DNA from: Desertivirga arenae
GTDB lineage: Bacteria; Bacteroidota; Bacteroidia; Sphingobacteriales; Sphingobacteriaceae
DNA length: 64,000 bases
Assembly (NCBI RefSeq): GCF_017355785.1
Contig: NZ_JAFEWE010000005.1
Span: 186,001-250,000 of the forward strand
Direction of reading: 5' to 3'
Shown: piece by piece, positions 1 to 64,000 of the stretch
Position numbering within the stretch: position 1 is the stretch's first letter
How the letters are laid out: each line of letters opens with the position of its first letter
The notes under the pieces: generated by a model
Told to the model about the DNA's origin: nothing
The model's input: only the letters and a program-made list of their open reading frames with translations
The model's database searches: none
Translations under genes and position numbers: made by a program

Positions 1-40
1 TATTAACTAAAGTTTAAATTAGTATAAATTAAGCTAATCA

Positions 41-817
41 ATGAGTGTTTTAAAAATCACCACCTTCCAGGCGTATCTCTTCTGGGAAAACATTGATAAG
101 AATCTCCAGAATCTGGGACTCAAACTATCATCTATCAGAGAAAAAACTGATCTCATTATACTGCCTGAAATGTTCAGCACAGGTTTTACCATGAACGCAC
201 CAACCCTTGCAGAAGAAATGGGAGGTAAAACAATGGAGTGGATGCGTGCGCAGGCAAATAAGTTTGAAGCCGTAGTTACAGGAAGTCTTATTATCAAAGA
301 AAATAATCAATATTATAACCGTCTGATATGGATGCGCCCCGATGGAACTTACGAAAAGTATGATAAACGCCACCTCTTTGGATTGGGAAAGGAAGATTCT
401 GTATACAGTCCCGGGAAGGATAAACTGATCGTAGAGTTGAACGGCTGGAAGATTTGCCCGGTTATTTGTTATGATTTACGCTTTCCTGTTTGGTTAAGGA
501 ACAACAATATTGATTATGATCTGTTGTTAATTGTTGCAAACTGGCCTGAGAAACGTTCTTTACATTGGCGGACTTTGATACCTGCACGCGCTGTCGAAAA
601 CCAGGCATATGTTGTAGGAGTTAACAGAGTTGGTCATGATGGAAATGAGATATATCATTCAGGTGATTCCATGTGCATAGATCCAAACGGAAAGACGGTT
701 TACTATAAACCAAATGACGAAGATCTTTATACATTCTCAATTTCCAGGGAAGAGCTAATAAAAAACAGGAGAGCTTTCCCGTTTTTAAGAGATGCAGACA
801 AGTTTGATTTATTTTAG
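41..817 (+). CDS. Nitrilase-superfamily amidohydrolase, omega-amidase (YafV/NIT2-like)
   Basis: The 258-residue protein should hydrolyse the omega-amide of alpha-ketoglutaramate or alpha-ketosuccinamate, repairing the keto-acid products of glutamine and asparagine transaminases in the cytoplasm. The nitrilase triad is visible: Glu43 in LPEMFSTGF, Lys109 in KYDKRHLF and Cys143 in ICYDLRFP. The length matches the YafV/NIT2 branch (about 255-275 residues) and no other domain is attached. The ATG follows an AT-rich leader without a Shine-Dalgarno site, as is normal in this phylum. It is followed after 91 bp by the PBP1A gene, which has no obvious functional link. The superfamily is certain; the exact amide substrate is inferred from family resemblance, and another small-amide hydrolase remains possible. 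Confidence 0.85.
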   Translation: MSVLKITTFQAYLFWENIDKNLQNLGLKLSSIREKTDLIILPEMFSTGFTMNAPTLAEEMGGKTMEWMRAQANKFEAVVTGSLIIKENNQYYNRLIWMRPDGTYEKYDKRHLFGLGKEDSVYSPGKDKLIVELNGWKICPVICYDLRFPVWLRNNNIDYDLLLIVANWPEKRSLHWRTLIPARAVENQAYVVGVNRVGHDGNEIYHSGDSMCIDPNGKTVYYKPNDEDLYTFSISREELIKNRRAFPFLRDADKFDLF

Positions 818-908
818 TTAAAAAACGTTAAAAAACAGGCTTATTCCACTTGCCAGATTTATTATTACTAATTATTCCGGAAGTGCTTATGTGCGTTAAG
901 TAAGTTGT

Positions 909-3362
909 ATGTTCAGAGAAATTCGTATTAAACCGCTAAGGTACCTTGTAGTTCTTATATACTTTATCATTCTGTCATTTTGTGCCATAGAACTTAATTT
1001 CTTGTGGTTGTTTGGTTACTCTCCTACTCTCCACGATATTAAAACACCTAATATGCGGATCGCATCTGAGGTGTACACTGCTGATAAAAAATTGATTGGC
1101 AGATATTACAAAGAAAATAGAACACCTGTTGAATTTAATCAAATAAGTCAACAAACGATTAATGCACTTATTGCAACTGAAGATGCACGTTTCTTCAGCC
1201 ATTCAGGTATCGATATCCGCTCCTTATTCTCAAGCATCATTTCTACCGCTTCAGGTGATAAACGAGGAGCCAGTACGATTACCCAACAGTTAGCTAAAAA
1301 TCTTTACCGTACACGTAATAATAAAAGGCAGGGGTTGGTAAAGAAGATACCGCTAGTAAGAACTATCGTTTTCAAGTTAAAAGAGTGGATAACTGCGTTT
1401 AAACTTGAAAGCCATTATTCTAAGGAAGAAATTCTAACCTTATATTTTAATACTGTTCCTTTTGGCAGTAACACATTCGGTCTTAAAACTGCAGCTAAAA
1501 AGTATTTCAACAAAGACACTGATAAGTTGGGTGTAGAACAATCTGCTCTCCTTGTTGGAATGCTTAAAGCAAGCACAACCTATAATCCCGAATATCATCC
1601 GGAAAGAGCCCTGGAAAGAAGAAATGTGGTTTTATCTCAAATGGAGAAATACGGCTATTTGAGTAAAGAAGAGTATAAAAAATACAGCAATCGTGGATTA
1701 AACCTGACCTTGGGAAAAGTAGAAGACGACTCTCAGGGCGATTCATATCTTCGTACCGCTGTTGCCCGATATCTGGAAAAGTGGTGCGAAGACCGTGGTT
1801 ATGACCTGTACGAGTCGGGTTTAAAAATATACACTACTATTGATTCCAAATTGCAGAAATACGCCGAAGAAGCTGTAGAAGATCAAATGAAGATACTCCA
1901 AACGCGGTTAAACAACGCATGGAGTGGTCAAAATCCATGGAGAGATTCTGAGGGAAAAGAAATTGAAGATTTTCCAATGAAAGCGGCACAACGCCTTCCC
2001 TATTATTCTTATCTTAAAACGAAATATAGAAATAGCCCCGATTCAATAGACTATTACCTGAATCAACCTAAGAAAATGAAGGTTTTCAGTTGGAAAGGAG
2101 ATCAGGAAGTTACGTTCTCAACACTAGACTCTATCAAATACTACTCAAAGATCCTGAACACCGGGATGATGACAATGGATCCGTTTACCGGCTACATCAA
2201 AGTTTGGGTAGGTGGAATCGACTTTGATCATTTTAAGTTCGATCATGTGGATCAATCCAAGCGTCAGGCCGGTTCAACATTCAAGCCTTTTGCTTACCTC
2301 GCTGCACTGGAAAGTGGTTTAAGTCCTTGTGATAGATTTGTGGACAAGCCTGTAAAGATTGCGTATGATGAAAATAATCAGCATAAATTCTGGGAACCAA
2401 AGAACTCTGAGTACTACTTTTCAGGACAGGAAATGACCCTGAGACATGCCATGGGTAAGTCGGTCAATTCAATAACTGCACAAATCACAGAACAGGTGGG
2501 TTGGGACAATGTGGTAAAATATGCGCACGAGTGCGGAATTGAAAGCGATTTAAAATCAGTGCCTTCTGTAAGTCTTGGGTCTAATGATGTTTCAGTTTTC
2601 GAAATGGTAAGAGCATACGGGACGTTTCTGAATCATGGAAAAAAAACCGAGCCTATTCTTGTACAAAAAATTACAGATCATGATGGTAATTTAATTGAAG
2701 AGTTTAAAGCTGAACAAGAACAAGTTCTCACAGAAGAAATATCCTGGTTAATGCTCTACATGTTTAGGGGAGGTATGGAAGAACCAGGGGGAACATCCCG
2801 CTCACTATGGGAATGGGACCTTTGGAAAAAAGGAAATCAGATCGGTGGAAAAACCGGAACCTCTTCCGATTTCGTAGATGGCTGGTATATGGGAATAACC
2901 AAAGATCTTGTTACTGGAATTTGGGTAGGTTGTGACGAAAGAAGTGTACATTTCAGATCATCAGGAAGTGGAGAGGGAGCTCATACTGCCCTGCCAATCT
3001 TTGGAAAGTTTATGGAAAAGGTTTATCATGATCCGTCCACTGGGTACACCTATGGACCTTTCCCAAAACCTACCATTGAGATCACACGAGAATATAACTG
3101 TACAACTCCAGAAACTTACGTTGACACAACTGCCGTAGACACGCTTTTAACGGACTCTTTAATGATTGATACCATGTCAACTCCTGCTTCTGAGGACAAT
3201 CAGCAAGAGCAACAGCAGCCAACAACTACCCCGACGACGGATCAACAGGCTCCTGCAGACAATACTGAAACCCAGGAGTCCACAGCCGAGGATGGCAAAA
3301 GCAGAAGGGAAATCCGGAGGGATCAGAGACGGCAAAAAAGAGAAGACGAAGCAAACAATTAA
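909..3362 (+). CDS. mrcA: Class A penicillin-binding protein 1A (transglycosylase/transpeptidase)
   Basis: This bifunctional peptidoglycan synthase polymerises lipid II and crosslinks the stem peptides in the periplasm. A single N-terminal transmembrane anchor (about residues 10-33) is followed by the GT51 glycosyltransferase, with catalytic Glu91 in ATEDARFF and the GASTITQQLAKN motif. The transpeptidase follows, with Ser456-x-x-Lys459 (STFK), Ser518-Val-Asn520 and Lys648-Thr-Gly650. Its 817 residues are usual for Bacteroidota PBP1A. The last 80 or so residues are a low-complexity Thr/Gln/Glu tail ending in a Lys/Arg-rich stretch, so that part is probably disordered. All catalytic motifs are intact. 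It lies 70 bp ahead of the large peptidase/barrel gene on the same strand and may be co-transcribed with it, although a weak -7 box precedes that gene. Confidence 0.95.
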   Translation: MFREIRIKPLRYLVVLIYFIILSFCAIELNFLWLFGYSPTLHDIKTPNMRIASEVYTADKKLIGRYYKENRTPVEFNQISQQTINALIATEDARFFSHSGIDIRSLFSSIISTASGDKRGASTITQQLAKNLYRTRNNKRQGLVKKIPLVRTIVFKLKEWITAFKLESHYSKEEILTLYFNTVPFGSNTFGLKTAAKKYFNKDTDKLGVEQSALLVGMLKASTTYNPEYHPERALERRNVVLSQMEKYGYLSKEEYKKYSNRGLNLTLGKVEDDSQGDSYLRTAVARYLEKWCEDRGYDLYESGLKIYTTIDSKLQKYAEEAVEDQMKILQTRLNNAWSGQNPWRDSEGKEIEDFPMKAAQRLPYYSYLKTKYRNSPDSIDYYLNQPKKMKVFSWKGDQEVTFSTLDSIKYYSKILNTGMMTMDPFTGYIKVWVGGIDFDHFKFDHVDQSKRQAGSTFKPFAYLAALESGLSPCDRFVDKPVKIAYDENNQHKFWEPKNSEYYFSGQEMTLRHAMGKSVNSITAQITEQVGWDNVVKYAHECGIESDLKSVPSVSLGSNDVSVFEMVRAYGTFLNHGKKTEPILVQKITDHDGNLIEEFKAEQEQVLTEEISWLMLYMFRGGMEEPGGTSRSLWEWDLWKKGNQIGGKTGTSSDFVDGWYMGITKDLVTGIWVGCDERSVHFRSSGSGEGAHTALPIFGKFMEKVYHDPSTGYTYGPFPKPTIEITREYNCTTPETYVDTTAVDTLLTDSLMIDTMSTPASEDNQQEQQQPTTTPTTDQQAPADNTETQESTAEDGKSRREIRRDQRRQKREDEANN

Positions 3363-3392
3363 AAATTTCATCTATTATTCATAATCGAATGA

Positions 3393-3400
3393 TATACTTG
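3393..3400 (+). promoter_or_regulatory. Possible -7 promoter box (TATACTTG)
   Basis: TATACTTG differs by one base from the Bacteroidota -7 consensus TAnnTTTG and lies 33 bp before the ATG of the downstream gene. I see no TTG at the expected -33 distance, so this is a weak call. Confidence 0.3.
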
Positions 3401-3432
3401 CACAAGCCCAATTTATTTAATTTAAAATTAAA

Positions 3433-6400
3433 ATGAAGAACGAATCCGGTCGCTATAAAAGGTGGTTAGTTAAATCACTCTTCTTATCATTATTTATTTT
3501 AATATCGGGCATGGCAAATGCTCAGTATTTCGGGCAAAACTTAGTTAGGTATAAAAACCTGAAATTCAAGGTAAAACAATCTCCTCACTTTGAGTTATAT
3601 CATTATCTGCGTAATGATAGCCTTGTAAACAGGTTTATGCAGGAAAGTGAGGTATGGTATGATCTTCACCAGCAAGTGTTTAGAGATACTTTCGCTAAAA
3701 GAAATCCGGTAATTCTTTATGAGAACCATCCGGATTTCCAATCTACCACTGTCCTTCAGGGCGGGGCGAGTGTAGGTACCGGCGGTGTTACAGAAGGCAT
3801 GAAGAACCGGGTGGTTATGCCAATTCAGATGCTAAACCATCAGACCAGACACGTACTGGGACACGAACTTGTTCACGCATTTCAATATCATACGCTTATA
3901 GAAAACGACTCTACTAATCTTGAAAATATTGGCAACCTTCCTCTTTGGATGGTTGAAGGAATGGCTGAATACCTTTCGGTCGGTAAAGTTGACGCCTTCA
4001 CAGGGATGTGGATGCGCGACGCTTACCTGAACAGGGATATCCCGACACTCCGGGATTTAACCACAAATAGCAGGTATTTCCCCTATCGTTATGGACAAGC
4101 ATTTTGGACTTATATCGGCTCCACTTATGGAGACACTGTTATCGTCCCTTTATTTAAAGCAACGGCTAGGTTCGGATATGAAATGGCAATCCGAAGGACT
4201 TTTGGATATGATGAAAGAACTTTATCAAGTCTTTGGAGAACAGCTATCGAGAACCAATATAAGCCGATGCTGAAAGATACATCACAGGTTCCAATTGGAA
4301 AAAATATCATCAACAATAAAAACGGTGGGGATATGAACGTAGCTCCTGCAGTTTCTCCTGACGGAAAATACATTGCTTTTCTATCTGAAAAAGAACTTCT
4401 GAGTATAGACCTCTATCTTGCAGATGCTCAAACTGGGAAAGTAATACGACGGCTCACGAGCAGAGCTAATAATTCCCATATAGACGAGTTTAGTTTTATA
4501 GAATCGGCTGGAGCCTGGTCGCCCGATAGTAAGCGCTTCGCCTTCAGTGCCTTCAGCTCCGGCAGAAATAAACTATTCGTCATTGATGTAAAATCAGGTA
4601 AAACCCTTTCTGAAAATGCAATGGGGGAAGTTGGCGAGTTTAGTAATCTAAGTTGGTCCCCTGATGGTTCAAGCATAGCATTCACAGGTCTTAAAGACGG
4701 ACAAAGCGATATTTATGTCTTTAACTTAAATACAAAACAGCTAAATCAGTTAACAAACGATAAATACTCAGATTATCAACCTGCATTCGCTCCAGACGGA
4801 AAGTCAATAGTTTTTTCTACAGACAGAACTACTTTTGATAACGCTACAAAAACGGTGGATATCACCTACAGTCTTGCTTTGATCGACTTAACTACAAAGG
4901 CAATAACGAATATCAATGTCTTTACGGGTGCCAATAATCTAAATCCCCAGTTTTCAGGAAATAGTCAACAGCTTTATTTCCTTTCAAACCGAGACGGGTT
5001 TAGAAATATGTACAGGTATACTCTAAGCAGCGGACAGGTAGAACAACTTACAGACTATTTTACAGGTATAAGTGGTATCACTGAGTATTCGCCCGCTCTT
5101 AGCGTTTCCTTAAATGATGACATTGTTTACTCTTACTACAGATATCAGAAGTACACGATTTATAATGCTAAAGCAACGGATTTCAAGCCGGTGGTGGTAA
5201 ATCCACAGGAATTGAACTTTGATGCAGCTATTCTCCCTCCTTCAAAATCATCAGGCGTGGATATTATTAACGCTAATTTGGAGAACTTTGAGCGGTTTGA
5301 AACAATCAGTGCTAATAACCTTAATCCTACAAAATACAGGCCGCAGTTTAAGCTTGATTATTTGTCAAGCAATGGTGTAGGAGCGTCAGTTGGACGTTTT
5401 GGTACAGGTATGTCAAGTGGTGTACAGGGAGTATTTAGTGATATTCTTGGAAGGAACCAAATTTATGCGTTGGCATCTGTAAATGGAGAGATTTATGATG
5501 CAGGGGGTCAGGTAGCTTATATTAATCAAAAAAGCCGTATTAACTGGGGAACAGCAGTCTCGCACATCCCTTATTTATCGGGATACAATGTTGCTTACTT
5601 CAACAAGGACCAACCAGCTGCTGATGCAAATGCCAGCTTTATTTATGGGTACGATATTATAAGAACATTCGAGGATCAGGTGCAACTGTTCGCATTTTAT
5701 CCCTTCTCCAGGACATTCCGTTTTGAAGCAGGAACAGGGGCTGCAAGATATAGTTATCGAATTGATAGATATGCAACATATTACTATGCCAATTACGACG
5801 AAGCTAACAGAACAAGTGAGATTTACAGTCCCTACAGATCTGACCGAGCAAAATTATCAAAGGATGATGCTCGCGACTATTATGGAATAGACTTCAAGTC
5901 ATTTTCCATTTACCAACTTAATGCAGCCTTTGTTGGTGATAATGCGCTATCCGGGATAACCTCACCTTTAAGTGGTTTTAGGTACCGTTTAGGGGCAGAC
6001 GCAATGTTTGGGGATTACCGGTTAACTTCTGTAACTGCAGATTTCAGAAAATACGTCCGCCTAAAGAAAGTTACCCTTGCTGGTCGTGCTTATAGTTACT
6101 CAAGATTAGGTCGTGATGAGGACAGGCTTTACCCGCTGTTTATAGGTTATCCGTATCTTATCCGGGGATACGAAGCTAACTCCTTTTACAACAATGAATC
6201 CGCCAGTGGAAGTACCTTCACCCTCGACCAGTTAGTAGGTTCAAAAATTGCTGTAGGTAACCTTGAAGCTCGTATTCCATTTACAGGACCCAAAAAACTA
6301 ACTGCGATTGAGTCTAAATTCCTTTTCTCAGACTTGAACTTCTTCTTCGATATAGGGCTAGCCTACGACAAAGATTCAAAGGTTGCATTCCGGGGTACAC

Positions 6401-6660
6401 CAAGAGCTATTGGAACTAAAGAATCTAACCAAGGAGGAATTGGCGGTGGTGGTATCATTGGCACTCCTATTCCAGGACAACCCACAACTATCACCTCTGG
6501 TACAACCATTTACGAAAGAATTCCGGCAATGAGTGCAGGTGTTTCTTTAAGGGTTAATGTATTTGGCTACTTCGTACTTGAGCCTTACCTGGCCTATCCA
6601 TTCCAACGTAAAGACACCAAAGGCCCCGTATTCGGACTGGCTTTTGCTCCGGGTTGGTAG
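3433..6660 (+). CDS. Secreted gluzincin-like peptidase/TolB-propeller/outer-membrane barrel protein
   Basis: The 1075-residue protein has three parts. A signal peptide (cleavage near ANA-QYFG, residue 30) leads into a zinc-peptidase-like domain with HELVH at 144-148 and a downstream WMVEGMAEY segment whose Glu175 fits the third zinc ligand. Residues about 300-620 repeat the TolB/DPP-type beta-propeller motif (VSPDGKYIAFLS, WSPDGSSIAF, FAPDGKSIVFST). The last 400 residues are rich in alternating aromatic beta-strands, include PYLIRGYEANSF like the BamA/surface-antigen barrel, and end in Trp. I infer an outer-membrane protein that displays or threads a propeller and peptidase domain. Such proteins are usually annotated only as 'PD40 domain' or 'basic secretory' proteins, and the substrate is unknown. 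It ends at a strong terminator shared with the opposing gene. Confidence 0.75.
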   Translation: MKNESGRYKRWLVKSLFLSLFILISGMANAQYFGQNLVRYKNLKFKVKQSPHFELYHYLRNDSLVNRFMQESEVWYDLHQQVFRDTFAKRNPVILYENHPDFQSTTVLQGGASVGTGGVTEGMKNRVVMPIQMLNHQTRHVLGHELVHAFQYHTLIENDSTNLENIGNLPLWMVEGMAEYLSVGKVDAFTGMWMRDAYLNRDIPTLRDLTTNSRYFPYRYGQAFWTYIGSTYGDTVIVPLFKATARFGYEMAIRRTFGYDERTLSSLWRTAIENQYKPMLKDTSQVPIGKNIINNKNGGDMNVAPAVSPDGKYIAFLSEKELLSIDLYLADAQTGKVIRRLTSRANNSHIDEFSFIESAGAWSPDSKRFAFSAFSSGRNKLFVIDVKSGKTLSENAMGEVGEFSNLSWSPDGSSIAFTGLKDGQSDIYVFNLNTKQLNQLTNDKYSDYQPAFAPDGKSIVFSTDRTTFDNATKTVDITYSLALIDLTTKAITNINVFTGANNLNPQFSGNSQQLYFLSNRDGFRNMYRYTLSSGQVEQLTDYFTGISGITEYSPALSVSLNDDIVYSYYRYQKYTIYNAKATDFKPVVVNPQELNFDAAILPPSKSSGVDIINANLENFERFETISANNLNPTKYRPQFKLDYLSSNGVGASVGRFGTGMSSGVQGVFSDILGRNQIYALASVNGEIYDAGGQVAYINQKSRINWGTAVSHIPYLSGYNVAYFNKDQPAADANASFIYGYDIIRTFEDQVQLFAFYPFSRTFRFEAGTGAARYSYRIDRYATYYYANYDEANRTSEIYSPYRSDRAKLSKDDARDYYGIDFKSFSIYQLNAAFVGDNALSGITSPLSGFRYRLGADAMFGDYRLTSVTADFRKYVRLKKVTLAGRAYSYSRLGRDEDRLYPLFIGYPYLIRGYEANSFYNNESASGSTFTLDQLVGSKIAVGNLEARIPFTGPKKLTAIESKFLFSDLNFFFDIGLAYDKDSKVAFRGTPRAIGTKESNQGGIGGGGIIGTPIPGQPTTITSGTTIYERIPAMSAGVSLRVNVFGYFVLEPYLAYPFQRKDTKGPVFGLAFAPGW

Positions 6661-6685
6661 TCTAGAAAAAATATAATATCTACAT

Positions 6686-6715
6686 AAAAAAAGCGGCCTG
6701 GAAGCCGCTTTTTTT
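6686..6715. terminator. Bidirectional intrinsic terminator
   Basis: A 12-bp perfect stem (AAAAAAAGCGGC with GCCGCTTTTTTT) encloses a 6-nt loop, giving a T-run on both strands. It sits between two convergent genes and can stop both. Confidence 0.9.
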
Positions 6716-6719
6716 ATTT

Positions 6720-7391
6720 CTATTTTCCTGTTTCCATATGTGCCGCGTCTACCGGTTTAGATTCAGGAGATCCCCGGTGACGAAGATAAATCGACAGCCA
6801 TACAATAGCGGCAACAGAAAGGAATTCGCTCTGCCAGTTCTGAAAGGTCTCGAACCAAAAAGTTGGTTGTCCTAAAAAAGTAGCCACGCTTTCCTCCGGC
6901 TTATGCATTAAAAATAACTGCAGGTTATGTTCCTGCCAGCTCCCATACAAGTGTGCTGCCCAACTAAATAAAAAAAGGATAAGAAAAGTAATGGAGAGGG
7001 AGTAACTATAGAGCTTCAAGATCCAACCTCCTTTTTTAACTGCCCAAGGAGCATCATCCCTCGGAACCGGCTTACGATCCACCTCCTCATCCCCTTCCAT
7101 GCTTTTTGATTCCGCAGATCCCACCTGACGAAGAAATACAGTAAGAACAACGTACAAACCCATCTGCAGAAATTCACTCTGAAAATTCTCAAAAGTCGCA
7201 GATATAAAATGGCCTGAGGTAAGGTATATCGACAAAGGGATCTCATGCCCTCCCCTTTCTGTAATTTCCTCATTAGATTCTTTCCAGCCGGTTAGTGTCT
7301 GGCCTAATAGGGTTATTAAAAAAAAAGATAAAAAAACTATTGTTAAACTGTTCCTGTAGAACCAGGAATATCTTTTAGGATCGTCTGCCAT
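6720..7391 (-). CDS. DUF6766-like membrane protein with internal duplication
   Basis: This is a 223-residue protein of unknown function with four hydrophobic segments. It contains two copies of one unit. The first copy has TFENFQSEFLQMGLYVVLTVFLRQVGSAESK (given here only as a landmark near residues 65-97) and the second has a matching segment near residues 177-213 with ETFQNWQSEF and YLRHRGSPESK. Each copy has an amphipathic stretch, then a membrane helix, then a charged L-R-x-x-GSxESK exit. A Lys/Asp-rich cytoplasmic linker (about residues 97-120) joins the halves. It resembles the DUF6766 family, small membrane proteins common in soil bacteria. It is transcribed alone, convergent with the upstream barrel gene. 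The function is unknown. Confidence 0.65.
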   Translation of the reverse strand: MADDPKRYSWFYRNSLTIVFLSFFLITLLGQTLTGWKESNEEITERGGHEIPLSIYLTSGHFISATFENFQSEFLQMGLYVVLTVFLRQVGSAESKSMEGDEEVDRKPVPRDDAPWAVKKGGWILKLYSYSLSITFLILFLFSWAAHLYGSWQEHNLQLFLMHKPEESVATFLGQPTFWFETFQNWQSEFLSVAAIVWLSIYLRHRGSPESKPVDAAHMETGK

Positions 7392-7631
7392 ACTTTCGTT
7401 CTTAATTAATAATATAACTTCTATTTATACTATTTGTTCAACTCATGCCTTACTCTCCATTTTTAACTGTTCCTTTAGTTGTCTAATTGTAAAACACGTT
7501 TTTCTACCTATTTAAAAGGTTTGTATTTATTAAGATTACAATTCTATTTTTATTATTTTCGCAGGTTTTAATTGAAGCCTTTATACGGATTTTTCGTATA
7601 ACGCATTGCAGCAATAATGTAGATTTAACAC

Positions 7632-9017
7632 ATGCAGAGTTACCAAGAGTTCCTTGACCTTAGTGTCGGTTTCCCTCAGGAAGGTTTTGAAGTTATAGAT
7701 GATGAGTTATACTTCCATGATTTGAATTTGATGGAGATGATCGAGACGTACGGTACTCCCCTACGCTTCACCTATATTCCACTTATCTCGAAGAAAATCC
7801 AACAAGCGAAGCTGTTGTTCCAGAAAGCTATTGTGAACAACAATTACCGGGGCACGTACATGTATACCTACTGTACTAAAAGTTCCCACTTCAGACATAT
7901 AATTGAAGAAGCTTTAAAAAATGATGTTCATTTGGAAACTTCTTCTGCCTTTGATATGCCTGTAATTGACACTTTAGAGAAAAAAGGCATAGTTAGTAAG
8001 GATATAACCGTAATCTGTAATGGATTTAAGACTTATCAGTACAAGCAGTACATAATTGATATGTTCCATGACGGGTTCAAGAATATTATCCCGGTTCTTG
8101 ACAATAAAGAAGAATTTAACATCTACGATGACGAACTAGATCTTCCATGCAGCCTTGGTATCCGAATAGCATCAGAAGAGCAGCCTGATTCCCAGTTCTA
8201 CACCTCAAGGTTAGGCATCAGAATGGAGGATGTTATCGAGTTTTACAACAATAAAATTGCTCATAATCCAAACTTTAAAGTAAAACTTCTTCACTTCTTT
8301 ATCAATTCTGGTATATCTGACACTCCTTATTATTGGAATGAATTAGAGAAGTACGTTACCCTTTATTGTAAGTTTAAAAAGATTAATCCGGATCTTACTA
8401 CTTTGGACATCGGTGGAGGCATGCCATTTAAAGATTCACTTGTATTCGATTTTGACTACGAATACATGGTTAATGAGATTGTGAAACGTATCAAAGAGAT
8501 CTGTGCAGAACACGATGTAGAGGAACCGGATATTATTACTGAGTTTGGTAAATATACAGTGGCAGAAGCCTCTGGTATTTTATACAAGGTTCTGGGCCGG
8601 AAGCAACAAAACGACCGTGAAAAGTGGTTGATGCTTGACGGATCATTCATTACTAACCTGCCTGACGTATGGGCTTTAAATCAGAAGTACATTCTATTAC
8701 CAATAAATAACTGGGATTCGGAATACGAACGTGTTAACCTTGGTGGTATTACTTGTGACGGACAGGATTACTATAATCAGGAAGCGCACATGAATAGTGT
8801 TTTCATGCCTAAAACCCGGAAGGTTCAATACCTCGGCTTCTTCCATACAGGAGCATATCAGGAAGTTCTAAGCGGTTATGGGGGTATCCATCATTGTTTA
8901 TTACCTTCTCCTAAACACGTTATTATCCGGAGGAACAGGGACGAAACTTTTAACTTTGACGTATTCGGGGAAGAACAAAATAGTAAGCAAGTTTTAAAGA
9001 TCCTTGGTTACACCTAA
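7632..9017 (+). CDS. PLP-dependent decarboxylase, probable arginine decarboxylase (fold III)
   Basis: The 461-residue enzyme belongs to the alanine-racemase-fold (group IV) amino-acid decarboxylases, which include SpeA, LysA and ornithine decarboxylase. Seen in the sequence are the barrel-strand lysine region (YTYCTKSSHF, about residues 79-88), HFFINSG (substrate/PLP ring contacts), LDIGGGMPF (phosphate loop), EFGKYTVAEASG in place of the usual EPGR segment, and CDGQDYY near the C-terminus, matching the active-site Cys-Asp of this fold. At this length it lacks the long extra domains of E. coli SpeA. In Sphingobacteria the family is usually called arginine decarboxylase and feeds polyamine synthesis. 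That substrate is inferred; diaminopimelate or another basic amino acid is not excluded. A hairpin terminator follows. Confidence 0.78.
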   Translation: MQSYQEFLDLSVGFPQEGFEVIDDELYFHDLNLMEMIETYGTPLRFTYIPLISKKIQQAKLLFQKAIVNNNYRGTYMYTYCTKSSHFRHIIEEALKNDVHLETSSAFDMPVIDTLEKKGIVSKDITVICNGFKTYQYKQYIIDMFHDGFKNIIPVLDNKEEFNIYDDELDLPCSLGIRIASEEQPDSQFYTSRLGIRMEDVIEFYNNKIAHNPNFKVKLLHFFINSGISDTPYYWNELEKYVTLYCKFKKINPDLTTLDIGGGMPFKDSLVFDFDYEYMVNEIVKRIKEICAEHDVEEPDIITEFGKYTVAEASGILYKVLGRKQQNDREKWLMLDGSFITNLPDVWALNQKYILLPINNWDSEYERVNLGGITCDGQDYYNQEAHMNSVFMPKTRKVQYLGFFHTGAYQEVLSGYGGIHHCLLPSPKHVIIRRNRDETFNFDVFGEEQNSKQVLKILGYT

Positions 9018-9027
9018 CAGTTAAGCT

Positions 9028-9069
9028 TTAGAAGTCAGAGAGCATATCACTAGCATTTCTGACTTCTGA
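9028..9069 (+). terminator. Hairpin terminator after the decarboxylase gene
   Basis: TTAGAAGTCAGA pairs with TCTGACTTCTGA (12 bp including one G-T pair) across an 18-nt loop, followed by a short TTTT run. The loop is larger than usual, so confidence is moderate. Confidence 0.55.
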
Positions 9070-9097
9070 ATTTTCCCCTCCAATCCATATCCTTCTC

Positions 9098-9295
9098 ATG
9101 GCTAAGAAAAAACTTTCAGATCAACAGATCCAGGCAATCGCCGAAAGCTTATTACCGTCGTTTATTCCAAAGGATACTACCGATGATAAGCTTCAATTCC
9201 ACTTCACAGCTGAAGGTTCTCACTTCAAAGTTGATTTTGTAAAAGACGGAAGGAATTGGAAATTTACGTCGTCCCAGGAACAAGTACAAGAATAA
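9098..9295 (+). CDS. Small hypothetical protein
   Basis: The 65-residue protein has a Lys-rich start (MAKKKLSDQQIQAIAESLLP) predicted as a helix, followed by alternating polar and hydrophobic residues that look like a small beta hairpin (LQFHFTAEGSHFKVDFVKDG, then NWKF). It has no signal peptide or membrane segment. I do not recognise a family. The balanced composition and the position downstream of a terminator suggest an independent real gene. It converges with the acetyltransferase gene 17 bp further on. Its function is unknown. Confidence 0.55.
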   Translation: MAKKKLSDQQIQAIAESLLPSFIPKDTTDDKLQFHFTAEGSHFKVDFVKDGRNWKFTSSQEQVQE

Positions 9296-9312
9296 TAATA
9301 GTTTTTGTCGGC

Positions 9313-9744
9313 CTAGATGGATTTCTGGAAATGAAACCCAACTATAGAATATTCCTGATTCAATAAAAACTTGTGCACTCTTGAATTCTGAGGATAAGTA
9401 TCAAGTTCTACACCCTTACAATTATTCTTTTTAGCCCAGGTTTCAATAAAAGCAAAGAAGCGAACACCAAGGTCACGGGATTGATTAGAGGGATCTATTA
9501 TAACATTATCCAATTCAAGCTGTCTTCCTGAATTAAACTTTATTGTAATCCAGCCACTAGCAAAACCAATCAGTTCGGTGTTTAGAAACACTCCGAAGCA
9601 GTGATAATTGTTAAAAGAGAACAGCTCTTTCAAGTACTCTTCGATAATCCGTATCGTCAACTTTTGATTGTACTCTTTTCCTAACAAAGCCATCGAGCCT
9701 ATGTGGTTCTCAGCAAGTATATCAAATGTTAGATCTTCAGACAT
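9313..9744 (-). CDS. GNAT-family N-acetyltransferase
   Basis: This 143-residue single-domain protein has the GNAT order. Beta strands with FGVFLNTELIGFASGW precede ELDNVIIDPSNQSRDLGVRFFAFIETWAKK, where the segment after IDPSNQ corresponds to the acetyl-CoA pyrophosphate loop and the following helix (described here by its landmarks only). The C-terminus, with YPQNSRVHKFLLNQEY and GFHF, matches the closing strands where many GNATs carry a Asn-x-x-Ala-x-x-x-Tyr-like motif. The acceptor substrate cannot be read from the sequence. It is transcribed alone and diverges from the radical SAM gene across 143 bp. Confidence 0.75.
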   Translation of the reverse strand: MSEDLTFDILAENHIGSMALLGKEYNQKLTIRIIEEYLKELFSFNNYHCFGVFLNTELIGFASGWITIKFNSGRQLELDNVIIDPSNQSRDLGVRFFAFIETWAKKNNCKGVELDTYPQNSRVHKFLLNQEYSIVGFHFQKSI

Positions 9745-9887
9745 ATCAGTTAGTTAATCAGAGCATCAATAGTTGTATAACAGCAAAACTTGTTCAATGA
9801 TTTTAAAAAGGCATAGTATTCTTCTTAAATAGTAACATCACAACAAACCATTTATTTACAGCCCAGTTATTCAACAAACATTCACCT

Positions 9888-10964
9888 ATGTTACATAATA
9901 AAACTGTCGACGACCTACTCGACATAAAGGAGATCTATCTTGAGCCAGATGTCAGGAAATACAAGCGGGGATTGGATATTTTAGAGAAGTACTCTGGGGC
10001 AGAGCTAAAGGAAGTAGAATCCCATTGGAAGATTCCTGAGCTCTTTGGTTTTGAGGGCTCCGTGGAGGACTGGATTTCCAACAAAAAGAATGTTCTAATC
10101 CTTGGCATTAAAAAATCTTTGAGTGCAAGGCCAAATACCAGAAGTTCTCATTGGGTGGCTCCTTCCCAATCAAATGGTTGTACCATGTCATGCTCCTATT
10201 GCTATGTACCGAGAAGAAAAGGTTTTGCTAATCCTGTTTCCATATTTGTCAACATAGAACAAATTTTAGGATACTTGAAAAGACATGCCTTCAGGCAAGG
10301 TATTAAGCAGGAAGCGGACCATATTGATCCTAAGTATTGGGTTTATGAAATTGGAGAAAATGGTGACTGCTCCGCGGATGCAGCAATTTGCGATAATGTG
10401 AAGGATATGATTGATCTTTTCAAAGAGATTCCTAATGGTAAACTTACCTTCGCAACTAAATTTGTGAACCGCGAAATGCTGAATTATGATCCTCAACTCA
10501 AGACTCGTATTCGCTTTAGTCTGATGCCTCATAAAATGTCAAAATTGGTAGATGTACGGACAAGTCCAATAAGCGAAAGGATTAATGTGATGAACGATTT
10601 TGCTGAGGCAGGATATGAGGTTAATGTTAATTTCGCCCCGGTCATCTACTACGAGGGTTGGCTTGAAGATTGGAAAGTCCTATTTGATGAGATGAATGAT
10701 AAATTGAGTGAAAAAGTGAAGAAACAGCTGGTAACCGAAATTATCTTCCTGACACATAATCAACAGTTGCACGAGGTTAACCTAAATTGGCATCCGAAAG
10801 CTGAAGATGTATTATGGCGACCGGAAATCCAGGAAGTAAAGTACAGTCAGACGGGAGGCAGAAATGTCAGGTACAAACGAAACTTAAAAAAGGAATTGGT
10901 GGAGTCTTTAGTAGATTTAGTAAAGGAAGAACTTCCCTATTGCGGTATTAGGTACGCATTTTAG
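9888..10964 (+). CDS. Spore-photoproduct-lyase-like radical SAM protein
   Basis: The 358-residue radical SAM enzyme carries Cys98-x3-Cys102-x2-Cys105 (GCTMSCSYCYVPR), the ligand set for a 4Fe-4S cluster that cleaves S-adenosylmethionine. The surroundings (SARPNTRSSHW, APSQSNGC, EIGENGDCSADA, LTFATKFVNREML, RIRFSLMPHKM, VNVNFAPVIYYEGW) match the spore photoproduct lyase (SplB) family and its non-sporulating homologues. SplB repairs the 5-thyminyl-5,6-dihydrothymine dimer formed by UV in spores. Bacteroidota do not sporulate, so the lesion handled here is unknown; repair of a UV or dehydration lesion is an inference. It is monocistronic, closed by a clear terminator, and diverges from the acetyltransferase. 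Confidence 0.85.
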   Translation: MLHNKTVDDLLDIKEIYLEPDVRKYKRGLDILEKYSGAELKEVESHWKIPELFGFEGSVEDWISNKKNVLILGIKKSLSARPNTRSSHWVAPSQSNGCTMSCSYCYVPRRKGFANPVSIFVNIEQILGYLKRHAFRQGIKQEADHIDPKYWVYEIGENGDCSADAAICDNVKDMIDLFKEIPNGKLTFATKFVNREMLNYDPQLKTRIRFSLMPHKMSKLVDVRTSPISERINVMNDFAEAGYEVNVNFAPVIYYEGWLEDWKVLFDEMNDKLSEKVKKQLVTEIIFLTHNQQLHEVNLNWHPKAEDVLWRPEIQEVKYSQTGGRNVRYKRNLKKELVESLVDLVKEELPYCGIRYAF

Positions 10965-10991
10965 TCACATAGCATAAATGCTGATTATAAA

Positions 10992-11021
10992 AAAGGTTGT
11001 TCGCATAATCGAACAACCTTT
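10992..11021. terminator. Bidirectional intrinsic terminator
   Basis: A 12-bp perfect stem (AAAGGTTGTTCG with CGAACAACCTTT) has a 6-nt loop and A/T runs on both sides. It separates the radical SAM gene from the convergent serC-serA operon. Confidence 0.88.
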
Positions 11022-11044
11022 CTTATTAAGAGTTAAACAACGAT

Positions 11045-11995
11045 TTATTTTTTAAAAAAGTCGATGATCAAATTAGCAAGTTCAACCCCAATTCTTTCTT
11101 GGGCTTCGTTTGTAGCTGCACCAATATGTGGAGTTAAAGAGATCTTGGGATGAGAAAGAATCTCCTGACGAGGAGTTGGTTCGTTATCAAAGACATCTAA
11201 TCCAGCGAAAGCAACTTTACCAGAATTCAGAGCATCAATCAAAGCTAACTCGTCAATAGTACCACCTCTTGAACAGTTAACCACACCAACGCCTTTCTTC
11301 ACTTTCTCAAACTCCTCTTTACCTAATATAGGTTTATCAGTGAAAGGAGTGTGTAAGCTAATAAAATCAGATTCACTGATAAGCTGATCTAAACTTACTT
11401 TAGTAACGGGTACTTTAACATTAACACCGCCTGCCAGGTTTAACTCAAGATCTGCAGGGACGTCATAAAGGTCATATGCTAAAACTTCCATTCCAAGACC
11501 TAAAGCGATCTTTGCAGTTTCTCTGCCAATACGTCCAAAACCAATGATACCGATCTTTTTACCTTTCAGCTCGATGCCTTTCGCATAAGCCTTTTTAAGA
11601 TCATTGAACTTAGTATTACCTTCAACAGGCATTTTACGGTTTGCATCAAAAAGGAAACGAATTCCTGAGTAAAGATGAGCAAACACTAAATCAGCTACAG
11701 ATGGAGAAGATGCTGCAGGAGTATTCACTACTGCAAGACCTTTGCTTTTTGCATATTCCACATCAATATTATCCATACCTACGCCACCGCGACCGATAAG
11801 TTTAAGGTTTGGAACTGCATCAATCAGTTCTTTACGAACTTTTGTTGCACTACGTACAGTAATAGCGTCGTAGTTCTTTAATGCTTCAGGTAACTGATCC
11901 TGAGGAATATTTTGTGTATCAACAGTAAAGCCAGCAGCTTCCAACAACTGCTTTCCAACTGCATCAATACCGTCATTTGCAAGAATTCTTACCAT
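11045..11995 (-). CDS. serA: D-3-phosphoglycerate dehydrogenase (serine pathway)
   Basis: The enzyme oxidises 3-phosphoglycerate to 3-phosphohydroxypyruvate with NAD, the first step of serine synthesis. The Rossmann motif GIIGFGRIGRETA and the catalytic sites NCSRGGTIDE (Arg, Glu) and LTPHIGAAT (His) are all present. I start the gene at the ATG at 11995 (MVRILANDGIDAVGKQL, 316 residues) because the family begins with this strand. An in-frame start at 12067 would add 24 unrelated residues and overlap serC. It lacks the C-terminal ACT domain of E. coli SerA, so serine feedback through that domain is not expected. The gene lies 34 bp behind serC and is clearly in one operon with it. Confidence 0.93.
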   Translation of the reverse strand: MVRILANDGIDAVGKQLLEAAGFTVDTQNIPQDQLPEALKNYDAITVRSATKVRKELIDAVPNLKLIGRGGVGMDNIDVEYAKSKGLAVVNTPAASSPSVADLVFAHLYSGIRFLFDANRKMPVEGNTKFNDLKKAYAKGIELKGKKIGIIGFGRIGRETAKIALGLGMEVLAYDLYDVPADLELNLAGGVNVKVPVTKVSLDQLISESDFISLHTPFTDKPILGKEEFEKVKKGVGVVNCSRGGTIDELALIDALNSGKVAFAGLDVFDNEPTPRQEILSHPKISLTPHIGAATNEAQERIGVELANLIIDFFKK

Positions 11996-12029
11996 TTTAG
12001 TATTTATGTTATTACGAATTAAAGAAGGA

Positions 12030-13097
12030 TTAAGCGTGTTTCTCTGCAAATTCCTGCATAGCCTCAACTAATGCATGAATTGAAGTTATTGGCAATGCAT
12101 TGTAGATGGAAGCTCTGAATCCGCCAACGCTACGATGACCTTTTATACCAACCATACCGCGCTCTTCAGCAAATTTCAAGAAAGGTTTTTCCAATTCAGG
12201 ATTTTCCATTACAAAACAAACATTCATACGAGAACGATCTTCACCAGCACAAGTTCCTTTGAACAATGGATTTCTGTCGATCTCCTCATAAAGAGCAGCT
12301 GCTTTAGCGATATTTTCTTTTTCCATTTGGGCTACACCACCTTTAGATTTTAACCACCTAAGATTTAATAAAGAAGTGTAAATAGCGAAAACAGGAGGAG
12401 TATTATATAAAGATTTATTATCTGCCTGAACCTTGTAATCAAGCATTGAAGGAAGCTTTTTGCCAGATTTACCAAACAACTCATCTTTAATGATCACAAG
12501 AGTTACTCCTGCAGGACCCATATTTTTTTGAGCACCAGCATAGATTAAACCGAAGTCAGCAACATTAATTTCACGGCTGAAAATATCAGATGACATGTCA
12601 CTTACCAGGGGAACTGGCGACTTAGGGAATTCAAACAACTCGGTTCCGAAAATCGTGTTGTTACTTGTTATATGGAAATAAGCTGCATCAGCTGGAATTT
12701 CATATGTTTTAGGAATGTAAGTATAATTAGCTTCCTTAGACGAAGCAACTACATTAACGTTTCCATACAATTTCGCTTCTTTCAATGCCTTGCTTGACCA
12801 TGCACCTGAATCAAGATAAGCTGCAGTTTGTCCCTCTCCTAATAAGTTAGCAGGAACCATTGAAAATTGTAAGCTTGCTCCACCCTGAAGGAAAAGAACA
12901 GAATAGCCATCCGGAACGTTAAGTAATTCTTTAACAAGGCGGGTAGCTTCTTCTACAACAGCTTCAAACTCCGGTGCCCTGTGCGATATTTCCAGGATCG
13001 ACAAACCGGTATCGTTAAAATTCAAAACAGCCTGAGAAGCCTGTTTAAATACTTCCTGTGGTAGAATACAAGGGCCTGCGCCAAAATTAAATTTCAT
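12030..13097 (-). CDS. serC: Phosphoserine aminotransferase
   Basis: This PLP enzyme (355 residues, the usual family length) transfers the amino group of glutamate to 3-phosphohydroxypyruvate, the second step of serine synthesis. It also acts in the DXP-dependent pyridoxal phosphate route. The N-terminus MKFNFGAGPCILPQEV and LQGGASLQFSMVPANLL are family signatures, the PLP lysine lies in YAGAQKNMGPAG, and the C-terminus has GHRSVGGFRASIYNALP. As first gene of the serC-serA operon it has a probable -7 box 26 bp upstream of its ATG. Confidence 0.96.
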   Translation of the reverse strand: MKFNFGAGPCILPQEVFKQASQAVLNFNDTGLSILEISHRAPEFEAVVEEATRLVKELLNVPDGYSVLFLQGGASLQFSMVPANLLGEGQTAAYLDSGAWSSKALKEAKLYGNVNVVASSKEANYTYIPKTYEIPADAAYFHITSNNTIFGTELFEFPKSPVPLVSDMSSDIFSREINVADFGLIYAGAQKNMGPAGVTLVIIKDELFGKSGKKLPSMLDYKVQADNKSLYNTPPVFAIYTSLLNLRWLKSKGGVAQMEKENIAKAAALYEEIDRNPLFKGTCAGEDRSRMNVCFVMENPELEKPFLKFAEERGMVGIKGHRSVGGFRASIYNALPITSIHALVEAMQEFAEKHA

Positions 13098-13122
13098 CGT
13101 TAAGTACGTTTTATTTTGGGGT

Positions 13123-13130
13123 CAAATTTA
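13123..13130 (-). promoter_or_regulatory. Probable -7 box for the serC-serA operon (TAAATTTG)
   Basis: Read on the minus strand the element is TAAATTTG, an exact TAnnTTTG match, 25 bp before the serC ATG. No TTG is present 19 bp upstream, so only the -7 half is supported. Confidence 0.45.
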
Positions 13131-13150
13131 GAAGAATTATATCTTTTTAT

Positions 13151-15580
13151 TTATCTATTTTTAATTTTTGCAATAATCTTGAAATTAAGCTGACGGGAGG
13201 TTAAATAATTGGGTATGGCGTACTGATAGTTATTGATGTCCTTTATCCAAAAATAAGAGACCGTATTATTGATATTCAGCAGATTAAATATCTCTGCATA
13301 AATCTGAAAGGAATCAAAATACTTAGTTGCGAAGCTTAACTTTCGTGCCGAGCCTCCCTCCAACAAGTTTTTTGAAAAGCCTATATCCACTCTGCGATAA
13401 GCTGGAATGTGAAAGACATCAGCATATCTTTCAGTTCTTGGAGGACCAACCGGAAGCGCAGAACCATAAAGAAGTGTAAGGTGAACTTTATAGGTAGGAC
13501 TATTAAACAGGCGGTCCTGAAAGAACGCGGAGAAATTTAACCTTTGATCCGTAGGTCTCTTCAAATAACCTGGGTAGATAGTGGCAGAATTTCCATTTGC
13601 ATCTTTCCTAACGAATGAGTCACCCTTAACATCCTCCTGGGTTTTCATCAATGAAACCCTGAAGGAAGACTCCAATCCTGATACAAATTCTCCACTTATA
13701 CTAAAATCTGCTCCGGCTGCATATCCCTTTGCTTGCTGACCAGAGAAATATCTTATTCGTAGATTTTCAACTTTGTATGGTATTAGCTCAGTTAGTTTTT
13801 TATAATAGAGTTCCGAGCTGAACTTCAACAGCGTACCTAATGAAATAAAATTATAATCGGCTCCAGCTAGAATATGGAAAGAGCGCTGTGCTTTACCGCC
13901 ATCATAAATTTTTCCATCAAAATCTCTTAACTCACGGTAGTAAGGAGGCTGATTATATGACCCTACCGAAAATTTCCAATTGAGCATTTTATTCGCCTTA
14001 TACCACAAGCCCATTCTTGGACTAAATAATACCTCTTTTGAATATGAATTAAAGTTTCCCCTGATTCCCACGTTTACATTTAAACGCGAAGACAGGCTGA
14101 AATTATTTTGTAAAAATCCAGAGTAACGATGGGTGTAGTTTTTATTATTTGAAAAGACGACCTCAGTGAGCCGAAAATCCAAATCATTGTAGGGTAAAGA
14201 ATAACCGGCTGAATCAATAAGATTATACTCATTCATTTCGTCATTGATTTTATCGTATTGATACCGAATTCCTCCTTCCCAGTTAGAGCGCCCATGCTTA
14301 ACGTAACCTCTCAGTTCAGTGCTATATATGCGGGATTGCAAAAAATTGCGTGCATAGTTATAATCTATACCTTCTCCCCTTCCTACCCGTATATTTTCAA
14401 ATCCTGATGAGTTTTCAGATTCCTCTAACTGATCGAAGATATACCTTCCTTCTATATCGTAGGTCTCCTTCTCTGAAATTGCGAAAACTGAGTTGATAGA
14501 TTTTAATAATACATTTGACCCGGGTTTATAAGCAAAAGTCACAGCTCCGGTAAAGGATTCGTAGCGATCCTTCTCTGACCCTTCATAATCAACATTAAGC
14601 TTATATTGTTCGTTCAGTGTCCCAAAGGTTGTTTCACGGCTTGCAGGAATTAATTCGAACCGACTCAGATTATAATCTGCGAAGAAGGATATATCCCATT
14701 TAGGGCCAACACCCAGATTATGAAAGGCTTGAATATCATAAAACCGTGGCTGGTAATTCCCCGCTACCGGCTGCGTTTTTAAAATACTCTGGTTCATTTT
14801 GGTTCTGAAACCAATTAAGCTGTAACTCTTTTTGGAAAGAAGTTTAGAAGTAGCAGACAAACCGAGAAGGCCTGCAGAAAAAACAATTTGCTGACTATCC
14901 GGACGATTGTATCGAATATCTAAAACGGAGGATAATTTATCGCCGTATTTGGCCTCAAAACCTCCTGCAGAAAAGTGTGCCTGACTAACTAATTCCGGAT
15001 TAATAAAACTTAAGCCTTCCTGCTGCCCATTTCTGACAAGAAGTGGGCGAAAAATCTCTATATCATTAATATAAATAAGGTTCTCATTAAAATTCCCTCC
15101 ACGAACAGAGTACTGAGAGCTAAGTTCGTTATTCGCTGATACCCCAGGAAGGGTTTTAAGTATTGATTCAAAATTCCCAGAGGCTGCAGGAAGGTTAATG
15201 ATTTGTCCCGGACTAATCCTACGCAAGTTCCCTGATTGGCTGCCGCCACGCACCTCCACCTGATTTAACTGTCGATAAGTCTGCCGGAGCACGATATCCT
15301 GTCTGACCTCTGAACGCTTAGCCAATCGGATTTCCATTCGTTCCGTCTGGAAGCCATCAGAGCTGACATATAAAACAACAAATGGCTTATAAGCAGTGGC
15401 TATTGAGTAAGCTCCGCTGTCAGAACTAATTGTTTCGACTCCCGCTATGGCAACTTTTATAGTTGCCTTGGAAATAGCTTGCCCTTGTTCTGTCTGAACA
15501 GTCCCAAAAATACGCACCGACTTTTGGGCGAAACTTGCACTTGTAAGTGATAACAGAACAAGGACAAACACGTGTCTCAT
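13151..15580 (-). CDS. TonB-dependent outer-membrane receptor with carboxypeptidase-regulatory-like domain
   Basis: The 809-residue receptor has a signal peptide ending at SFAQ (residue 19). A CarboxypepD_reg-like beta-sandwich (about 22-105; VRIFGTVQTEQGQAISKATI) and a plug domain (about 115-225; PGQIINLPAASGNFESILKTLPGVSANNEL reads like the plug start, then YSVRGGNFNENLIYINDIEIF) precede a 22-strand-type barrel rich in aromatic strands. It is not of the SusC/RagA class and has no SusD partner. The ligand is therefore probably a small molecule such as a siderophore, metal complex or cofactor, but nothing here identifies it. The ATG lies 1 bp after the rpe stop codon, so the two genes are co-transcribed, although no functional link is evident. 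Confidence 0.88.
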   Translation of the reverse strand: MRHVFVLVLLSLTSASFAQKSVRIFGTVQTEQGQAISKATIKVAIAGVETISSDSGAYSIATAYKPFVVLYVSSDGFQTERMEIRLAKRSEVRQDIVLRQTYRQLNQVEVRGGSQSGNLRRISPGQIINLPAASGNFESILKTLPGVSANNELSSQYSVRGGNFNENLIYINDIEIFRPLLVRNGQQEGLSFINPELVSQAHFSAGGFEAKYGDKLSSVLDIRYNRPDSQQIVFSAGLLGLSATSKLLSKKSYSLIGFRTKMNQSILKTQPVAGNYQPRFYDIQAFHNLGVGPKWDISFFADYNLSRFELIPASRETTFGTLNEQYKLNVDYEGSEKDRYESFTGAVTFAYKPGSNVLLKSINSVFAISEKETYDIEGRYIFDQLEESENSSGFENIRVGRGEGIDYNYARNFLQSRIYSTELRGYVKHGRSNWEGGIRYQYDKINDEMNEYNLIDSAGYSLPYNDLDFRLTEVVFSNNKNYTHRYSGFLQNNFSLSSRLNVNVGIRGNFNSYSKEVLFSPRMGLWYKANKMLNWKFSVGSYNQPPYYRELRDFDGKIYDGGKAQRSFHILAGADYNFISLGTLLKFSSELYYKKLTELIPYKVENLRIRYFSGQQAKGYAAGADFSISGEFVSGLESSFRVSLMKTQEDVKGDSFVRKDANGNSATIYPGYLKRPTDQRLNFSAFFQDRLFNSPTYKVHLTLLYGSALPVGPPRTERYADVFHIPAYRRVDIGFSKNLLEGGSARKLSFATKYFDSFQIYAEIFNLLNINNTVSYFWIKDINNYQYAIPNYLTSRQLNFKIIAKIKNR

Positions 15581-15581
15581 G

Positions 15582-16250
15582 TTAAGCTTGAATAAGGGTC
15601 GAAGCTTCTTTAAGTTCTTTAATTACTTCCACAGGATTTGTTGCACTGAATACAAAATTCCCGGCAACTAAAACATTTGCTCCTGCACTAAGCAATGCAC
15701 CCGAATTATTACTATTTACCCCTCCATCAATTTCTATCAAAAGATTATCATTCCTTCCTGCTGTTAAACTCTTCAATGTTCTGATCTTCTTATAGGTATT
15801 TTCAATAAATTTTTGTCCGCCAAATCCAGGATTTACAGACATTAATAATACCATGTCCAAATCCTCGATCAGGTCATCTAAAACAGAAACCGGTGTATGC
15901 GGATTTAAGGCAACTCCAGCAATGCAACCAAGGTCTTTGATAGCGTGAATTGTACGATGAAGATGAGTACAAGCTTCATGATGAACAGTAATCGTTGCAG
16001 CTCCAGCCCTCTTAAATTGCTCCAGGTATCTGTCAGGATCGACAATCATCAAATGAACATCTAAGGGTTTAGAGGCATATTTCTCCAAGGCCGCGAGAAC
16101 AGGAAAACCAAAAGAGATATTCGGAACAAAAACACCATCCATAATATCCACATGGAACCAGTCTGCTTTACTCGAATTAATCATTTCTATATCCCGCTGT
16201 AGATTACCGAAATCCGCTGCAAGTACTGAAGGTGCTATAAGGTGATTCAT
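15582..16250 (-). CDS. rpe: Ribulose-phosphate 3-epimerase
   Basis: This 222-residue TIM-barrel enzyme of the pentose phosphate pathway interconverts ribulose 5-phosphate and xylulose 5-phosphate. The family landmarks are complete: IAPSVLAADFGNL at the N-terminus, WFHVDIMDGVFVPNISFG (metal-binding His and Asp), DVHLMI, MSVNPGFGGQKF, and LIEIDGGVN (metal and phosphate site). The TonB receptor gene follows directly. A TATATTTG box lies 4 bp before the ATG and another lies about 195 bp upstream, ahead of a putative terminator (see the separate entries). The leader region may therefore regulate this gene or encode a separate RNA. Confidence 0.96.
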   Translation of the reverse strand: MNHLIAPSVLAADFGNLQRDIEMINSSKADWFHVDIMDGVFVPNISFGFPVLAALEKYASKPLDVHLMIVDPDRYLEQFKRAGAATITVHHEACTHLHRTIHAIKDLGCIAGVALNPHTPVSVLDDLIEDLDMVLLMSVNPGFGGQKFIENTYKKIRTLKSLTAGRNDNLLIEIDGGVNSNNSGALLSAGANVLVAGNFVFSATNPVEVIKELKEASTLIQA

Positions 16251-16254
16251 CCTG

Positions 16255-16262
16255 CAAATATA
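16255..16262 (-). promoter_or_regulatory. TATATTTG box directly before rpe
   Basis: Exact TAnnTTTG match on the minus strand, but only 4 bp before the rpe ATG. If used, it would give a leaderless or nearly leaderless rpe transcript. No TTG lies at the -33 distance, so chance occurrence is possible. Confidence 0.3.
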
Positions 16263-16366
16263 AATCTTTCAAACTGTAGTCGCTGATATTAGGAGTACTT
16301 CATTTTCGGAGGATTGCGAAACTAACCATTGGTAGAATAACTATTATGGGAGTTATTAGGCCAGTT

Positions 16367-16442
16367 AATAAACAAAATGCCCCTAGCCAGTAAAGGCTTG
16401 GAGCATAGGTAGAATGTAGGGGGAACCCCCTTGATTTAGGGA
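16367..16442 (-). ncRNA. Candidate ~75-nt small RNA (or attenuated rpe leader)
   Basis: On the minus strand a TATATTTG promoter box is followed at once by a compact structured segment. A G5-TT-C5 palindrome at 16419-16430 comes first. A terminator-like hairpin at 16377-16406 follows: ATGCTCC/GGGGCAT plus AGCC/GGCT, with a 6-nt loop. A T-rich tract (TTTTGTTTATT) then precedes a further 117 bp before rpe. Promoter, body and terminator are therefore all present within about 90 bp, which is what a free-standing small RNA looks like. The alternative is a leader that is prematurely terminated and sometimes read through into rpe. It does not resemble tRNA, SRP RNA, 6S RNA, tmRNA or RNase P RNA as far as I can tell. 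Confidence 0.45.
16377..16406 (-). terminator. Intrinsic terminator of the candidate small RNA
   Basis: On the minus strand a 7-bp outer stem (including one G-T pair) and a 4-bp inner stem are separated by one T-T mismatch and closed by a 6-nt loop. A T-rich tract follows at about 16367-16376. Confidence 0.6.
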
Positions 16443-16445
16443 CTG

Positions 16446-16453
16446 CAAATATA
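16446..16453 (-). promoter_or_regulatory. -7 promoter box (TATATTTG) of the candidate small RNA
   Basis: Exact match to TAnnTTTG on the minus strand, the same octamer as in the tRNA promoter of this window. No clear TTG at -33, so activity would rest on the -7 element. Confidence 0.45.
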
Positions 16454-16632
16454 ACAAATAAGCTTCGACATTTTTCCTATTATGTTAAATACTTTCAGAA
16501 AACTCCCTTTCAAAACGTAGGTGAGGCTGAAGGTTGAATTAAAATTCAGGAAGAAGACTTTGAGATAGCCGGTTTAAAACTTATTGATTGGTAAAGGGTT
16601 AATGTTAGGTGTTTTAAATCAAAACAAATACT

Positions 16633-17496
16633 ATGAAATTTATCAGATCACAAAACGCGGACGGCACTCCAGTTAATCTTTTTTACGAGGATTGGGGTTC
16701 GGGGTCTCCCGTTGTGTTTATCCATGGCTGGCCACTGGATCACCAAATGTGGGAATATCAAACAAGTGTCTTACCTAACTTTGGCTTTAGATGTATCGCT
16801 TACGACCGTCGCGGTTTTGGAAAATCCGACAAACCCTGGGATGGGTATGATTACAACACGTTAGCAGATGATTTAAAAGCCTTGTTGGATCAGCTGGATC
16901 TACAGAACGCAACCCTTGTCGGCTTTTCAATGGGAGGAGGTGAAATTGTTCGATACTTCAGTAGACATGGCGGTAAAAGAGTTTCAAAAGTTATTCTAAT
17001 TAGTTCCATCGCTCCTTTTATGAAGCAAACGGATGATAATCCCGATGGAGTTCCCGCTAGTAAGCTTACAGAAATCACAGAGTCTTTACAGGAAGATAGA
17101 GCCGGCTTTCTGGTAGATTTCGCTAAACAATTCTATGGCTTTAGTTTGCTTAGCCATCCGGTAAGCCAAGGGGTACTCGATCGTGATTTCCTTATTGCCT
17201 CTCAGGCGTCCTTAAAAGCCACAATAGATTGTGCCCAGGCTTTTGGTGAAACTGATTTTAGAAATGAAATGCGATACATTAACGTTCCTACTTTGTTGGT
17301 GCATGGTGACGCAGACGAGACTGTACCAATTAAGGCGACAAGCGACCAGGCCTCAGAATTAATCACCCAATCAGAATATATTGTTTATGAGGGTGCACCT
17401 CACGGTTTGTTTTTTACCGATAAAGAAACTCTAAACGGAGATTTGATCCAATTTATCCAGGCGGAGAATAGCGTAGACGTAAACAGAAGTGTTTAA
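16633..17496 (+). CDS. Alpha/beta-hydrolase, chloroperoxidase-like
   Basis: This is a 287-residue single-domain alpha/beta hydrolase. The oxyanion-hole motif VFIHGWPLDHQMW, the nucleophile elbow GFSMGGGE (Ser in the GxSxGG form), the acid region VHGDADETVPI and the catalytic His in YEGAPHGLFFT give a complete Ser-Asp-His triad. The overall pattern (YDRRGFGKSDKPWDGYDYNTLADDL as landmark) matches cofactor-free haloperoxidases and related esterases. The physiological substrate cannot be read; esterase, lactonase or perhydrolase activity is possible. No signal peptide is present, so it is cytoplasmic. It is monocistronic, with a hairpin terminator about 25 bp beyond its stop. Confidence 0.85.
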   Translation: MKFIRSQNADGTPVNLFYEDWGSGSPVVFIHGWPLDHQMWEYQTSVLPNFGFRCIAYDRRGFGKSDKPWDGYDYNTLADDLKALLDQLDLQNATLVGFSMGGGEIVRYFSRHGGKRVSKVILISSIAPFMKQTDDNPDGVPASKLTEITESLQEDRAGFLVDFAKQFYGFSLLSHPVSQGVLDRDFLIASQASLKATIDCAQAFGETDFRNEMRYINVPTLLVHGDADETVPIKATSDQASELITQSEYIVYEGAPHGLFFTDKETLNGDLIQFIQAENSVDVNRSV

Positions 17497-17520
17497 ATCT
17501 TAATATAAATTACTTCCAAA

Positions 17521-17547
17521 GAACATCCTGGTTAAGCCAGGGTGTTC
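17521..17547. terminator. Hairpin between convergent genes, probable bidirectional terminator
   Basis: GAACATCCTGG pairs with CCAGGGTGTTC (11 bp, one G-T pair) around a 5-nt loop, between two convergent genes. T-runs are short on both strands. Confidence 0.55.
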
Positions 17548-17562
17548 TAATTCCTTAAGAAA

Positions 17563-17850
17563 TTAATATATCTTCTTTTCCGCGTAGAAAGTACCAAAGG
17601 GAATCATTGATGCTAAAAATGCAAGAGCTATCTTTTTAAACTTCCACTGATAATCGAGCGAAACCTGTATTAATAAAAAAACATACGCCACAAATAAAAC
17701 CCCGTGGGCCATTCCGACTATCCGGTTAGGCAAAGGCATTTCGTACTGGTATTTTAACACCATAGTAAAACCAAGGAGGAGATAAGATAACCCTTCTAAA
17801 AACGCAACTAATCTGAACCTTCCTAAAGGTGTTTTAATAAGATCTGACAT
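17563..17850 (-). CDS. DUF3817 integral membrane protein
   Basis: The 95-residue protein has three membrane helices. The N-terminal part (GRFRLVAFLEGLSYLLLG), the NRIVGMAHGVLFVAYV segment with its conserved Gly-x-x-His-Gly, and the C-terminal PFGTF are the DUF3817 signatures. The family is often fused or adjacent to other membrane proteins and has no established function. I prefer the ATG at 17850 because residues from an in-frame start at 17904 do not resemble the family. Confidence 0.8.
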   Translation of the reverse strand: MSDLIKTPLGRFRLVAFLEGLSYLLLGFTMVLKYQYEMPLPNRIVGMAHGVLFVAYVFLLIQVSLDYQWKFKKIALAFLASMIPFGTFYAEKKIY

Positions 17851-18123
17851 AAAATTTGTTGGAAATACAATTTTACGTAATCGGGAATGAATAAAGAGGT
17901 ACACGTTCTGAAATTGAACTTAGTATGACAACAGGAGTATTTAAAAAACTGCTCGTCCTCTTCCCCCGAATAAGAACCTTTACAAAGTTTTTTGTAGTTT
18001 TTTCCTTACAAATTGATGCTTACTTGCTACAATAGATTCTCCTTATGCCATCAAATAATCCTAAATTGAATGTACTGGCACCCTAATTGAGTCATTTACT
18101 GCAGAAACCAAAGCTATAAAACT

Positions 18124-18516
18124 ATGAGATTCATTAGCAGAAAATTCCACGCAGTATTAGATTATATGGCGGGTATTATACTTATCGCAGCACCCTGGAT
18201 TTTAGGATTTGCAGATGTAGAAGCCGCTAAATGGTCGGCAGTAATTGTCGGTGCTTTAATCCTTGTAATGTCTTTCTTAACAGACTATGAAGGCGGAGGA
18301 AAGAAAGTCCTTTCCATGTCAACTCACTTAACGATGGACGTGATAGCAGGTATCTTCCTTGCAGCATCTCCATGGTTATTGAACTTCGACGAGCAAGTTT
18401 ATCTGCCTCACTTAATTATGGGTATTCTTGAAATAGGTGCAGGTATATTCACTGTTACTCAATCAGAACATTCTCATGATCATCATGTAGATAGAAATAT
18501 AAGGACTGCGCATTAA
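18124..18516 (+). CDS. SPW-repeat membrane protein
   Basis: The 130-residue protein has four hydrophobic segments arranged as two repeats. Each repeat contains the Ser/Ala-Pro-Trp motif that names the family: IAAPWILGF near residue 26 and LAASPWLLNF near residue 84. The C-terminus is a His-rich tail (HSHDHHVDRN) that might bind metal, though this is not known. SPW proteins occur in stress-related gene sets in Bacteroidota, but no function is established. A hairpin terminator follows 24 bp after the stop. Confidence 0.8.
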   Translation: MRFISRKFHAVLDYMAGIILIAAPWILGFADVEAAKWSAVIVGALILVMSFLTDYEGGGKKVLSMSTHLTMDVIAGIFLAASPWLLNFDEQVYLPHLIMGILEIGAGIFTVTQSEHSHDHHVDRNIRTAH

Positions 18517-18540
18517 TTGTTTTCAATACCAATTCGATTG

Positions 18541-18565
18541 AAAAGCTACCTTGAAGGTGGCTTTT
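18541..18565 (+). terminator. Intrinsic terminator after the SPW-repeat gene
   Basis: AAAAGCTACC pairs with GGTGGCTTTT (10 bp with one T-G pair) around a 5-nt loop, ending in TTTTCTT. Confidence 0.8.
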
Positions 18566-18648
18566 CTTGTTCAAACTAAAACATAAACACTTTCATATTT
18601 TGTCAAACCTATTACCAAAGCATAGTGTTTCTAAATAAAAATGTATCT

Positions 18649-18813
18649 ATGGCAAATTTCAAATTCGGAGACCGAGTTAAAGCAAACGATGGCCGGGAAG
18701 CCATTGTTCAGGAAGATCAGGAAGCAGGATCAACTGATGTTAAGTTAATGTTTGAAGGAGATGATTTTGCTCATGTAGCTAAAGAATCAGAGCTTCAGAA
18801 AATAGAAGAATAA
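18649..18813 (+). CDS. Small DUF2158-like protein
   Basis: The 54-residue acidic protein starts MANFKFGDRVKANDGREAIV, resembling small beta-barrel proteins of the DUF2158/YodC and KOW-like groups in which a GDxV strand begins an SH3-like fold. I start it at the ATG at 18649; an earlier in-frame ATG at 18625 would add eight unrelated residues. Function unknown. It is followed by a hairpin that can also terminate the opposing lipoprotein gene. Confidence 0.6.
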   Translation: MANFKFGDRVKANDGREAIVQEDQEAGSTDVKLMFEGDDFAHVAKESELQKIEE

Positions 18814-18820
18814 AATGATT

Positions 18821-18853
18821 AAAAAACGGCTGTCATGTTCACCATGACGGCCT
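18821..18853. terminator. Hairpin terminator between convergent genes
   Basis: GGC-TGTCATG and CATGAC-GGCC form a stem around TTCAC. On the minus strand it runs into TTTTTT, so it is strong for the lipoprotein gene and weaker for the plus-strand gene. Confidence 0.75.
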
Positions 18854-18856
18854 CTC

Positions 18857-19801
18857 CTAAAACTTCAACCTAACTTTATATAGGATACTCCTTCCATCGT
18901 CGTTATCGGCAACAAGATAAATAATAAAGCCACCCTTTACTCTTCCTCCTACCGCCACAGATTCTATTTTTATATTTTTAAATACGGGATCTATAGCTGT
19001 AAAAGGCAAAAAACCGTTGATACTTAAGGAATCCGAATCTGCTTTTTTAGAGATGTCTGTGATAATTGCAAGAGCTCCATTGCCTATTTTGCCATCTGCA
19101 GAAGCGCTTGCGGTTGCTTCAGAAGAAAGTGTAATAAACATCATATCCTTTTTCCTATAATAGTCCAGCCCTGAAATTCCTAGGGTACTATCAGTAAGCG
19201 CCAGGGGGATTACCTTAATAGGCTGTTGGGAAGTCAGAGAAATTTTATTTTCCAACCTGATCAAATAATTTCTTTTTTGACTTAAGTTACTCCGGTTTGC
19301 CAGGAACAAATAATTTTTTACGAAAGCCGCTCCTTCGATATTTACTTCGGCCACACCTTTTTTAGTAATGATACTATACAAGGGCAACAAACTTGTTTTA
19401 TCAAATTTCCTGCTCCTTAAATTGAACTTAAATAAAGTATCACGGTAGGGAGAAACACTACCCGAGCTTATAAGAAACAGTTCCTTTTTATTTTCAGATT
19501 GAAGAAAGTCACCCGCTTCTATATCTGCCTTAAAAGATTTCCTTTGTCTCGAACTTTTCCCCGGAAAAAGAACAATACTCTTCTTCACAGTAAAGGCAGT
19601 GTCTAAAATAAGAAGTTCCCTAGCATCATCCCCCATTAAATAAAGACTATCCTGATCAAATGTAAGCGATGAACCAGACGGATAATTTATGTCCTCAACT
19701 TTTAATAAGGTGCCTGTTATTGCCTTTAGACGTTCAACAGAGGGACCTCTGTTACATGATATCAGGATTAAAAGAACAATTATAAAACTGAATATTTTCA
19801 T
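18857..19801 (-). CDS. Putative lipoprotein, unrecognised family
   Basis: The 314-residue protein begins with a lipoprotein signal (MKIFSFIIVLLILISC; lipid-attached Cys16), so it should sit in a membrane facing the periplasm or the cell surface. The mature part is all-beta by pattern, with repeated segments such as SLTFDQDSLYLMGDDARELLILD, GAAFVKNYLFLANR and SGLDYYRKKDMMFITLSS, each one of which ends in a short hydrophobic strand (landmarks only). This resembles a six-bladed propeller of the esterase-like-phytase or DUF6929 type. No catalytic motif is clear. It is transcribed alone between two terminators. The function is unknown. Confidence 0.6.
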   Translation of the reverse strand: MKIFSFIIVLLILISCNRGPSVERLKAITGTLLKVEDINYPSGSSLTFDQDSLYLMGDDARELLILDTAFTVKKSIVLFPGKSSRQRKSFKADIEAGDFLQSENKKELFLISSGSVSPYRDTLFKFNLRSRKFDKTSLLPLYSIITKKGVAEVNIEGAAFVKNYLFLANRSNLSQKRNYLIRLENKISLTSQQPIKVIPLALTDSTLGISGLDYYRKKDMMFITLSSEATASASADGKIGNGALAIITDISKKADSDSLSINGFLPFTAIDPVFKNIKIESVAVGGRVKGGFIIYLVADNDDGRSILYKVRLKF

Positions 19802-19814
19802 TTAGCATAAAAAA

Positions 19815-19847
19815 GAGGCTGTCTTATGATTTTTAATAGACAGCCTC
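19815..19847 (-). terminator. Intrinsic terminator of the cupin-rtcB operon
   Basis: On the minus strand GAGGCTGTC and GACAGCCTC form a 9-bp perfect stem around 15 nt, followed by TTTTTT. Confidence 0.85.
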
Positions 19848-19864
19848 CTTATGAATCAATATAT

Positions 19865-20362
19865 CTATAACTTTATTTTCCCATGTTCACCATGATGCAA
19901 CTCCTCATCAATTACAGGTGAAGATCCTAGTATTCCCATAAACCTAAGCATACCTTCATCGTGTTGGTTTATCCAGTACTCAATTTCATACGGCCTTACC
20001 TTAAGAAGAGCGAGGTCGGGCGTGTCCACCCCTTGAGGGAAAAAAGCCCTTGTAGCAGAATTGAACAGCTTTTCCATTTTAATGCGATCTTCTACCACTA
20101 TAGCATTACCACTAACCACAACATAAGTATTATGCGTTGAATTAGAATAAGTAACTGATACTTTGTGCTCTGCCTCTACATCATCAACTTTTCCCGAATA
20201 TTCATTGGTAAAAAACCAGATGTTACCATCCTCATCAACTTCAGTAGTAGCCATTGGCCTGGCCTTTATTTCATTACCATTATAAGTAGAAAGGATAGCG
20301 ATATCTATACCGTCAATTAATTCCCTGAATTTCTTTATATTTTCATAATAGGTAGTTTCCAT
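19865..20362 (-). CDS. Pyridoxamine-5'-phosphate-oxidase-like flavoprotein (general stress protein 26 type)
   Basis: The 165-residue split-barrel protein belongs to the PNPOx-like flavin-binding family (Pyrid_ox_like, general stress protein 26). Landmarks are DIAILSTYNGNEIKARPMAT, IWFFTNEYSGKVDDVEAE and VSVTYSNSTHNTYVVVSG, which form the flavin-binding barrel strands. The family generally binds FMN or F420 and has poorly defined roles; general stress proteins are the closest named examples. It is the last gene of a four-gene run, 45 bp after the AAG glycosylase gene and just before a terminator. Confidence 0.85.
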   Translation of the reverse strand: METTYYENIKKFRELIDGIDIAILSTYNGNEIKARPMATTEVDEDGNIWFFTNEYSGKVDDVEAEHKVSVTYSNSTHNTYVVVSGNAIVVEDRIKMEKLFNSATRAFFPQGVDTPDLALLKVRPYEIEYWINQHDEGMLRFMGILGSSPVIDEELHHGEHGKIKL

Positions 20363-20407
20363 TTTATTTACGCTTTTTGATGAAAACAGTTCAGGAAAAA
20401 GATAGTT

Positions 20408-21004
20408 TCACCCACGACTAATAAAGCTGCTGCCGCGGATATAAAACCTCCAAGGAATACTTCTATAAGGTTCTGCTATATTTAAACCTATCCTTGGAGC
20501 AGCTATAATTTCCTCTGCTTTATAACTCCGGCCTTTATCCTCCAACCATAACTGCCCTCCCTGAAGAGAAATTCCATTGTGACTTTTAGTTAATCCCATA
20601 GCCTTTGCCAATGCACCCGGCCCTTTACATAACTTCCTGTCATCGTTAACTATCTGTCGTCTATCCCGCATTATCTCAATTCCTTCAACAGGCTCGAGTG
20701 CCCTTATGAGTACAGCATGGGAACTATTTTCTGCTCCGGTTACTATATTGAGCATGTTGTGGATTCCATAGCAGATATACATATAAGCCACCCCACCCTT
20801 CGCATACATTATCTCATTACGGGGGGTACGGCGATCATTATAAGCGTGAGACCCCAGATCTTCAGGACCTTTATAAGCTTCTGTTTCAACAATAATACCG
20901 GCTGTTAACTGCCCATTGATATCTGTGCAAAGGACCTTTCCTAATAGTTCAGAAGCAATTAATACAACGTTTTCTCTTTGATAAAACTCACTTGCTATTT
21001 TCAT
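20408..21004 (-). CDS. DNA-3-methyladenine glycosylase (AAG/MPG family)
   Basis: The 198-residue base-excision enzyme removes alkylated purines such as 3-methyladenine and hypoxanthine from DNA. The AAG hallmark IVETEAYKGPEDLGSHAYND contains the catalytic Glu that activates water (first Glu of ETEAY). YAKGGVAYMYICYGIHNMLNIVTG supplies the intercalating Tyr-x-Cys-Tyr-Gly segment, and CKGPGALAKAMG the C-terminal binding loop (each part quoted as a landmark). The length fits bacterial members. It sits 11 bp after rtcB, in one operation unit with a cupin, RtcB and a flavoprotein. Confidence 0.93.
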   Translation of the reverse strand: MKIASEFYQRENVVLIASELLGKVLCTDINGQLTAGIIVETEAYKGPEDLGSHAYNDRRTPRNEIMYAKGGVAYMYICYGIHNMLNIVTGAENSSHAVLIRALEPVEGIEIMRDRRQIVNDDRKLCKGPGALAKAMGLTKSHNGISLQGGQLWLEDKGRSYKAEEIIAAPRIGLNIAEPYRSIPWRFYIRGSSFISRG

Positions 21005-21015
21005 TAATAGAATAA

Positions 21016-22485
21016 CTAATCTTCCGGACGTTCTTTAGGATTGGCCATTTTAACGATACGTGGTTGAAATTCGGCCAGGACTTCTACAAGGTCTACTTGA
21101 GCTGCCATTACTGAATGAATATCTTTATAAACCATTGGGGCTTCATCTAAGTCTGAGCCGATTAAAGTTATATTCTTACTTCTCAATTCCGCCTCAACCA
21201 GATCTCTTTTTAATGTTTTGAATGCTACATTTCTACTCATCAGCCGTCCAGCACCATGAGAGGCAGAGTTGATGGATTCTTCATTACCTTTGCCTCTTAC
21301 TACAAATCCTGGCGTGCTCATCGATCCGGGAATAATACCAAGAACTCCCTTTCCTGCTGGAGTTGCCCCTTTTCTGTGAACCATCACTTCGGTTCCATCA
21401 AGCAACTGCTCTTTCCACGCAAAATTGTGGTGATTTTCAATTCTAAGAACCGGATCAAGTCCAAGTGCCATGGCTATCTTATTATGAATTTCATGGTGGT
21501 TAGCAGAAGCATAATCACCCGCCAGGTTCATAGCAATCCAATACTCCTGCCCCTCTTCAGAGTTCAAATCAAGCCAGGCAAGATGTTTAGCTTCCTTAGG
21601 CAACGTAACCTTTTTCATCGCAAGTGATGAATAATGGTTTGCGACATTCCCCCCGAATCCTCGCGATCCAGAGTGGGAAAGCAGAGCCAGGTACCTGCCT
21701 TCCGGCACTCCCTCCAACTCTCCCTGAGGGATATTTAGTTCACCCCATTCTACGAAATGATTGCCAGTGCCCGAAGTGCCCAATTGTGCATATGCTTTAT
21801 CCCGTAAAGAGCGGATAAGCGCGGTTTCCTTCCACTCCTTTTTGTCAAATAAACTAGTATCAAAATGCTTTTTCGTAGTGCCACCCATTCCAAAAACTGT
21901 GTGCTCTTCCAGCATCCTTTTCAATTTATCTTTCTCATCATCTACGGTATAAGCAGGTAAATCAAATATACTCAAACACATTCGGCAGGCAATATCGACT
22001 CCCACAGCATAAGGAATTATCGTATTTGCTTCAGTTGCAAGCACACCTCCTATTGGTAAACCATACCCTTGATGAGCATCTGGCATGAGTGCTCCAGCTA
22101 CGGAAACAGGCAGGCTAATTGCAGTGTTCATTTGTGCGAAAGCGCCTGCTTCAATATGTTCCCTTCCAAAAACCGGAAAATCCCTCATATTTGAGGACAC
22201 CTCAGGTATTGTTTTTTCAAAGCGGGGCATTAATCCCTCTTTCTGAAGGCTAATTACTTTCTCAGCGAGATTCTTAAACTTACCGTGTTTCTGTCTTAAA
22301 TAGGCTTCCGGATCTCGTACCAGTTGGTGCAAGTGCTGAAGAATTTCATCTTTGCCCATTACTTTGTGTTTCAGCAAACCATTTGAAACACGGATAAAAA
22401 GTTCGAAAGTCTCCTCCTTGTTTAAGCGCAGGTGCTCCAGGTCTTTATCAATTATCCTTTCTTCTTCTATATCAGTCTTACCCAT
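21016..22485 (-). CDS. rtcB: RtcB-family RNA ligase
   Basis: RtcB joins RNA 2',3'-cyclic-phosphate or 3'-phosphate ends to 5'-OH ends using GTP and manganese, acting in RNA repair. The metal ligands are visible: VGVDIACRM (Asp, Cys), GTGNHFVEWGEL, LSHSGSRGFGG and NHHNFAWKE. The guanylylated His lies in NSASHGAGRLMSR. At 489 residues it is longer than E. coli RtcB (408), with an extra N-terminal helical part of about 75 residues before the core. No rtcA (RNA cyclase) or RtcR regulator is next to it. It starts 3 bp after the cupin gene and is followed at 11 bp by the AAG glycosylase gene. Confidence 0.92.
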   Translation of the reverse strand: MGKTDIEEERIIDKDLEHLRLNKEETFELFIRVSNGLLKHKVMGKDEILQHLHQLVRDPEAYLRQKHGKFKNLAEKVISLQKEGLMPRFEKTIPEVSSNMRDFPVFGREHIEAGAFAQMNTAISLPVSVAGALMPDAHQGYGLPIGGVLATEANTIIPYAVGVDIACRMCLSIFDLPAYTVDDEKDKLKRMLEEHTVFGMGGTTKKHFDTSLFDKKEWKETALIRSLRDKAYAQLGTSGTGNHFVEWGELNIPQGELEGVPEGRYLALLSHSGSRGFGGNVANHYSSLAMKKVTLPKEAKHLAWLDLNSEEGQEYWIAMNLAGDYASANHHEIHNKIAMALGLDPVLRIENHHNFAWKEQLLDGTEVMVHRKGATPAGKGVLGIIPGSMSTPGFVVRGKGNEESINSASHGAGRLMSRNVAFKTLKRDLVEAELRSKNITLIGSDLDEAPMVYKDIHSVMAAQVDLVEVLAEFQPRIVKMANPKERPED

Positions 22486-22488
22486 GTA

Positions 22489-22851
22489 TTATTCGTCCTC
22501 CCTGTTTACTGTATCAATGGAAAATGCGGGGACGCAAATACTCCAGTATTCACATTCCTCCTCGAAAGGATTACTATACCTCACCCTGGAGCCCTTTCTT
22601 ACTAAAATGCTCTGTCCTGCTAATAGAACAATGGAATCTCCGTCCACCTCAATCTGCTTTTTACCTTTGTAAACTAATGTCCATTCGTCAAATTCAGGGG
22701 TTTGGAAAGGTTCGGACCATCCCGGAGGTGCTTCCATTCGTGCTATACTAATACCCTCTTCCTGAGAAGATATCCTGCCGAAATGTTCTTCGATTAACTT
22801 TCCTCCAGCTGCCGGAATTATTAGTGGGTTATTTTGAACAACATGTGCCAT
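22489..22851 (-). CDS. Small cupin-domain protein
   Basis: The 120-residue single cupin has the first motif region GWSEPFQTPEFDEWTLVYKG and the second motif around VLLAGQSILVRKGSRVRYSNP. The usual metal-binding His residues of motif 1 are not evident (Glu/Gln/Asp positions only), so metal binding is doubtful. It is the first gene of the operon with rtcB, AAG and the flavoprotein, ending 3 bp before the RtcB start. The tight spacing suggests it may sense or modify a small molecule connected with the RNA ligase, but this is inference. Confidence 0.78.
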   Translation of the reverse strand: MAHVVQNNPLIIPAAGGKLIEEHFGRISSQEEGISIARMEAPPGWSEPFQTPEFDEWTLVYKGKKQIEVDGDSIVLLAGQSILVRKGSRVRYSNPFEEECEYWSICVPAFSIDTVNREDE

Positions 22852-23012
22852 CTAGTATCTCTTCTGGTATAGATTAAATAACGCAACAAGCAGGATTGTT
22901 TATCGAAAATTAAAAACCCCACAGGCTTTGAAATTCCAAAACTTAAGGAACATCTCCAACTACTATGACAGAAAAGGTAAAATGAGAAAAGATAGTTCAG
23001 ATAGTAAGTTGA

Positions 23013-24017
23013 CTAGTAGAAATCATAACAACGCTTCCCATAATTATAACGTTCATTTGCATCACTGTTAGGAAAGGTAGTTTCCCAGGTAACTGCGCCT
23101 TCTGTGCTTCCACCTGTTTCACCGTACTTGAGTTTAGAAGCGGTAGCATCGTGACTAACGCCTACCCTTATTTTATCGTAAGAATCAGAACGGTCGAAAA
23201 TATCAAGACTGATCGAGAATACAAAAGCGTCTTTTTGTTTATTCTCACCTCTGTACCACGCCCCAAGGTTAACCCTCCTGGTTTTAAACTGTAAGCCGGT
23301 ACTCACGGAGTTTCGACCATATTGACGGTAATACACAACGGATGGGATTAACGCCGGACCATTAATATCATCATTATAGTCTAACGGGAAACGATAACTT
23401 GCATGCCCGTTAATTCTCATATCTAATACAGACCTTGCTCCAGAAAAAGATTCATTTGGTTTGTTGATGTGCTGAACGGAACCTCCAACCATAGCATTAA
23501 AGAACACCAGGTTCACTCCCGCACCAGAATCGAAATAAAACCGATTATTTTGAGAAGGCAAGTCTGCCTTGGTTGGACTGCCGACCGGGCCGTCCTCATT
23601 CAATTGATCATAAAAGACAGCCTTATTGTAATCAAATTTCAAATTACCTAAACCTGCCTGAACACCGAAAGACAGTACAGCATAATCCCATTCAACACTA
23701 TACGAATAAATGCCTGATAAAGTATTTCTTTTAAGGTAAGTAGTTCCCTCACTGCTTCGTGTGGCTAATAGGCCAATCCCCCCTCCAAACTTCGGCACGT
23801 TATAGTCGACAGAGAATGATGAGTAATTAAGAGGGCCATAAATGGTGGTCCACTGCGAGCGGTGAATGAAATTTACTCTGAGACTTCCTGCAAACTGACC
23901 GTTTAATGATGGGTTCAGATAATTAGGTGCATTATAGAACTGAGAATAAATAGGGTCTTGCGCAAACACACCTAACTTTAATAAAATAAGAAAAATTACT
24001 ATTAGAACCCTTTTCAT
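23013..24017 (-). CDS. PorP/SprF-family T9SS outer-membrane protein
   Basis: This is a 334-residue outer-membrane barrel protein of the PorP/SprF family. It has a signal peptide ending at VFAQ, then the family start DPIYSQFYNAPNYLNPSLNG, and RVNFIHRSQWTTIYGPLNYSS as the next landmark. Later strands are aromatic-rich. PorP/SprF members hold or assist secretion and anchoring of a partner protein made by the adjacent gene, as SprF does for the gliding adhesin SprB in Flavobacterium johnsoniae. The partner here is the 2234-residue adhesin, whose stop codon is 2 bp upstream, so the two are translated from one message. Confidence 0.9.
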   Translation of the reverse strand: MKRVLIVIFLILLKLGVFAQDPIYSQFYNAPNYLNPSLNGQFAGSLRVNFIHRSQWTTIYGPLNYSSFSVDYNVPKFGGGIGLLATRSSEGTTYLKRNTLSGIYSYSVEWDYAVLSFGVQAGLGNLKFDYNKAVFYDQLNEDGPVGSPTKADLPSQNNRFYFDSGAGVNLVFFNAMVGGSVQHINKPNESFSGARSVLDMRINGHASYRFPLDYNDDINGPALIPSVVYYRQYGRNSVSTGLQFKTRRVNLGAWYRGENKQKDAFVFSISLDIFDRSDSYDKIRVGVSHDATASKLKYGETGGSTEGAVTWETTFPNSDANERYNYGKRCYDFY

Positions 24018-24019
24018 CC

Positions 24020-27000
24020 TTATCTGATCAAAGTTACACTTCCATTTCGGATTTTCCGTCCTTTAGCTCCACCGTAACTCATCCCCTTCCATTCTGTCCC
24101 ATCAGCAAAGCTTCCCGAAATCTCCCATACATAAACGCCCTGAGGTGCAGGGGCACCTTTAATAGAGCCGTCCCATCCTTCAAGAGGAGAACCTGTTTCA
24201 TCTAATTTATTCGATTCCCAAAGCATTTCACCCCAGCGGTTGAAAACACGTATAGAATAAGTAGTAAGCCCCTGTGCTTTTGGCCGGAATGTTTGAAGTT
24301 CAGGATGAAGACTTCCTGGCTCGAAGGCATTTGGAACCTGCATATAGCACGGAATGGTTTCAACATTAACATATTTAATGATTGTTGAATCGCATCCATT
24401 ATCATTACGAACGGTTAGTTTTACCTGATATCTTCCTATTGCCGGATACTTATGCGTTGGATTTTTTTCATACGAGATCTTTCCATCGCCAAAAGACCAT
24501 GTATACCTTATAGCGTCAGAACTACTTCTGTTTATGAAATCAAAAGTAAAGTTAGGTGCTTTAATTACTGTATCAGGAGAAACAGCAAAATCTGCAACAG
24601 GTGGTCCTGACACATTAATGAATCGGGTGGCCGACTGCTGCATACAAGTTCCATACCTAATGGTAAGTGTTACGGGATAAGGTTTATTCCCATCCTGGTA
24701 GTTAAACACCTTTACAGGTTCCTTCAGTGACGATTGCCCGAGGATTCCGAAGTCCCATTCATAGCTCACATCATCTGGAGCCGTCGAAGTAAACTTGACG
24801 GTAACACTACGGCAGCCTGCATCTACAGATGGTTTAATTACTGGTTTTTGAAGATCGATCACTTTAAAAGGTTTGCGAAGTACATCCGTACATAACCCAT
24901 TACTTACAGTCAATTGTACCCAGTGATCTCCGGTTCCAAAGGATCTATCAGCGGGAATAAGGCCAGTTTGTACAGGCCCCTCATCATACTCCCATTTGTA
25001 GGTCGTAGCACCTAGAGAAGAGTTTTGCAATACTTTTAACACCAAAGACCCATTACACCCCAGCTCACTTTGAAGGGTAAATGATGCTGTTGGTTTTGGA
25101 TAGGTGGATATAGCAATTTCTGGACTCTCAGCATTACCACAATTATCATTTAACACCCGGAGCTTCAGCTTGTACACCTTATTAGGGGTCTGTAAAGGAG
25201 GAATTTGTGGATCCGTTCCCGTAGCTATTACTACTCCATCAAGAATCCATTCGTAGGCATCCGCATTTTTAGATTTATTGTTGACCTTGACCTCTAGCGG
25301 AACACAGCCAGCCTGGGCCGATATTAATTGGAAATCTGCTACTGGAAGAGGTTTGTAAGTAATATATTTAGTCACGGTTTCAGCACAACCTGTAAGAAGA
25401 TTGGTAACTGTTAATTGAACTTTATCGGTGTACGGGAAAGTAGACCCGGAATAGCTAAATAACTTTCCCCCCAGATCTCTGGTATTGCCTAAAAACTCAG
25501 TATCGTTTCTTGTCCAGAAATACTTCAATGCACCAGCTTCAGCCGAAGTTGTTTTATTCTCAAAACTTAAAATTGCAGAGCTTCCACAAATAAATTCCGA
25601 CGAAGGTATAAAATCTACTTTAGGCCCAGAGGTAACCGTAATTTGCTGACTTTCTGTTGAGATACAACCTTCACTATTGTAGGCTGTCATTTTTACTGTA
25701 TATGTTCCCGCCTTTGTATAAATATGTTCAGAAGTATTTCCAGTAGTTACGTTAGAAAGGTCCCCTTGGTCTCCAAAATCCCATTCTACAGCTTTCGCAT
25801 TGGTGGAAGTTGATTGAACGGTTAGCTTATAAGGCTTACAATTAATACTTCCTGCTGTTGTTACAAAGGAAGCAACAGATAATGAAGTAATTGTTACCTG
25901 TTGGCTATAAACATCAGAACAAATTTCCATAAATGGTGAAGACCGCTGTGCTTTTAAAGTAATAGTATACGTACCAGGATTAGCATAAGAGAAGTCTGGG
26001 TTAGGACTGCTAATAAACATACCATTCCCATAGAAATCCCAACTGTATGCCACTCCCACTTGGGAGCTTTTCTCAATACCAATTTTCTCCCCCACACAAT
26101 AAATGTCCTTTTGCAACTTGAAAAGGGCCTTAGGCGATTCATTTACAACTATCACTAACTCCCTCTCATCTGTTGAACAATCATCCTTCACCTTGAGCTT
26201 AACGTGATACGTACCAGCATTTAAGAACGTGTGCGGTTTATTAATTTCTGTTGCTACGGTATACTCTATATCTGTCCCATCATTAAAGTCCCACTCATAG
26301 CCTTTCCCATTGAAGCTCTTATTATTAGAAAACTTTACTGTAAATGGAGCACAACCGATTTGCCTGTCAGATTCCAGTATCGCTGTCACAGTTTTAGGGT
26401 ACACAGTAACATCGAAGCTCATCTCGTCCTCACCACAGGCATTACTGACCTTAAGCTTTACCGTAAATGTCTTAGTTTGAGTAACATCAAATTTATAAGT
26501 CTCAATATCTCTAAAATCCTGTGTTTTCTTTTCTTCAACAACAGTGTTTCCCAGCATCACCTTTATTGTATAATCTGTAGGGATGAATGCAGAAACTTTT
26601 GATTCATTTTTGAAAGTTACCGGAAGTATAGCGCAGCCATACAACTTGTCAGGGACGAACACGGCCTTAGGCTTTGCGTAGACTACGATATCTTCGCTTT
26701 TATCAGAGATACTGCAATTGAATCCATCACTTACGGTTAGCTTAATTTTATGAACTGCGTCTTCGAAGGATCGGAGTTGAGTAAGTTTACTAGCGGGAAT
26801 TGTGATATCCTTAGCGTTACTATAAAACTGTCCATCTAACTCCCACTTATAGATTATTCCCTCAACTCCGGTAGACGTGTTAATGATTTTAACATCCAAA
26901 GGATTACACCCTTTACTCTTATCATCTTCAAATTTGAAGTCGGCCACCAGTTTAGGTAGAATATTTATCTTCACCTCTGAAAACATTGGAGGGCAGCTAT

Positions 27001-30000
27001 TATCATTACTTGTAAATGTCCAGCGGAAGGTATAAGAAGTTCCAGCGGCAAAACTGTTTACAAACGCTTTTGGATCTGTCTTATCAAAAAAGCCATTGAG
27101 GGCAGGGCTTACTGACCATTCTCCTTTGAAACCCTGAGGGGCAGGATTCGCATTTAGCCTGAAACTAAGTGGGGGAGTACAGAAGTTTTGGTTAACTCCT
27201 GCATTAGGAGCCGTACCAGGTTTAACAACTATCGAATAATCTATAGGTAGTCCATAACACGTCACGTTGCCATAATTATATATAGGAGTAATAGTGAATT
27301 TGGTTGTTAGGTTATCCGGTCCTGAGTTAGCTGTCGAAATAAGTGGAATCTTAGGATCTGTGCCCGAGATTAGGTCTGTGCCCTTGCTTGAGGGATCAAC
27401 AACTCTAAGGTAAGTTATAGATGCTCCATCAGGAAGACTTCCCGCATCTGTTAAAGGGGAAAAGGGTTCGATTTTCTCACCACTACATACCACGCTGGGT
27501 AACGGACTACCCGAAATACTAATAGCTGGGAGGATATGATATTTCACCTCCACCGGTTCTCCGGTACAGATGATACCACTTCCATAATCGTACATGGGAG
27601 TAACTACTACTTTTACTGCTTGTGGTACTTTGGAAGTATTAATAAAAGTGGCGAAGGATGGTATAGCAGGAGTAGTTTTAATTCCATTGATGCTAGAGTT
27701 ATTCGAGTATGGAGAATCAGAACTAAGGTTGAATTTTGTAATAGCACCCGGTTGCGGTATCACAAGAAGGTCAACAGCAGGGGTTGCCGAACTATTACAT
27801 AAATAAAACTCAGTTTTTGCTACCTTTAATTCTGGTTTTTTTCGAACCGTGATAGTTAAAACATTAGAAAGCGCTTCACACGAGTTTTCAATTGCTCTGA
27901 TTTGTACATCTGTGGTTTTCGCTAGACCGATAAGATCTAAAATAGAGGATGACAATGATTGTTCCGCCGACCAATCTTCTCCAATTTCCCTTTTTCTCCA
28001 ATAGTATGTGGCATTTGAATTATAGCCCGTCAATTCCAGTTGCAGATTATCCCCAGCGCAAATGCTGGCGGCACCATTGTTTTTGACAGTTAAAGTTCCA
28101 AGAGATGGAATTGGCTTCACGACTACTGATAATTCATTCGAGCCAAACTCCGTACTTCCACAAGAAATTCCTCCACCTACTACCACTGCCTGAAATGTTG
28201 TGTTCTTGTTTATTACAGTGGTGAAAGTACTTGTTGTATGGTTTATTATTGTCCAATTTGAAGCTCCGGCCTCCTTAGATTTCCAGTGTTTGATAACTCC
28301 ATTATACCCGTCTAAGGTAAGGGTAACCTCAGAACCTGCACAAGGATCCTCAGGACCCTTACTTAAGGTTCCAGATTTGGGGGCAGGGTAGATCGTTATA
28401 GTAATATAGGCGGCCTCCTGACATTCAATTTTACTTAAATTAGCTACCCCCCAGCGGAACTTATATACTGCAGGTCCAGGACCTACTGCCTTCAAACCAT
28501 TTACCGTACAACTAGCGGAACTTGAATTGCTAATTGCAGCAGAAACAGCATTTGTTGCACCCCCAGGAGCTTCAACGCACAGCCAATTCCCTATTTGTCC
28601 AGCTAACACCGGGCTTCCTATAAGCTTGATAGATCTTGGAACTGGGTTAGTTAGATCAAAGCCACAAATTTCTGCATCATTACTACCTAATCCTTCTAAC
28701 GGATCTATAACAGCAGTTACAATAAAACCTTCTCCCACCTCTATCTTTTTCGTAGTAGATTGACCTGGGTTAGCACATTCGTTGCCATGTGTAACTCTCA
28801 AAACATATTTACCCGACTTCTTTATGTTAAGTTCCGGCTGTCGAACATTATCACCATTCGGAAAATCGTAAATAGTTGATGGATTAATTATTGCAGTAAG
28901 ATCCTCATTAAGCAATTCCCACTTGTACGTTGGAGTATTTGAGAACCCATTGATGTCCAACTCCATCTCGGCAGGATCAATTAAAGAGGGTTTACACAAT
29001 ACCAAATTACCTTTCTTGAAACTAACTGTCAGTTCATTAAGGGAAGATGAGATAGTAAGCACCTTAACTGCTTTAATCATCCCACAATTTTGCAGATTTC
29101 CAACACTCAACCTTATCTTATATAATCCGGGCTTGTTAAACTTAATCTGCGAATTGGCACTGGTTGGAGATCCAACAAAAGTATAGGCATTTGGATCAGC
29201 CGGAGAATCCGAGGAATTGTTGTTCAACACTTCCCACTGATAAGAAACAGGCATACAAATACCAGCAAGAGGGGTTGTACTTTCTAGTTTAACAATAGCT
29301 CCAGCACAGTAGTTGTTCGTGGTAATGTTGAAATCAGGCTCGGGTTTAGCCGATACACAAAAATCATATTTTCTTTGAGCAGTACAGGCTCCGGTGGTTC
29401 CTACTAACAAAATTTCATGCTGCCCAGGAGTTAAGAATGTGTATTTAAAAGGTTTTACTACACGGTTTTTGCTTATATCAATTTCGGCAGCTTCAGAACT
29501 CCCATCCACGTACCAATAATAGATTGTTGGTGCATCGCAATTCGTCCCACCATCTGGATTTTCACCCGGCTCGCTTAGGTTATCGAAGGTGAGCTCATTG
29601 CCTACACAAAGACCGTTGGTAGGTACTTTGTAATTGACTATTGGAGGTTTACTTACCTTCGCTGCTTTAACAGTTGGAGTTGGTTCACAAAACGGACTTG
29701 TTCCCAAGATCTCTACCTTGTAGCTATTTGCAAATTTTTGTCCATCAACCCAAAAATCCTTTCCGCAAGAAGACGTATTTTCAGCATAAACATGTGGGAT
29801 AATACCATCTGAGGCAAAATCGCAAATGGTATACTGTTCTATAGTTTCATCTCCCCAGTTTACCCGGTAAGTGTAGCCAGGGTAGTTCTCCAATACCGAT
29901 TGATCACCATCTTTGGTAAATACTAGCTTAAACGGCTCCCTTTTACATTCGTTAGCAGGAATAAGATTTACTGCAAAATTACGTCGGCAATTCAAGATGA

Positions 30001-30724
30001 GATAACTTTTTATTGAGGTAGAGCCATTAGAAGGGTTCGTTGCAGTAAAAACGGCTGTATAGTATCCTTTTCCAACGGGAAGATTAAACTGACCATTAGA
30101 AAATTCAATACTTTTAACTTCCTTAAGTTCGCTGTCATATACCTTTCCGGTAACTTGGGTGCTACCGATAGCATTTATTAAAAGTAAGCTAGCATTATTC
30201 CTATAGTCGCAAAAGCCAAAGGCTGGAATTGAACCAGATGTTTTATCGATACAATCAATATCGATAGTTGCAGGGGCGCCACCAATTACACCAAAAGATG
30301 CTCCTCCTGCTACATTAGCTTCTTTCGCTGGAGATGTAGATCGGACTTTTAATTTATAATTTGATCCTGCGGTTGCGAGAACAGAGCCATTTATAAAAGT
30401 TGTGAAATGGCTTGCCACGGTACCGATCACTTTTTCCTTACCCGCCCCAAAAGTTCCATCTGCACCTGAAATAACAAGCTCAAATTGGTTACCAAGAGCG
30501 AAACATCCCGTAACTTTAATAGGAACAGAAATCTGGCCACCATTAACAAAAACACCCGTGCCCTTATCAAACTCCCCTACCTCCAGTGTCTGTCCCTGCA
30601 CCATCAAAGACAAAAACATGAATAAGCCACACAACAAAGTGTAAAAGGCGCCGTTAGGTTTAATAAAGCAATGCGAAAATAAAAGGTAAAAAGCCTTCAA
30701 TCTAAAATCTTTCAAATTATTCAA
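24020..30724 (-). CDS. Giant PKD-repeat adhesin with T9SS type B sorting domain
   Basis: The 2234-residue secreted protein ends in a gliding-motility-type C-terminal domain (CHU_C, T9SS type B sorting signal; about residues 2145-2234: VPNAFEPGS, SIRVFNRWGEMLWES, GWDGSIKGAPAPQGVYVW). Upstream are many Ig-like and PKD domains. At least five PKD cores are readable: YEWDFNDGTD, YSWDFYGNG, VEWDFGDQG, YEWDFGILGQ and YTWSFGDGK. The N-terminus has a long hydrophobic segment ending LMVQG-QTLEVG, probably the Sec signal. The first codon used here is TTG, and no in-frame ATG occurs before codon 36 (30619), so the true start is uncertain. The cell-surface adhesin role is inferred from architecture and from the PorP/SprF partner gene 2 bp downstream. 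Confidence 0.85.
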   Translation of the reverse strand: MNNLKDFRLKAFYLLFSHCFIKPNGAFYTLLCGLFMFLSLMVQGQTLEVGEFDKGTGVFVNGGQISVPIKVTGCFALGNQFELVISGADGTFGAGKEKVIGTVASHFTTFINGSVLATAGSNYKLKVRSTSPAKEANVAGGASFGVIGGAPATIDIDCIDKTSGSIPAFGFCDYRNNASLLLINAIGSTQVTGKVYDSELKEVKSIEFSNGQFNLPVGKGYYTAVFTATNPSNGSTSIKSYLILNCRRNFAVNLIPANECKREPFKLVFTKDGDQSVLENYPGYTYRVNWGDETIEQYTICDFASDGIIPHVYAENTSSCGKDFWVDGQKFANSYKVEILGTSPFCEPTPTVKAAKVSKPPIVNYKVPTNGLCVGNELTFDNLSEPGENPDGGTNCDAPTIYYWYVDGSSEAAEIDISKNRVVKPFKYTFLTPGQHEILLVGTTGACTAQRKYDFCVSAKPEPDFNITTNNYCAGAIVKLESTTPLAGICMPVSYQWEVLNNNSSDSPADPNAYTFVGSPTSANSQIKFNKPGLYKIRLSVGNLQNCGMIKAVKVLTISSSLNELTVSFKKGNLVLCKPSLIDPAEMELDINGFSNTPTYKWELLNEDLTAIINPSTIYDFPNGDNVRQPELNIKKSGKYVLRVTHGNECANPGQSTTKKIEVGEGFIVTAVIDPLEGLGSNDAEICGFDLTNPVPRSIKLIGSPVLAGQIGNWLCVEAPGGATNAVSAAISNSSSASCTVNGLKAVGPGPAVYKFRWGVANLSKIECQEAAYITITIYPAPKSGTLSKGPEDPCAGSEVTLTLDGYNGVIKHWKSKEAGASNWTIINHTTSTFTTVINKNTTFQAVVVGGGISCGSTEFGSNELSVVVKPIPSLGTLTVKNNGAASICAGDNLQLELTGYNSNATYYWRKREIGEDWSAEQSLSSSILDLIGLAKTTDVQIRAIENSCEALSNVLTITVRKKPELKVAKTEFYLCNSSATPAVDLLVIPQPGAITKFNLSSDSPYSNNSSINGIKTTPAIPSFATFINTSKVPQAVKVVVTPMYDYGSGIICTGEPVEVKYHILPAISISGSPLPSVVCSGEKIEPFSPLTDAGSLPDGASITYLRVVDPSSKGTDLISGTDPKIPLISTANSGPDNLTTKFTITPIYNYGNVTCYGLPIDYSIVVKPGTAPNAGVNQNFCTPPLSFRLNANPAPQGFKGEWSVSPALNGFFDKTDPKAFVNSFAAGTSYTFRWTFTSNDNSCPPMFSEVKINILPKLVADFKFEDDKSKGCNPLDVKIINTSTGVEGIIYKWELDGQFYSNAKDITIPASKLTQLRSFEDAVHKIKLTVSDGFNCSISDKSEDIVVYAKPKAVFVPDKLYGCAILPVTFKNESKVSAFIPTDYTIKVMLGNTVVEEKKTQDFRDIETYKFDVTQTKTFTVKLKVSNACGEDEMSFDVTVYPKTVTAILESDRQIGCAPFTVKFSNNKSFNGKGYEWDFNDGTDIEYTVATEINKPHTFLNAGTYHVKLKVKDDCSTDERELVIVVNESPKALFKLQKDIYCVGEKIGIEKSSQVGVAYSWDFYGNGMFISSPNPDFSYANPGTYTITLKAQRSSPFMEICSDVYSQQVTITSLSVASFVTTAGSINCKPYKLTVQSTSTNAKAVEWDFGDQGDLSNVTTGNTSEHIYTKAGTYTVKMTAYNSEGCISTESQQITVTSGPKVDFIPSSEFICGSSAILSFENKTTSAEAGALKYFWTRNDTEFLGNTRDLGGKLFSYSGSTFPYTDKVQLTVTNLLTGCAETVTKYITYKPLPVADFQLISAQAGCVPLEVKVNNKSKNADAYEWILDGVVIATGTDPQIPPLQTPNKVYKLKLRVLNDNCGNAESPEIAISTYPKPTASFTLQSELGCNGSLVLKVLQNSSLGATTYKWEYDEGPVQTGLIPADRSFGTGDHWVQLTVSNGLCTDVLRKPFKVIDLQKPVIKPSVDAGCRSVTVKFTSTAPDDVSYEWDFGILGQSSLKEPVKVFNYQDGNKPYPVTLTIRYGTCMQQSATRFINVSGPPVADFAVSPDTVIKAPNFTFDFINRSSSDAIRYTWSFGDGKISYEKNPTHKYPAIGRYQVKLTVRNDNGCDSTIIKYVNVETIPCYMQVPNAFEPGSLHPELQTFRPKAQGLTTYSIRVFNRWGEMLWESNKLDETGSPLEGWDGSIKGAPAPQGVYVWEISGSFADGTEWKGMSYGGAKGRKIRNGSVTLIR

Positions 30725-31310
30725 ATCTATTGCAGCAAGGTATCTTTTGAAGATACTTCTCAGCTAATAATAAGATCTGCCCCTCAGATCATCATACAAT
30801 AGCAATTACCTGAATCTTGGTAAATGCTCTAAAATCTCATCAATATTTAAACTTGTTGTTCGAAGGAACAAACAAGAGGGAAAAATATGAAATTCATACG
30901 GTTTATTAAAGCACTATCTTTCATTTACTTCCAACATCCATAATGCCATCAATTACTCCTAGTATATCAGCATATAGATTGCTAAAGATCAAGTGCCTTG
31001 TAAAGTCGACAAACTTGATTTGTAACTTCATATTTTCCCTGAAATTATTAACAAAATAACGGCAAAATCTGAATTAGCAGCAGACCCAGCCAGGAATAGA
31101 AGGCAGTACTTATTGAAGCTGCAAATTCAATATCTTAAAGCTAAAAGTGTATAGGAAATTGCTTCGGCGTTAATTAAACTTATAATTAATACACCTGATA
31201 GCTAACACTCTCACAACACCCTAAAGTTTTTCCTAAAATTTTACTAAAAAATTAATCCTCAGCAACCTTCCAAATTAAAAATCCGTTTAATAAGTACAAA
31301 ATGAATAAGC
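30725..31310. other. 586-bp AT-rich intergenic region
   Basis: This is presumably the promoter region of the adhesin operon. A TAGATTTG octamer lies on the minus strand at 30722-30729, overlapping the annotated start codon. A short hairpin (TTGTTC/GAACAA, loop GAAG) lies at 30856-30871. A broken frame near 31070-31200 on the plus strand reads like a decayed helix-turn-helix protein (see findings). I see no intact gene longer than the microprotein listed next. Confidence 0.5.
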
Positions 31311-31412
31311 ATGATAATAGAAATCACAGTCACTCTTTTCCTTGTAGCTTACCTTTGGATGGGTTATGAATTTGCCACTGCGCCAGTGTTAAAAGACGAG
31401 GAAAATCTCTAG
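31311..31412 (+). CDS. 33-residue membrane microprotein
   Basis: An ATG-initiated 33-codon frame encodes a peptide with one hydrophobic helix: IIEITVTLFLVAYLWMGYEF, then a charged end ATAPVLKDEENL. This is the profile of a single-span membrane microprotein with an N-out or N-in short start and an acidic cytoplasmic tail. The TAG stop shares the palindrome CTAG (31409-31412) with the TAG stop of the convergent DUF502 gene, so the two genes abut exactly. The frame is too short to be called by ordinary gene finders. Support is the composition and the neat abutment only; the family is unrecognised. Confidence 0.45.
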   Translation: MIIEITVTLFLVAYLWMGYEFATAPVLKDEENL

Positions 31413-32002
31413 TCAATACCACTTACTCCTCCAGAAACAACAAACTTCATAGCCTCACTGGCCGACATGTTTAGATGTTTCACTTTGCTGGAATGAACAA
31501 TATAAAGCTGGCCTGCGAAGGAATAGGAAAAAGGGAAGTATACAGCAACTTCACCGGGCAGGTTAATCTTCGTCAGATCCTTACTAGTAACGAAACCAAT
31601 TTGTTTAAGGCCGTTTTCATTCAGCTCAACCAACACCGGTTCATTAAACTTTTTCTCATCCCCAACGAATGCTTCAGTCAAATCCTTTATAGAGGTATAA
31701 AGGAAGTTGAACAACGGAAGTTTTTGAAGCCAACGGTTTATCCAAACTTTAATGGGATCAGTGATAAGATTGGTGACAACTATACCAGCAAATAGGATAA
31801 TTATAACTACAGTTAGAATTCCCAAACCTGGGATATAGATCGGCTTTCCAGTTTCAGGATCTATCCAGAGTGAACTTAGATTAAGAGAGTTATCAATGGA
31901 TGATACAGCCCAATAAATCAAAAAAATAGCAGCAGCGAAAGGAACCACTACTAATAAACCTTTTATAAAGTAGGTAAAGAGTACTCTGAATAATTTATTC
32001 AT
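31409..32002 (-). CDS. DUF502 membrane protein
   Basis: The 197-residue protein has two N-terminal membrane helices (about 5-33 and 60-90 from MNKLFRVLFTYFIKGLLVVVP) and a soluble C-terminal half with GFVTSKDLTKINLPGEVAVYFPFSYSFAG and MSASEAMKFVVSGGVS. Those are the DUF502 landmarks, the last ending with the family-typical SGG. The family is widespread in bacteria and plants (LIKE COV) and has no defined biochemical role. I start it at the ATG at 32002. A TACTTTTG box lies 41 bp upstream. It abuts the 33-codon frame on the other strand through a shared CTAG. Confidence 0.88.
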   Translation of the reverse strand: MNKLFRVLFTYFIKGLLVVVPFAAAIFLIYWAVSSIDNSLNLSSLWIDPETGKPIYIPGLGILTVVIIILFAGIVVTNLITDPIKVWINRWLQKLPLFNFLYTSIKDLTEAFVGDEKKFNEPVLVELNENGLKQIGFVTSKDLTKINLPGEVAVYFPFSYSFAGQLYIVHSSKVKHLNMSASEAMKFVVSGGVSGID

Positions 32003-32042
32003 TTGAAATACCAGATGTAAAATCAGCAAAGCTGGAAAGCAC

Positions 32043-32050
32043 CAAAAGTA
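32043..32050 (-). promoter_or_regulatory. -7 promoter box for DUF502 gene (TACTTTTG)
   Basis: Exact TAnnTTTG match on the minus strand, 40 bp before the DUF502 ATG and downstream of the murF-alr stop. No TTG at the -33 distance was seen. Confidence 0.4.
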
Positions 32051-32064
32051 CTTATTGACAATGG

Positions 32065-34533
32065 CTATTCGTAAAAATAAATTCTTTTTACCCTTTCTGA
32101 CACTCCGGTTAGCACCTCATAAGGAATAGTTTCCAGCTGACTGGCAATATCCTCAACCCGAACAACTTCGTTAAAAACAATCACCTCATCACCCTCGGCT
32201 GCGCTTATCCCCGTTATATTCAGCATGCACATGTCCATACAAATATTTCCGATCGTAGGCACTACCTGTCCGTTCACCATCATCTTACCATTACCGTTAC
32301 CTAACCTTCTGTTATATCCATCGGCATAACCTATTTTCACAGTTGCGATTTTTCCATCTGTTCGGAGTATACCCCTTCTGTTATATCCTACCGAGTCGCC
32401 TGCCTGCAATTCTTTTATTTGAGAGATGCTTGTTTTTAATACTGTAACAGTCTCCAACGGAGACCTCCTATTCTTGTAAGAGCTATCGAATCCATACAAT
32501 CCTATCCCCAATCTCACCATATCCATTTGCGCTTCGGGGTGACGACTAATTCCGGAGGTATTGGAGATATGCCTTATGAAAGAATACTGAAGGGCGCTTT
32601 CCAGCTGTCCCGTCATGTAAGTAAAATCTGCCAATTGATTCTTCGTAAAATCATCAGAGGCCGGATCTTCACTGGCAACCAGGTGAGAAAAAGCACTGAC
32701 AATTTTAAGATAAGAACAGCCCGTTAACTCCTCCACCAGGGCTGTAGTATCTGAAAGCATAAAGCCTAATCTATGCATACCCGTATCAAGCTTAATATGA
32801 ACAGGGTAGTTTTCAATCCCTTTTAATTTAAGCACATTAACGAAATCGCGTAGCACCCGGAAGCTGTATATCTCGGGTTCCAACCCGTGTTCAACCATCA
32901 CATCAAACCCCAGCACATCGGGATTCATTACCATGATCGGCAATGTAATTCCGGCCTTTCTTAATGTAACTCCCTCGTCAGCGTAAGCAACTGCTAAATA
33001 ATCCACCTTGTTAAACTGAAGAAGATTAGCAATTTCAAAGCTTCCACTGCCATAGGAAAAGGCTTTTACCATAACCATCAATTTTACGCCGGGCTTCAAT
33101 TGTGATTTATAATAGTTGAGATTATTTTCCAGGGCATTTAAATTTATTTCTAATACAGTCTCATGAACTTTGTGAGTAAGCATCTTGCTTACTTTTTCAA
33201 ATTCAAAGCTTCTCGCACCCTTCAGTAGAATGGTCTCGTTGAACAGTTTCAGCTCTTCAAGATGATTCAAAAGGTTATTCGTACTCTCAAAAAATACAGT
33301 ATCCTGTTTAAACTTCCCGGCATGCTGACCGATCTCTTTACCCACGCCAATCAGACGGTCGACTCCTTTACTGTCAAGTAGCTGTGCAATGCGCTCATAC
33401 AGATCCTCATGATCTACTCCTGCCTCAAGTATATCAGACAGGATTACTGTCCTTTTCAAGTGCTGATTTTGTTGCTTAAGAAAATCAAGTGCGATTGCAA
33501 GTGAGGATATATCCGCACTGTAGGAATCATCTATAATTGAACAATTGTTAATCCCGTTTTTCAGTTCGAGACGCATTTTAACAGGTTGAAGTTTTTCCAG
33601 CCGTTTATCCGCATCCTCGGGCAGATACCCTAGAGCAAGCATAGTCGCCCAGCAAATAATAGCATTTTCAACCGAAGCCGCATCAATGAAGGGAACCACA
33701 CACTGTACATCCCTGTCGTGGAAAAAGCCGCGAAGGAATAGGTATTTTTCCTCTAAAACCTCCTCGTCAGTAATCTTTAAATCAGCGGGAGAATTCCAGG
33801 CCCATGTAAATTGCTTTTTGCCGGGAATAGTTTTTGTATACCCTTCTAAATATTTCGGGGAGTAGATAAAAAGATCTACATTTTTAAATAATTCTAGTTT
33901 TTCCTCAATTTTCTCAATGCGGTTAGCAAATCCTTCATTATGAGCCTCTCCAATATTTGTTAAAACTCCGATGGTAGGCTTTATAATACTTTCTAAAGAA
34001 GCCATCTCTCCAACCTTCGAAACACCAGCCTCAAATAGCCCCAGAGTTTGCTCTTCAGTCATGGACCAGACAGAAAGTGGCACTCCTATCTGTGAATTAT
34101 AACTTTTAGGACTACGCACAATATTTTTTTCAGGAGCAAGCAATTGATACAACCATTCTTTCACGATAGTTTTCCCGTTACTACCAGTTATGCCAATTAC
34201 AGGATAGGAAAATTGTTGGCGATGAGCGGCAGTAAGTTCTTGCAATGCAATAGTTGTATCGGCGACCAAAAGAAAATTCGCATCTCTGCATCTTTTCAGC
34301 ATACTGGTCTCTGAAGATACAACAAAGTTCCTAACACCCGCTTCGTAGACTTCTGCAATGAAGTCATGACCGTCCCTTCTTCCCCTTAGGGCAAAGAATA
34401 GTGTAGTTTCAACATCAACAAGCTTCCTGCTGTCGAAAGAAATATTTCGTATACCTGCATCTGCGGAACTAATAAAATCCTTAGCCTTAATAATTTGAGA
34501 TACTTCTGTTATCGAATATAATTTATGCTGCAT
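32065..34533 (-). CDS. Bifunctional MurF ligase/alanine racemase
   Basis: The 822-residue fusion makes two consecutive contributions to peptidoglycan. The N-terminal half is UDP-MurNAc-tripeptide:D-Ala-D-Ala ligase (MurF) with the ATP P-loop GITGSNGKTIVKEW near residue 118. The C-terminal half (from about residue 460) is alanine racemase, with the PLP lysine in VMVKAFSYGSG (about 490), the catalytic Tyr in VGYNRRG (about 718), and the CMDMCMLNITG signature. The C-terminus VSERVKRIYF closes the racemase barrel domain. The same fusion is known across Bacteroidota, so it is genuine and not an assembly error. It diverges from recX across 63 bp. Confidence 0.95.
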   Translation of the reverse strand: MQHKLYSITEVSQIIKAKDFISSADAGIRNISFDSRKLVDVETTLFFALRGRRDGHDFIAEVYEAGVRNFVVSSETSMLKRCRDANFLLVADTTIALQELTAAHRQQFSYPVIGITGSNGKTIVKEWLYQLLAPEKNIVRSPKSYNSQIGVPLSVWSMTEEQTLGLFEAGVSKVGEMASLESIIKPTIGVLTNIGEAHNEGFANRIEKIEEKLELFKNVDLFIYSPKYLEGYTKTIPGKKQFTWAWNSPADLKITDEEVLEEKYLFLRGFFHDRDVQCVVPFIDAASVENAIICWATMLALGYLPEDADKRLEKLQPVKMRLELKNGINNCSIIDDSYSADISSLAIALDFLKQQNQHLKRTVILSDILEAGVDHEDLYERIAQLLDSKGVDRLIGVGKEIGQHAGKFKQDTVFFESTNNLLNHLEELKLFNETILLKGARSFEFEKVSKMLTHKVHETVLEINLNALENNLNYYKSQLKPGVKLMVMVKAFSYGSGSFEIANLLQFNKVDYLAVAYADEGVTLRKAGITLPIMVMNPDVLGFDVMVEHGLEPEIYSFRVLRDFVNVLKLKGIENYPVHIKLDTGMHRLGFMLSDTTALVEELTGCSYLKIVSAFSHLVASEDPASDDFTKNQLADFTYMTGQLESALQYSFIRHISNTSGISRHPEAQMDMVRLGIGLYGFDSSYKNRRSPLETVTVLKTSISQIKELQAGDSVGYNRRGILRTDGKIATVKIGYADGYNRRLGNGNGKMMVNGQVVPTIGNICMDMCMLNITGISAAEGDEVIVFNEVVRVEDIASQLETIPYEVLTGVSERVKRIYFYE

Positions 34534-34596
34534 TGGCCGCTAATTTCTTTATTTTTTTAGTATTTGGTGCTAATTTTACCAATTAGAATTCTTGTT

Positions 34597-35070
34597 GTGA
34601 AATCAGAAAAAATCAGGCCATTGGATAAGAAGGACGCACTCTTGAAGGTAGAACACTTTTGTGCCTACCAGGAGCGGTCGCATCAGGAAGTCCGGGATAA
34701 GCTCTATTCTTACGGCTTGATAACTCCAGATGTTGAGGAGTTGATTTCACAGTTGATTGAAAATAACTTTCTGAATGAAGAACGTTTTGCTATTGCTTAT
34801 GCAAACGGAAAATTCAGAATGAAAGGCTGGGGTAAATTAAAGATTAAACAGGGACTTAAATTGAAACACGTGTCACCTAAGTTAATTGAACTTGCTTTAA
34901 GGCAGCTTCAGGAAGATGAATATTTAGGTAAACTGAAGGATATTCTTGAAAAAAAAGACGCTCTATTGAAAGAACCTAATACTTTCCACCGGAAACAAAA
35001 GCTTATTAACTTCGCTCTTTCCAAAGGGTATGAAAAAGATCTCATACTGGACTTATTGACTATCAAATAA
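34597..35070 (+). CDS. recX: Regulatory protein RecX
   Basis: The protein restrains RecA filaments. Its tandem three-helix repeats are visible: LLKVEHFCAYQERSHQEVRDKL, LISQLIENNFLNEERFAIAYANGKFRMKGWGKLKIKQGL (both as landmarks) and a third repeat near the C-terminus with KLINFALSKGYEKDLILDLL. I place the start at GTG 34597 (MKSEKIRPLDKKDALLK, 157 residues). The longer reading from TTG 34564 would add a hydrophobic stretch unlike the family, and no ATG occurs in this region. recA is not in the window. It diverges from murF-alr and precedes the tRNA pair. Confidence 0.85.
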   Translation: MKSEKIRPLDKKDALLKVEHFCAYQERSHQEVRDKLYSYGLITPDVEELISQLIENNFLNEERFAIAYANGKFRMKGWGKLKIKQGLKLKHVSPKLIELALRQLQEDEYLGKLKDILEKKDALLKEPNTFHRKQKLINFALSKGYEKDLILDLLTIK

Positions 35071-35104
35071 TTACCGGTTTTTTTAAAAAAATATCAAAAA
35101 AATA

Positions 35105-35134
35105 TTGACAGAAGTGCATTTCTGTCTATATTTG
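35105..35134 (+). promoter_or_regulatory. Strong promoter for the tRNA operon
   Basis: TTGACA at 35105-35110 and TATATTTG at 35127-35134 are separated so that TTG and TA are exactly 19 nt apart. This is the best match to the Bacteroidota TTG-N19-TAnnTTTG promoter in this part of the window. The tRNA-Gly starts about 40 nt downstream. Confidence 0.85.
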
Positions 35135-35173
35135 CATCACCAAAACGCAAGAGCAATAGGCTCAAAACAAAAT

Positions 35174-35246
35174 GCGAAAGTAGCTCAGTTGGTAGAGCAC
35201 AACCTTGCCAAGGTTGGGGTCGCGAGTTCGAATCTCGTCTTTCGCT
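35174..35246 (+). tRNA. tRNA-Gly (anticodon GCC)
   Basis: A complete 73-nt cloverleaf: acceptor GCGAAAG/CTTTCGC, D-arm with AGCTCAGTTGGTAGAGC, anticodon stem CAACC/GGTTG with loop TTGCCAA (anticodon GCC at 35207-35209), and T-arm GCGAGTTCGAATCTCGT. The discriminator is T and the 3' CCA is not encoded, so CCA-adding enzyme is needed. Confidence 0.97.
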
Positions 35247-35318
35247 CTAGAATCCCTTCTCAAACGAGAAGGGATTTAAATTTTAAAAAGGTTCTATTCT
35301 CTTTATTGAGAAATACCT

Positions 35319-35407
35319 GCTCGGGTGGTGGAACTGGTAGACACGCAGGACTTAAAATCCTGTGACCCTTAAAGGTCGTGCGGGTTCGATTCCCGCCCCG
35401 AGTACCA
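35319..35407 (+). tRNA. tRNA-Leu (anticodon TAA)
   Basis: A class II tRNA with acceptor GCTCGGG/CCCGAGT (G-T pair at position 1-72), anticodon stem CAGGA/TCCTG, loop CTTAAAA (anticodon TAA at 35353-35355), a long variable arm, and T-arm GCGGG/CCCGC around TTCGATT. Unlike its upstream neighbour it encodes CCA (35405-35407). Confidence 0.96.
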
Positions 35408-35411
35408 GTAG

Positions 35412-35445
35412 AACGGGAAAGTTTGATAAAACAAGCTTTCCCGTT
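35412..35445 (+). terminator. Terminator of the tRNA operon
   Basis: A 14-bp stem (AACGGGAAAGTTTG with CAAGCTTTCCCGTT, one T-G pair) surrounds a 6-nt loop and runs into TTTTT, 5 nt after the tRNA-Leu CCA. Confidence 0.92.
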
Positions 35446-35506
35446 TTTATTTTAAACGCCTTTTCATTTCTCCTGGCAGTAAATTGGAATTCTTGTGTGT
35501 GTGTAT

Positions 35507-35542
35507 AAAAGCAAGTTCTGTATTTCCACAGAACTTGCTTTT
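35507..35542 (-). terminator. Terminator of the glycan-utilisation operon
   Basis: AAAAGCAAGTTCTGT pairs with ACAGAACTTGCTTTT (15 bp, perfect) around a 6-nt loop. On the minus strand the T-run TTTT follows, 12 bp after the GH36 stop. Confidence 0.9.
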
Positions 35543-35553
35543 TGGCATGCATC

Positions 35554-37758
35554 CTATTTCGCCTCTTCCAATTGCAGAACAACACTCGTTCTTGTGCTAT
35601 TAACCTGAGGGTTAAATCCGACATCCATTAAAAAGTTTCCGGAAAAAATGGTTTCAGAATTGATGCTTGACTTAGTACCAGGATATAGATTAATTTCCCT
35701 AACACGGTATTTTTTGGCAGGATCCAATCCCTTCAACCTGATCGGCGTTTTGCTGTTTTCTGCATACCGGTTACTTACCAGGTAATTGAAGATTACACCC
35801 GAAGTTTTTGCCTCATTAACATAGGCCATAGACGCAACACTGTTCTCTCTGGGGTTAGATAACCGATACTGGTTTCCATGCCATATAATATCCTTCAGAA
35901 CATTATAATTTTTAATTGCTTGCTGACAAAACTTTAGATCATTTTCAGGAAGCTTGCTCACTACAATATCAAATCCCAACTTACCCATCATTGCTACATC
36001 AGTGCGGAATTTAATAGGTTGCTTTCCCCAGTCTGTTACATGATTGGACGAGCTGATGGCAGGGTAGAAATAAGAATACTCCCACTGAATAAAAATTCGT
36101 TCAAGCGGATCTGTATTATCACTTGGCCAAAACTCGGTAAAATATTGAAGGGCTCCATAATCAACGCGACCTCCCCCACCGGAGCACAACATCATTGGCG
36201 TATTAGGATATTTAGTACGAATACGTTTTAAAACAGAATAAAGACCACGCATGTATTCAATGTAGAAATGCGATTGGTTCTTAAGATAGGCAGAATGAGC
36301 ATTATAGATCACCGCATTACAATCCCATTTAATATAAGCGAGCTTAGGATTTTTAGTAAAAAGATCATCCACTACATCAAATACAAAGTCCTGAACTTTC
36401 GGGTTAGCAAGATCTAACACTAACTGATTGCGAAAATAATGTTCGTCCCTGTTTGGTTGCTTCAAAACCCAGTCAGGGTGTTTTTCATATAACTCACTCT
36501 TAGGATTTACCATTTCAGGTTCGATCCATATCCCAAATTTCACTCCCTTGGCATCAGCCTCTTTAACTAAAGAACCGATACCATTTGGTAATTTTTTCTG
36601 GTTCTCCTGCCAGTCGCCTAAACCGGCATGATCATCATTTCTAGGATACTTATTTGCGAACCAACCATCATCCAATAAAAACATATCAACACCAAGCTTC
36701 TTGGTATCCCTGATCAAATCTGAAAGCTTACTCTCATTAAAGTCGAAATAGGTTGCTTCCCAATTGTTCAACAAAGTCAACCGGTTTCCTTTTCCATCCA
36801 ACAACTTATAATTCCTTGCCCAGCTTTGTAGCTTCCTACTTGCAGCCCCCTTCCCTTCAGTTGAAAAGGTATAAAGAAAAGCGGGAGTTGTAAAAGCTTC
36901 ACCAGCTTTCAGCGTATAAGGAGACGCATAGTTGTTAATACCCGCAACGATGCGAAGGTTATCCTGATAATCTAACTCGAGGTCAATTTTAAAATTTCCA
37001 CTATACTCCAAAGCTCCGTACAACACATTTCCTTCATCCTCATTGGCGGGACTGTCCATTGAAATCATAAAAACTGAAGGCTGAAAGAGATTTGCCCGGG
37101 TACCGAGTTTAGAGTCCAGTGTTTTTATTCCATGAGTTAGCTTACTTTCTTCGGGTTGCATTTCTTTTGCCCAATCTCCGTGATACTGATTCAGCCAGTA
37201 AGACTTCGCCTTCAAATGAAGATTGGCAGATGCATATTTGTGCAAGGTCACATCCCCTTTTTCCTCGTGCCTTATCTCACTCCATTGCTCTACAACATCC
37301 TCTTTGTAATAAGATTTGTAATAAAGTATCACCTGAAAATCATAGACAGGGTCCTTTAATACTATACTAAGCAATGAAATGTCGTCACCAATTTTAGTTT
37401 CTTTGTGACTCACATAGCGAAGGTCAAGAGAATTATTTCCATCACTATGCGTTACAGATAGCGCTGGCTCTACCAGATTACGGGAACCCGATGGTGTGTA
37501 GACGGAGTTTAAAAGCTGGGTGTAATCCTCTGTCTGCTTATACATACCGCTAACTAACGGGTACTCGTTGATATCATTTAACTTCTTGCCAAAGAAAATA
37601 ATGTTCAAATCCTTGTTCTTGCCAGCCTCCAGTACTAACGCATTATTCTGCGTTTGAATAGGAATAATAGTTTGTGCAGAAAGTGGACTTGACTGCTGTG
37701 CAACCAAGAGAACTGCCACACTTACCAGCCTCTTAATTGTATTGGTACTTAATTTCAT
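35554..37758 (-). CDS. GH36 alpha-galactosidase
   Basis: The 734-residue enzyme should remove alpha-linked galactose. A signal peptide ends at LSAQ (about residue 29), placing it in the periplasm or beyond. The N-terminal beta-supersandwich precedes a TIM barrel with FLLDDGWFANKYPRND, GIWIEPEMVNP, the nucleophile Asp479 in YIKWDCN and the acid/base Asp547 in WPSDNTDP, all GH36 hallmarks. A C-terminal beta domain closes it. It is the last gene of the eight-gene susC operon, 22 bp behind the GH95 gene and directly before the terminator. Substrate linkage (alpha-1,3/1,4/1,6) is not readable. A second clan GH-D enzyme lies at 55364. Confidence 0.93.
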   Translation of the reverse strand: MKLSTNTIKRLVSVAVLLVAQQSSPLSAQTIIPIQTQNNALVLEAGKNKDLNIIFFGKKLNDINEYPLVSGMYKQTEDYTQLLNSVYTPSGSRNLVEPALSVTHSDGNNSLDLRYVSHKETKIGDDISLLSIVLKDPVYDFQVILYYKSYYKEDVVEQWSEIRHEEKGDVTLHKYASANLHLKAKSYWLNQYHGDWAKEMQPEESKLTHGIKTLDSKLGTRANLFQPSVFMISMDSPANEDEGNVLYGALEYSGNFKIDLELDYQDNLRIVAGINNYASPYTLKAGEAFTTPAFLYTFSTEGKGAASRKLQSWARNYKLLDGKGNRLTLLNNWEATYFDFNESKLSDLIRDTKKLGVDMFLLDDGWFANKYPRNDDHAGLGDWQENQKKLPNGIGSLVKEADAKGVKFGIWIEPEMVNPKSELYEKHPDWVLKQPNRDEHYFRNQLVLDLANPKVQDFVFDVVDDLFTKNPKLAYIKWDCNAVIYNAHSAYLKNQSHFYIEYMRGLYSVLKRIRTKYPNTPMMLCSGGGGRVDYGALQYFTEFWPSDNTDPLERIFIQWEYSYFYPAISSSNHVTDWGKQPIKFRTDVAMMGKLGFDIVVSKLPENDLKFCQQAIKNYNVLKDIIWHGNQYRLSNPRENSVASMAYVNEAKTSGVIFNYLVSNRYAENSKTPIRLKGLDPAKKYRVREINLYPGTKSSINSETIFSGNFLMDVGFNPQVNSTRTSVVLQLEEAK

Positions 37759-37780
37759 TTCTTAATGCTTTATTTCCCTC

Positions 37781-40120
37781 TTATATTTTCTTTGACAATA
37801 CTTCTGTAACCTTTCCATTCACTTTCAACTTTACCTTTTTTGCGGTTGGAGAACTAATGTTATACTTTGTAATTTGTCCATCTTTCCAACTGAAACCAAC
37901 GGTAAAGTTTCCTCTAGCCTTCAAACCCTTCACTTCGCCATAAGCTTTCCAGGAATCAGGAATAGAGGGGATAAGTGCGATATAGCCATCATGACTTTGG
38001 ACCAGCATTTCCGCAATTCCTGCAGTTGCTCCAAAATTTCCGTCTATCTGAAAAGGAGGTCCTGCTGATAGTAAATTTGGATATACGCCACCACCTGCTC
38101 CATAATTAATGTCAGTTTTTAGCGTCGGTTTCAGCAACTCCCTCAGTAGTTTAAAAGCACGGTTACCATCTTGCAGTCTAGCCCAGAAAAGCAATTTGTA
38201 TGCAATCGTCCAGCTAGGTCCATCGTCACCACGAACATTTAAAGACTTTTTCGCTGCTTCTGCAAGGGCTGGAGTTTGATTAGTAGTGATTAAAGTTGCT
38301 GGATACAGTCCGTATAAATGAGAAATATGCCTGTGCTGAGGATCCGTTTCACGGTAGTCCTCTAACCATTCCATTATTCTTCCATCTTTCGAAATTTGTC
38401 CTACAGGTGGTAGCTGCTTCATTTTTGCTTCCAGCATTTGCCTGAATGCTACATCCTTTCCCAACACTTTACTTGCCGTGATGACGTTACCAAAAAGCTC
38501 ACGGACTATCTGGTTGTCGATAGTTGGTCCCATTGAGATGCTTGCACTTTTACCATTGGGCAGGAAGAAACTGTTTTCAGGGGAAACAGAAGGTGAAGTG
38601 ACGAACCAATTATGCTTTGGCTCCTTAACAAGGGCGTCATTATAGAATTGTGCCGAGCCCTTTAGAATTGGGTAAATACTTTTCAGGTACTCTTTATCAC
38701 CTGTGAAGGCATAATGATCCCATAAGTTATTACAAAGCCATCCCGAACCTGCATTTGATGCCCCCCATGATGCACTTTCGCCTGGTTCAGTAAAGCCCCA
38801 AACATTTGTTATAACATGTGCAATCCAACCATCGGCATTATAATAAGCTTTTGCTGTTCTTTCTCCATTTTTAACCATTCCACGAACTAGTTCCGCAAGA
38901 GGAAGATTTAGTTCCGAAAGATTAGATACCTCCACAGGCCATTGGTTCATCTGTATGTTCACATCCAAGTGATAATCGCCGTTCCACGGTGTGTTAATCT
39001 GATTTGCCCATAATCCCTGTAAGTTAGGAGGCAATAATCCAACTCTTGTACTACTAATGCTAAGGTATCTACCAAACTGATAAAACAAGGCTGGTAGTGC
39101 TTTATCTGCATTAGGATTGTTGTAATAAAGACTTAAGCGTTTATCAGTAGTTAATCCACTGTTTTCACCTTCTCCCAGGTCAATGCTTACTCTTGAGAAC
39201 AGTTTCTGAAAATTTTTTATATGCTCCTGCTTCTGTTGCTCATAGTTTTTCTTGAGGGCGGTGTTCAAATTCTTTGAAACTTTCTGAGCAAATCCTGGAT
39301 CTTTAAATTCTGTACCAGCTGATATATAGATCAGGATCTCGCTGGCATTACTTATTTTAATAGAATTGCCACTGGCTTCTTGAGACCCATCTTTTACTAC
39401 AGCTTTCACTCTGGCAAGATATCTCATCCCCTTGCCATCCGTTCCATTATCCAGCTGTCCACTCATCACCAGATCACCATCCAGCACTTTAGTTTCAAAG
39501 CGTTCCGCTCTCGTAAGAGTCATGCTGCAATTCAATTTTCCAGCTTTAGAGGAGATAATTCTAATCACACCTACGTCATCCCCAAAACTCGTCAAGTATT
39601 CTTTGCAGTAATCAATTCCATTAATTGTATAAGAACTATTAGCTATCGCAGTGCTTAATTGCAATTCCCTGCTATAGTTTTGGGGATCCCGACCTCCTTT
39701 TTCAAAATCAAAATTAAACTGCAATTCTCCTAATACCTGAAACTTTCCATACTGTGCACCCCCGGACCCTGGCCCCTTACATACAAACTCTTTATTTACC
39801 AGCTCCTGGGCTTCATCATTCTTACCCTCCATGATCAGTTTTCTTATTTGAGGAAGAACTTTATACGCTTCATAGTTATTGGCATCCTGGGGGCTTCCCG
39901 ACCATAGAGTAATGTCGTTGAGAGTTACTTTTTCAGTTGATACTCCGCCATCAGGAGTCATCCCCAGCCGGCCGTTTCCCAAAGGGAGAGTTTCCTCCCA
40001 CATTTTGGCAGGCTTGTCGTACCATAATTTCAGAGCCTTATTCTGAGCCTGGCATACTTGAGTGATAGTAGCAAATAATATAAAGGCGCTAATTATCCTT
40101 TTAATGATCATAAATTTCAT
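37781..40120 (-). CDS. GH95 alpha-L-fucosidase
   Basis: The 779-residue inverting enzyme belongs to GH95, whose characterised members remove alpha-1,2-L-fucose (or alpha-L-galactose). Signal peptide to about residue 25 (VCQAQ). Family landmarks are LPLGNGRLGMTPDGG and LNDITLWSGSP in the N-terminal beta domain. In the (alpha/alpha)6 barrel HLDVNIQMNQWP (about 385-392) holds the two Asn that activate water, SVSPENSF (about 514) holds the acid Glu and IDGNFGATAGI (about 692) the Asp partner. All are intact. It lies 34 bp behind the GH92 gene in the susC operon and points to a fucosylated substrate. Confidence 0.92.
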   Translation of the reverse strand: MKFMIIKRIISAFILFATITQVCQAQNKALKLWYDKPAKMWEETLPLGNGRLGMTPDGGVSTEKVTLNDITLWSGSPQDANNYEAYKVLPQIRKLIMEGKNDEAQELVNKEFVCKGPGSGGAQYGKFQVLGELQFNFDFEKGGRDPQNYSRELQLSTAIANSSYTINGIDYCKEYLTSFGDDVGVIRIISSKAGKLNCSMTLTRAERFETKVLDGDLVMSGQLDNGTDGKGMRYLARVKAVVKDGSQEASGNSIKISNASEILIYISAGTEFKDPGFAQKVSKNLNTALKKNYEQQKQEHIKNFQKLFSRVSIDLGEGENSGLTTDKRLSLYYNNPNADKALPALFYQFGRYLSISSTRVGLLPPNLQGLWANQINTPWNGDYHLDVNIQMNQWPVEVSNLSELNLPLAELVRGMVKNGERTAKAYYNADGWIAHVITNVWGFTEPGESASWGASNAGSGWLCNNLWDHYAFTGDKEYLKSIYPILKGSAQFYNDALVKEPKHNWFVTSPSVSPENSFFLPNGKSASISMGPTIDNQIVRELFGNVITASKVLGKDVAFRQMLEAKMKQLPPVGQISKDGRIMEWLEDYRETDPQHRHISHLYGLYPATLITTNQTPALAEAAKKSLNVRGDDGPSWTIAYKLLFWARLQDGNRAFKLLRELLKPTLKTDINYGAGGGVYPNLLSAGPPFQIDGNFGATAGIAEMLVQSHDGYIALIPSIPDSWKAYGEVKGLKARGNFTVGFSWKDGQITKYNISSPTAKKVKLKVNGKVTEVLSKKI

Positions 40121-40154
40121 TCAACTAAGTGTGTGGTATTATTAATTCCTTTTT

Positions 40155-42503
40155 TCAATTTCTACGTCCGTAACCTGAATCGATGGCAAAAAAACCGCTC
40201 ATAAAAAACGCGTTAAGCAATGGCCTGCTATCTTTTGCTGTGCCCCAGCTTTTATTGGGCTTAGCTCCCATAAATAGCTCCAACTTCCCTCCTTTTCCTA
40301 TATCACCCTGAGTAAGAAATGCATTATTATAGGTCTTTCCATTAAGCTTGGCTGCCTGGATATAAATATTTTTCCTGGAAGCATTATGGGCCTTCACCTG
40401 AAATTTTCTGTTGTTTCCCAGGTCTATAATAGCACTTTCCATTGCAGGGGAGCCGATAACATAAACACCACTTGCAGGATTAACAGGATAAAATCCCATA
40501 GCACTAAAGACGTACCATGCCGACATTTCTCCACAATCATCATTTCCAGCATAACCAGAAAATGAGGTATTGTATAAATCGTTCATTACCCGTGCAACAT
40601 AGTACTGAGTTTTCCAGGGCTGACCAACGTAATTATATAAATAGGTTACGTGATGGCTTGGCTCATTTCCGTGCGCGTACTGACCTATAAAACCTGAAGC
40701 ATTTCCATTAACCTCTTCAGGTTTTGCATTCAATGTGAAGAAGGCATCAAGTTTATCAGCAAAAGCTTTATCTCCTCCGACAAGACCGATCAAGCTATAG
40801 AGATCCTGCGGCACATACCAGAAGTATTGCCAGGCGTTTCCCTCAGTAAAAGGATTACCACCATTGGCCCCGTATTTCAAGGGGTTAAAAGGCTCTATCC
40901 AATTCCCCTGGTCATCTTTAGCTCTAAAAAAGTCGGTTTGTTTATCGTAAAGATTTTTGTAGTAAGAAGCTCTTTTGGTAAACAGCTCATAATCATCTTT
41001 TTTTCCAAGCTTTTTGGCTAACTGAGCAACGCACCAGTCATCATAGGCTATCTCAAGCGTTATGGATACTGATTGACTTTGCTTATTTTCCGGCATGTAA
41101 CCGTATTTCTCCCAAATACCAAAAGGAGAATTAGGATGATCTATTATGGAGGAGCTTTTTACAGCTTCATAGGCTTGATTAATGTCAAAACCCTTAATCC
41201 CCTTTAACACAGCATCTACTACCACAGGAATGGAATGATTACCAATCATACAATAATTCTCCTGCCCCCATAATTGCCAGATTGGAAGATATCCATAGGT
41301 TTCGTATTGCCTCAGCATGCTGTTCACAAACTTCCCACTCCGCTCGGGCTGAATAAGTGTATAAAGCGGATGAGCAGCTCGATAAGTATCCCAAAGGGAG
41401 AAAGTTGAGTAGTGCGCCTTATCCTCGGCTCGCTTTATCGTATAGTCGGCAGCCATATAATCGCCGGAAACATCCGCGATGTTGTTTGGTTGCAAAAGCG
41501 CATGATATAGGCTTGTATAAAAAATCTGCTTTCGCTCCTTTGATCCTTCAACTTTGATTTTACTTAATTCCTTTTCCCATTTTCCCTCAGCCTCCTTAAC
41601 TTTTATGTCAAAGTCCCAGTTCGGAATTTCGGACTGAAGGTTTTCTTTTGCATTTTCTATGCTTACTGCAGATAAGCCTACTTTAGCGAGTAAAGGCCTG
41701 GCATCTTTAGTTTCAAAGTCAAGGATAGCCCTGAGATCAGTGCCATTAATTACCTTTTGATTAAAGTACTCCGTCCCGCCTTCTACAAAATCGTTACCTT
41801 TAATAGGTTTAGAAAATTCAATATGGAAGTAAACCTTTCTTAGCTTCGCCCAGCCCGTAATCATCCTATAACCCTCTATTGTAAAATCATTTACCTGTTT
41901 AAACTGAGCATTTACAATACGGCAGTTCCAGTCGGGCTTTTTTAGCGAATGATCAAGATCAATCACCACATGAGCCTTGCTGGTTTGCGGAAACGTATAA
42001 CGATGAAAACCTGCATGTTCCGTAGCCGTAAGTTCGACCTTGGTTTCAGGATCTTGAAGAAAGACGCTGTAGTAGCCAGGCCGCGCCGACTCCTGATCAT
42101 GAGAAAATCTTGAACGATAACCGCTGCCAGGTTGAGAAGGATTACCCGCTCTGGTTTTTATTTCCCCGGTTATAGGCATCATCAGGACATCAAATAATTC
42201 AGCAACGCCTGTTCCACTGAGGTGTGTGTGACTAAAACCTGCAATGGTATTATCATTGTGATCATATCCGCAGGCCGCGGACCAATCAGGAGAATCTCTG
42301 GTGTCCGGACTTAATTGAACCATCCCGAAGGGTACTGTTGCTCCAGGAAAATTATTTCCTGACAAACTGGAAGTAACAGCGCCGGTGCCTATAAAAGGGT
42401 TAACGTAGCTTGTTGCTTTCTCAACAGGCTTCTGAGCAATAGCGCTGATTGAAACCAGGCAGCTGATATTAAAGATCGTTATGTATTTGGAAGCTGTACT
42501 CAT
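40155..42503 (-). CDS. GH92 alpha-mannosidase
   Basis: The 782-residue calcium-dependent exo-alpha-mannosidase of family GH92 has a signal peptide to about residue 24, then YVNPFIGTGAVTSSLSGNNFPGA, VQLSPDT and GYDHNDNTIAGFSHTHLSGTG at the N-terminus. The catalytic acid Glu sits in GNEPSHHVTYLYN (about 612) and the base Asp pair in GNDDCGEMSAWYVFSAMG (about 654). I start at the ATG at 42503 rather than the TTG one codon before it. GH92 enzymes in Bacteroidota trim alpha-1,2, -1,3 or -1,4 mannosides of N-glycans and fungal mannan. It starts 8 bp after the esterase gene stop (42512). Confidence 0.94.
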   Translation of the reverse strand: MSTASKYITIFNISCLVSISAIAQKPVEKATSYVNPFIGTGAVTSSLSGNNFPGATVPFGMVQLSPDTRDSPDWSAACGYDHNDNTIAGFSHTHLSGTGVAELFDVLMMPITGEIKTRAGNPSQPGSGYRSRFSHDQESARPGYYSVFLQDPETKVELTATEHAGFHRYTFPQTSKAHVVIDLDHSLKKPDWNCRIVNAQFKQVNDFTIEGYRMITGWAKLRKVYFHIEFSKPIKGNDFVEGGTEYFNQKVINGTDLRAILDFETKDARPLLAKVGLSAVSIENAKENLQSEIPNWDFDIKVKEAEGKWEKELSKIKVEGSKERKQIFYTSLYHALLQPNNIADVSGDYMAADYTIKRAEDKAHYSTFSLWDTYRAAHPLYTLIQPERSGKFVNSMLRQYETYGYLPIWQLWGQENYCMIGNHSIPVVVDAVLKGIKGFDINQAYEAVKSSSIIDHPNSPFGIWEKYGYMPENKQSQSVSITLEIAYDDWCVAQLAKKLGKKDDYELFTKRASYYKNLYDKQTDFFRAKDDQGNWIEPFNPLKYGANGGNPFTEGNAWQYFWYVPQDLYSLIGLVGGDKAFADKLDAFFTLNAKPEEVNGNASGFIGQYAHGNEPSHHVTYLYNYVGQPWKTQYYVARVMNDLYNTSFSGYAGNDDCGEMSAWYVFSAMGFYPVNPASGVYVIGSPAMESAIIDLGNNRKFQVKAHNASRKNIYIQAAKLNGKTYNNAFLTQGDIGKGGKLELFMGAKPNKSWGTAKDSRPLLNAFFMSGFFAIDSGYGRRN

Positions 42504-42511
42504 CAACTTAC

Positions 42512-44446
42512 CTAATTTTCGTTTATAAGAAAGTTGACTATCCGACAGGCATTGCCTTTGCTCTTACTATTTTTCCTTTCCGAAATACTTAGAGTTAAGG
42601 TATGAGAGCCCTTTTTCAAATCGCCTTGAAACAAGATGTACCAGGGTAAATGCAACCAGCTGCTGTGCTCGGTATATAAATCAATCTCTTTTGTAGGACC
42701 CTTATCGATGGAATAGGAAACAACACCTGCATCAGCTCCGGAAACGATGGCCATACCTACTGCCGTTCCTTTAAATGGAAGGGTTAGGATACTACCTGCT
42801 TTTTCCGCAACCAGCATAGGTACATTTACAAATCCATCCCTTGTAGAGAGATTATCGGAGGGTTTCCAATTGGAAACGTATGTCCAATTGCCATCTGTTT
42901 TTGCATTTTGGATGTTGTAGTAATGACCCTTACTAAAACTCAAAGTATTTAGAGATTGAGGCAGCTGAACTTTCGAGATGCGTGAATAGGCCCTAGTTTG
43001 AAATAGACTCTGCAGAAGACTTTTGATCGTCGCAAAATATAGCTCCTGACCAAACGGAGAAGGGTGAATATCCTTGAAATCGTCGTTCCAGGAAAACTCC
43101 TTATTTCTGATCTTATCAGCAACCTCTTTAGCAAGGTTAATGGAAGGTAAATTATAACGACTGGCGACGAGTTCATGATTTGCTACTTCAAGCGGAACCC
43201 TTCCATTGTTATAATCCACAGTTTTATAAGTATCAGCAAACGACATCATGATAATGTTTATAGCAGGATTAGCCATTAGGGCCTGTCTTACTATTCCTTC
43301 CAATGCACGAACTTCAGTTACACTGTCGATGCCACTTCCTCTATCGTTCACAGCAGCCTCAAGAAACATTAAATCAATTTTACCTGAATCTAGTAAATCC
43401 TTCTGCAAACGGAATGTATGTGCAAGACTTCCTAGAGATGGTATTGCCGCCTCTATAAAACGAAATTCTGTTTCAGGGAAAGTTTCCACAAGGTACTGGC
43501 TTACTTTTTCCCGCCACCCTGGATTGTGTGTGATAGATCCACCAACAAAACCTACGGTTGCCTGCTTCTTTGCTTTAAATAGATGGAATGCATTATCAAT
43601 ACCTCCTCGTATATTTATGTATTTCTTATAATTAAGTGGTGTATCTACGGGATAAGAATTTTGATAAATAAAATCAGCAAAGTCAGTAGCTTTTTTAATA
43701 GGAAAATGATGTCCATCTAATTCCTGAGGGCCGTTACTAACAGGATACACTGCAGCTGGTCCCCCAGCCGCGATGTATTTTTGAATAAGTATAAAAGTAT
43801 TTTCAGATGAAGGGACAAGCCTATCATCGTATCCCACCACATGCAATAGAGGAACCTTAAAAGAAGCGAGCCCTTCAAGATTATCAATAGGATTATCTGT
43901 AAACTTCAGCAACCTCTCTTCTTTAAGGCCATAGGCCGCCTGCAACTTAACCCACTCTTGTCTATCTCCCGGCCCTATACCTTTGCCTCCTGGCCAGCTT
44001 TTAAAATCGCAAATCGGAGCCTCTGCATAAATGCAGCTCACCTTATCCGGATTTCTCTTTGCCCAGCCATAAGCATATAACCCTCCGCGACTTATAGCTT
44101 CCAATGAAGGCTTGACTGCAAATCCCTCTTTGCTTACAAGGTAATTGTAAAACTCATCCCATACTTGCATTGCATAAGGACTTCCAAACTGATCATCTAC
44201 ACTAACATAAGCAACATGAAACCCTCTGGTTAGAAGAAGACTGTCCATTTCAGTATGCCAGTCGGGAAAAGAGGCTCTCCAAACCCAGGGTTTACCGGGA
44301 AGAGGATTGGAAGGTTTGATAAAATAGGCAGAGTGCGTTGAGATGGTAAAATTCACCCTCTCGAACCCCTTCCATTTTGAACTATTTGCTTGGCAAAAAC
44401 AGTTCAATGAATAAAGGATGAAAAAAATAATTAAGTGCTGTCGCAT
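42512..44446 (-). CDS. Two-domain esterase: alpha/beta hydrolase fused to SGNH hydrolase
   Basis: The 644-residue secreted protein (signal peptide to about residue 20) combines two hydrolase folds. Residues 25-265 form an alpha/beta hydrolase with Ser119 in EAISRGGLYAYG, Asp207/208 in VVGYDDRLVP and His246/247 in LDGHHFPI, an apparently complete triad. Residues 275-480 form an SGNH hydrolase with Ser304 in FVGGSITHNPGW, Asn367 in AAVNDRG, and Asp459-x-His461 in DIHPSPFG. Residues about 490-644 are a beta-sandwich-like C-terminal domain. I infer a carbohydrate esterase that deacylates the target glycan, perhaps O-acetyl groups, before the exo-glycosidases encoded downstream act. Both catalytic sites look functional, so dual specificity is possible. 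Confidence 0.78.
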   Translation of the reverse strand: MRQHLIIFFILYSLNCFCQANSSKWKGFERVNFTISTHSAYFIKPSNPLPGKPWVWRASFPDWHTEMDSLLLTRGFHVAYVSVDDQFGSPYAMQVWDEFYNYLVSKEGFAVKPSLEAISRGGLYAYGWAKRNPDKVSCIYAEAPICDFKSWPGGKGIGPGDRQEWVKLQAAYGLKEERLLKFTDNPIDNLEGLASFKVPLLHVVGYDDRLVPSSENTFILIQKYIAAGGPAAVYPVSNGPQELDGHHFPIKKATDFADFIYQNSYPVDTPLNYKKYINIRGGIDNAFHLFKAKKQATVGFVGGSITHNPGWREKVSQYLVETFPETEFRFIEAAIPSLGSLAHTFRLQKDLLDSGKIDLMFLEAAVNDRGSGIDSVTEVRALEGIVRQALMANPAINIIMMSFADTYKTVDYNNGRVPLEVANHELVASRYNLPSINLAKEVADKIRNKEFSWNDDFKDIHPSPFGQELYFATIKSLLQSLFQTRAYSRISKVQLPQSLNTLSFSKGHYYNIQNAKTDGNWTYVSNWKPSDNLSTRDGFVNVPMLVAEKAGSILTLPFKGTAVGMAIVSGADAGVVSYSIDKGPTKEIDLYTEHSSWLHLPWYILFQGDLKKGSHTLTLSISERKNSKSKGNACRIVNFLINEN

Positions 44447-44451
44447 GGATT

Positions 44452-44505
44452 AAATAATGGAGGAGAGTGAATGGAAAGAGTCCGAAGATGCCCTTTCCAT
44501 TATTT
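44452..44505 (-). promoter_or_regulatory. Strong intra-operon hairpin with UUCG tetraloop
   Basis: In the 74-bp gap between the second surface-lipoprotein gene and the esterase gene, AATGGAAAG (44470-44478) and CTTTCCATT (44493-44501) pair perfectly. On the minus strand the apex reads TCTTCGGA, a cUUCGg tetraloop. An outer alternative pairs AAATAATGG (44452-44460) with CCATTATTT (44497-44505), mutually exclusive with the inner stem. There is no T-run after it, so it is not a standard terminator. RNA processing, 3'-end protection or partial attenuation within the operon is more likely. Confidence 0.65.
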
Positions 44506-44520
44506 AAACTAACCAAAAAA

Positions 44521-45741
44521 CTATTGTTTGTTCCAGAATGTAAGCTCACTCATATTAGTATACCATCCTTCGTTGTTTGAATTGTGCTTAACGCGGATTC
44601 TTATATACCTAACAGGAGGTGGATTTTCCATTAAGTTTACCTTAAACGGTGCCTTACCGTCGTCAGTCCTTACAACTTCCTTCAAAAGCACCCATCCTTT
44701 TGCAATCGATTCATCTTTCCAGCCTCCGTCATTCCCTTTTAATGTTGTAGCCGCTCCGTTAAGATCTGCTCTACCCCAAACTTCAAAATTGTCTGGATTG
44801 TGGCAGCAGTCCCGACCTGTTTCTTCCAGCCGACCTAAATTGTTGTATACACGGCCAAGATCAATAGTAAAGTGAACAGGCATATAATCTCCTCCATTTG
44901 TATGGAAAACGTTACCCCAGCCCTGAGGGCCAACACTTCCATCCCACAATTTTTCATAGCTGGCACCTGAATCCCAAGGCTGAGCATCATTGGGAAGTTG
45001 AACAGCCTTGAACAACGACTTATCACACTCAACGTAAGAGTACACATGAGGAAAATTCTCATAGTTAGCTACGTAAAAGGTGTCTAAAGATCCCTGTGCT
45101 GGTATGTAAGAAGAACGGTACTGTATTTCTGTTCCAGGTTTAAAATCATCCAGCTGAATAGAACTTTCGTTAGATAGCAATTGCTTTTCTACAGATCTCC
45201 CGGCTTTGTTAACATACTTAATTGTAGTAGCAATATTAATAGTATCAGGAGAACCAAAGTTAAGCGTAAGGCGTCCAGTGTTATCATCCAACACATAAGG
45301 ACTACTCCCATTAAAGGCCCTGTTTAAAAGTCTTGCCTCATAGATACTACCATAAACCTTAACATTATTTACTTCCAGGGGAATAGACTTGTTTCCGTTC
45401 TTATCGAAAGAATAAATTGTAAAAGAATAAGTGTACTCGTTCAGATTTGGGATTACTACCTTTATTAGATCGTTCGTGTTATGCGAAGTTGCATTCACAG
45501 CGATAGAGTCACGCATATTATTCCAATAAACAATATATTTTGTAACGCTAGGATCCGGACTTGGGTTAAAGGAAAATCCTACCCTGTTTTTACCAGGCAG
45601 CACGCTCACTTTGGCCATGCGTCCGGGATAGACAACCTCTTTATTATTTAAGAAGGATTTAAATTCAGTATCTTCCTTACTGCAGCTGTAAACAATTATC
45701 CCGAGGATAAAGAAAAGTGTTACACGATATATCAATTTCAT
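44521..45741 (-). CDS. Surface lipoprotein with DUF4998 and discoidin-like (DUF5000) domains
   Basis: The 406-residue lipoprotein (lipobox VYSC, Cys20) has an N-terminal fibronectin-like part of the DUF4998 type (GRMAKVSVLPGKNRVGFSF) and a C-terminal discoidin/F5-F8-type domain (about 265-405) with LWDGSVGPQGWGNVFHT, FTIDLGRV, FEVWGR and VRYIRIRVKHN. Such proteins sit beside SusC/SusD and bind glycans at the cell surface, the role I infer. Its C-terminal half is related to that of the next gene upstream (LWDG...GWHT pattern), so the pair probably arose by duplication. It lies 20 bp after that gene. Confidence 0.82.
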   Translation of the reverse strand: MKLIYRVTLFFILGIIVYSCSKEDTEFKSFLNNKEVVYPGRMAKVSVLPGKNRVGFSFNPSPDPSVTKYIVYWNNMRDSIAVNATSHNTNDLIKVVIPNLNEYTYSFTIYSFDKNGNKSIPLEVNNVKVYGSIYEARLLNRAFNGSSPYVLDDNTGRLTLNFGSPDTINIATTIKYVNKAGRSVEKQLLSNESSIQLDDFKPGTEIQYRSSYIPAQGSLDTFYVANYENFPHVYSYVECDKSLFKAVQLPNDAQPWDSGASYEKLWDGSVGPQGWGNVFHTNGGDYMPVHFTIDLGRVYNNLGRLEETGRDCCHNPDNFEVWGRADLNGAATTLKGNDGGWKDESIAKGWVLLKEVVRTDDGKAPFKVNLMENPPPVRYIRIRVKHNSNNEGWYTNMSELTFWNKQ

Positions 45742-45761
45742 GTGTTAAATTCTTAAAGTTG

Positions 45762-46994
45762 TTAATCCGGATCTCCAAAAAATGTCATTTCCATTACGTG
45801 GGCGAAATCTCCGCCTGACCACGTATCGGATACTGCAAGCCGCAGATATTTAACTTTTGGTGCAGTAAGTGGCAGATTAAAATTTACGCCTCCTCTAACA
45901 AAAGCCTCATCCTGAGGAGTTGCAGACGTGCTTGGATTTCCCGAAGGAGGGTCTGGATAATGATAGTTAGCTAAATTTACCCAGTCACCCACAACTGTTC
46001 CAACTGGTGCTGTTCTCGGTAGTACTGCATCTTTAGGTTGGTCTTTAGCAGATCCCCAAAGAGCAAAGTTTTTTGGATTCCCATGGCCGTAGGCAAATTC
46101 ATTATAGCGTTCGAACATGATAAAACGGCTCAATTTTACACTAGCACCTAATCCAAATGTGGCAACTATAGGAAAACCCTTTCCGGAGTTAGTATGCCAT
46201 CCGTTCCCGTCGATCTTTCCGTCCCATAAATAAGGTAGCTCCCACCCATACCCAATTTCTCCATCTGTTGGAAGTCTGTAAGCAAAGAACTTACTTTTAT
46301 CTAACTGAGTTTCCGGCAGTGGTGTGATAGTTTGTACAGTTGTGTCCGACTTATTTCCAAACTTATCTGTAACATAATAGGCGAATTTCCTAGGAACTGC
46401 TGTGTAGCCCCGAATCGAATAATCAACATCAGTACTCTTTGTAAAATTCTGATCAACTACATCCAGTTGGTTCGAAGCTTCATCCAGCGTAAGAAAAATA
46501 ATTCCCACCGCCTTTTTGGCGTTATTAGTTGCTTTAATATTTACACCACCAAAATCAGGAGTAAGCGCAATTGAAGGTTTAATCAATAAATAGGGTGGAG
46601 TTAAAGGATGAACCTTTATAGTGACTGGATCAGACATAACATTGGCCCGGGATACTGCATAAAGGGTAACTTCGTAATCCTGACTTTTCGCAAAACCCTC
46701 AACAGTAATGGTGTCTGAATAGTAACTTGACTTGTTTTCAAGATTTTGAAAATCGTTAATCTTGTATCTGGCAAGAACATACAGAAGATTCTCAGAATTC
46801 GGTAAGGTGTACGTAATATGAGCACCACCGTTAAAGTTTTCGACTTTAACATTTGTTAAAATGCCCGGCTTGCTTTTATCGTTTGAGACAGGATCGTTAT
46901 ACGCATCGATGCGTTCACAGCTTGTGCTTAAAATACTCAATAGGCCAGCCAAAAGCAATAACGTTTTGAAGCTGTTTATAAGATTCTTTATCAT
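45762..46994 (-). CDS. Surface lipoprotein, DUF4959/DUF5126/DUF5000
   Basis: The 410-residue lipoprotein (signal to LSTSC) has the architecture DUF4959 (about 30-120; GILTNVKVENFNGGAHITY), DUF5126 (about 125-225) and DUF5000, a discoidin-like C-terminal domain (about 255-410; LPYLWDGKIDGNGWHTNSG and KYLRLAVSDTW). The same arrangement occurs in SusE-position proteins of B. thetaiotaomicron mannan/N-glycan loci such as BT3983-BT3994, so a surface glycan-binding role is inferred. I start at ATG 46994 because it gives a proper lipoprotein signal; an in-frame start at 47072 would overlap the susD gene. It is the third gene of the operon. Confidence 0.85.
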   Translation of the reverse strand: MIKNLINSFKTLLLLAGLLSILSTSCERIDAYNDPVSNDKSKPGILTNVKVENFNGGAHITYTLPNSENLLYVLARYKINDFQNLENKSSYYSDTITVEGFAKSQDYEVTLYAVSRANVMSDPVTIKVHPLTPPYLLIKPSIALTPDFGGVNIKATNNAKKAVGIIFLTLDEASNQLDVVDQNFTKSTDVDYSIRGYTAVPRKFAYYVTDKFGNKSDTTVQTITPLPETQLDKSKFFAYRLPTDGEIGYGWELPYLWDGKIDGNGWHTNSGKGFPIVATFGLGASVKLSRFIMFERYNEFAYGHGNPKNFALWGSAKDQPKDAVLPRTAPVGTVVGDWVNLANYHYPDPPSGNPSTSATPQDEAFVRGGVNFNLPLTAPKVKYLRLAVSDTWSGGDFAHVMEMTFFGDPD

Positions 46995-47025
46995 TTTACT
47001 ATATAATTTGTAAAAAGTCGATTTT

Positions 47026-48942
47026 TTACCAAAATGGATTCTGAACCAGGTTAGGGTTAATAACAATGTCATTATCCTTGATAGGCCACAAATAATCTTT
47101 TACTCCAAATACAGGGTTAACTAATGTTCTAGGTCTGTAAAAGTTTATTGCGTCTGCTTCGTATACATTCCATCCCTGTAGTGGGGTTCCCAACACATTT
47201 TGAAGTTCTTTCCATCTACGAAGATCCCATCCTGCCTGCGCTTCAAAACAAAGCTCTATTCTTCTTTCCTGATGAATAATATCTCGCATCCCCTCCTTTG
47301 TATTGATCTTATTTGGATTTCTAGAGTAGGTGGTCCAGGCCGCTTTTACTCCAGGTAGTCCGGCTCTTTCTCTTACTAAATCAATATATTTAAACACGTC
47401 AGAATTAGCTGGCCCGCTAAATTCATTTAAGCATTCAGAATATAGAAGATATAAGCCTGCAAGACGAATTAATGGAAGATGAAAAGGAACAGGCGTAAAA
47501 TTTTCGTCATATACTGATAAATAATTTACCAGCTTTTTAGGCCAATATCCTGTCACATTTAACCTGATCATATCTTTTGGTCCTGCAAAAGAGGTGCTTC
47601 CACGCGATTGTACATAGTACGCGTTATTCTGGTCGTACCTCCCATTTCCGAACCATATACCTCCATCAAATGCAATGCTGGCATAAAAACGAGATTCACG
47701 ATTAAAGTGAGCTCTCACTGTTTCGTATCCCTCTTTTACATAGTATCTAGTAGCTGCATCACCTGTTTTTATCGAATACCTATTAGTATAATCCCAGGTT
47801 TTATCTTCGTTTATAGGAACTCCTTTATCTGTATAGAACATCTCCTGTGTTTGAATAGGAACAGAAAAAGTAGAAGGGTTAGAGAATACATTGATAGTTG
47901 CTTTCTGAGTTAGACGAGGTGTAGCAAAACCTTGATAGTCAAAGGTTGGACTTTGAGGCCATACCGTCTCAGGATTTTCATCCCATTTCTCTGTTACGGA
48001 GTTCTGAATGGTTAAAACCTTCTTTAACTCGTCAGACAGCTGCCCAACCGTTGCAGGTGGGAGATAAGAATATAGTTTCATTCCCTGAGCTTCGCAGATT
48101 GTGATTGCAGCAAGACTAGCATCTGCAGCTTTCTTCCATTTCTGAGCATCAAAAGATGTCGGGAATAAATTAACGCCATTTTTGTCCTTAAAAGAAGCAT
48201 AGTCGGGATTTCCATTAAACAAAGGACTTGCAGCAGTTGCAAGTACTTCCGCTTTTAAAGCCAGGGCAATTGGACGGGTAATCCTTCCGAGTTCACGTGC
48301 TTGATTTGAAATAATCAAAGGTAAACCAGGAGTAGCTTCATCTAATAAAGCAACTATATAATCAACAACCTCGTCAACAGGTGCTCTTTTAACTCTTATT
48401 TCATCAGTACCACTCGTTATTTCAAGATTTTCCCGAACCAGAGGAATGGGTCCATACATTCGGAATAAGCAGTAGTGATAATAGGCTTTAAGGAACTTAG
48501 CTTCCGCTATCCACCTTTGCTTTTCTGATTCAGTTAAATCTATAGGTTTATCTATATTCTCCAGCATCGTGTTACATAATCTTATCGACCTGAAAAGACT
48601 ATAACTTCCATTTTCCCCATCCCACCTGTTAAGGCCCGGATTGGAGGAGTTTTGTCTCCCTTTTATTAAGTTGAAGCCAGTAACATTGAAATCTAAATAA
48701 TTGGTCAGATTTTCAGGATAAATAATTTCACCGGAAGTAGTAAAACCAGGATCTGAAGCAACATTAGACTGCCTTTGCAAATAAGCATAGCAGCTGAAAA
48801 GATAATTTTCCGCTTCATTTCTGTTTCTAAAGGCATACTCTAACGTTCCTAAATTATCAGGAGTAACGTCTAAATACTTTTTACAAGATGTGCCTGATAA
48901 TGCCAGCAATAACAAGCATATATATTTATAATATGATTTCAT
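47026..48942 (-). CDS. susD: SusD/RagB-family surface glycan-binding lipoprotein
   Basis: The 638-residue lipoprotein (Cys20 in LSGTSCKKYLDVTPDN) is the lid that pairs with SusC. TPR-like helices include YLFSCYAYLQRQ, WIAEAKFLKAYYHYCLFRMYGPIPLV (landmarks) and REIIHQERRIELCFEAQ-like MRDIIHQERRIELCFEAQAGW before the conserved DLRRWK. The C-terminus ends ending NLVQNPFW, as usual. It captures oligosaccharide on the cell surface and hands it to SusC. It starts 7 bp after the susC stop. Confidence 0.95.
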   Translation of the reverse strand: MKSYYKYICLLLLALSGTSCKKYLDVTPDNLGTLEYAFRNRNEAENYLFSCYAYLQRQSNVASDPGFTTSGEIIYPENLTNYLDFNVTGFNLIKGRQNSSNPGLNRWDGENGSYSLFRSIRLCNTMLENIDKPIDLTESEKQRWIAEAKFLKAYYHYCLFRMYGPIPLVRENLEITSGTDEIRVKRAPVDEVVDYIVALLDEATPGLPLIISNQARELGRITRPIALALKAEVLATAASPLFNGNPDYASFKDKNGVNLFPTSFDAQKWKKAADASLAAITICEAQGMKLYSYLPPATVGQLSDELKKVLTIQNSVTEKWDENPETVWPQSPTFDYQGFATPRLTQKATINVFSNPSTFSVPIQTQEMFYTDKGVPINEDKTWDYTNRYSIKTGDAATRYYVKEGYETVRAHFNRESRFYASIAFDGGIWFGNGRYDQNNAYYVQSRGSTSFAGPKDMIRLNVTGYWPKKLVNYLSVYDENFTPVPFHLPLIRLAGLYLLYSECLNEFSGPANSDVFKYIDLVRERAGLPGVKAAWTTYSRNPNKINTKEGMRDIIHQERRIELCFEAQAGWDLRRWKELQNVLGTPLQGWNVYEADAINFYRPRTLVNPVFGVKDYLWPIKDNDIVINPNLVQNPFW

Positions 48943-48949
48943 ATGGTAA

Positions 48950-51900
48950 TTACAAACTAACGTTTACACCAATGTTGTACACCTTCTGGATGGGGTAAGC
49001 AAAGCCGTTCCCACCCTGTTCCGGATCCCACATCTTAAAAGGACTCCAGGTTAAGAGATTAAGTCCGTTCATATATATCCGGCAATTATTTAACCTTATA
49101 CTCTTTGCAAGTCGCTTAGGCAAAGTATAACCTAATTCTAAAGATTTAAGACGAACCAGGCTTCCGTTACGCATCCACCATGTACTGGTTTGCAGGTTAT
49201 TTTCGATATCAGCTTTATTTAAACCGAGGCGAGGATAGAGAGCATACAAATCCTGATTTTGTTCTGACCAATGATTATCAGCAAATTCTCTCATCAACTG
49301 CGTGTTTCCCCATACCCAAGCTTCTTCACTCGGGACAAAAGGACTTACTTTCCTAGGGTCAATAAAGAAGGTCATTCTTGCCTGGCCTTGAAAAAATGCA
49401 GATAGATCAAAGTTCTTGAATCCCGATGTAAAACCTAAACCATAAACTATTTCAGGCGATTGAGGAAAACCAATAAAAGCTTGATCTGCGCCGTCAATCT
49501 TACCGTCGTTGTTCAAATCTCTGTACTTAATGTCACCTCCCTTCGGGGCTTTTCCATTTGCTGAAAATATTTGAGAAGGAGAATTTGCTGCTTCCTTGTC
49601 ATCCACAAAGAGTCGTTCTGCTATGTACCCCCATGCCCTGTTTATTGGCTGACCTGAAGTATATCTGTAAGATTCTCTCCATTGCGGTTCCTCATAATTC
49701 ACATACTTGTTTTTGGTAAATGTGAAGTTAGAGATTAGGCCGAGCCTAAGGCTTCTTCCAAGACTTCTGTTAAAATCCGCGTGAATGTCAATACCCTTTG
49801 AATTAGCTGTTCCGATATTCGCACTTACATCAGGTTTTCCCTGATAAATAGCCTCTAGCCCCATTGTGGTAGGTAAAGCTGCGCGGGTCATCAGAATATC
49901 CTCACGATCATTATTGTACACTTCTGCAGTGAGGTTCAAGCTATTGAAAAGTGTTAATTCCAGGCCAATGTTCGTTTGTTTTGAAGTCTCCCAGGTAATA
50001 TCTCTATTTTCGTAACTATTGATGTATACCCCACTGCGAGTATATCCGCTAGTCCCGAAGGATGCATAGTTTCCTCCACCATTTAAATTCACATCGGGCT
50101 GGTAAAAGAAGCGTTGGTTACCTATTGCGTCGTTACCTACAAGACCATAACTAGCACGGAACTTCAGTCGGTCAATAACATGCGTGATTCCACCTTTCCA
50201 AAAAGCTTCATTAGATACTACCCATCCCCCACCAATTGTTGGAAAAAAGCCGAACCTATGATTCTCGGAAAAACGCTCAGATCCATTGTACCCAAAATTC
50301 GTCTCAAGAAAATACTTGTTCCTGTAAGAATAGGTTAAGCGACCTGCGAGACCTAAGTTCCGATACGGAAGTGCATATTGAAGAGTGGCAACTGTATAAT
50401 CAGTTTTAGGGTCTTTTTTATTCGAATAGAGGGTTTGTTGCGCCGTTGCAATAAGAGTAGAATTTATGTTGTGGTTTCCAAAAGTCTTATCATAATTTAC
50501 AGAACCCTGGAAATACAAATACGTGTCAATATTAGGTTCTCCTGCACGGTACTCCAGATATTCCCTTGCGTCTCCAGGCTGACTGTTAAGCCAGTTCAAA
50601 GAATATTCTCCGGTTGTCCTGTTGTAGTTTTGAGCAGAATAATAAAAGGGTCGATAAGACATCTGGGAATCAAAATACGAATGACGGTTGGTGCTAAAAA
50701 TACCTCTGGCAGTTAATCCCTCAGTCAAAAAATCAAGCTTTTGATTCAATTCCAATTGAGCAGACATTCTCGACTCTGAAGAGTTTTTATGTCCCCTAAG
50801 TAGCGCAGCATAAGGATTATTATAGCCAATTACTGTTGATCCACTGGTAGTCGGTAATCCTGCATTTCCAAACAATATATGCTGTGCATTTCGATTCGCT
50901 TCATCAGGTGGGAAAAACGCAGGAAATTCTACAGGACTAGTGTGAACAGCAATATTATAAAGATCTGTCGAAAAGCCTCCATCAGCAGAAAGAGGGCCAT
51001 TATATTCATTGAAGTTACCAGAAAGGCGAACAATAAGTTCTGTCTTCTTCGTTAAATCGATGTTAACATTTGAACGAAGCTGGTAATTCTGAAATTTAAC
51101 GTTGCTGTTGTTATTATTACGGTCATCTTCTCTTAAAATACCATTATCAATATTATATGAGCCAGCTACATAGTATCTGGCAACACCCCCTCCTCCACTT
51201 ACGCTAAGATTTGCTCTCTGTGTTGTAGTTCTTTTCTTGAAGAGCAGCCCTAGCCAATCTACAGCTGGATATACATAAGGATTAGATCCAGGATCTTTGT
51301 TTACTGTCGCTTGAGTGTTTCTTATATCATTTGGAGTGAATCTTGGATCGCTCGTAACGTCTCTTGTAAGGATAGCCTCATTATATAGGTTCATATAAGT
51401 AATGGGGTCGGCCAGCTCTAAAGTTTTTGCAGACTCTGAAGATGAGTTCTCTAAACGGAAACTAATTTTTGCCTTACCCTCTTTTCCTTCCTTCGTGCTT
51501 ACGATAATTACTCCATTAGCTCCTCTTGCTCCATACAATGCAGTTGCACTTGCATCTTTTAAGATGGAGAAGCTGGCAATGTCATCGACTTGAAGACGGG
51601 CAAGATCAGATGGAGTTAGTTCCACATTATCAATTAAGATTAAAGGATCTCTCTTATAACCGAAAGTTGTAACGCCACGAACAAAGAATTCAGAGTTATC
51701 TTGCCCCGGCTGCCCGCTCCTTTGGTATCCTATAACACCCGCTACCTGACCAGCAATAGCATTTGTTAAATTACTGGCAGGAATTTTTAAATCGCCAGGC
51801 TTTACAGTTGTAACAGAGCCAACTATTGCTTCCTTACGTTGCTTAGTTCCATAAGCAACCACGACAACCTCATCAAGTTTACCCGAAGCTTTTAGTACTA

Positions 51901-52246
51901 TATTTAGAATTTTGTTATTAGCACTTACGGTCACCCTTTGATCACGGAAACCCACATAGGTCACTCTCAAAACTGTCCCTGTCTCAACATCCAGTACAAA
52001 CTTTCCGTTTAGATCTGTATTTGTTCCAACACCCTTTTTGTTTTCAGCGATAATGTTTACACCTATAAGCTTTTCTCCAAGCGAATCAGTAACGGTTCCT
52101 GTAACTGTAATTTTTGGAGTCTGAGCAGATGCACTAATACTTAAAAGATTAATAAATAAGAACACAATCCAATAAAGTCTGGCCGCAGGATCTCCTGACC
52201 TTTGAATGGTCAGCAGTGGCCACTTTAATTCGAAAATCTGTTTCAT
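48950..52246 (-). CDS. susC: SusC/RagA-family TonB-linked outer-membrane transporter
   Basis: The 1098-residue transporter imports oligosaccharide across the outer membrane with energy from TonB. It has a signal peptide (cleavage after ISASA), the CarboxypepD_reg-like domain (ITVTGTVTDSLGEKLIGVNI), the TonB-box area EVVVVAYGTKQRKEAIVGSV, the plug (RGVTTFGYKRDPLILIDNVE, SILKDASATALYGARGANGV) and a 22-strand barrel. No anti-sigma or sigma partner gene lies beside it. It is the first gene of the eight-gene operon; control by the GntR regulator at 54251 is an inference from position. Confidence 0.95.
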   Translation of the reverse strand: MKQIFELKWPLLTIQRSGDPAARLYWIVFLFINLLSISASAQTPKITVTGTVTDSLGEKLIGVNIIAENKKGVGTNTDLNGKFVLDVETGTVLRVTYVGFRDQRVTVSANNKILNIVLKASGKLDEVVVVAYGTKQRKEAIVGSVTTVKPGDLKIPASNLTNAIAGQVAGVIGYQRSGQPGQDNSEFFVRGVTTFGYKRDPLILIDNVELTPSDLARLQVDDIASFSILKDASATALYGARGANGVIIVSTKEGKEGKAKISFRLENSSSESAKTLELADPITYMNLYNEAILTRDVTSDPRFTPNDIRNTQATVNKDPGSNPYVYPAVDWLGLLFKKRTTTQRANLSVSGGGGVARYYVAGSYNIDNGILREDDRNNNNSNVKFQNYQLRSNVNIDLTKKTELIVRLSGNFNEYNGPLSADGGFSTDLYNIAVHTSPVEFPAFFPPDEANRNAQHILFGNAGLPTTSGSTVIGYNNPYAALLRGHKNSSESRMSAQLELNQKLDFLTEGLTARGIFSTNRHSYFDSQMSYRPFYYSAQNYNRTTGEYSLNWLNSQPGDAREYLEYRAGEPNIDTYLYFQGSVNYDKTFGNHNINSTLIATAQQTLYSNKKDPKTDYTVATLQYALPYRNLGLAGRLTYSYRNKYFLETNFGYNGSERFSENHRFGFFPTIGGGWVVSNEAFWKGGITHVIDRLKFRASYGLVGNDAIGNQRFFYQPDVNLNGGGNYASFGTSGYTRSGVYINSYENRDITWETSKQTNIGLELTLFNSLNLTAEVYNNDREDILMTRAALPTTMGLEAIYQGKPDVSANIGTANSKGIDIHADFNRSLGRSLRLGLISNFTFTKNKYVNYEEPQWRESYRYTSGQPINRAWGYIAERLFVDDKEAANSPSQIFSANGKAPKGGDIKYRDLNNDGKIDGADQAFIGFPQSPEIVYGLGFTSGFKNFDLSAFFQGQARMTFFIDPRKVSPFVPSEEAWVWGNTQLMREFADNHWSEQNQDLYALYPRLGLNKADIENNLQTSTWWMRNGSLVRLKSLELGYTLPKRLAKSIRLNNCRIYMNGLNLLTWSPFKMWDPEQGGNGFAYPIQKVYNIGVNVSL

Positions 52247-52649
52247 AAATTTCGTTTCATAATGGTTAATTGTTCAGCAATAAATTTGTGAAGAACTGAG
52301 AATTACATGTTTCAGCTGTCTCCTCATCTTGGTTAAATGATATTTCAAATGGTTAGTTATCGAGAAGATTTGAATCTCGGTTAGTAGAGTTCCACTCTTA
52401 ATGTTTATAGTAGCTTTTTAGTCATATGAATTTATTTAATTAAAGTTCTATTCTATTCTGTACTACAATAGTAAGGAAATAAATTCCACCTGCAAAATTT
52501 TTTATATCAAAATCAAAAATTAAATATTATAGACTCCTGCAAAGAAATACCACTGCTTATCAGGCACTTAATATAACTCACACTTCTGAGGGGTCGCAAA
52601 AGTAAGGGGCAACAGAAAGAGATAGATTAGGCCTTTACCAAAAAATTTA
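52247..52649. other. 403-bp region upstream of susC
   Basis: This AT-rich gap presumably contains the promoter and 5' leader of the glycan operon. A TACTTTTG octamer lies at 52597-52604. I see no gene, no repeat and no recognisable dyad for the GntR protein, though an operator cannot be excluded. Confidence 0.5.
52597..52604 (-). promoter_or_regulatory. Possible -7 promoter box of the susC operon (TACTTTTG)
   Basis: TAnnTTTG match on the minus strand, directly downstream of the symporter gene and about 350 bp before the susC ATG, implying a long leader. No TTG at -33 was found, as might fit an activator-dependent promoter. Confidence 0.35.
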
Positions 52650-54251
52650 TTATTTGGCTAGCACCAAGGGAGAAAAAACCAGATAGATGAGAACCATTAA
52701 TACCAAAAGCACAATGCTGTAATAATGCCTGTTCTTCCAGGGTGAAATATCCACCTTATTATTTAGTTCAAGAACGAATGGAGTAGCGCGAGGTTTTAAA
52801 CGGCCAATAATCAGCATTAACAAAGAGGTTATACAAAAGATAATGGCAACAACGTGTAGAAAATGAAGTTTAATATCAAAAACAAACTGACTAAGTAGAT
52901 AACAGATAATAAAAGTTACAAGCCCGGCTTTAGCGGCAAGGGCCGGAACCCTTTTTGTTATAAAACCCAAGAAAATAATAGTGAATATAGGTATAGTGAA
53001 TAATACACCAACCTTCTGCAGGTAGTTATAAAAACCCTGCTGAGAGAAGATTATGAAAGGCGCAAAAAAGACGGCAAATAATGAAATAGCAATCTGAAAA
53101 AGTCGTCCCGCCCTTACCAATTCATATTCCGAAGCTTCAACTCCGCGCTTTTTTTTCAAGTAAGGCTTATATAAATTCAACACGAACAGTGTACTGCTGC
53201 TGTTCAGACCTGCATTGTAAGTGGTTATAGCCGCTCCTAACAAAACAGAAGCTGTTAGTCCCACCAAAAAGCCTGGTAAAACATCTTTAACCAAGGTTGG
53301 AAAAACCTCTGCAGTATTATTTAGGGAAGGATACATATGAACAGCAATCAAGCCTGGGATATTAATTAACAGAGGGCAAAGCAGTTTAGCTAAACATGCA
53401 AGAGCGATTCCCTTCTGACTATCCTTCAGACTTTTGCCGGCTATTGCCTGCTGTATGATATACTGTTCCATACCCCAGTAATAAAGGTTCACTATGATCA
53501 TACCCGTAAACAAAGTAGAAAAAGGGACAGCATCTGTTTCTGATCCGATGGCATTTAGGTGTTCTTTCTTGGACGAGACAAGTACTTCTAATCCTGATTC
53601 TACACTTCCTCCTCCTAAATGCATAAGCCCATAATACGGGATAATCAATGCAAGAACGAACATACAGGTACTGAGTACTGTATCAGAGATCGTTATAGCT
53701 TTAAAGCCACCCAATATAGAGTAGAGACTTCCGAGTATTCCAATTACAAAAACAAGTAGCCAAATACTCTGCCAATAACTTATCCCGAAGAATGTGGGTA
53801 CATTGAACATACTGCTAAATGCTACTGCACCTCCATAAAGCACTGCTGGCAAAAGATTTACGATATAGCTGAATAAAAACACAATGGAGACAAGCAATTT
53901 CGTGTCCTTATCATAACGCTTCTCAAGAAAATCGGGAGTGGTCATTACCCCGGTTTTAAGATAAATGGGAATGAAGTATTCAGACACAATTAACATGGCA
54001 AACACCGAGGTAATTCCCCACCCGATGACCGACATGTTATTCATATAAACCGATTCATTCTCGCCAATAAACTGGTTTGAACTTATATTGCTGAAGAATA
54101 AAGAGGCACCTATTATAAGGTATCCATTAGTCCGACTCGCAAAGAAAAAATCAGTAGTAGTGGTTTTACTACTACCGGACGATTTCACAAACGAAATAAA
54201 TGCGGCTAAAAAAGTAAAAAAAACGAAGCTTAATACTATAGTAAGGTTCAC
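52650..54251 (-). CDS. Sodium/solute symporter (SSS family), probable sugar transporter
   Basis: The 533-residue inner-membrane protein has about 14 membrane helices and the SSS/SGLT signature: FFFASRTNGYLIIGASLFFSNISSNQFIG parallels the start of the Vibrio sodium/galactose symporter (landmark only), and AAITTYNAGLNSSSTLF corresponds to helix 8 where the sodium site lies. I infer uptake of a monosaccharide released from the glycan, such as galactose, fucose or mannose. The start is GTG, and the sequence TAGTG joins the regulator's stop to it, so the two are translationally coupled. Confidence 0.87.
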   Translation of the reverse strand: MNLTIVLSFVFFTFLAAFISFVKSSGSSKTTTTDFFFASRTNGYLIIGASLFFSNISSNQFIGENESVYMNNMSVIGWGITSVFAMLIVSEYFIPIYLKTGVMTTPDFLEKRYDKDTKLLVSIVFLFSYIVNLLPAVLYGGAVAFSSMFNVPTFFGISYWQSIWLLVFVIGILGSLYSILGGFKAITISDTVLSTCMFVLALIIPYYGLMHLGGGSVESGLEVLVSSKKEHLNAIGSETDAVPFSTLFTGMIIVNLYYWGMEQYIIQQAIAGKSLKDSQKGIALACLAKLLCPLLINIPGLIAVHMYPSLNNTAEVFPTLVKDVLPGFLVGLTASVLLGAAITTYNAGLNSSSTLFVLNLYKPYLKKKRGVEASEYELVRAGRLFQIAISLFAVFFAPFIIFSQQGFYNYLQKVGVLFTIPIFTIIFLGFITKRVPALAAKAGLVTFIICYLLSQFVFDIKLHFLHVVAIIFCITSLLMLIIGRLKPRATPFVLELNNKVDISPWKNRHYYSIVLLVLMVLIYLVFSPLVLAK

Positions 54252-55270
54252 TATAATGAGTTTCTTCTGATTAATTCATTTTTCATGGTATGCTTCACAG
54301 GCGTCTTACTAAGCACAAACTCTGCTGCCATCCTTCCCATGTTGGCGAAATCAATCGAGAAGGTAGTGATGCCATCAAAAATTATTTCTTTTACATAGTC
54401 GTCGTTATGTGAAAGAATTCCCAAATCCTTACCTAAAACCAAGCCTTTGCTTTTCGTATCTTTCAACATCTGCCATAACTCTAAATTATGGATCGTGAAG
54501 TAGACTTTCCCTGACTCAATACTACCTGGCTCGTACGTATTTTTCAGTATGCCGTTAATATTATAATCTTTTACAAACTTCTTAAAGGATTTCAAAACCT
54601 CATTAGGCTCGGCAGAAGAAGGTTTAAAGAAGAAAACAAATTCGTCAAATTCCCTTATCCGGTCAGCGAGAGCGGCGAAAGCTCCATAAGATGATTTCTC
54701 AAATTCCTGCACGATATAGGAGTACTCTCCCTTCAACCGAAGATAACGGTCCACCATCAAAAACTTATTCATCGGAAGTTCTTCCAGCAAAGCAACTGAA
54801 TTGGGATGGGGAATTGGAGCTATTACGTACATCCCATATTTCCCTTTAATATCCCTTAGAATCGTCTCAAATATTTGAGGATTATTGTGATGAAAAAAGA
54901 TATCGAGATGTACATTTTCACCCAAGCTACTTCTGAAGCTCTGATAAAAGGTTTCCTGAAAGGTATCAAAGGCAAATAATAATAAGCAAACCTTTAGATG
55001 CTGCTCAGTCGATTCGGTTGAGACGAAATAACCTCTCCTATTCTTGGATTCTATGATCCCTCTCGTTATTAACTCTTTGTAAGCCCTTACTATCGTCTCC
55101 CGCGCGTAGTTAAACTCCCGGATCATCTGATTAACCGAGGGCAGCATATCTCCTCTCGATACGATCTTTTGATCTATCGCATTAATAATCCCCTGTACAA
55201 GTTTCTCATGCTTGGAGAAGGAATTAACATCTTCCAGTACTCTTATCTCATTAAATAGGTCGCTATTCAT
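54251..55270 (-). CDS. GntR-family transcriptional regulator with sugar-sensor domain
   Basis: The 339-residue regulator has an N-terminal winged helix of the GntR type (about 20-85: GIINAIDQKIVSRGDMLPSVNQM, then YARETIVRAYKELITRG). A C-terminal periplasmic-binding-protein fold like that of LacI follows (about 95-335: MYVIAPIPHPNSVALLEELP, GLVLGKDLGILSHNDDYVKEII). In Bacteroidota this combination is used by sugar-responsive regulators of the fucose and arabinose type. It sits between the alpha-galactosidase-like gene and the symporter, so I infer local control of this unit and perhaps of the susC operon by a released sugar. Confidence 0.88.
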   Translation of the reverse strand: MNSDLFNEIRVLEDVNSFSKHEKLVQGIINAIDQKIVSRGDMLPSVNQMIREFNYARETIVRAYKELITRGIIESKNRRGYFVSTESTEQHLKVCLLLFAFDTFQETFYQSFRSSLGENVHLDIFFHHNNPQIFETILRDIKGKYGMYVIAPIPHPNSVALLEELPMNKFLMVDRYLRLKGEYSYIVQEFEKSSYGAFAALADRIREFDEFVFFFKPSSAEPNEVLKSFKKFVKDYNINGILKNTYEPGSIESGKVYFTIHNLELWQMLKDTKSKGLVLGKDLGILSHNDDYVKEIIFDGITTFSIDFANMGRMAAEFVLSKTPVKHTMKNELIRRNSL

Positions 55271-55363
55271 TAATAAGGTTTTTTGTATCGTTTTTACTAT
55301 TAAATGGCCAGTAGTTAAATTTACTATCTCTCAGAGCTCGCCCAGTCTTTTCTAACCAACAGC

Positions 55364-57406
55364 TCATAGTTCGATTTTCAAAAGCAGTGCATCCTTTGCA
55401 GGAACTTTTATTTTATGATCTATCCCCAAAGCAAATGCTTTTCCGGAAAATATATCCATAGAGTTACTTTTTAGTACTCCAGACAGCCCGGTTTTAGAAA
55501 GATCTACCTCCAATTCCTTATCAGAAGCTTCATAATTAAAGACCGCAAAATAACAGAATCTCCCGATCTTTTTCCAAAAGACTTCACATGCAGATTTTCC
55601 GGTATTTCCAACTAATGGTCTGAAGGCTTTACCATCTGCCACCAACTCCAACAATTCATCTTTTTGAAACAATTCTTTCGCCCTGGTTCTCCATATTCCG
55701 GGGGTCGAGAAGTCGTCCCCAGTAATAAATGTTCCTGTTATAACGGCAGATAAAGTTCTGGCTCTATTCTCACCGTAACTTTCAGTTGCAAGCACCACAT
55801 GGTCTGCGTCAACGTAATTGTACAGGTTAGTTTGCCACCAGCCGTAGGTCAGGCTATTTAAAGTATATTCGGTTTCATTAATTGCCTTGAATGCATCACA
55901 AGCTATACGCCTTGCATGTACGTAACGGCCAGAAGCCATTGTCGGGGAAATAGCTGCATAAATAAGCATCTTATTATCTAACTGGTTCACAAGATATTCC
56001 ATGCCCGACCTATAAGCCTGCATGCCTGTAGAAATATTTTTATCGTAGAAAGAATCGGCCTCAATCGCTGCATGTCCAAGAAAATCAATTTTAATCATCT
56101 TAAAACCACATGCCTTCAACTTACTAATCACTAACTTTATTCTTTCCCTGGTGCCAGGATGGGTGGGATCTAAAGCACGGGCGCCATCGAAATCATGATA
56201 GCCTCCGTTCACTTTCGTCCAGGCATCCCCAAAAACATAGGATGTACCCTCCATCCGCCTCTGCCCTCCCGACTTAAATCCCCAATCAGTAAAGGGAGCC
56301 CAATAAACGCCAGGCTGCAGACCTCTCTTAACACAATATTCAGCAAAACCTTTAAGTTCACTAAAATCACCTTCTAAACCTCCTTTAATCATATTGTCCC
56401 AGTAAGAATCGAGATCGATAAAAAAATCTTTCCCGTTTCTGAAGCCTTGAAGGCTATCAGCGAAAAAATCGACAACACCGGTTGCATTCTCATAGTTTAT
56501 ATTCTGCTGTACAACGCCCCAACTATTCCATCCTACCGGAGTCGGTTTATTCCAATTAAAGACAAAGGGTTTCTCAGCAAGCCTGTTAGCTTTTGCGTAT
56601 TCTTCCAACCCCTCCCGCCAATCGGAGAAATAACCAACCATAAATTTCGCTGACTTAAGCTGATTATTCACCAAAAATCCATGTTCGTGCTGATCCCGCG
56701 TTACATCTTTATCGGTATATCCTGATATCGCGCTTAGCTGGTAACCAAAACTACTAGCCTTTGTCTTTATGGCCGACTTCCAAACCTGGTGTTCCACTGA
56801 TCCGATAACCAATCCCTTACCTGATGTCTCCTCGTAAACTGTCCCGATCTCTGAACTGATATTCACCACTCCTTCTTTAAATTCTTTGGCGTCGTAACGT
56901 ATCCACGCGTCGTTATCGAAGGGGACAAAAAGAGAACGTTGCTTTAGCTTTCCCTCAGGATTAATTACATCGGCAACTAGAGGCACCATATAATTTGATT
57001 TCAATTTAAATCCTTCAATCGTAAGGTCAATAAGAAAAAAAGGCTTTCCTACATATGTATAAATATTATGGCGGATAGTGGGTTTCCCCTCAGACTGGTA
57101 CTCTATACTCGTTTTAACCCCCCGGCCAAACTCATCATTTATCTTTTTACTACTCGAGGTTCGGTTCTTATAAATACTTGTGTTCAAAGTTGTATTTAAA
57201 TAACGCGCATCCATCGTGCCGTTAGCTATTATCTTTTTACCCGACTCAAACACTTCCAGCTTACCCGACAAAAGATCATACCTGATGCTTCCGGTCTTTC
57301 CGAAAGGAATAATGACAGTTTGTTTTGTGATAGCAGTTGCTCTGGTAGAAATCAGAGAAATCAGAAGTAATAATCCGGTTAGTTTAAGGGATTTAAGAAG
57401 AGACAT
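55364..57406 (-). CDS. Clan GH-D glycoside hydrolase, alpha-galactosidase-like (GH36/GH27 type)
   Basis: The 680-residue secreted enzyme (signal to about residue 25) has an N-terminal beta-sandwich (about 25-285) and a TIM barrel starting TPVGWNSWGVVQQNINYEN. The probable nucleophile Asp (about 440) lies in MIKIDFLGHAA and the acid/base Asp (about 502) in RIACDAFKAINETEY. The pattern is that of clan GH-D (melibiase), but spacing and sequence differ from the canonical GH36 at 35554, so specificity may differ, for example alpha-N-acetylgalactosaminidase or beta-L-arabinopyranosidase. It is the first gene of the upstream unit and has a good promoter. Confidence 0.8.
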   Translation of the reverse strand: MSLLKSLKLTGLLLLISLISTRATAITKQTVIIPFGKTGSIRYDLLSGKLEVFESGKKIIANGTMDARYLNTTLNTSIYKNRTSSSKKINDEFGRGVKTSIEYQSEGKPTIRHNIYTYVGKPFFLIDLTIEGFKLKSNYMVPLVADVINPEGKLKQRSLFVPFDNDAWIRYDAKEFKEGVVNISSEIGTVYEETSGKGLVIGSVEHQVWKSAIKTKASSFGYQLSAISGYTDKDVTRDQHEHGFLVNNQLKSAKFMVGYFSDWREGLEEYAKANRLAEKPFVFNWNKPTPVGWNSWGVVQQNINYENATGVVDFFADSLQGFRNGKDFFIDLDSYWDNMIKGGLEGDFSELKGFAEYCVKRGLQPGVYWAPFTDWGFKSGGQRRMEGTSYVFGDAWTKVNGGYHDFDGARALDPTHPGTRERIKLVISKLKACGFKMIKIDFLGHAAIEADSFYDKNISTGMQAYRSGMEYLVNQLDNKMLIYAAISPTMASGRYVHARRIACDAFKAINETEYTLNSLTYGWWQTNLYNYVDADHVVLATESYGENRARTLSAVITGTFITGDDFSTPGIWRTRAKELFQKDELLELVADGKAFRPLVGNTGKSACEVFWKKIGRFCYFAVFNYEASDKELEVDLSKTGLSGVLKSNSMDIFSGKAFALGIDHKIKVPAKDALLLKIEL

Positions 57407-57422
57407 ATTCTATACTATTCTA

Positions 57423-57452
57423 CAAGTATAAGATATAATTCTTTTTGGACAA
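57423..57452 (-). promoter_or_regulatory. Promoter of the alpha-galactosidase/GntR/symporter unit
   Basis: On the minus strand TTG (57450-57452) is followed after exactly 19 nt by TATACTTG (57423-57430), one base from TAnnTTTG. The predicted start lies about 10 nt before the ATG at 57406. Confidence 0.7.
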
Positions 57453-57465
57453 AAATATTATTTAC

Positions 57466-57972
57466 TTAGGAATTAACCGGCTGACTTTCAGCAGTCTTTT
57501 TATTATGCATAATGAACAATTTCGCACAAGCAATTGCATCAGATAGAGCGTCATGGTGATTAAGTTCTATCCCATAGGTGTGACAGAGCAGATTCAATTT
57601 CTGTCCGTAGATCTTATATGTGCAATGGGTTTTAAATCCAGGAACAGTAAGGCGATAGTAACTTAGGGTTTGTTGAAGACAGCTAACATCAAAAGCACTA
57701 TTATGAGCAACAATATTTTGATCACAGATATAAGGTCTTAGACGTGGCCAAATCTTATCGAATGTGAGGGCGTTCCTTGTTTTCTCCGGAGTTATCCCAT
57801 GCACGGCAATGTTCTGGGCCGAGTAGAAATTATCAGGCGGCCTCACTAGTATAGCTCCTTGCTGCGTAATTACATTCTGTTCTACCCGCACCAAACCGAT
57901 TTGGCAAATACTGTGGCGTTTTCCCTGAGCTGTTTCGAAGTCTAAAGCTGTAAAGGTGTGTAGATTATTCAA
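57466..57972 (-). CDS. DnaQ-like 3'-5' exonuclease (DEDDh)
   Basis: The 168-residue protein has the three DEDDh exonuclease motifs: ALDFETAQG (Asp and Glu), VAHNSAFD (Asp) and HHDALSDAIACA (His-x4-Asp). It is a stand-alone exonuclease domain of the DNA polymerase III epsilon/RNase T type, probably acting on single-stranded DNA or RNA ends. The first codon is TTG and no ATG or GTG occurs upstream in frame before a stop, so TTG is probably the real start. It is transcribed alone and diverges from the J-domain gene. Confidence 0.85.
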   Translation of the reverse strand: MNNLHTFTALDFETAQGKRHSICQIGLVRVEQNVITQQGAILVRPPDNFYSAQNIAVHGITPEKTRNALTFDKIWPRLRPYICDQNIVAHNSAFDVSCLQQTLSYYRLTVPGFKTHCTYKIYGQKLNLLCHTYGIELNHHDALSDAIACAKLFIMHNKKTAESQPVNS

Positions 57973-58083
57973 AATTATAAGATTGAAATATTCGCACTAA
58001 AGATAATTCTTTCTGTCTACCCTATCTCTATTCCTATGCATTAATAACAACAAGGGCGGGGGTTCAAATCAGATTTCGAATAA

Positions 58084-58644
58084 ATGATCCAGGAAAAGGA
58101 TTTAATCGTACCTTTGCCGCTCCTTAATGAGAAAAAGGAAGGATTAAATAGATTATTACTCAGGCATTTGCCTGAATTCCCACTCATATTAAATTCATTG
58201 AAAAAGATTATTGATTACAGGAAGCTGTTCGGGGTAACAGAAACAGCAGATTTACAGGAATTGAAGACGGTTTATCGTGGATTGATGAAGAACTGGCATC
58301 CTGACAAATTTCAGGAAAGTGAAGAAAGCAAAACAGCCGCCGAAGAAAAAAGCAAAGCAATCATTGAAGCTTATCACTTCCTGGTTAGTATAGCTCCGGA
58401 AACCAGAGAAAAAACAGCAAGTGAGTATATAACTACAACTAACTCTGCTATTGCCGACTTTCAATTCAAGTCTCAGGTCCTTACAGTCAGCTTTATGGAT
58501 GGCAACGAGTATGAATATTATGGCGTTCCCAAAAACGTATATGTTAAATTTATCAATGCAGACTCTCCTGGTCGCTTTTTTAGAAGACATATCTGTAACG
58601 CTTACGTTTACAGAAGCACATCCCGTTTAACAGCTTCAGCTTAG
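58084..58644 (+). CDS. J-domain and KTSC-domain protein
   Basis: The 186-residue protein has a J domain at about 44-95 with the HPD motif in MKNWHPDKFQES, which should stimulate a DnaK-type ATPase. A KTSC domain follows at about 120-182 (AIADFQFKSQVLTVSFMDGNEYEYYGVPKNVYVKFINADSPGRFF contains its core strands, quoted as landmark positions 122-166). KTSC domains are often attached to DNA or RNA-related proteins. It probably recruits Hsp70 to a nucleic-acid or regulatory substrate. The stop is 6 bp before the next gene's ATG, so the two form an operon. Confidence 0.85.
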   Translation: MIQEKDLIVPLPLLNEKKEGLNRLLLRHLPEFPLILNSLKKIIDYRKLFGVTETADLQELKTVYRGLMKNWHPDKFQESEESKTAAEEKSKAIIEAYHFLVSIAPETREKTASEYITTTNSAIADFQFKSQVLTVSFMDGNEYEYYGVPKNVYVKFINADSPGRFFRRHICNAYVYRSTSRLTASA

Positions 58645-58650
58645 CCGCCT

Positions 58651-59202
58651 ATGCCAGTAGTAAGACATAAATTCCAAAGCATTCAGCCTGGTGCTGATGC
58701 AGAAATGTTAATTCTTGGCACTTTTGTACCCGAAGCCGAAGAAAATACAGATTTCTTCTACGGGCGTTCACGAAATTATTTATGGCATCTGCTTCCTATC
58801 TGTTGGAAGCTGGAGTCATTGAAAGAAGCTTCTTTAACTCAGAAGCAGGATTTTATGAGAAAGTATAAGATTGGCTTTGCTGATCTTATCAACACTCTAG
58901 AGGTGCCAGAAGGAGAAGAGGCTAATACCGATGATAATTTCGTTGACAGCCACGTATCTGAATGGAATAACATTATTTCCTTAATAGAAAGTCTTCCTGC
59001 ACTGAAAGCTGTTTACTTTACAAAGAAAACATTCAACGGCATTCCGAATATCAAAGAGCAGCTTATCGCCATTGCCGCTTATTGTAAACAAAAGAACATC
59101 CGCCTCTGCAAGCTTGAAACCCCTGCCCGCCATTTCAGCGTAGAAAAACAGCAGCAGTGGGTTGATACCATTGTCTTACAAAAAACTTGTCTGAGAGTTT
59201 AA
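58651..59202 (+). CDS. Uracil-DNA-glycosylase-superfamily protein
   Basis: The 183-residue protein has the UDG-superfamily layout. Motif A is in ILGTFVPEAEEN (about 21-32), followed by FFYGRSRNYLWHLLPICW, a pattern found in the deoxyinosine/mismatch-uracil glycosylase branch. Near the C-terminus LETPARHFS (about 155-163) stands where the SxSPA loop of that branch lies, here with Thr-Pro-Ala. Base removal from damaged DNA is therefore likely, but the target base is unknown and a non-catalytic relative cannot be excluded. It is co-transcribed with the J-domain/KTSC protein. Confidence 0.7.
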   Translation: MPVVRHKFQSIQPGADAEMLILGTFVPEAEENTDFFYGRSRNYLWHLLPICWKLESLKEASLTQKQDFMRKYKIGFADLINTLEVPEGEEANTDDNFVDSHVSEWNNIISLIESLPALKAVYFTKKTFNGIPNIKEQLIAIAAYCKQKNIRLCKLETPARHFSVEKQQQWVDTIVLQKTCLRV

Positions 59203-59385
59203 GGTAATCCTCCTGTTTTCCTGTTAGGAGTAGGCACACGGTTTATTTTGACAGATTCAACCATCGGGACCACAAATGTTAGTTAAGGTAAAAGTTCCAT
59301 CTTTTTTCACTACCTAGACTTTAACCCCTGACATACTGTTGTCATACCAGCTGTTCATCTTTGAACTATCGAAATGAAATGTGGT

Positions 59386-60264
59386 ATGAATATTATTGTA
59401 GGAGCAACAGGACAAATAGGTTCTCTTATTTTAAGACAACTCAAGGATGCAAATATCCAGGCAAGGGCAGTATTGAGAAACCCGGCAAAATTATTTGATA
59501 AAACTTTAGAATTCAGACAAGCTGATCTCTTTAGCCTGGAAGAGGTCAAAAGAGCATTCGAGGGAGGATCCACAGCGTTCCTTATCACTCCGGAAGATCC
59601 AAATTCGAATGATCCGATAGGAGATGCTGAAAAGATCGTGGAGAATTACAGATCTGCGGTTATCACTACGGGGATACAGAAGGTAATAGTTTTATCCAGC
59701 ATCGGTGCTCACCTTCAGGAGAATACTGGCAATCTGGCGATGTCCAGAATTTTAGAGCAAGGGTTTGAGGATCTGGCAGTAGAGAAAATTTTCATACGGC
59801 CTTCATATTATTACAGCAATTGGTTGCCTTATCTTGACATAGTGAAGCAATATGGCACACTACCCACTTTTTTCCCTGAAAATCTTGCATTAGATATGAA
59901 TGCTCCTGAGGATGTAGCCAAGTTTATAGTCCTAGTACTTTCCGGTAAAATCGATAACGCCAGTCAGAAAATTATTGAATTAACGGGTCCTGGCCTGTAT
60001 AGCTCTTCTGATGTGGCAACTATACTTTCAAAAGTATTCGGTAAAGAGGTACAGGCCCAGCAAATACCGAAAGAGAACTGGAGGGAAACCCTTTTATCTG
60101 CCGGATTTACTGAAAATGCTGCTAAGAATATCATGGAGATGACACAAGTTGTTGTTGATGGAATGGCAATACCTGAGAATCCGGATAAGGTAATTCGTCT
60201 TTCGACAACTTTGCAAAAATATTTTGAAGGACAAACGGCCATTGAAGATGGCATATCCACATAG
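59386..60264 (+). CDS. NAD(P)-binding NmrA-like reductase
   Basis: The 292-residue atypical short-chain dehydrogenase begins MNIIVGATGQIGSLILRQL (GxTGxxG nucleotide-binding motif) and continues RAVLRNPAKL, VKRAFEGGSTAFLI and KVIVLSSIGAH. IFIRPSYYYSNWLPY and the C-terminal helix region resemble NmrA-family proteins and NAD(P)H:quinone oxidoreductase 2 relatives. I start at 59386; the ATG at 59374 would add four residues. It may be an enzyme or a redox sensor. It converges with the DUF1361 gene, 25 bp away. Confidence 0.85.
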   Translation: MNIIVGATGQIGSLILRQLKDANIQARAVLRNPAKLFDKTLEFRQADLFSLEEVKRAFEGGSTAFLITPEDPNSNDPIGDAEKIVENYRSAVITTGIQKVIVLSSIGAHLQENTGNLAMSRILEQGFEDLAVEKIFIRPSYYYSNWLPYLDIVKQYGTLPTFFPENLALDMNAPEDVAKFIVLVLSGKIDNASQKIIELTGPGLYSSSDVATILSKVFGKEVQAQQIPKENWRETLLSAGFTENAAKNIMEMTQVVVDGMAIPENPDKVIRLSTTLQKYFEGQTAIEDGIST

Positions 60265-60289
60265 ATCATGCTCGCCCAGTCGCTACTTC

Positions 60290-60940
60290 TTATCGTCTAA
60301 CAAGCTTAAATGAGCAATACATCATATTTAGTAGCAAACCGATCAATATAGTAAAGCCCCAGGTTTGAGGATGAGCAATTGGGTGAATAAGACGTTCAAT
60401 GATATCGTAGAGCAAACTCCATGGACTGCTTAGAATATCCCAGCTATTCCATCTCAAAAACCTGCCCAGATAAATACCAAAGGCGCTCAGGAACAAAAAG
60501 CAACTCGTTAGTATTAAAAGTTTTAACCTGCTCATATACTGTTCAAGTAAGGCCTCTATATCCATCAAACTCTGAAAGCCGTATAATAAACCGGTCCATG
60601 CGAATGAAAGGATTAGTATAAGGTCAAACCATATCGGAGCAGAGGTCTCAGACCGAAGATGAAAAAGATCTGTTAGAATATACGGTGAATTGGGAAAGAA
60701 TAGTAACCAAATGAAGATGAGTACTGAAGTCACCCATCTCCTATTGATCCTGTAAGCAATAACATAAGTACTAATAAACCAAGGTATAAAGGCGAGAAAC
60801 AGGTTCCAGTTAAGAAAAAGATAAGCGCCTGTCCCGGTTGTCAAAAATCTTAAAACCGATAAGATTAATGAGAATACCGACATTATTACAAGGAGATACG
60901 ATGTATTAGCGCGGTCAATTTTTTTTAATTCTGCTAACAT
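60290..60940 (-). CDS. DUF1361 membrane protein
   Basis: The 216-residue integral membrane protein has about six helices and the family signature FFPNSPYILTDLFHLR, followed by the conserved YLGRFLRWNSWDIL segment near residue 157. DUF1361 proteins are found in many bacteria without defined function; some are annotated only as transporters or accessory membrane proteins. It is transcribed alone, in front of the radical SAM gene on the same strand. Confidence 0.85.
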   Translation of the reverse strand: MLAELKKIDRANTSYLLVIMSVFSLILSVLRFLTTGTGAYLFLNWNLFLAFIPWFISTYVIAYRINRRWVTSVLIFIWLLFFPNSPYILTDLFHLRSETSAPIWFDLILILSFAWTGLLYGFQSLMDIEALLEQYMSRLKLLILTSCFLFLSAFGIYLGRFLRWNSWDILSSPWSLLYDIIERLIHPIAHPQTWGFTILIGLLLNMMYCSFKLVRR

Positions 60941-61040
60941 AACATAAAGGTGTTTTAAATGGTAGAAACGATAGTAAACCCATTTTTTATAAAGTCATAG
61001 GGTAAATGCTGCTTAGCGTATATTGAGCCGTATAACGTCG

Positions 61041-62444
61041 CTACAAAGAAACTGTCGCTGCAATTTGGGAAGGACCGGTTGAAACTTTTCCGTCTAAGAT
61101 ATTCCCGTTGATCATACCTGAACCAGTTCTTTTACTCATGTCAATTGGATAGTTTCTCCTAACACGTTTGTAGGCATAAAAACCATTCATAAATAAGGCT
61201 AGAAAAGCTGCGCCCATACGCAATGTAAAAGCCGCCCGGATTATTCTTCTAAGAGAATACTTGAGAGAAAACGACTTTTTCCATAAAGCCCGGTGCGCGT
61301 CCAGCAATTTCTGCTCAGTCATTTTTTTCGGCCTGAATGCCACATTATAACCGTTGTAGAAATTCCAGTTCCTATCTTCAATGATCCTTCCCTCCATCTT
61401 CAATGTAGTATAAATGGGAGTACCCCGAAAAGGAGTCATGATACTTAAAAACGGCACATCTATTCCGATTTCCATTAATTGATCAGCCATGTTAATAATA
61501 CTCTGCTCATCATCATTGTCAAACCCGGCAATAAATCCTGCCATAACAGCAATTCCTCTTTTCCTGATCTCTGCAACAGCTTCTTTGTAACTGCTTATTT
61601 TATTTTGTCTTTTATTCGCATCTGCCAAAGATTCTGTCCCAAAAGACTCTATACCAAGAAAAACACCAATACATCCAGATTCCTTCATAAGATCAAGTAA
61701 GTCCGAGTCTTTTGCAATATCCATGCTCGCCTGCGTAAGCCACCACTTGTTCAAAGGGATCATACCCTTCAAGAGTTCTTTTATATAAGGCCTTCGGATA
61801 GTAAGATTATCATCCCAAAACCAAACAACTTTTCTTTGCCACCAGAACTTGAACCTGTCGTATGAAGCATCTATCAGTACATCTTCCACAGGTCGTAACC
61901 GAAAGCCGGGATTTAGTGAAGGAACAGTGCAAAATGAACAGGAAAAAGGGCAACCTCTGGTAGCTTGAATGACTTTCTTAACGAAAAATTTGTTTGGAAG
62001 AAGATCATACCTGGGTGTAGGTAAGCCTTTCATATCACAAGGAGATCCCTTATAAATTCGCTTAAGTTGATTAAGCTCCACGTCTTCAAGAAGAATAGGC
62101 CAGGCATTCTCTGCTTCCCCCGTCACAATCGCATCAAAATATTGAAGTGCTTCTTCCTCACAATAAGTGACATGAGGTCCCCCGGCAACTACAGTCTTTC
62201 CTTTCTTCCGGAACTCTGTAGCTAAGTTATATGCAGCATTAGCAAAACCACTAAAAAATGAAATTGCAATAAGGTCAGCATTACTGTTTATTTCTATCTG
62301 GTCTACCTGCTGATGAAACACCCGGACATCATGTTTCTCAGGGGTTATTGCAGCTAAGTGAATACCGGTTATTGGAGGTACAAAATCCCTTTCGTGTCCA
62401 AACTCATATCTCTGAATATAGGCGATGATTAAATCTATTTTCAT
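61041..62444 (-). CDS. B12-binding-domain radical SAM protein (BchE-like class)
   Basis: The 467-residue enzyme has an N-terminal cobalamin-binding-like Rossmann domain (about 1-140: [31 protein letters not shown]) and the radical SAM cluster motif [10 protein letters not shown] (Cys x3 Cys x2 Cys, about 162-169). A C-terminal SPASM-free region and a hydrophobic end with [16 protein letters not shown] near residue 415 suggest membrane association. This class (BchE, HpnP/HpnJ, P-methylases) methylates or rearranges unreactive carbons, often in lipids or natural products. The substrate is unknown. No biosynthetic partner is nearby. Confidence 0.82.
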
Positions 62445-62668
62445 TGGAATAATCTGTTTAATTATTTATGGTTCTCATTCTCGCAGTAATACCGGTTCAC
62501 TTACTGCAAAGAGGATCCTGCTCACATGCTAAATTCATATGAGAATTATTTTTTTAAGAAATAAAAGGAGAATAACCGTTTAAGGTTAGAGCTACGGTTA
62601 AGGCTTAAAACAAAAAGAAGCCCATCTATTGCACCGCAGGAAAAGCAGCACTAACCACATGGAGCATT

Positions 62669-62959
62669 TTAACTTCCACTAAATGGGGTACCAAATACAC
62701 CCACCGCAAGTTCTGCCCAGATCAGTACAAAAACCAGCAATAACACTGCTCCGAAAATAAACCTCTGCTTTTTATTTTTAAACTTTGCCAGGATTAAATC
62801 GAGTCCAAACCCTGCCCCTAACAGCAACAAAGCAGCTATAACGAAATCGAATCCACTCCAGTTCACTTCAGAGCTAAACTGCATTGCAACCAGCTGAACC
62901 AGTAATAGTAGTCCCACCACTACTACAATCCCAATTTGTCTTTTTCTTCTTGTGATCAT
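62669..62959 (-). CDS. Small three-helix membrane protein
   Basis: The 96-residue protein has three hydrophobic segments (about 9-25, 34-52, 66-83), with basic ends KRKRQ-like (ITRRKRQIG) at the N-terminus and the motif IWAELAVGVFGTPFSGS at the C-terminus. It is a conserved hypothetical type in Bacteroidota, and I do not recognise a named family. It has a promoter that matches the phylum consensus exactly, so it is an independent transcription unit. Confidence 0.7.
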   Translation of the reverse strand: MITRRKRQIGIVVVVGLLLLVQLVAMQFSSEVNWSGFDFVIAALLLLGAGFGLDLILAKFKNKKQRFIFGAVLLLVFVLIWAELAVGVFGTPFSGS

Positions 62960-62979
62960 GATAAATCAATTTGATAAAC

Positions 62980-63009
62980 CAAAGGTAATACACATACTTT
63001 GAATTTCAA
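62980..63009 (-). promoter_or_regulatory. Promoter of the small membrane protein gene
   Basis: On the minus strand TTG (63007-63009) is followed after exactly 19 nt by TACCTTTG (62980-62987), a full match to TTG-N19-TAnnTTTG. The ATG is 20 bp downstream. Confidence 0.8.
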
Positions 63010-63051
63010 AGTAGTTTGATATAAAAATAACTATGAAAGAAAAAAACTATA

Positions 63052-64000
63052 TTAAACTCTCTCTGTCAATTTGAAATCCTTGAAGAACTCAAAGAGATTT
63101 ACTTCACCTGTTATTTGCAGCTTCTTCCTCAGCCGGTACCGGCTGATCTCTACTCCGCGGGGGGATATTTGCATCAATTGAGCAACTTCCTTAGTGGATA
63201 GGTTCATCTTCAAATAGGCACAAAGTCGAAGATCGTTAGTAGTTAAATTGGGATATGCCGATTTAATATCGTTTAGGAAATTGGTATGGACTTTATCAAA
63301 GTAAATTGCAAACTGCTCCCAGCCGCCGTCAGCCTTTTCTTCATGACTTAAAGTTTTTAGGATCTTCTTTATCTCCATTTGCGGCAGCTCATCAACAACG
63401 TGCTTATTCAGGTTACTAAGCTCTCCCTTGATCTTGTCAAGGAGTTCGGCCTTCTTCCCCAGGTGCATAGCAATAGAAGCTAATTCTGAATTTTTTGCCT
63501 CAATTTCTGTTTCAAGCTTCTCATTTTTAAGCTTAATTATCTCTTTCTCTGATTTATCAATTTCCAACTGATGCAGATATTCCAAACGTCTCTGCTCTTC
63601 TTCAAACTGCCTTTGCTGATCGAGGAATTTTTTGTGCTGCCGCTGATATATCTTATAAATAATAAATGCTATTATAAGACAGTAGATAAAATAAGCAAGC
63701 AAGGTGTTATACCAGGGGGGACTTATGGAGAACTTATAAAAAGCCGGCTCAGACTCCACTCCAAAATTATTCCTGGCTTTCACTTTAAATATGTAATCAC
63801 CATAGGGCAAATTGGTATAATCCTTTTCAGTCTTCTTAGTATAAACAGACCAGTCCTTATCAAAACCCTCCAGATAGTAACTGTATTGGATATTAGATTG
63901 ATTTTTATTGACAATAGAAGAATATTCGAAGTGAAAAGAATTTAATGCAAACTTAACTACAGGCACTTCCGACTGTTTCTTCACCTCATTCACCTCTCCG
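63052..64000 (-). CDS. Triple-Tyr/LuxR-type HTH sensor-regulator (partial, N-terminus outside window)
   Basis: The frame runs to the window edge, so only the C-terminal part is visible. It contains a Y_Y_Y beta-sandwich (SYYLEGFDKDWSVYTKK, NLPYGDYIFKVKARNNFG), one membrane helix (TLLAYFIYCLIIAFIIYKIYQ), a long cytoplasmic coiled coil with many Glu/Lys/Gln, and a LuxR-type helix-turn-helix (LRLCAYLKMNLSTKEVAQLMQISPRGVEISRYRLRKKL, quoted only as landmark residues). The expected missing N-terminal part is a periplasmic two-component-type beta-propeller. Such one-component regulators sense an extracellular signal, often a glycan or stress cue, and bind DNA directly while still in the membrane. 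Confidence 0.88.
   Translation of the reverse strand, partial: GEVNEVKKQSEVPVVKFALNSFHFEYSSIVNKNQSNIQYSYYLEGFDKDWSVYTKKTEKDYTNLPYGDYIFKVKARNNFGVESEPAFYKFSISPPWYNTLLAYFIYCLIIAFIIYKIYQRQHKKFLDQQRQFEEEQRRLEYLHQLEIDKSEKEIIKLKNEKLETEIEAKNSELASIAMHLGKKAELLDKIKGELSNLNKHVVDELPQMEIKKILKTLSHEEKADGGWEQFAIYFDKVHTNFLNDIKSAYPNLTTNDLRLCAYLKMNLSTKEVAQLMQISPRGVEISRYRLRKKLQITGEVNLFEFFKDFKLTERV

Follow-up and report, generated by a model that had tools for sequence, protein, structure and literature searches.

A putative small RNA gene upstream of rpe, conserved in a sister species and carrying a start motif common before translation genes

Introduction

Upstream of rpe, in the window analyzed here (the whole stretch of DNA, 64 kb in length), the minus strand carries a promoter box, two hairpins and a T-rich tail, and the question is what this arrangement encodes. 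A sequence-only reading had offered two answers: a free small RNA, or a leader whose hairpin decides read-through into rpe and the TonB receptor gene behind it. The parts on which it relied, namely a promoter octamer, a G5-TT-C5 palindrome, a two-part hairpin and a T-rich tail about 117 bp from rpe, are all present on the minus strand (Table 1). As set out below, the first answer is the one that our comparison of genomes favors, whereas the second fares poorly. The nearest named matches to rpe place the organism in the Sphingobacteriaceae. For the comparison within the genus, this genome (G000) was set beside two others, a sister species (G001) and G002.

Results

Read along the minus strand, the putative small RNA gene consists of the box TATATTTG, the segment CAGTCCCTAAATCA, the GGGGG/CCCCC hairpin, a linker ending in TCTACCT, the two-part hairpin and the T-rich tail. 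For Flavobacterium psychrophilum, a TAnnTTTG box at -12 to -5 relative to the transcription start has been described (PMC9723704). With this spacing applied to the box at 16453-16446, the small RNA would start at about 16441; this start and the end at about 16371 are both predicted rather than mapped. Between the end of the tail and the ATG of rpe (16250) there are 117-120 bases, and the next gene after rpe, one base away, encodes a TonB-type receptor (named by eye).

Table 1. Positions in the window of the predicted small RNA, its parts and the neighboring genes
Feature	Position	Strand	Basis
Putative small RNA promoter box TATATTTG	16453-16446	-	-7 box, -12 to -5 by the F. psychrophilum spacing
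Extended promoter motif TAnnTTTGCnGTCC: box TATATTTG with CAGTCC directly after		-	sequence
Predicted small RNA, about 71 nt	16371..16441	-	box spacing, fold, terminator, conserved block
Palindrome GGGGGTTCCCCC (GGGGG/CCCCC)	16430-16419	-	sequence
5' hairpin: one A-U and four G-C pairs, loop GUUC	16418..16431	-	fold
End of linker, UCUACCU, unpaired, same in both genomes	16407..16413	-	alignment and folds
Two-part terminator hairpin (16406-16377) and tail TTTGTT(T)	16371..16406	-	folds
Putative own promoter box of rpe, TATATTTG	16255..16262	-	sequence, spacing
rpe, ribulose-phosphate 3-epimerase, downstream neighbor	15582..16250	-	Pfam PF00834
Alpha/beta hydrolase, divergent upstream neighbor	16633..17496	+	Pfam

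Judged singly against chance, the parts carry little weight. TAnnTTTG occurs 52 times in the 64-kb window against a shuffle mean of 71, which is not above chance; three terminator-like sites were found between 15500 and 17600 against a shuffle mean of 1.5, only a slight excess; and the fold of the 72-nt RNA has a z of -2.6, with 2 of 200 shuffles equally low. Predicted promoter, hairpin and terminator are each weak alone, and the evidence beyond chance is comparative.

This evidence comes from G001, where the element lies at the equivalent place: a hydrolase gene points away from it, and it is followed in its own direction by rpe, a TonB-type receptor gene, serC and serA, as here (the last three named by eye). 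When the two intergenic regions are aligned locally, a block reaching from the promoter to the T tail scores 54, and the best of 1000 shuffles scores 32. The 179 bases upstream of the block score 20 (the five highest of 200 shuffles, 26), and the 118 bases downstream score 24, the aligned part being the rpe promoter (the five highest of 200 shuffles, 23-33). The small RNA block and the rpe promoter are the only intergenic parts that align between G000 and G001. Promoter, linker and terminator thus appear to be kept as a unit while the flanks have turned over, which argues for a free small RNA. The identity of the two RNA copies, 50 of 72 columns (69%), is itself not extreme, since rpe and the hydrolase gene share 72% (482/669) and 70% (607/864) of their nucleotides with G001; it is only against the flanks that the block stands out. 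As a separate observation on these flanks, the G001 stretch from the RNA terminator to rpe (L122, about 5660-5860) contains repeats of CCTGAA..CAAGTTCAGGAT that were not seen by eye in the stretch of the window.

Both copies seem to have a promoter of their own, made of a TAnnTTTG box (TAAATTTGCGGTCC in G001) and the start motif, with CGGTCC in G001 in place of the commoner CAGTCC, and a predicted intrinsic terminator, a hairpin with a T-rich tail, is present in both. By a hand alignment of the two sequences, none of the 14 consensus pairs is broken in either copy; both partners differ in 2 of them (G-C to C-G, A-U to U-G) and one partner in 3. The 5' hairpin of G001 keeps three pairs, and its innermost G-C has become C-G. 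The consensus folds at -20.9 kcal/mol, whereas column shuffles average -3.3 and none of 1000 is as low; the size of this contrast is flattering because the alignment was built by hand around the hairpins, and so leans towards structure, and because the shuffle control moves single columns. On the opposite strand the consensus energy is -9.2, with 19 of 1000 shuffles as low; the fold is weaker there because G-U pairs become A-C mismatches. From this polarity of the fold, together with the box and the T tail, transcription would run on the minus strand. Among the bases that are unpaired and the same in both copies, UCUACCU forms the longest run.

The two copies served to build a covariance model of the RNA (R1), which by construction matches both. 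Among 201 genomes of the family, at E values up to 0.1, R1 matched in 10, namely the two copies and 8 weak matches; in a set of 37 relatives, searched with E values of up to 5, it matched in 18, and G000 and G001 each gave a single match at this looser limit too; and among 400 genomes of the order, at E up to 0.02, it matched in 2, which are the two copies. These sets overlap, and the searches of 201 and 400 genomes used stricter filters. In none of these three sets did a third copy appear at usable scores. Six of the 8 weak family matches were read in context, and four of these lie inside reading frames. Those in G033 and G011 fall by eye in the start region of a tRNA-Thr gene, with the promoter motif in common, and the letters aligned in G102 and G082 are the same as those of G011. 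Two weak matches of the 37-relative search (G022 C91 and G003 C55) coincide with members of the promoter class described below. In G002, which has a different gene upstream of rpe, R1 gave no match at E up to 5; given this missing match, the small RNA may be young, or lost or dispensable in G002. The hairpin conservation in related genomes that the sequence-only reading had named as a test was seen in one of the two other genomes of the genus, G001, and not in G002.

The pattern of promoter, CTACCT and TGCTC occurs in 4 of 151 family genomes, which are the two copies and G138 and G074; the latter two have no terminator hairpin after them (by eye) and look like chance. A DNA search with the intergenic stretch against 60 genomes matched only the window itself, a negative that means little because the G001 copy, which is among the 60, was missed. 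With Rfam 15, the window gave two tRNAs only at the gathering score and no family on the element, 6S included, and the region 15900-16900 at E up to 10 gave six weak matches, far below the gathering score and none of them on the strand and at the place of the element. As far as Rfam 15 reaches, then, the earlier remark that the element resembles no recognizable RNA family stands. On present data, the small RNA appears to be confined to two species.

The weak matches in tRNA-Thr regions of another genus had TTTGCAGTCCCTAAA too, and a wider promoter class came to light. In the three genomes of the genus, TAnnTTTGCnGTCC matched 36 times, as against 17 matches for the backwards and 13 for the scrambled pattern. 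Thirty of the 36 loci were read: 8 lie inside reading frames of at least 120 codons and 22 outside, counting as outside one locus before tRNA-Leu that overlaps an opposite 125-codon frame, and among the scrambled-pattern loci 2 of 13 are outside frames. Two of the 22 are the small RNA copies. Sixteen of the 20 others precede tRNA genes (six) or ribosomal-protein genes (ten: L13 twice, S21 twice, S20 three times, S12, L3 and one S1-domain protein taken as S1), where one protein of each name was identified by Pfam and the rest by like N-terminal letters. The remaining four precede a starch-synthase-domain gene (two loci), a gene without a Pfam match and nothing evident. The two starch-synthase-domain loci (L176 and L196, motif at about 1501) come from different species of the genus.

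The stricter pattern TAnnTTTGCAGTCC, which misses the small RNA copy of G001 (CGGTCC), matched 361 times in 41 family genomes from 25 genera, against 18 times backwards. Among 16 further loci of this pattern, seven stand before ribosomal-protein genes (by eye), five before tRNA genes and one before a likely glutaminyl-tRNA synthetase gene (by eye); the remaining three are of other kinds or unclear. Across the family, TAnnTTTGCAGTCC is a putative start motif that stands mainly before genes for tRNAs and ribosomal proteins. As the start region of the small RNA would be common with that of the translation machinery, its expression may be strong and linked to growth. The tRNA-Gly gene of the window itself has TATATTTGCATCACC in place of this motif. 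A 5'-terminal hairpin common to the class was considered and set aside, the first two C's pairing in 23 of 38 distinct starts as against 51% of shuffles. In the three draft genomes of the genus, 16S rRNA gave no match. In two genera (L216 and L218, at about 1501; by eye), the start motif also stands before a gene whose protein product probably has a membrane anchor, its N-terminus reading MST and then KSL.FIAGGIVVL. The titles considered in a limited survey of the literature for the string TTTGCAGTCC are unrelated, and the motif cannot on that footing be called undescribed.

The gene rpe seems to have a start of its own. Its ATG is preceded, at a distance of exactly 12 bases, by a TAnnTTTG box both in this genome and in G001. 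The same distance is seen in 19 of the 30 best-matching family loci (L002-L031), and 22 of these 30 have the box within one base of it; of the others, one has the box at -35 and seven have none in the 40 bases examined, five of the seven being one letter off at the usual place. In Sphingobacterium, the 13 rpe loci among named records have the box at -23 to -33. With a box at -12 and the spacing given for F. psychrophilum (PMC9723704), the rpe transcript would start at the A of the ATG, and rpe is probably leaderless and independent of the small RNA. The same source puts leaderless mRNAs at 5.5% in F. psychrophilum (PMC9723704), and a report on Bacteroides thetaiotaomicron puts 5' leaders under 10 nt at about 3.7% (PMC7366714).

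Discussion

We are reasonably confident that this locus is a stand-alone small RNA unit of about 71 nt with an extended promoter, rather than any of the alternatives weighed below. The unit, its structure, its promoter class and its conservation in one sister species can be read directly from the genomes; its transcription, its ends and its coupling to growth are what we infer from them. In the mechanism that we propose, a primary-sigma promoter of the extended TAnnTTTGCnGTCC type, which the family employs for tRNA and ribosomal-protein units, would drive the small RNA, probably strongly and in step with growth, and its transcription would stop at its own intrinsic terminator, while rpe would be transcribed separately as a leaderless mRNA. 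The small RNA may then act in trans, base-pairing with mRNAs through the exposed UCUACCU linker between the 5' hairpin and the terminator hairpin. UCUACCU is thus a candidate pairing seed, and for pairing in trans, with this seed and whatever targets it may have, we would put the chances a little short of even. The seed complement at up to 30 bases before a start codon (AGGTAGA-N0-30-ATG) occurs 407, 272 and 316 times in G000, G001 and G002, and the reversed pattern 544, 312 and 366 times; as there is no excess before ATG in the three genomes, the targets, if any, would be few or elsewhere. A wider proposal, in which a growth-coupled RNA of the TAnnTTTGCAGTCC-class promoter, near variants included, ties ribosome production to mRNAs through UCUACCU, is speculative and in our view rather doubtful.

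Among the alternatives, the one that survives best is an RNA that binds protein through its hairpins and does not pair with mRNA. RNAs of the 6S and CsrB type are protein-binding in this manner, as decoys or scaffolds. Two stable hairpins with compensating changes would suit such a function, a stable-RNA-type promoter would fit an abundant RNA, and seed complements before ATG are not in excess; however, the longest identical unpaired stretch is the linker, and the Rfam search yielded no family, 6S included, so that we regard this reading as improbable, though not negligibly so. Still less probable is a leader or attenuator of an rpe-TonB operon, in which the terminator hairpin would be opened or closed to control read-through. 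The small RNA and rpe do share a strand, the RNA is immediately upstream in both genomes, and read-through would reach both genes because rpe and the TonB receptor gene are one base apart. However, the box at -12 seen in 19 of 30 family loci, both RNA-carrying species included, would give rpe its own promoter; over the 118 bases (window) or 219 bases (G001) downstream of the block, only the rpe box aligns, so the stretch from terminator to rpe promoter does not appear conserved; family genomes such as G002 have the same rpe box with other upstream genes and no such RNA; and a single fold of the whole region, not aimed at finding an antiterminator, shows no obvious one. The suggestion that the hairpin decides read-through into rpe is for these reasons one that we do not retain. 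A minimal peptide gene, kept for translation and not for the RNA, is very improbable: in each copy the second hairpin has a possible start codon at its base (ATG CTC CAA GCC TTT ACT GGC TAG here, GTG CTC TCT GCC TTT TGA in G001), and the first five codons include three identical ones, but the lengths differ (7 versus 5 residues) and conservation of the stem accounts for the shared codons, the first base, A here and G in G001, keeping a U partner in both.

If the stand-alone small RNA is the correct reading, it is a concrete and testable gene. Of more general interest is the promoter class, as the start motif would predict translation-machinery units in 25 genera of the family and could serve in finding other growth-coupled RNAs in the phylum. 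As a putative small RNA gene without an Rfam family and with narrow conservation, the element belongs to a kind already known. A limited survey of open-licence literature found no described small RNA of Sphingobacteriaceae. The families of Rfam 15, Flavo-1 and 6S among them, are likewise structured RNAs found by comparison, with no match to this one. Closer likenesses are offered by GibS and Rfp18, which we liken to the present RNA by anatomy and description only. Rfp18 of F. psychrophilum is also a small RNA of a Bacteroidota genus with an independent transcript and a strong predicted structure; it differs in that it is described as having wide conservation in its genus and a link to proteases (PMC9723704). 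GibS of B. thetaiotaomicron resembles the present RNA in being intergenic, in having its own promoter, in genus-level conservation and in a conserved single-stranded stretch (PMC7366714). The two differ in that GibS has a non-canonical PM2 promoter, whereas the RNA described here would combine a TAnnTTTG box with the start motif of stable RNAs, and in that the seed of GibS lies in its 5' portion and has tested targets, whereas the candidate seed here would be the linker between two hairpins (PMC7366714).
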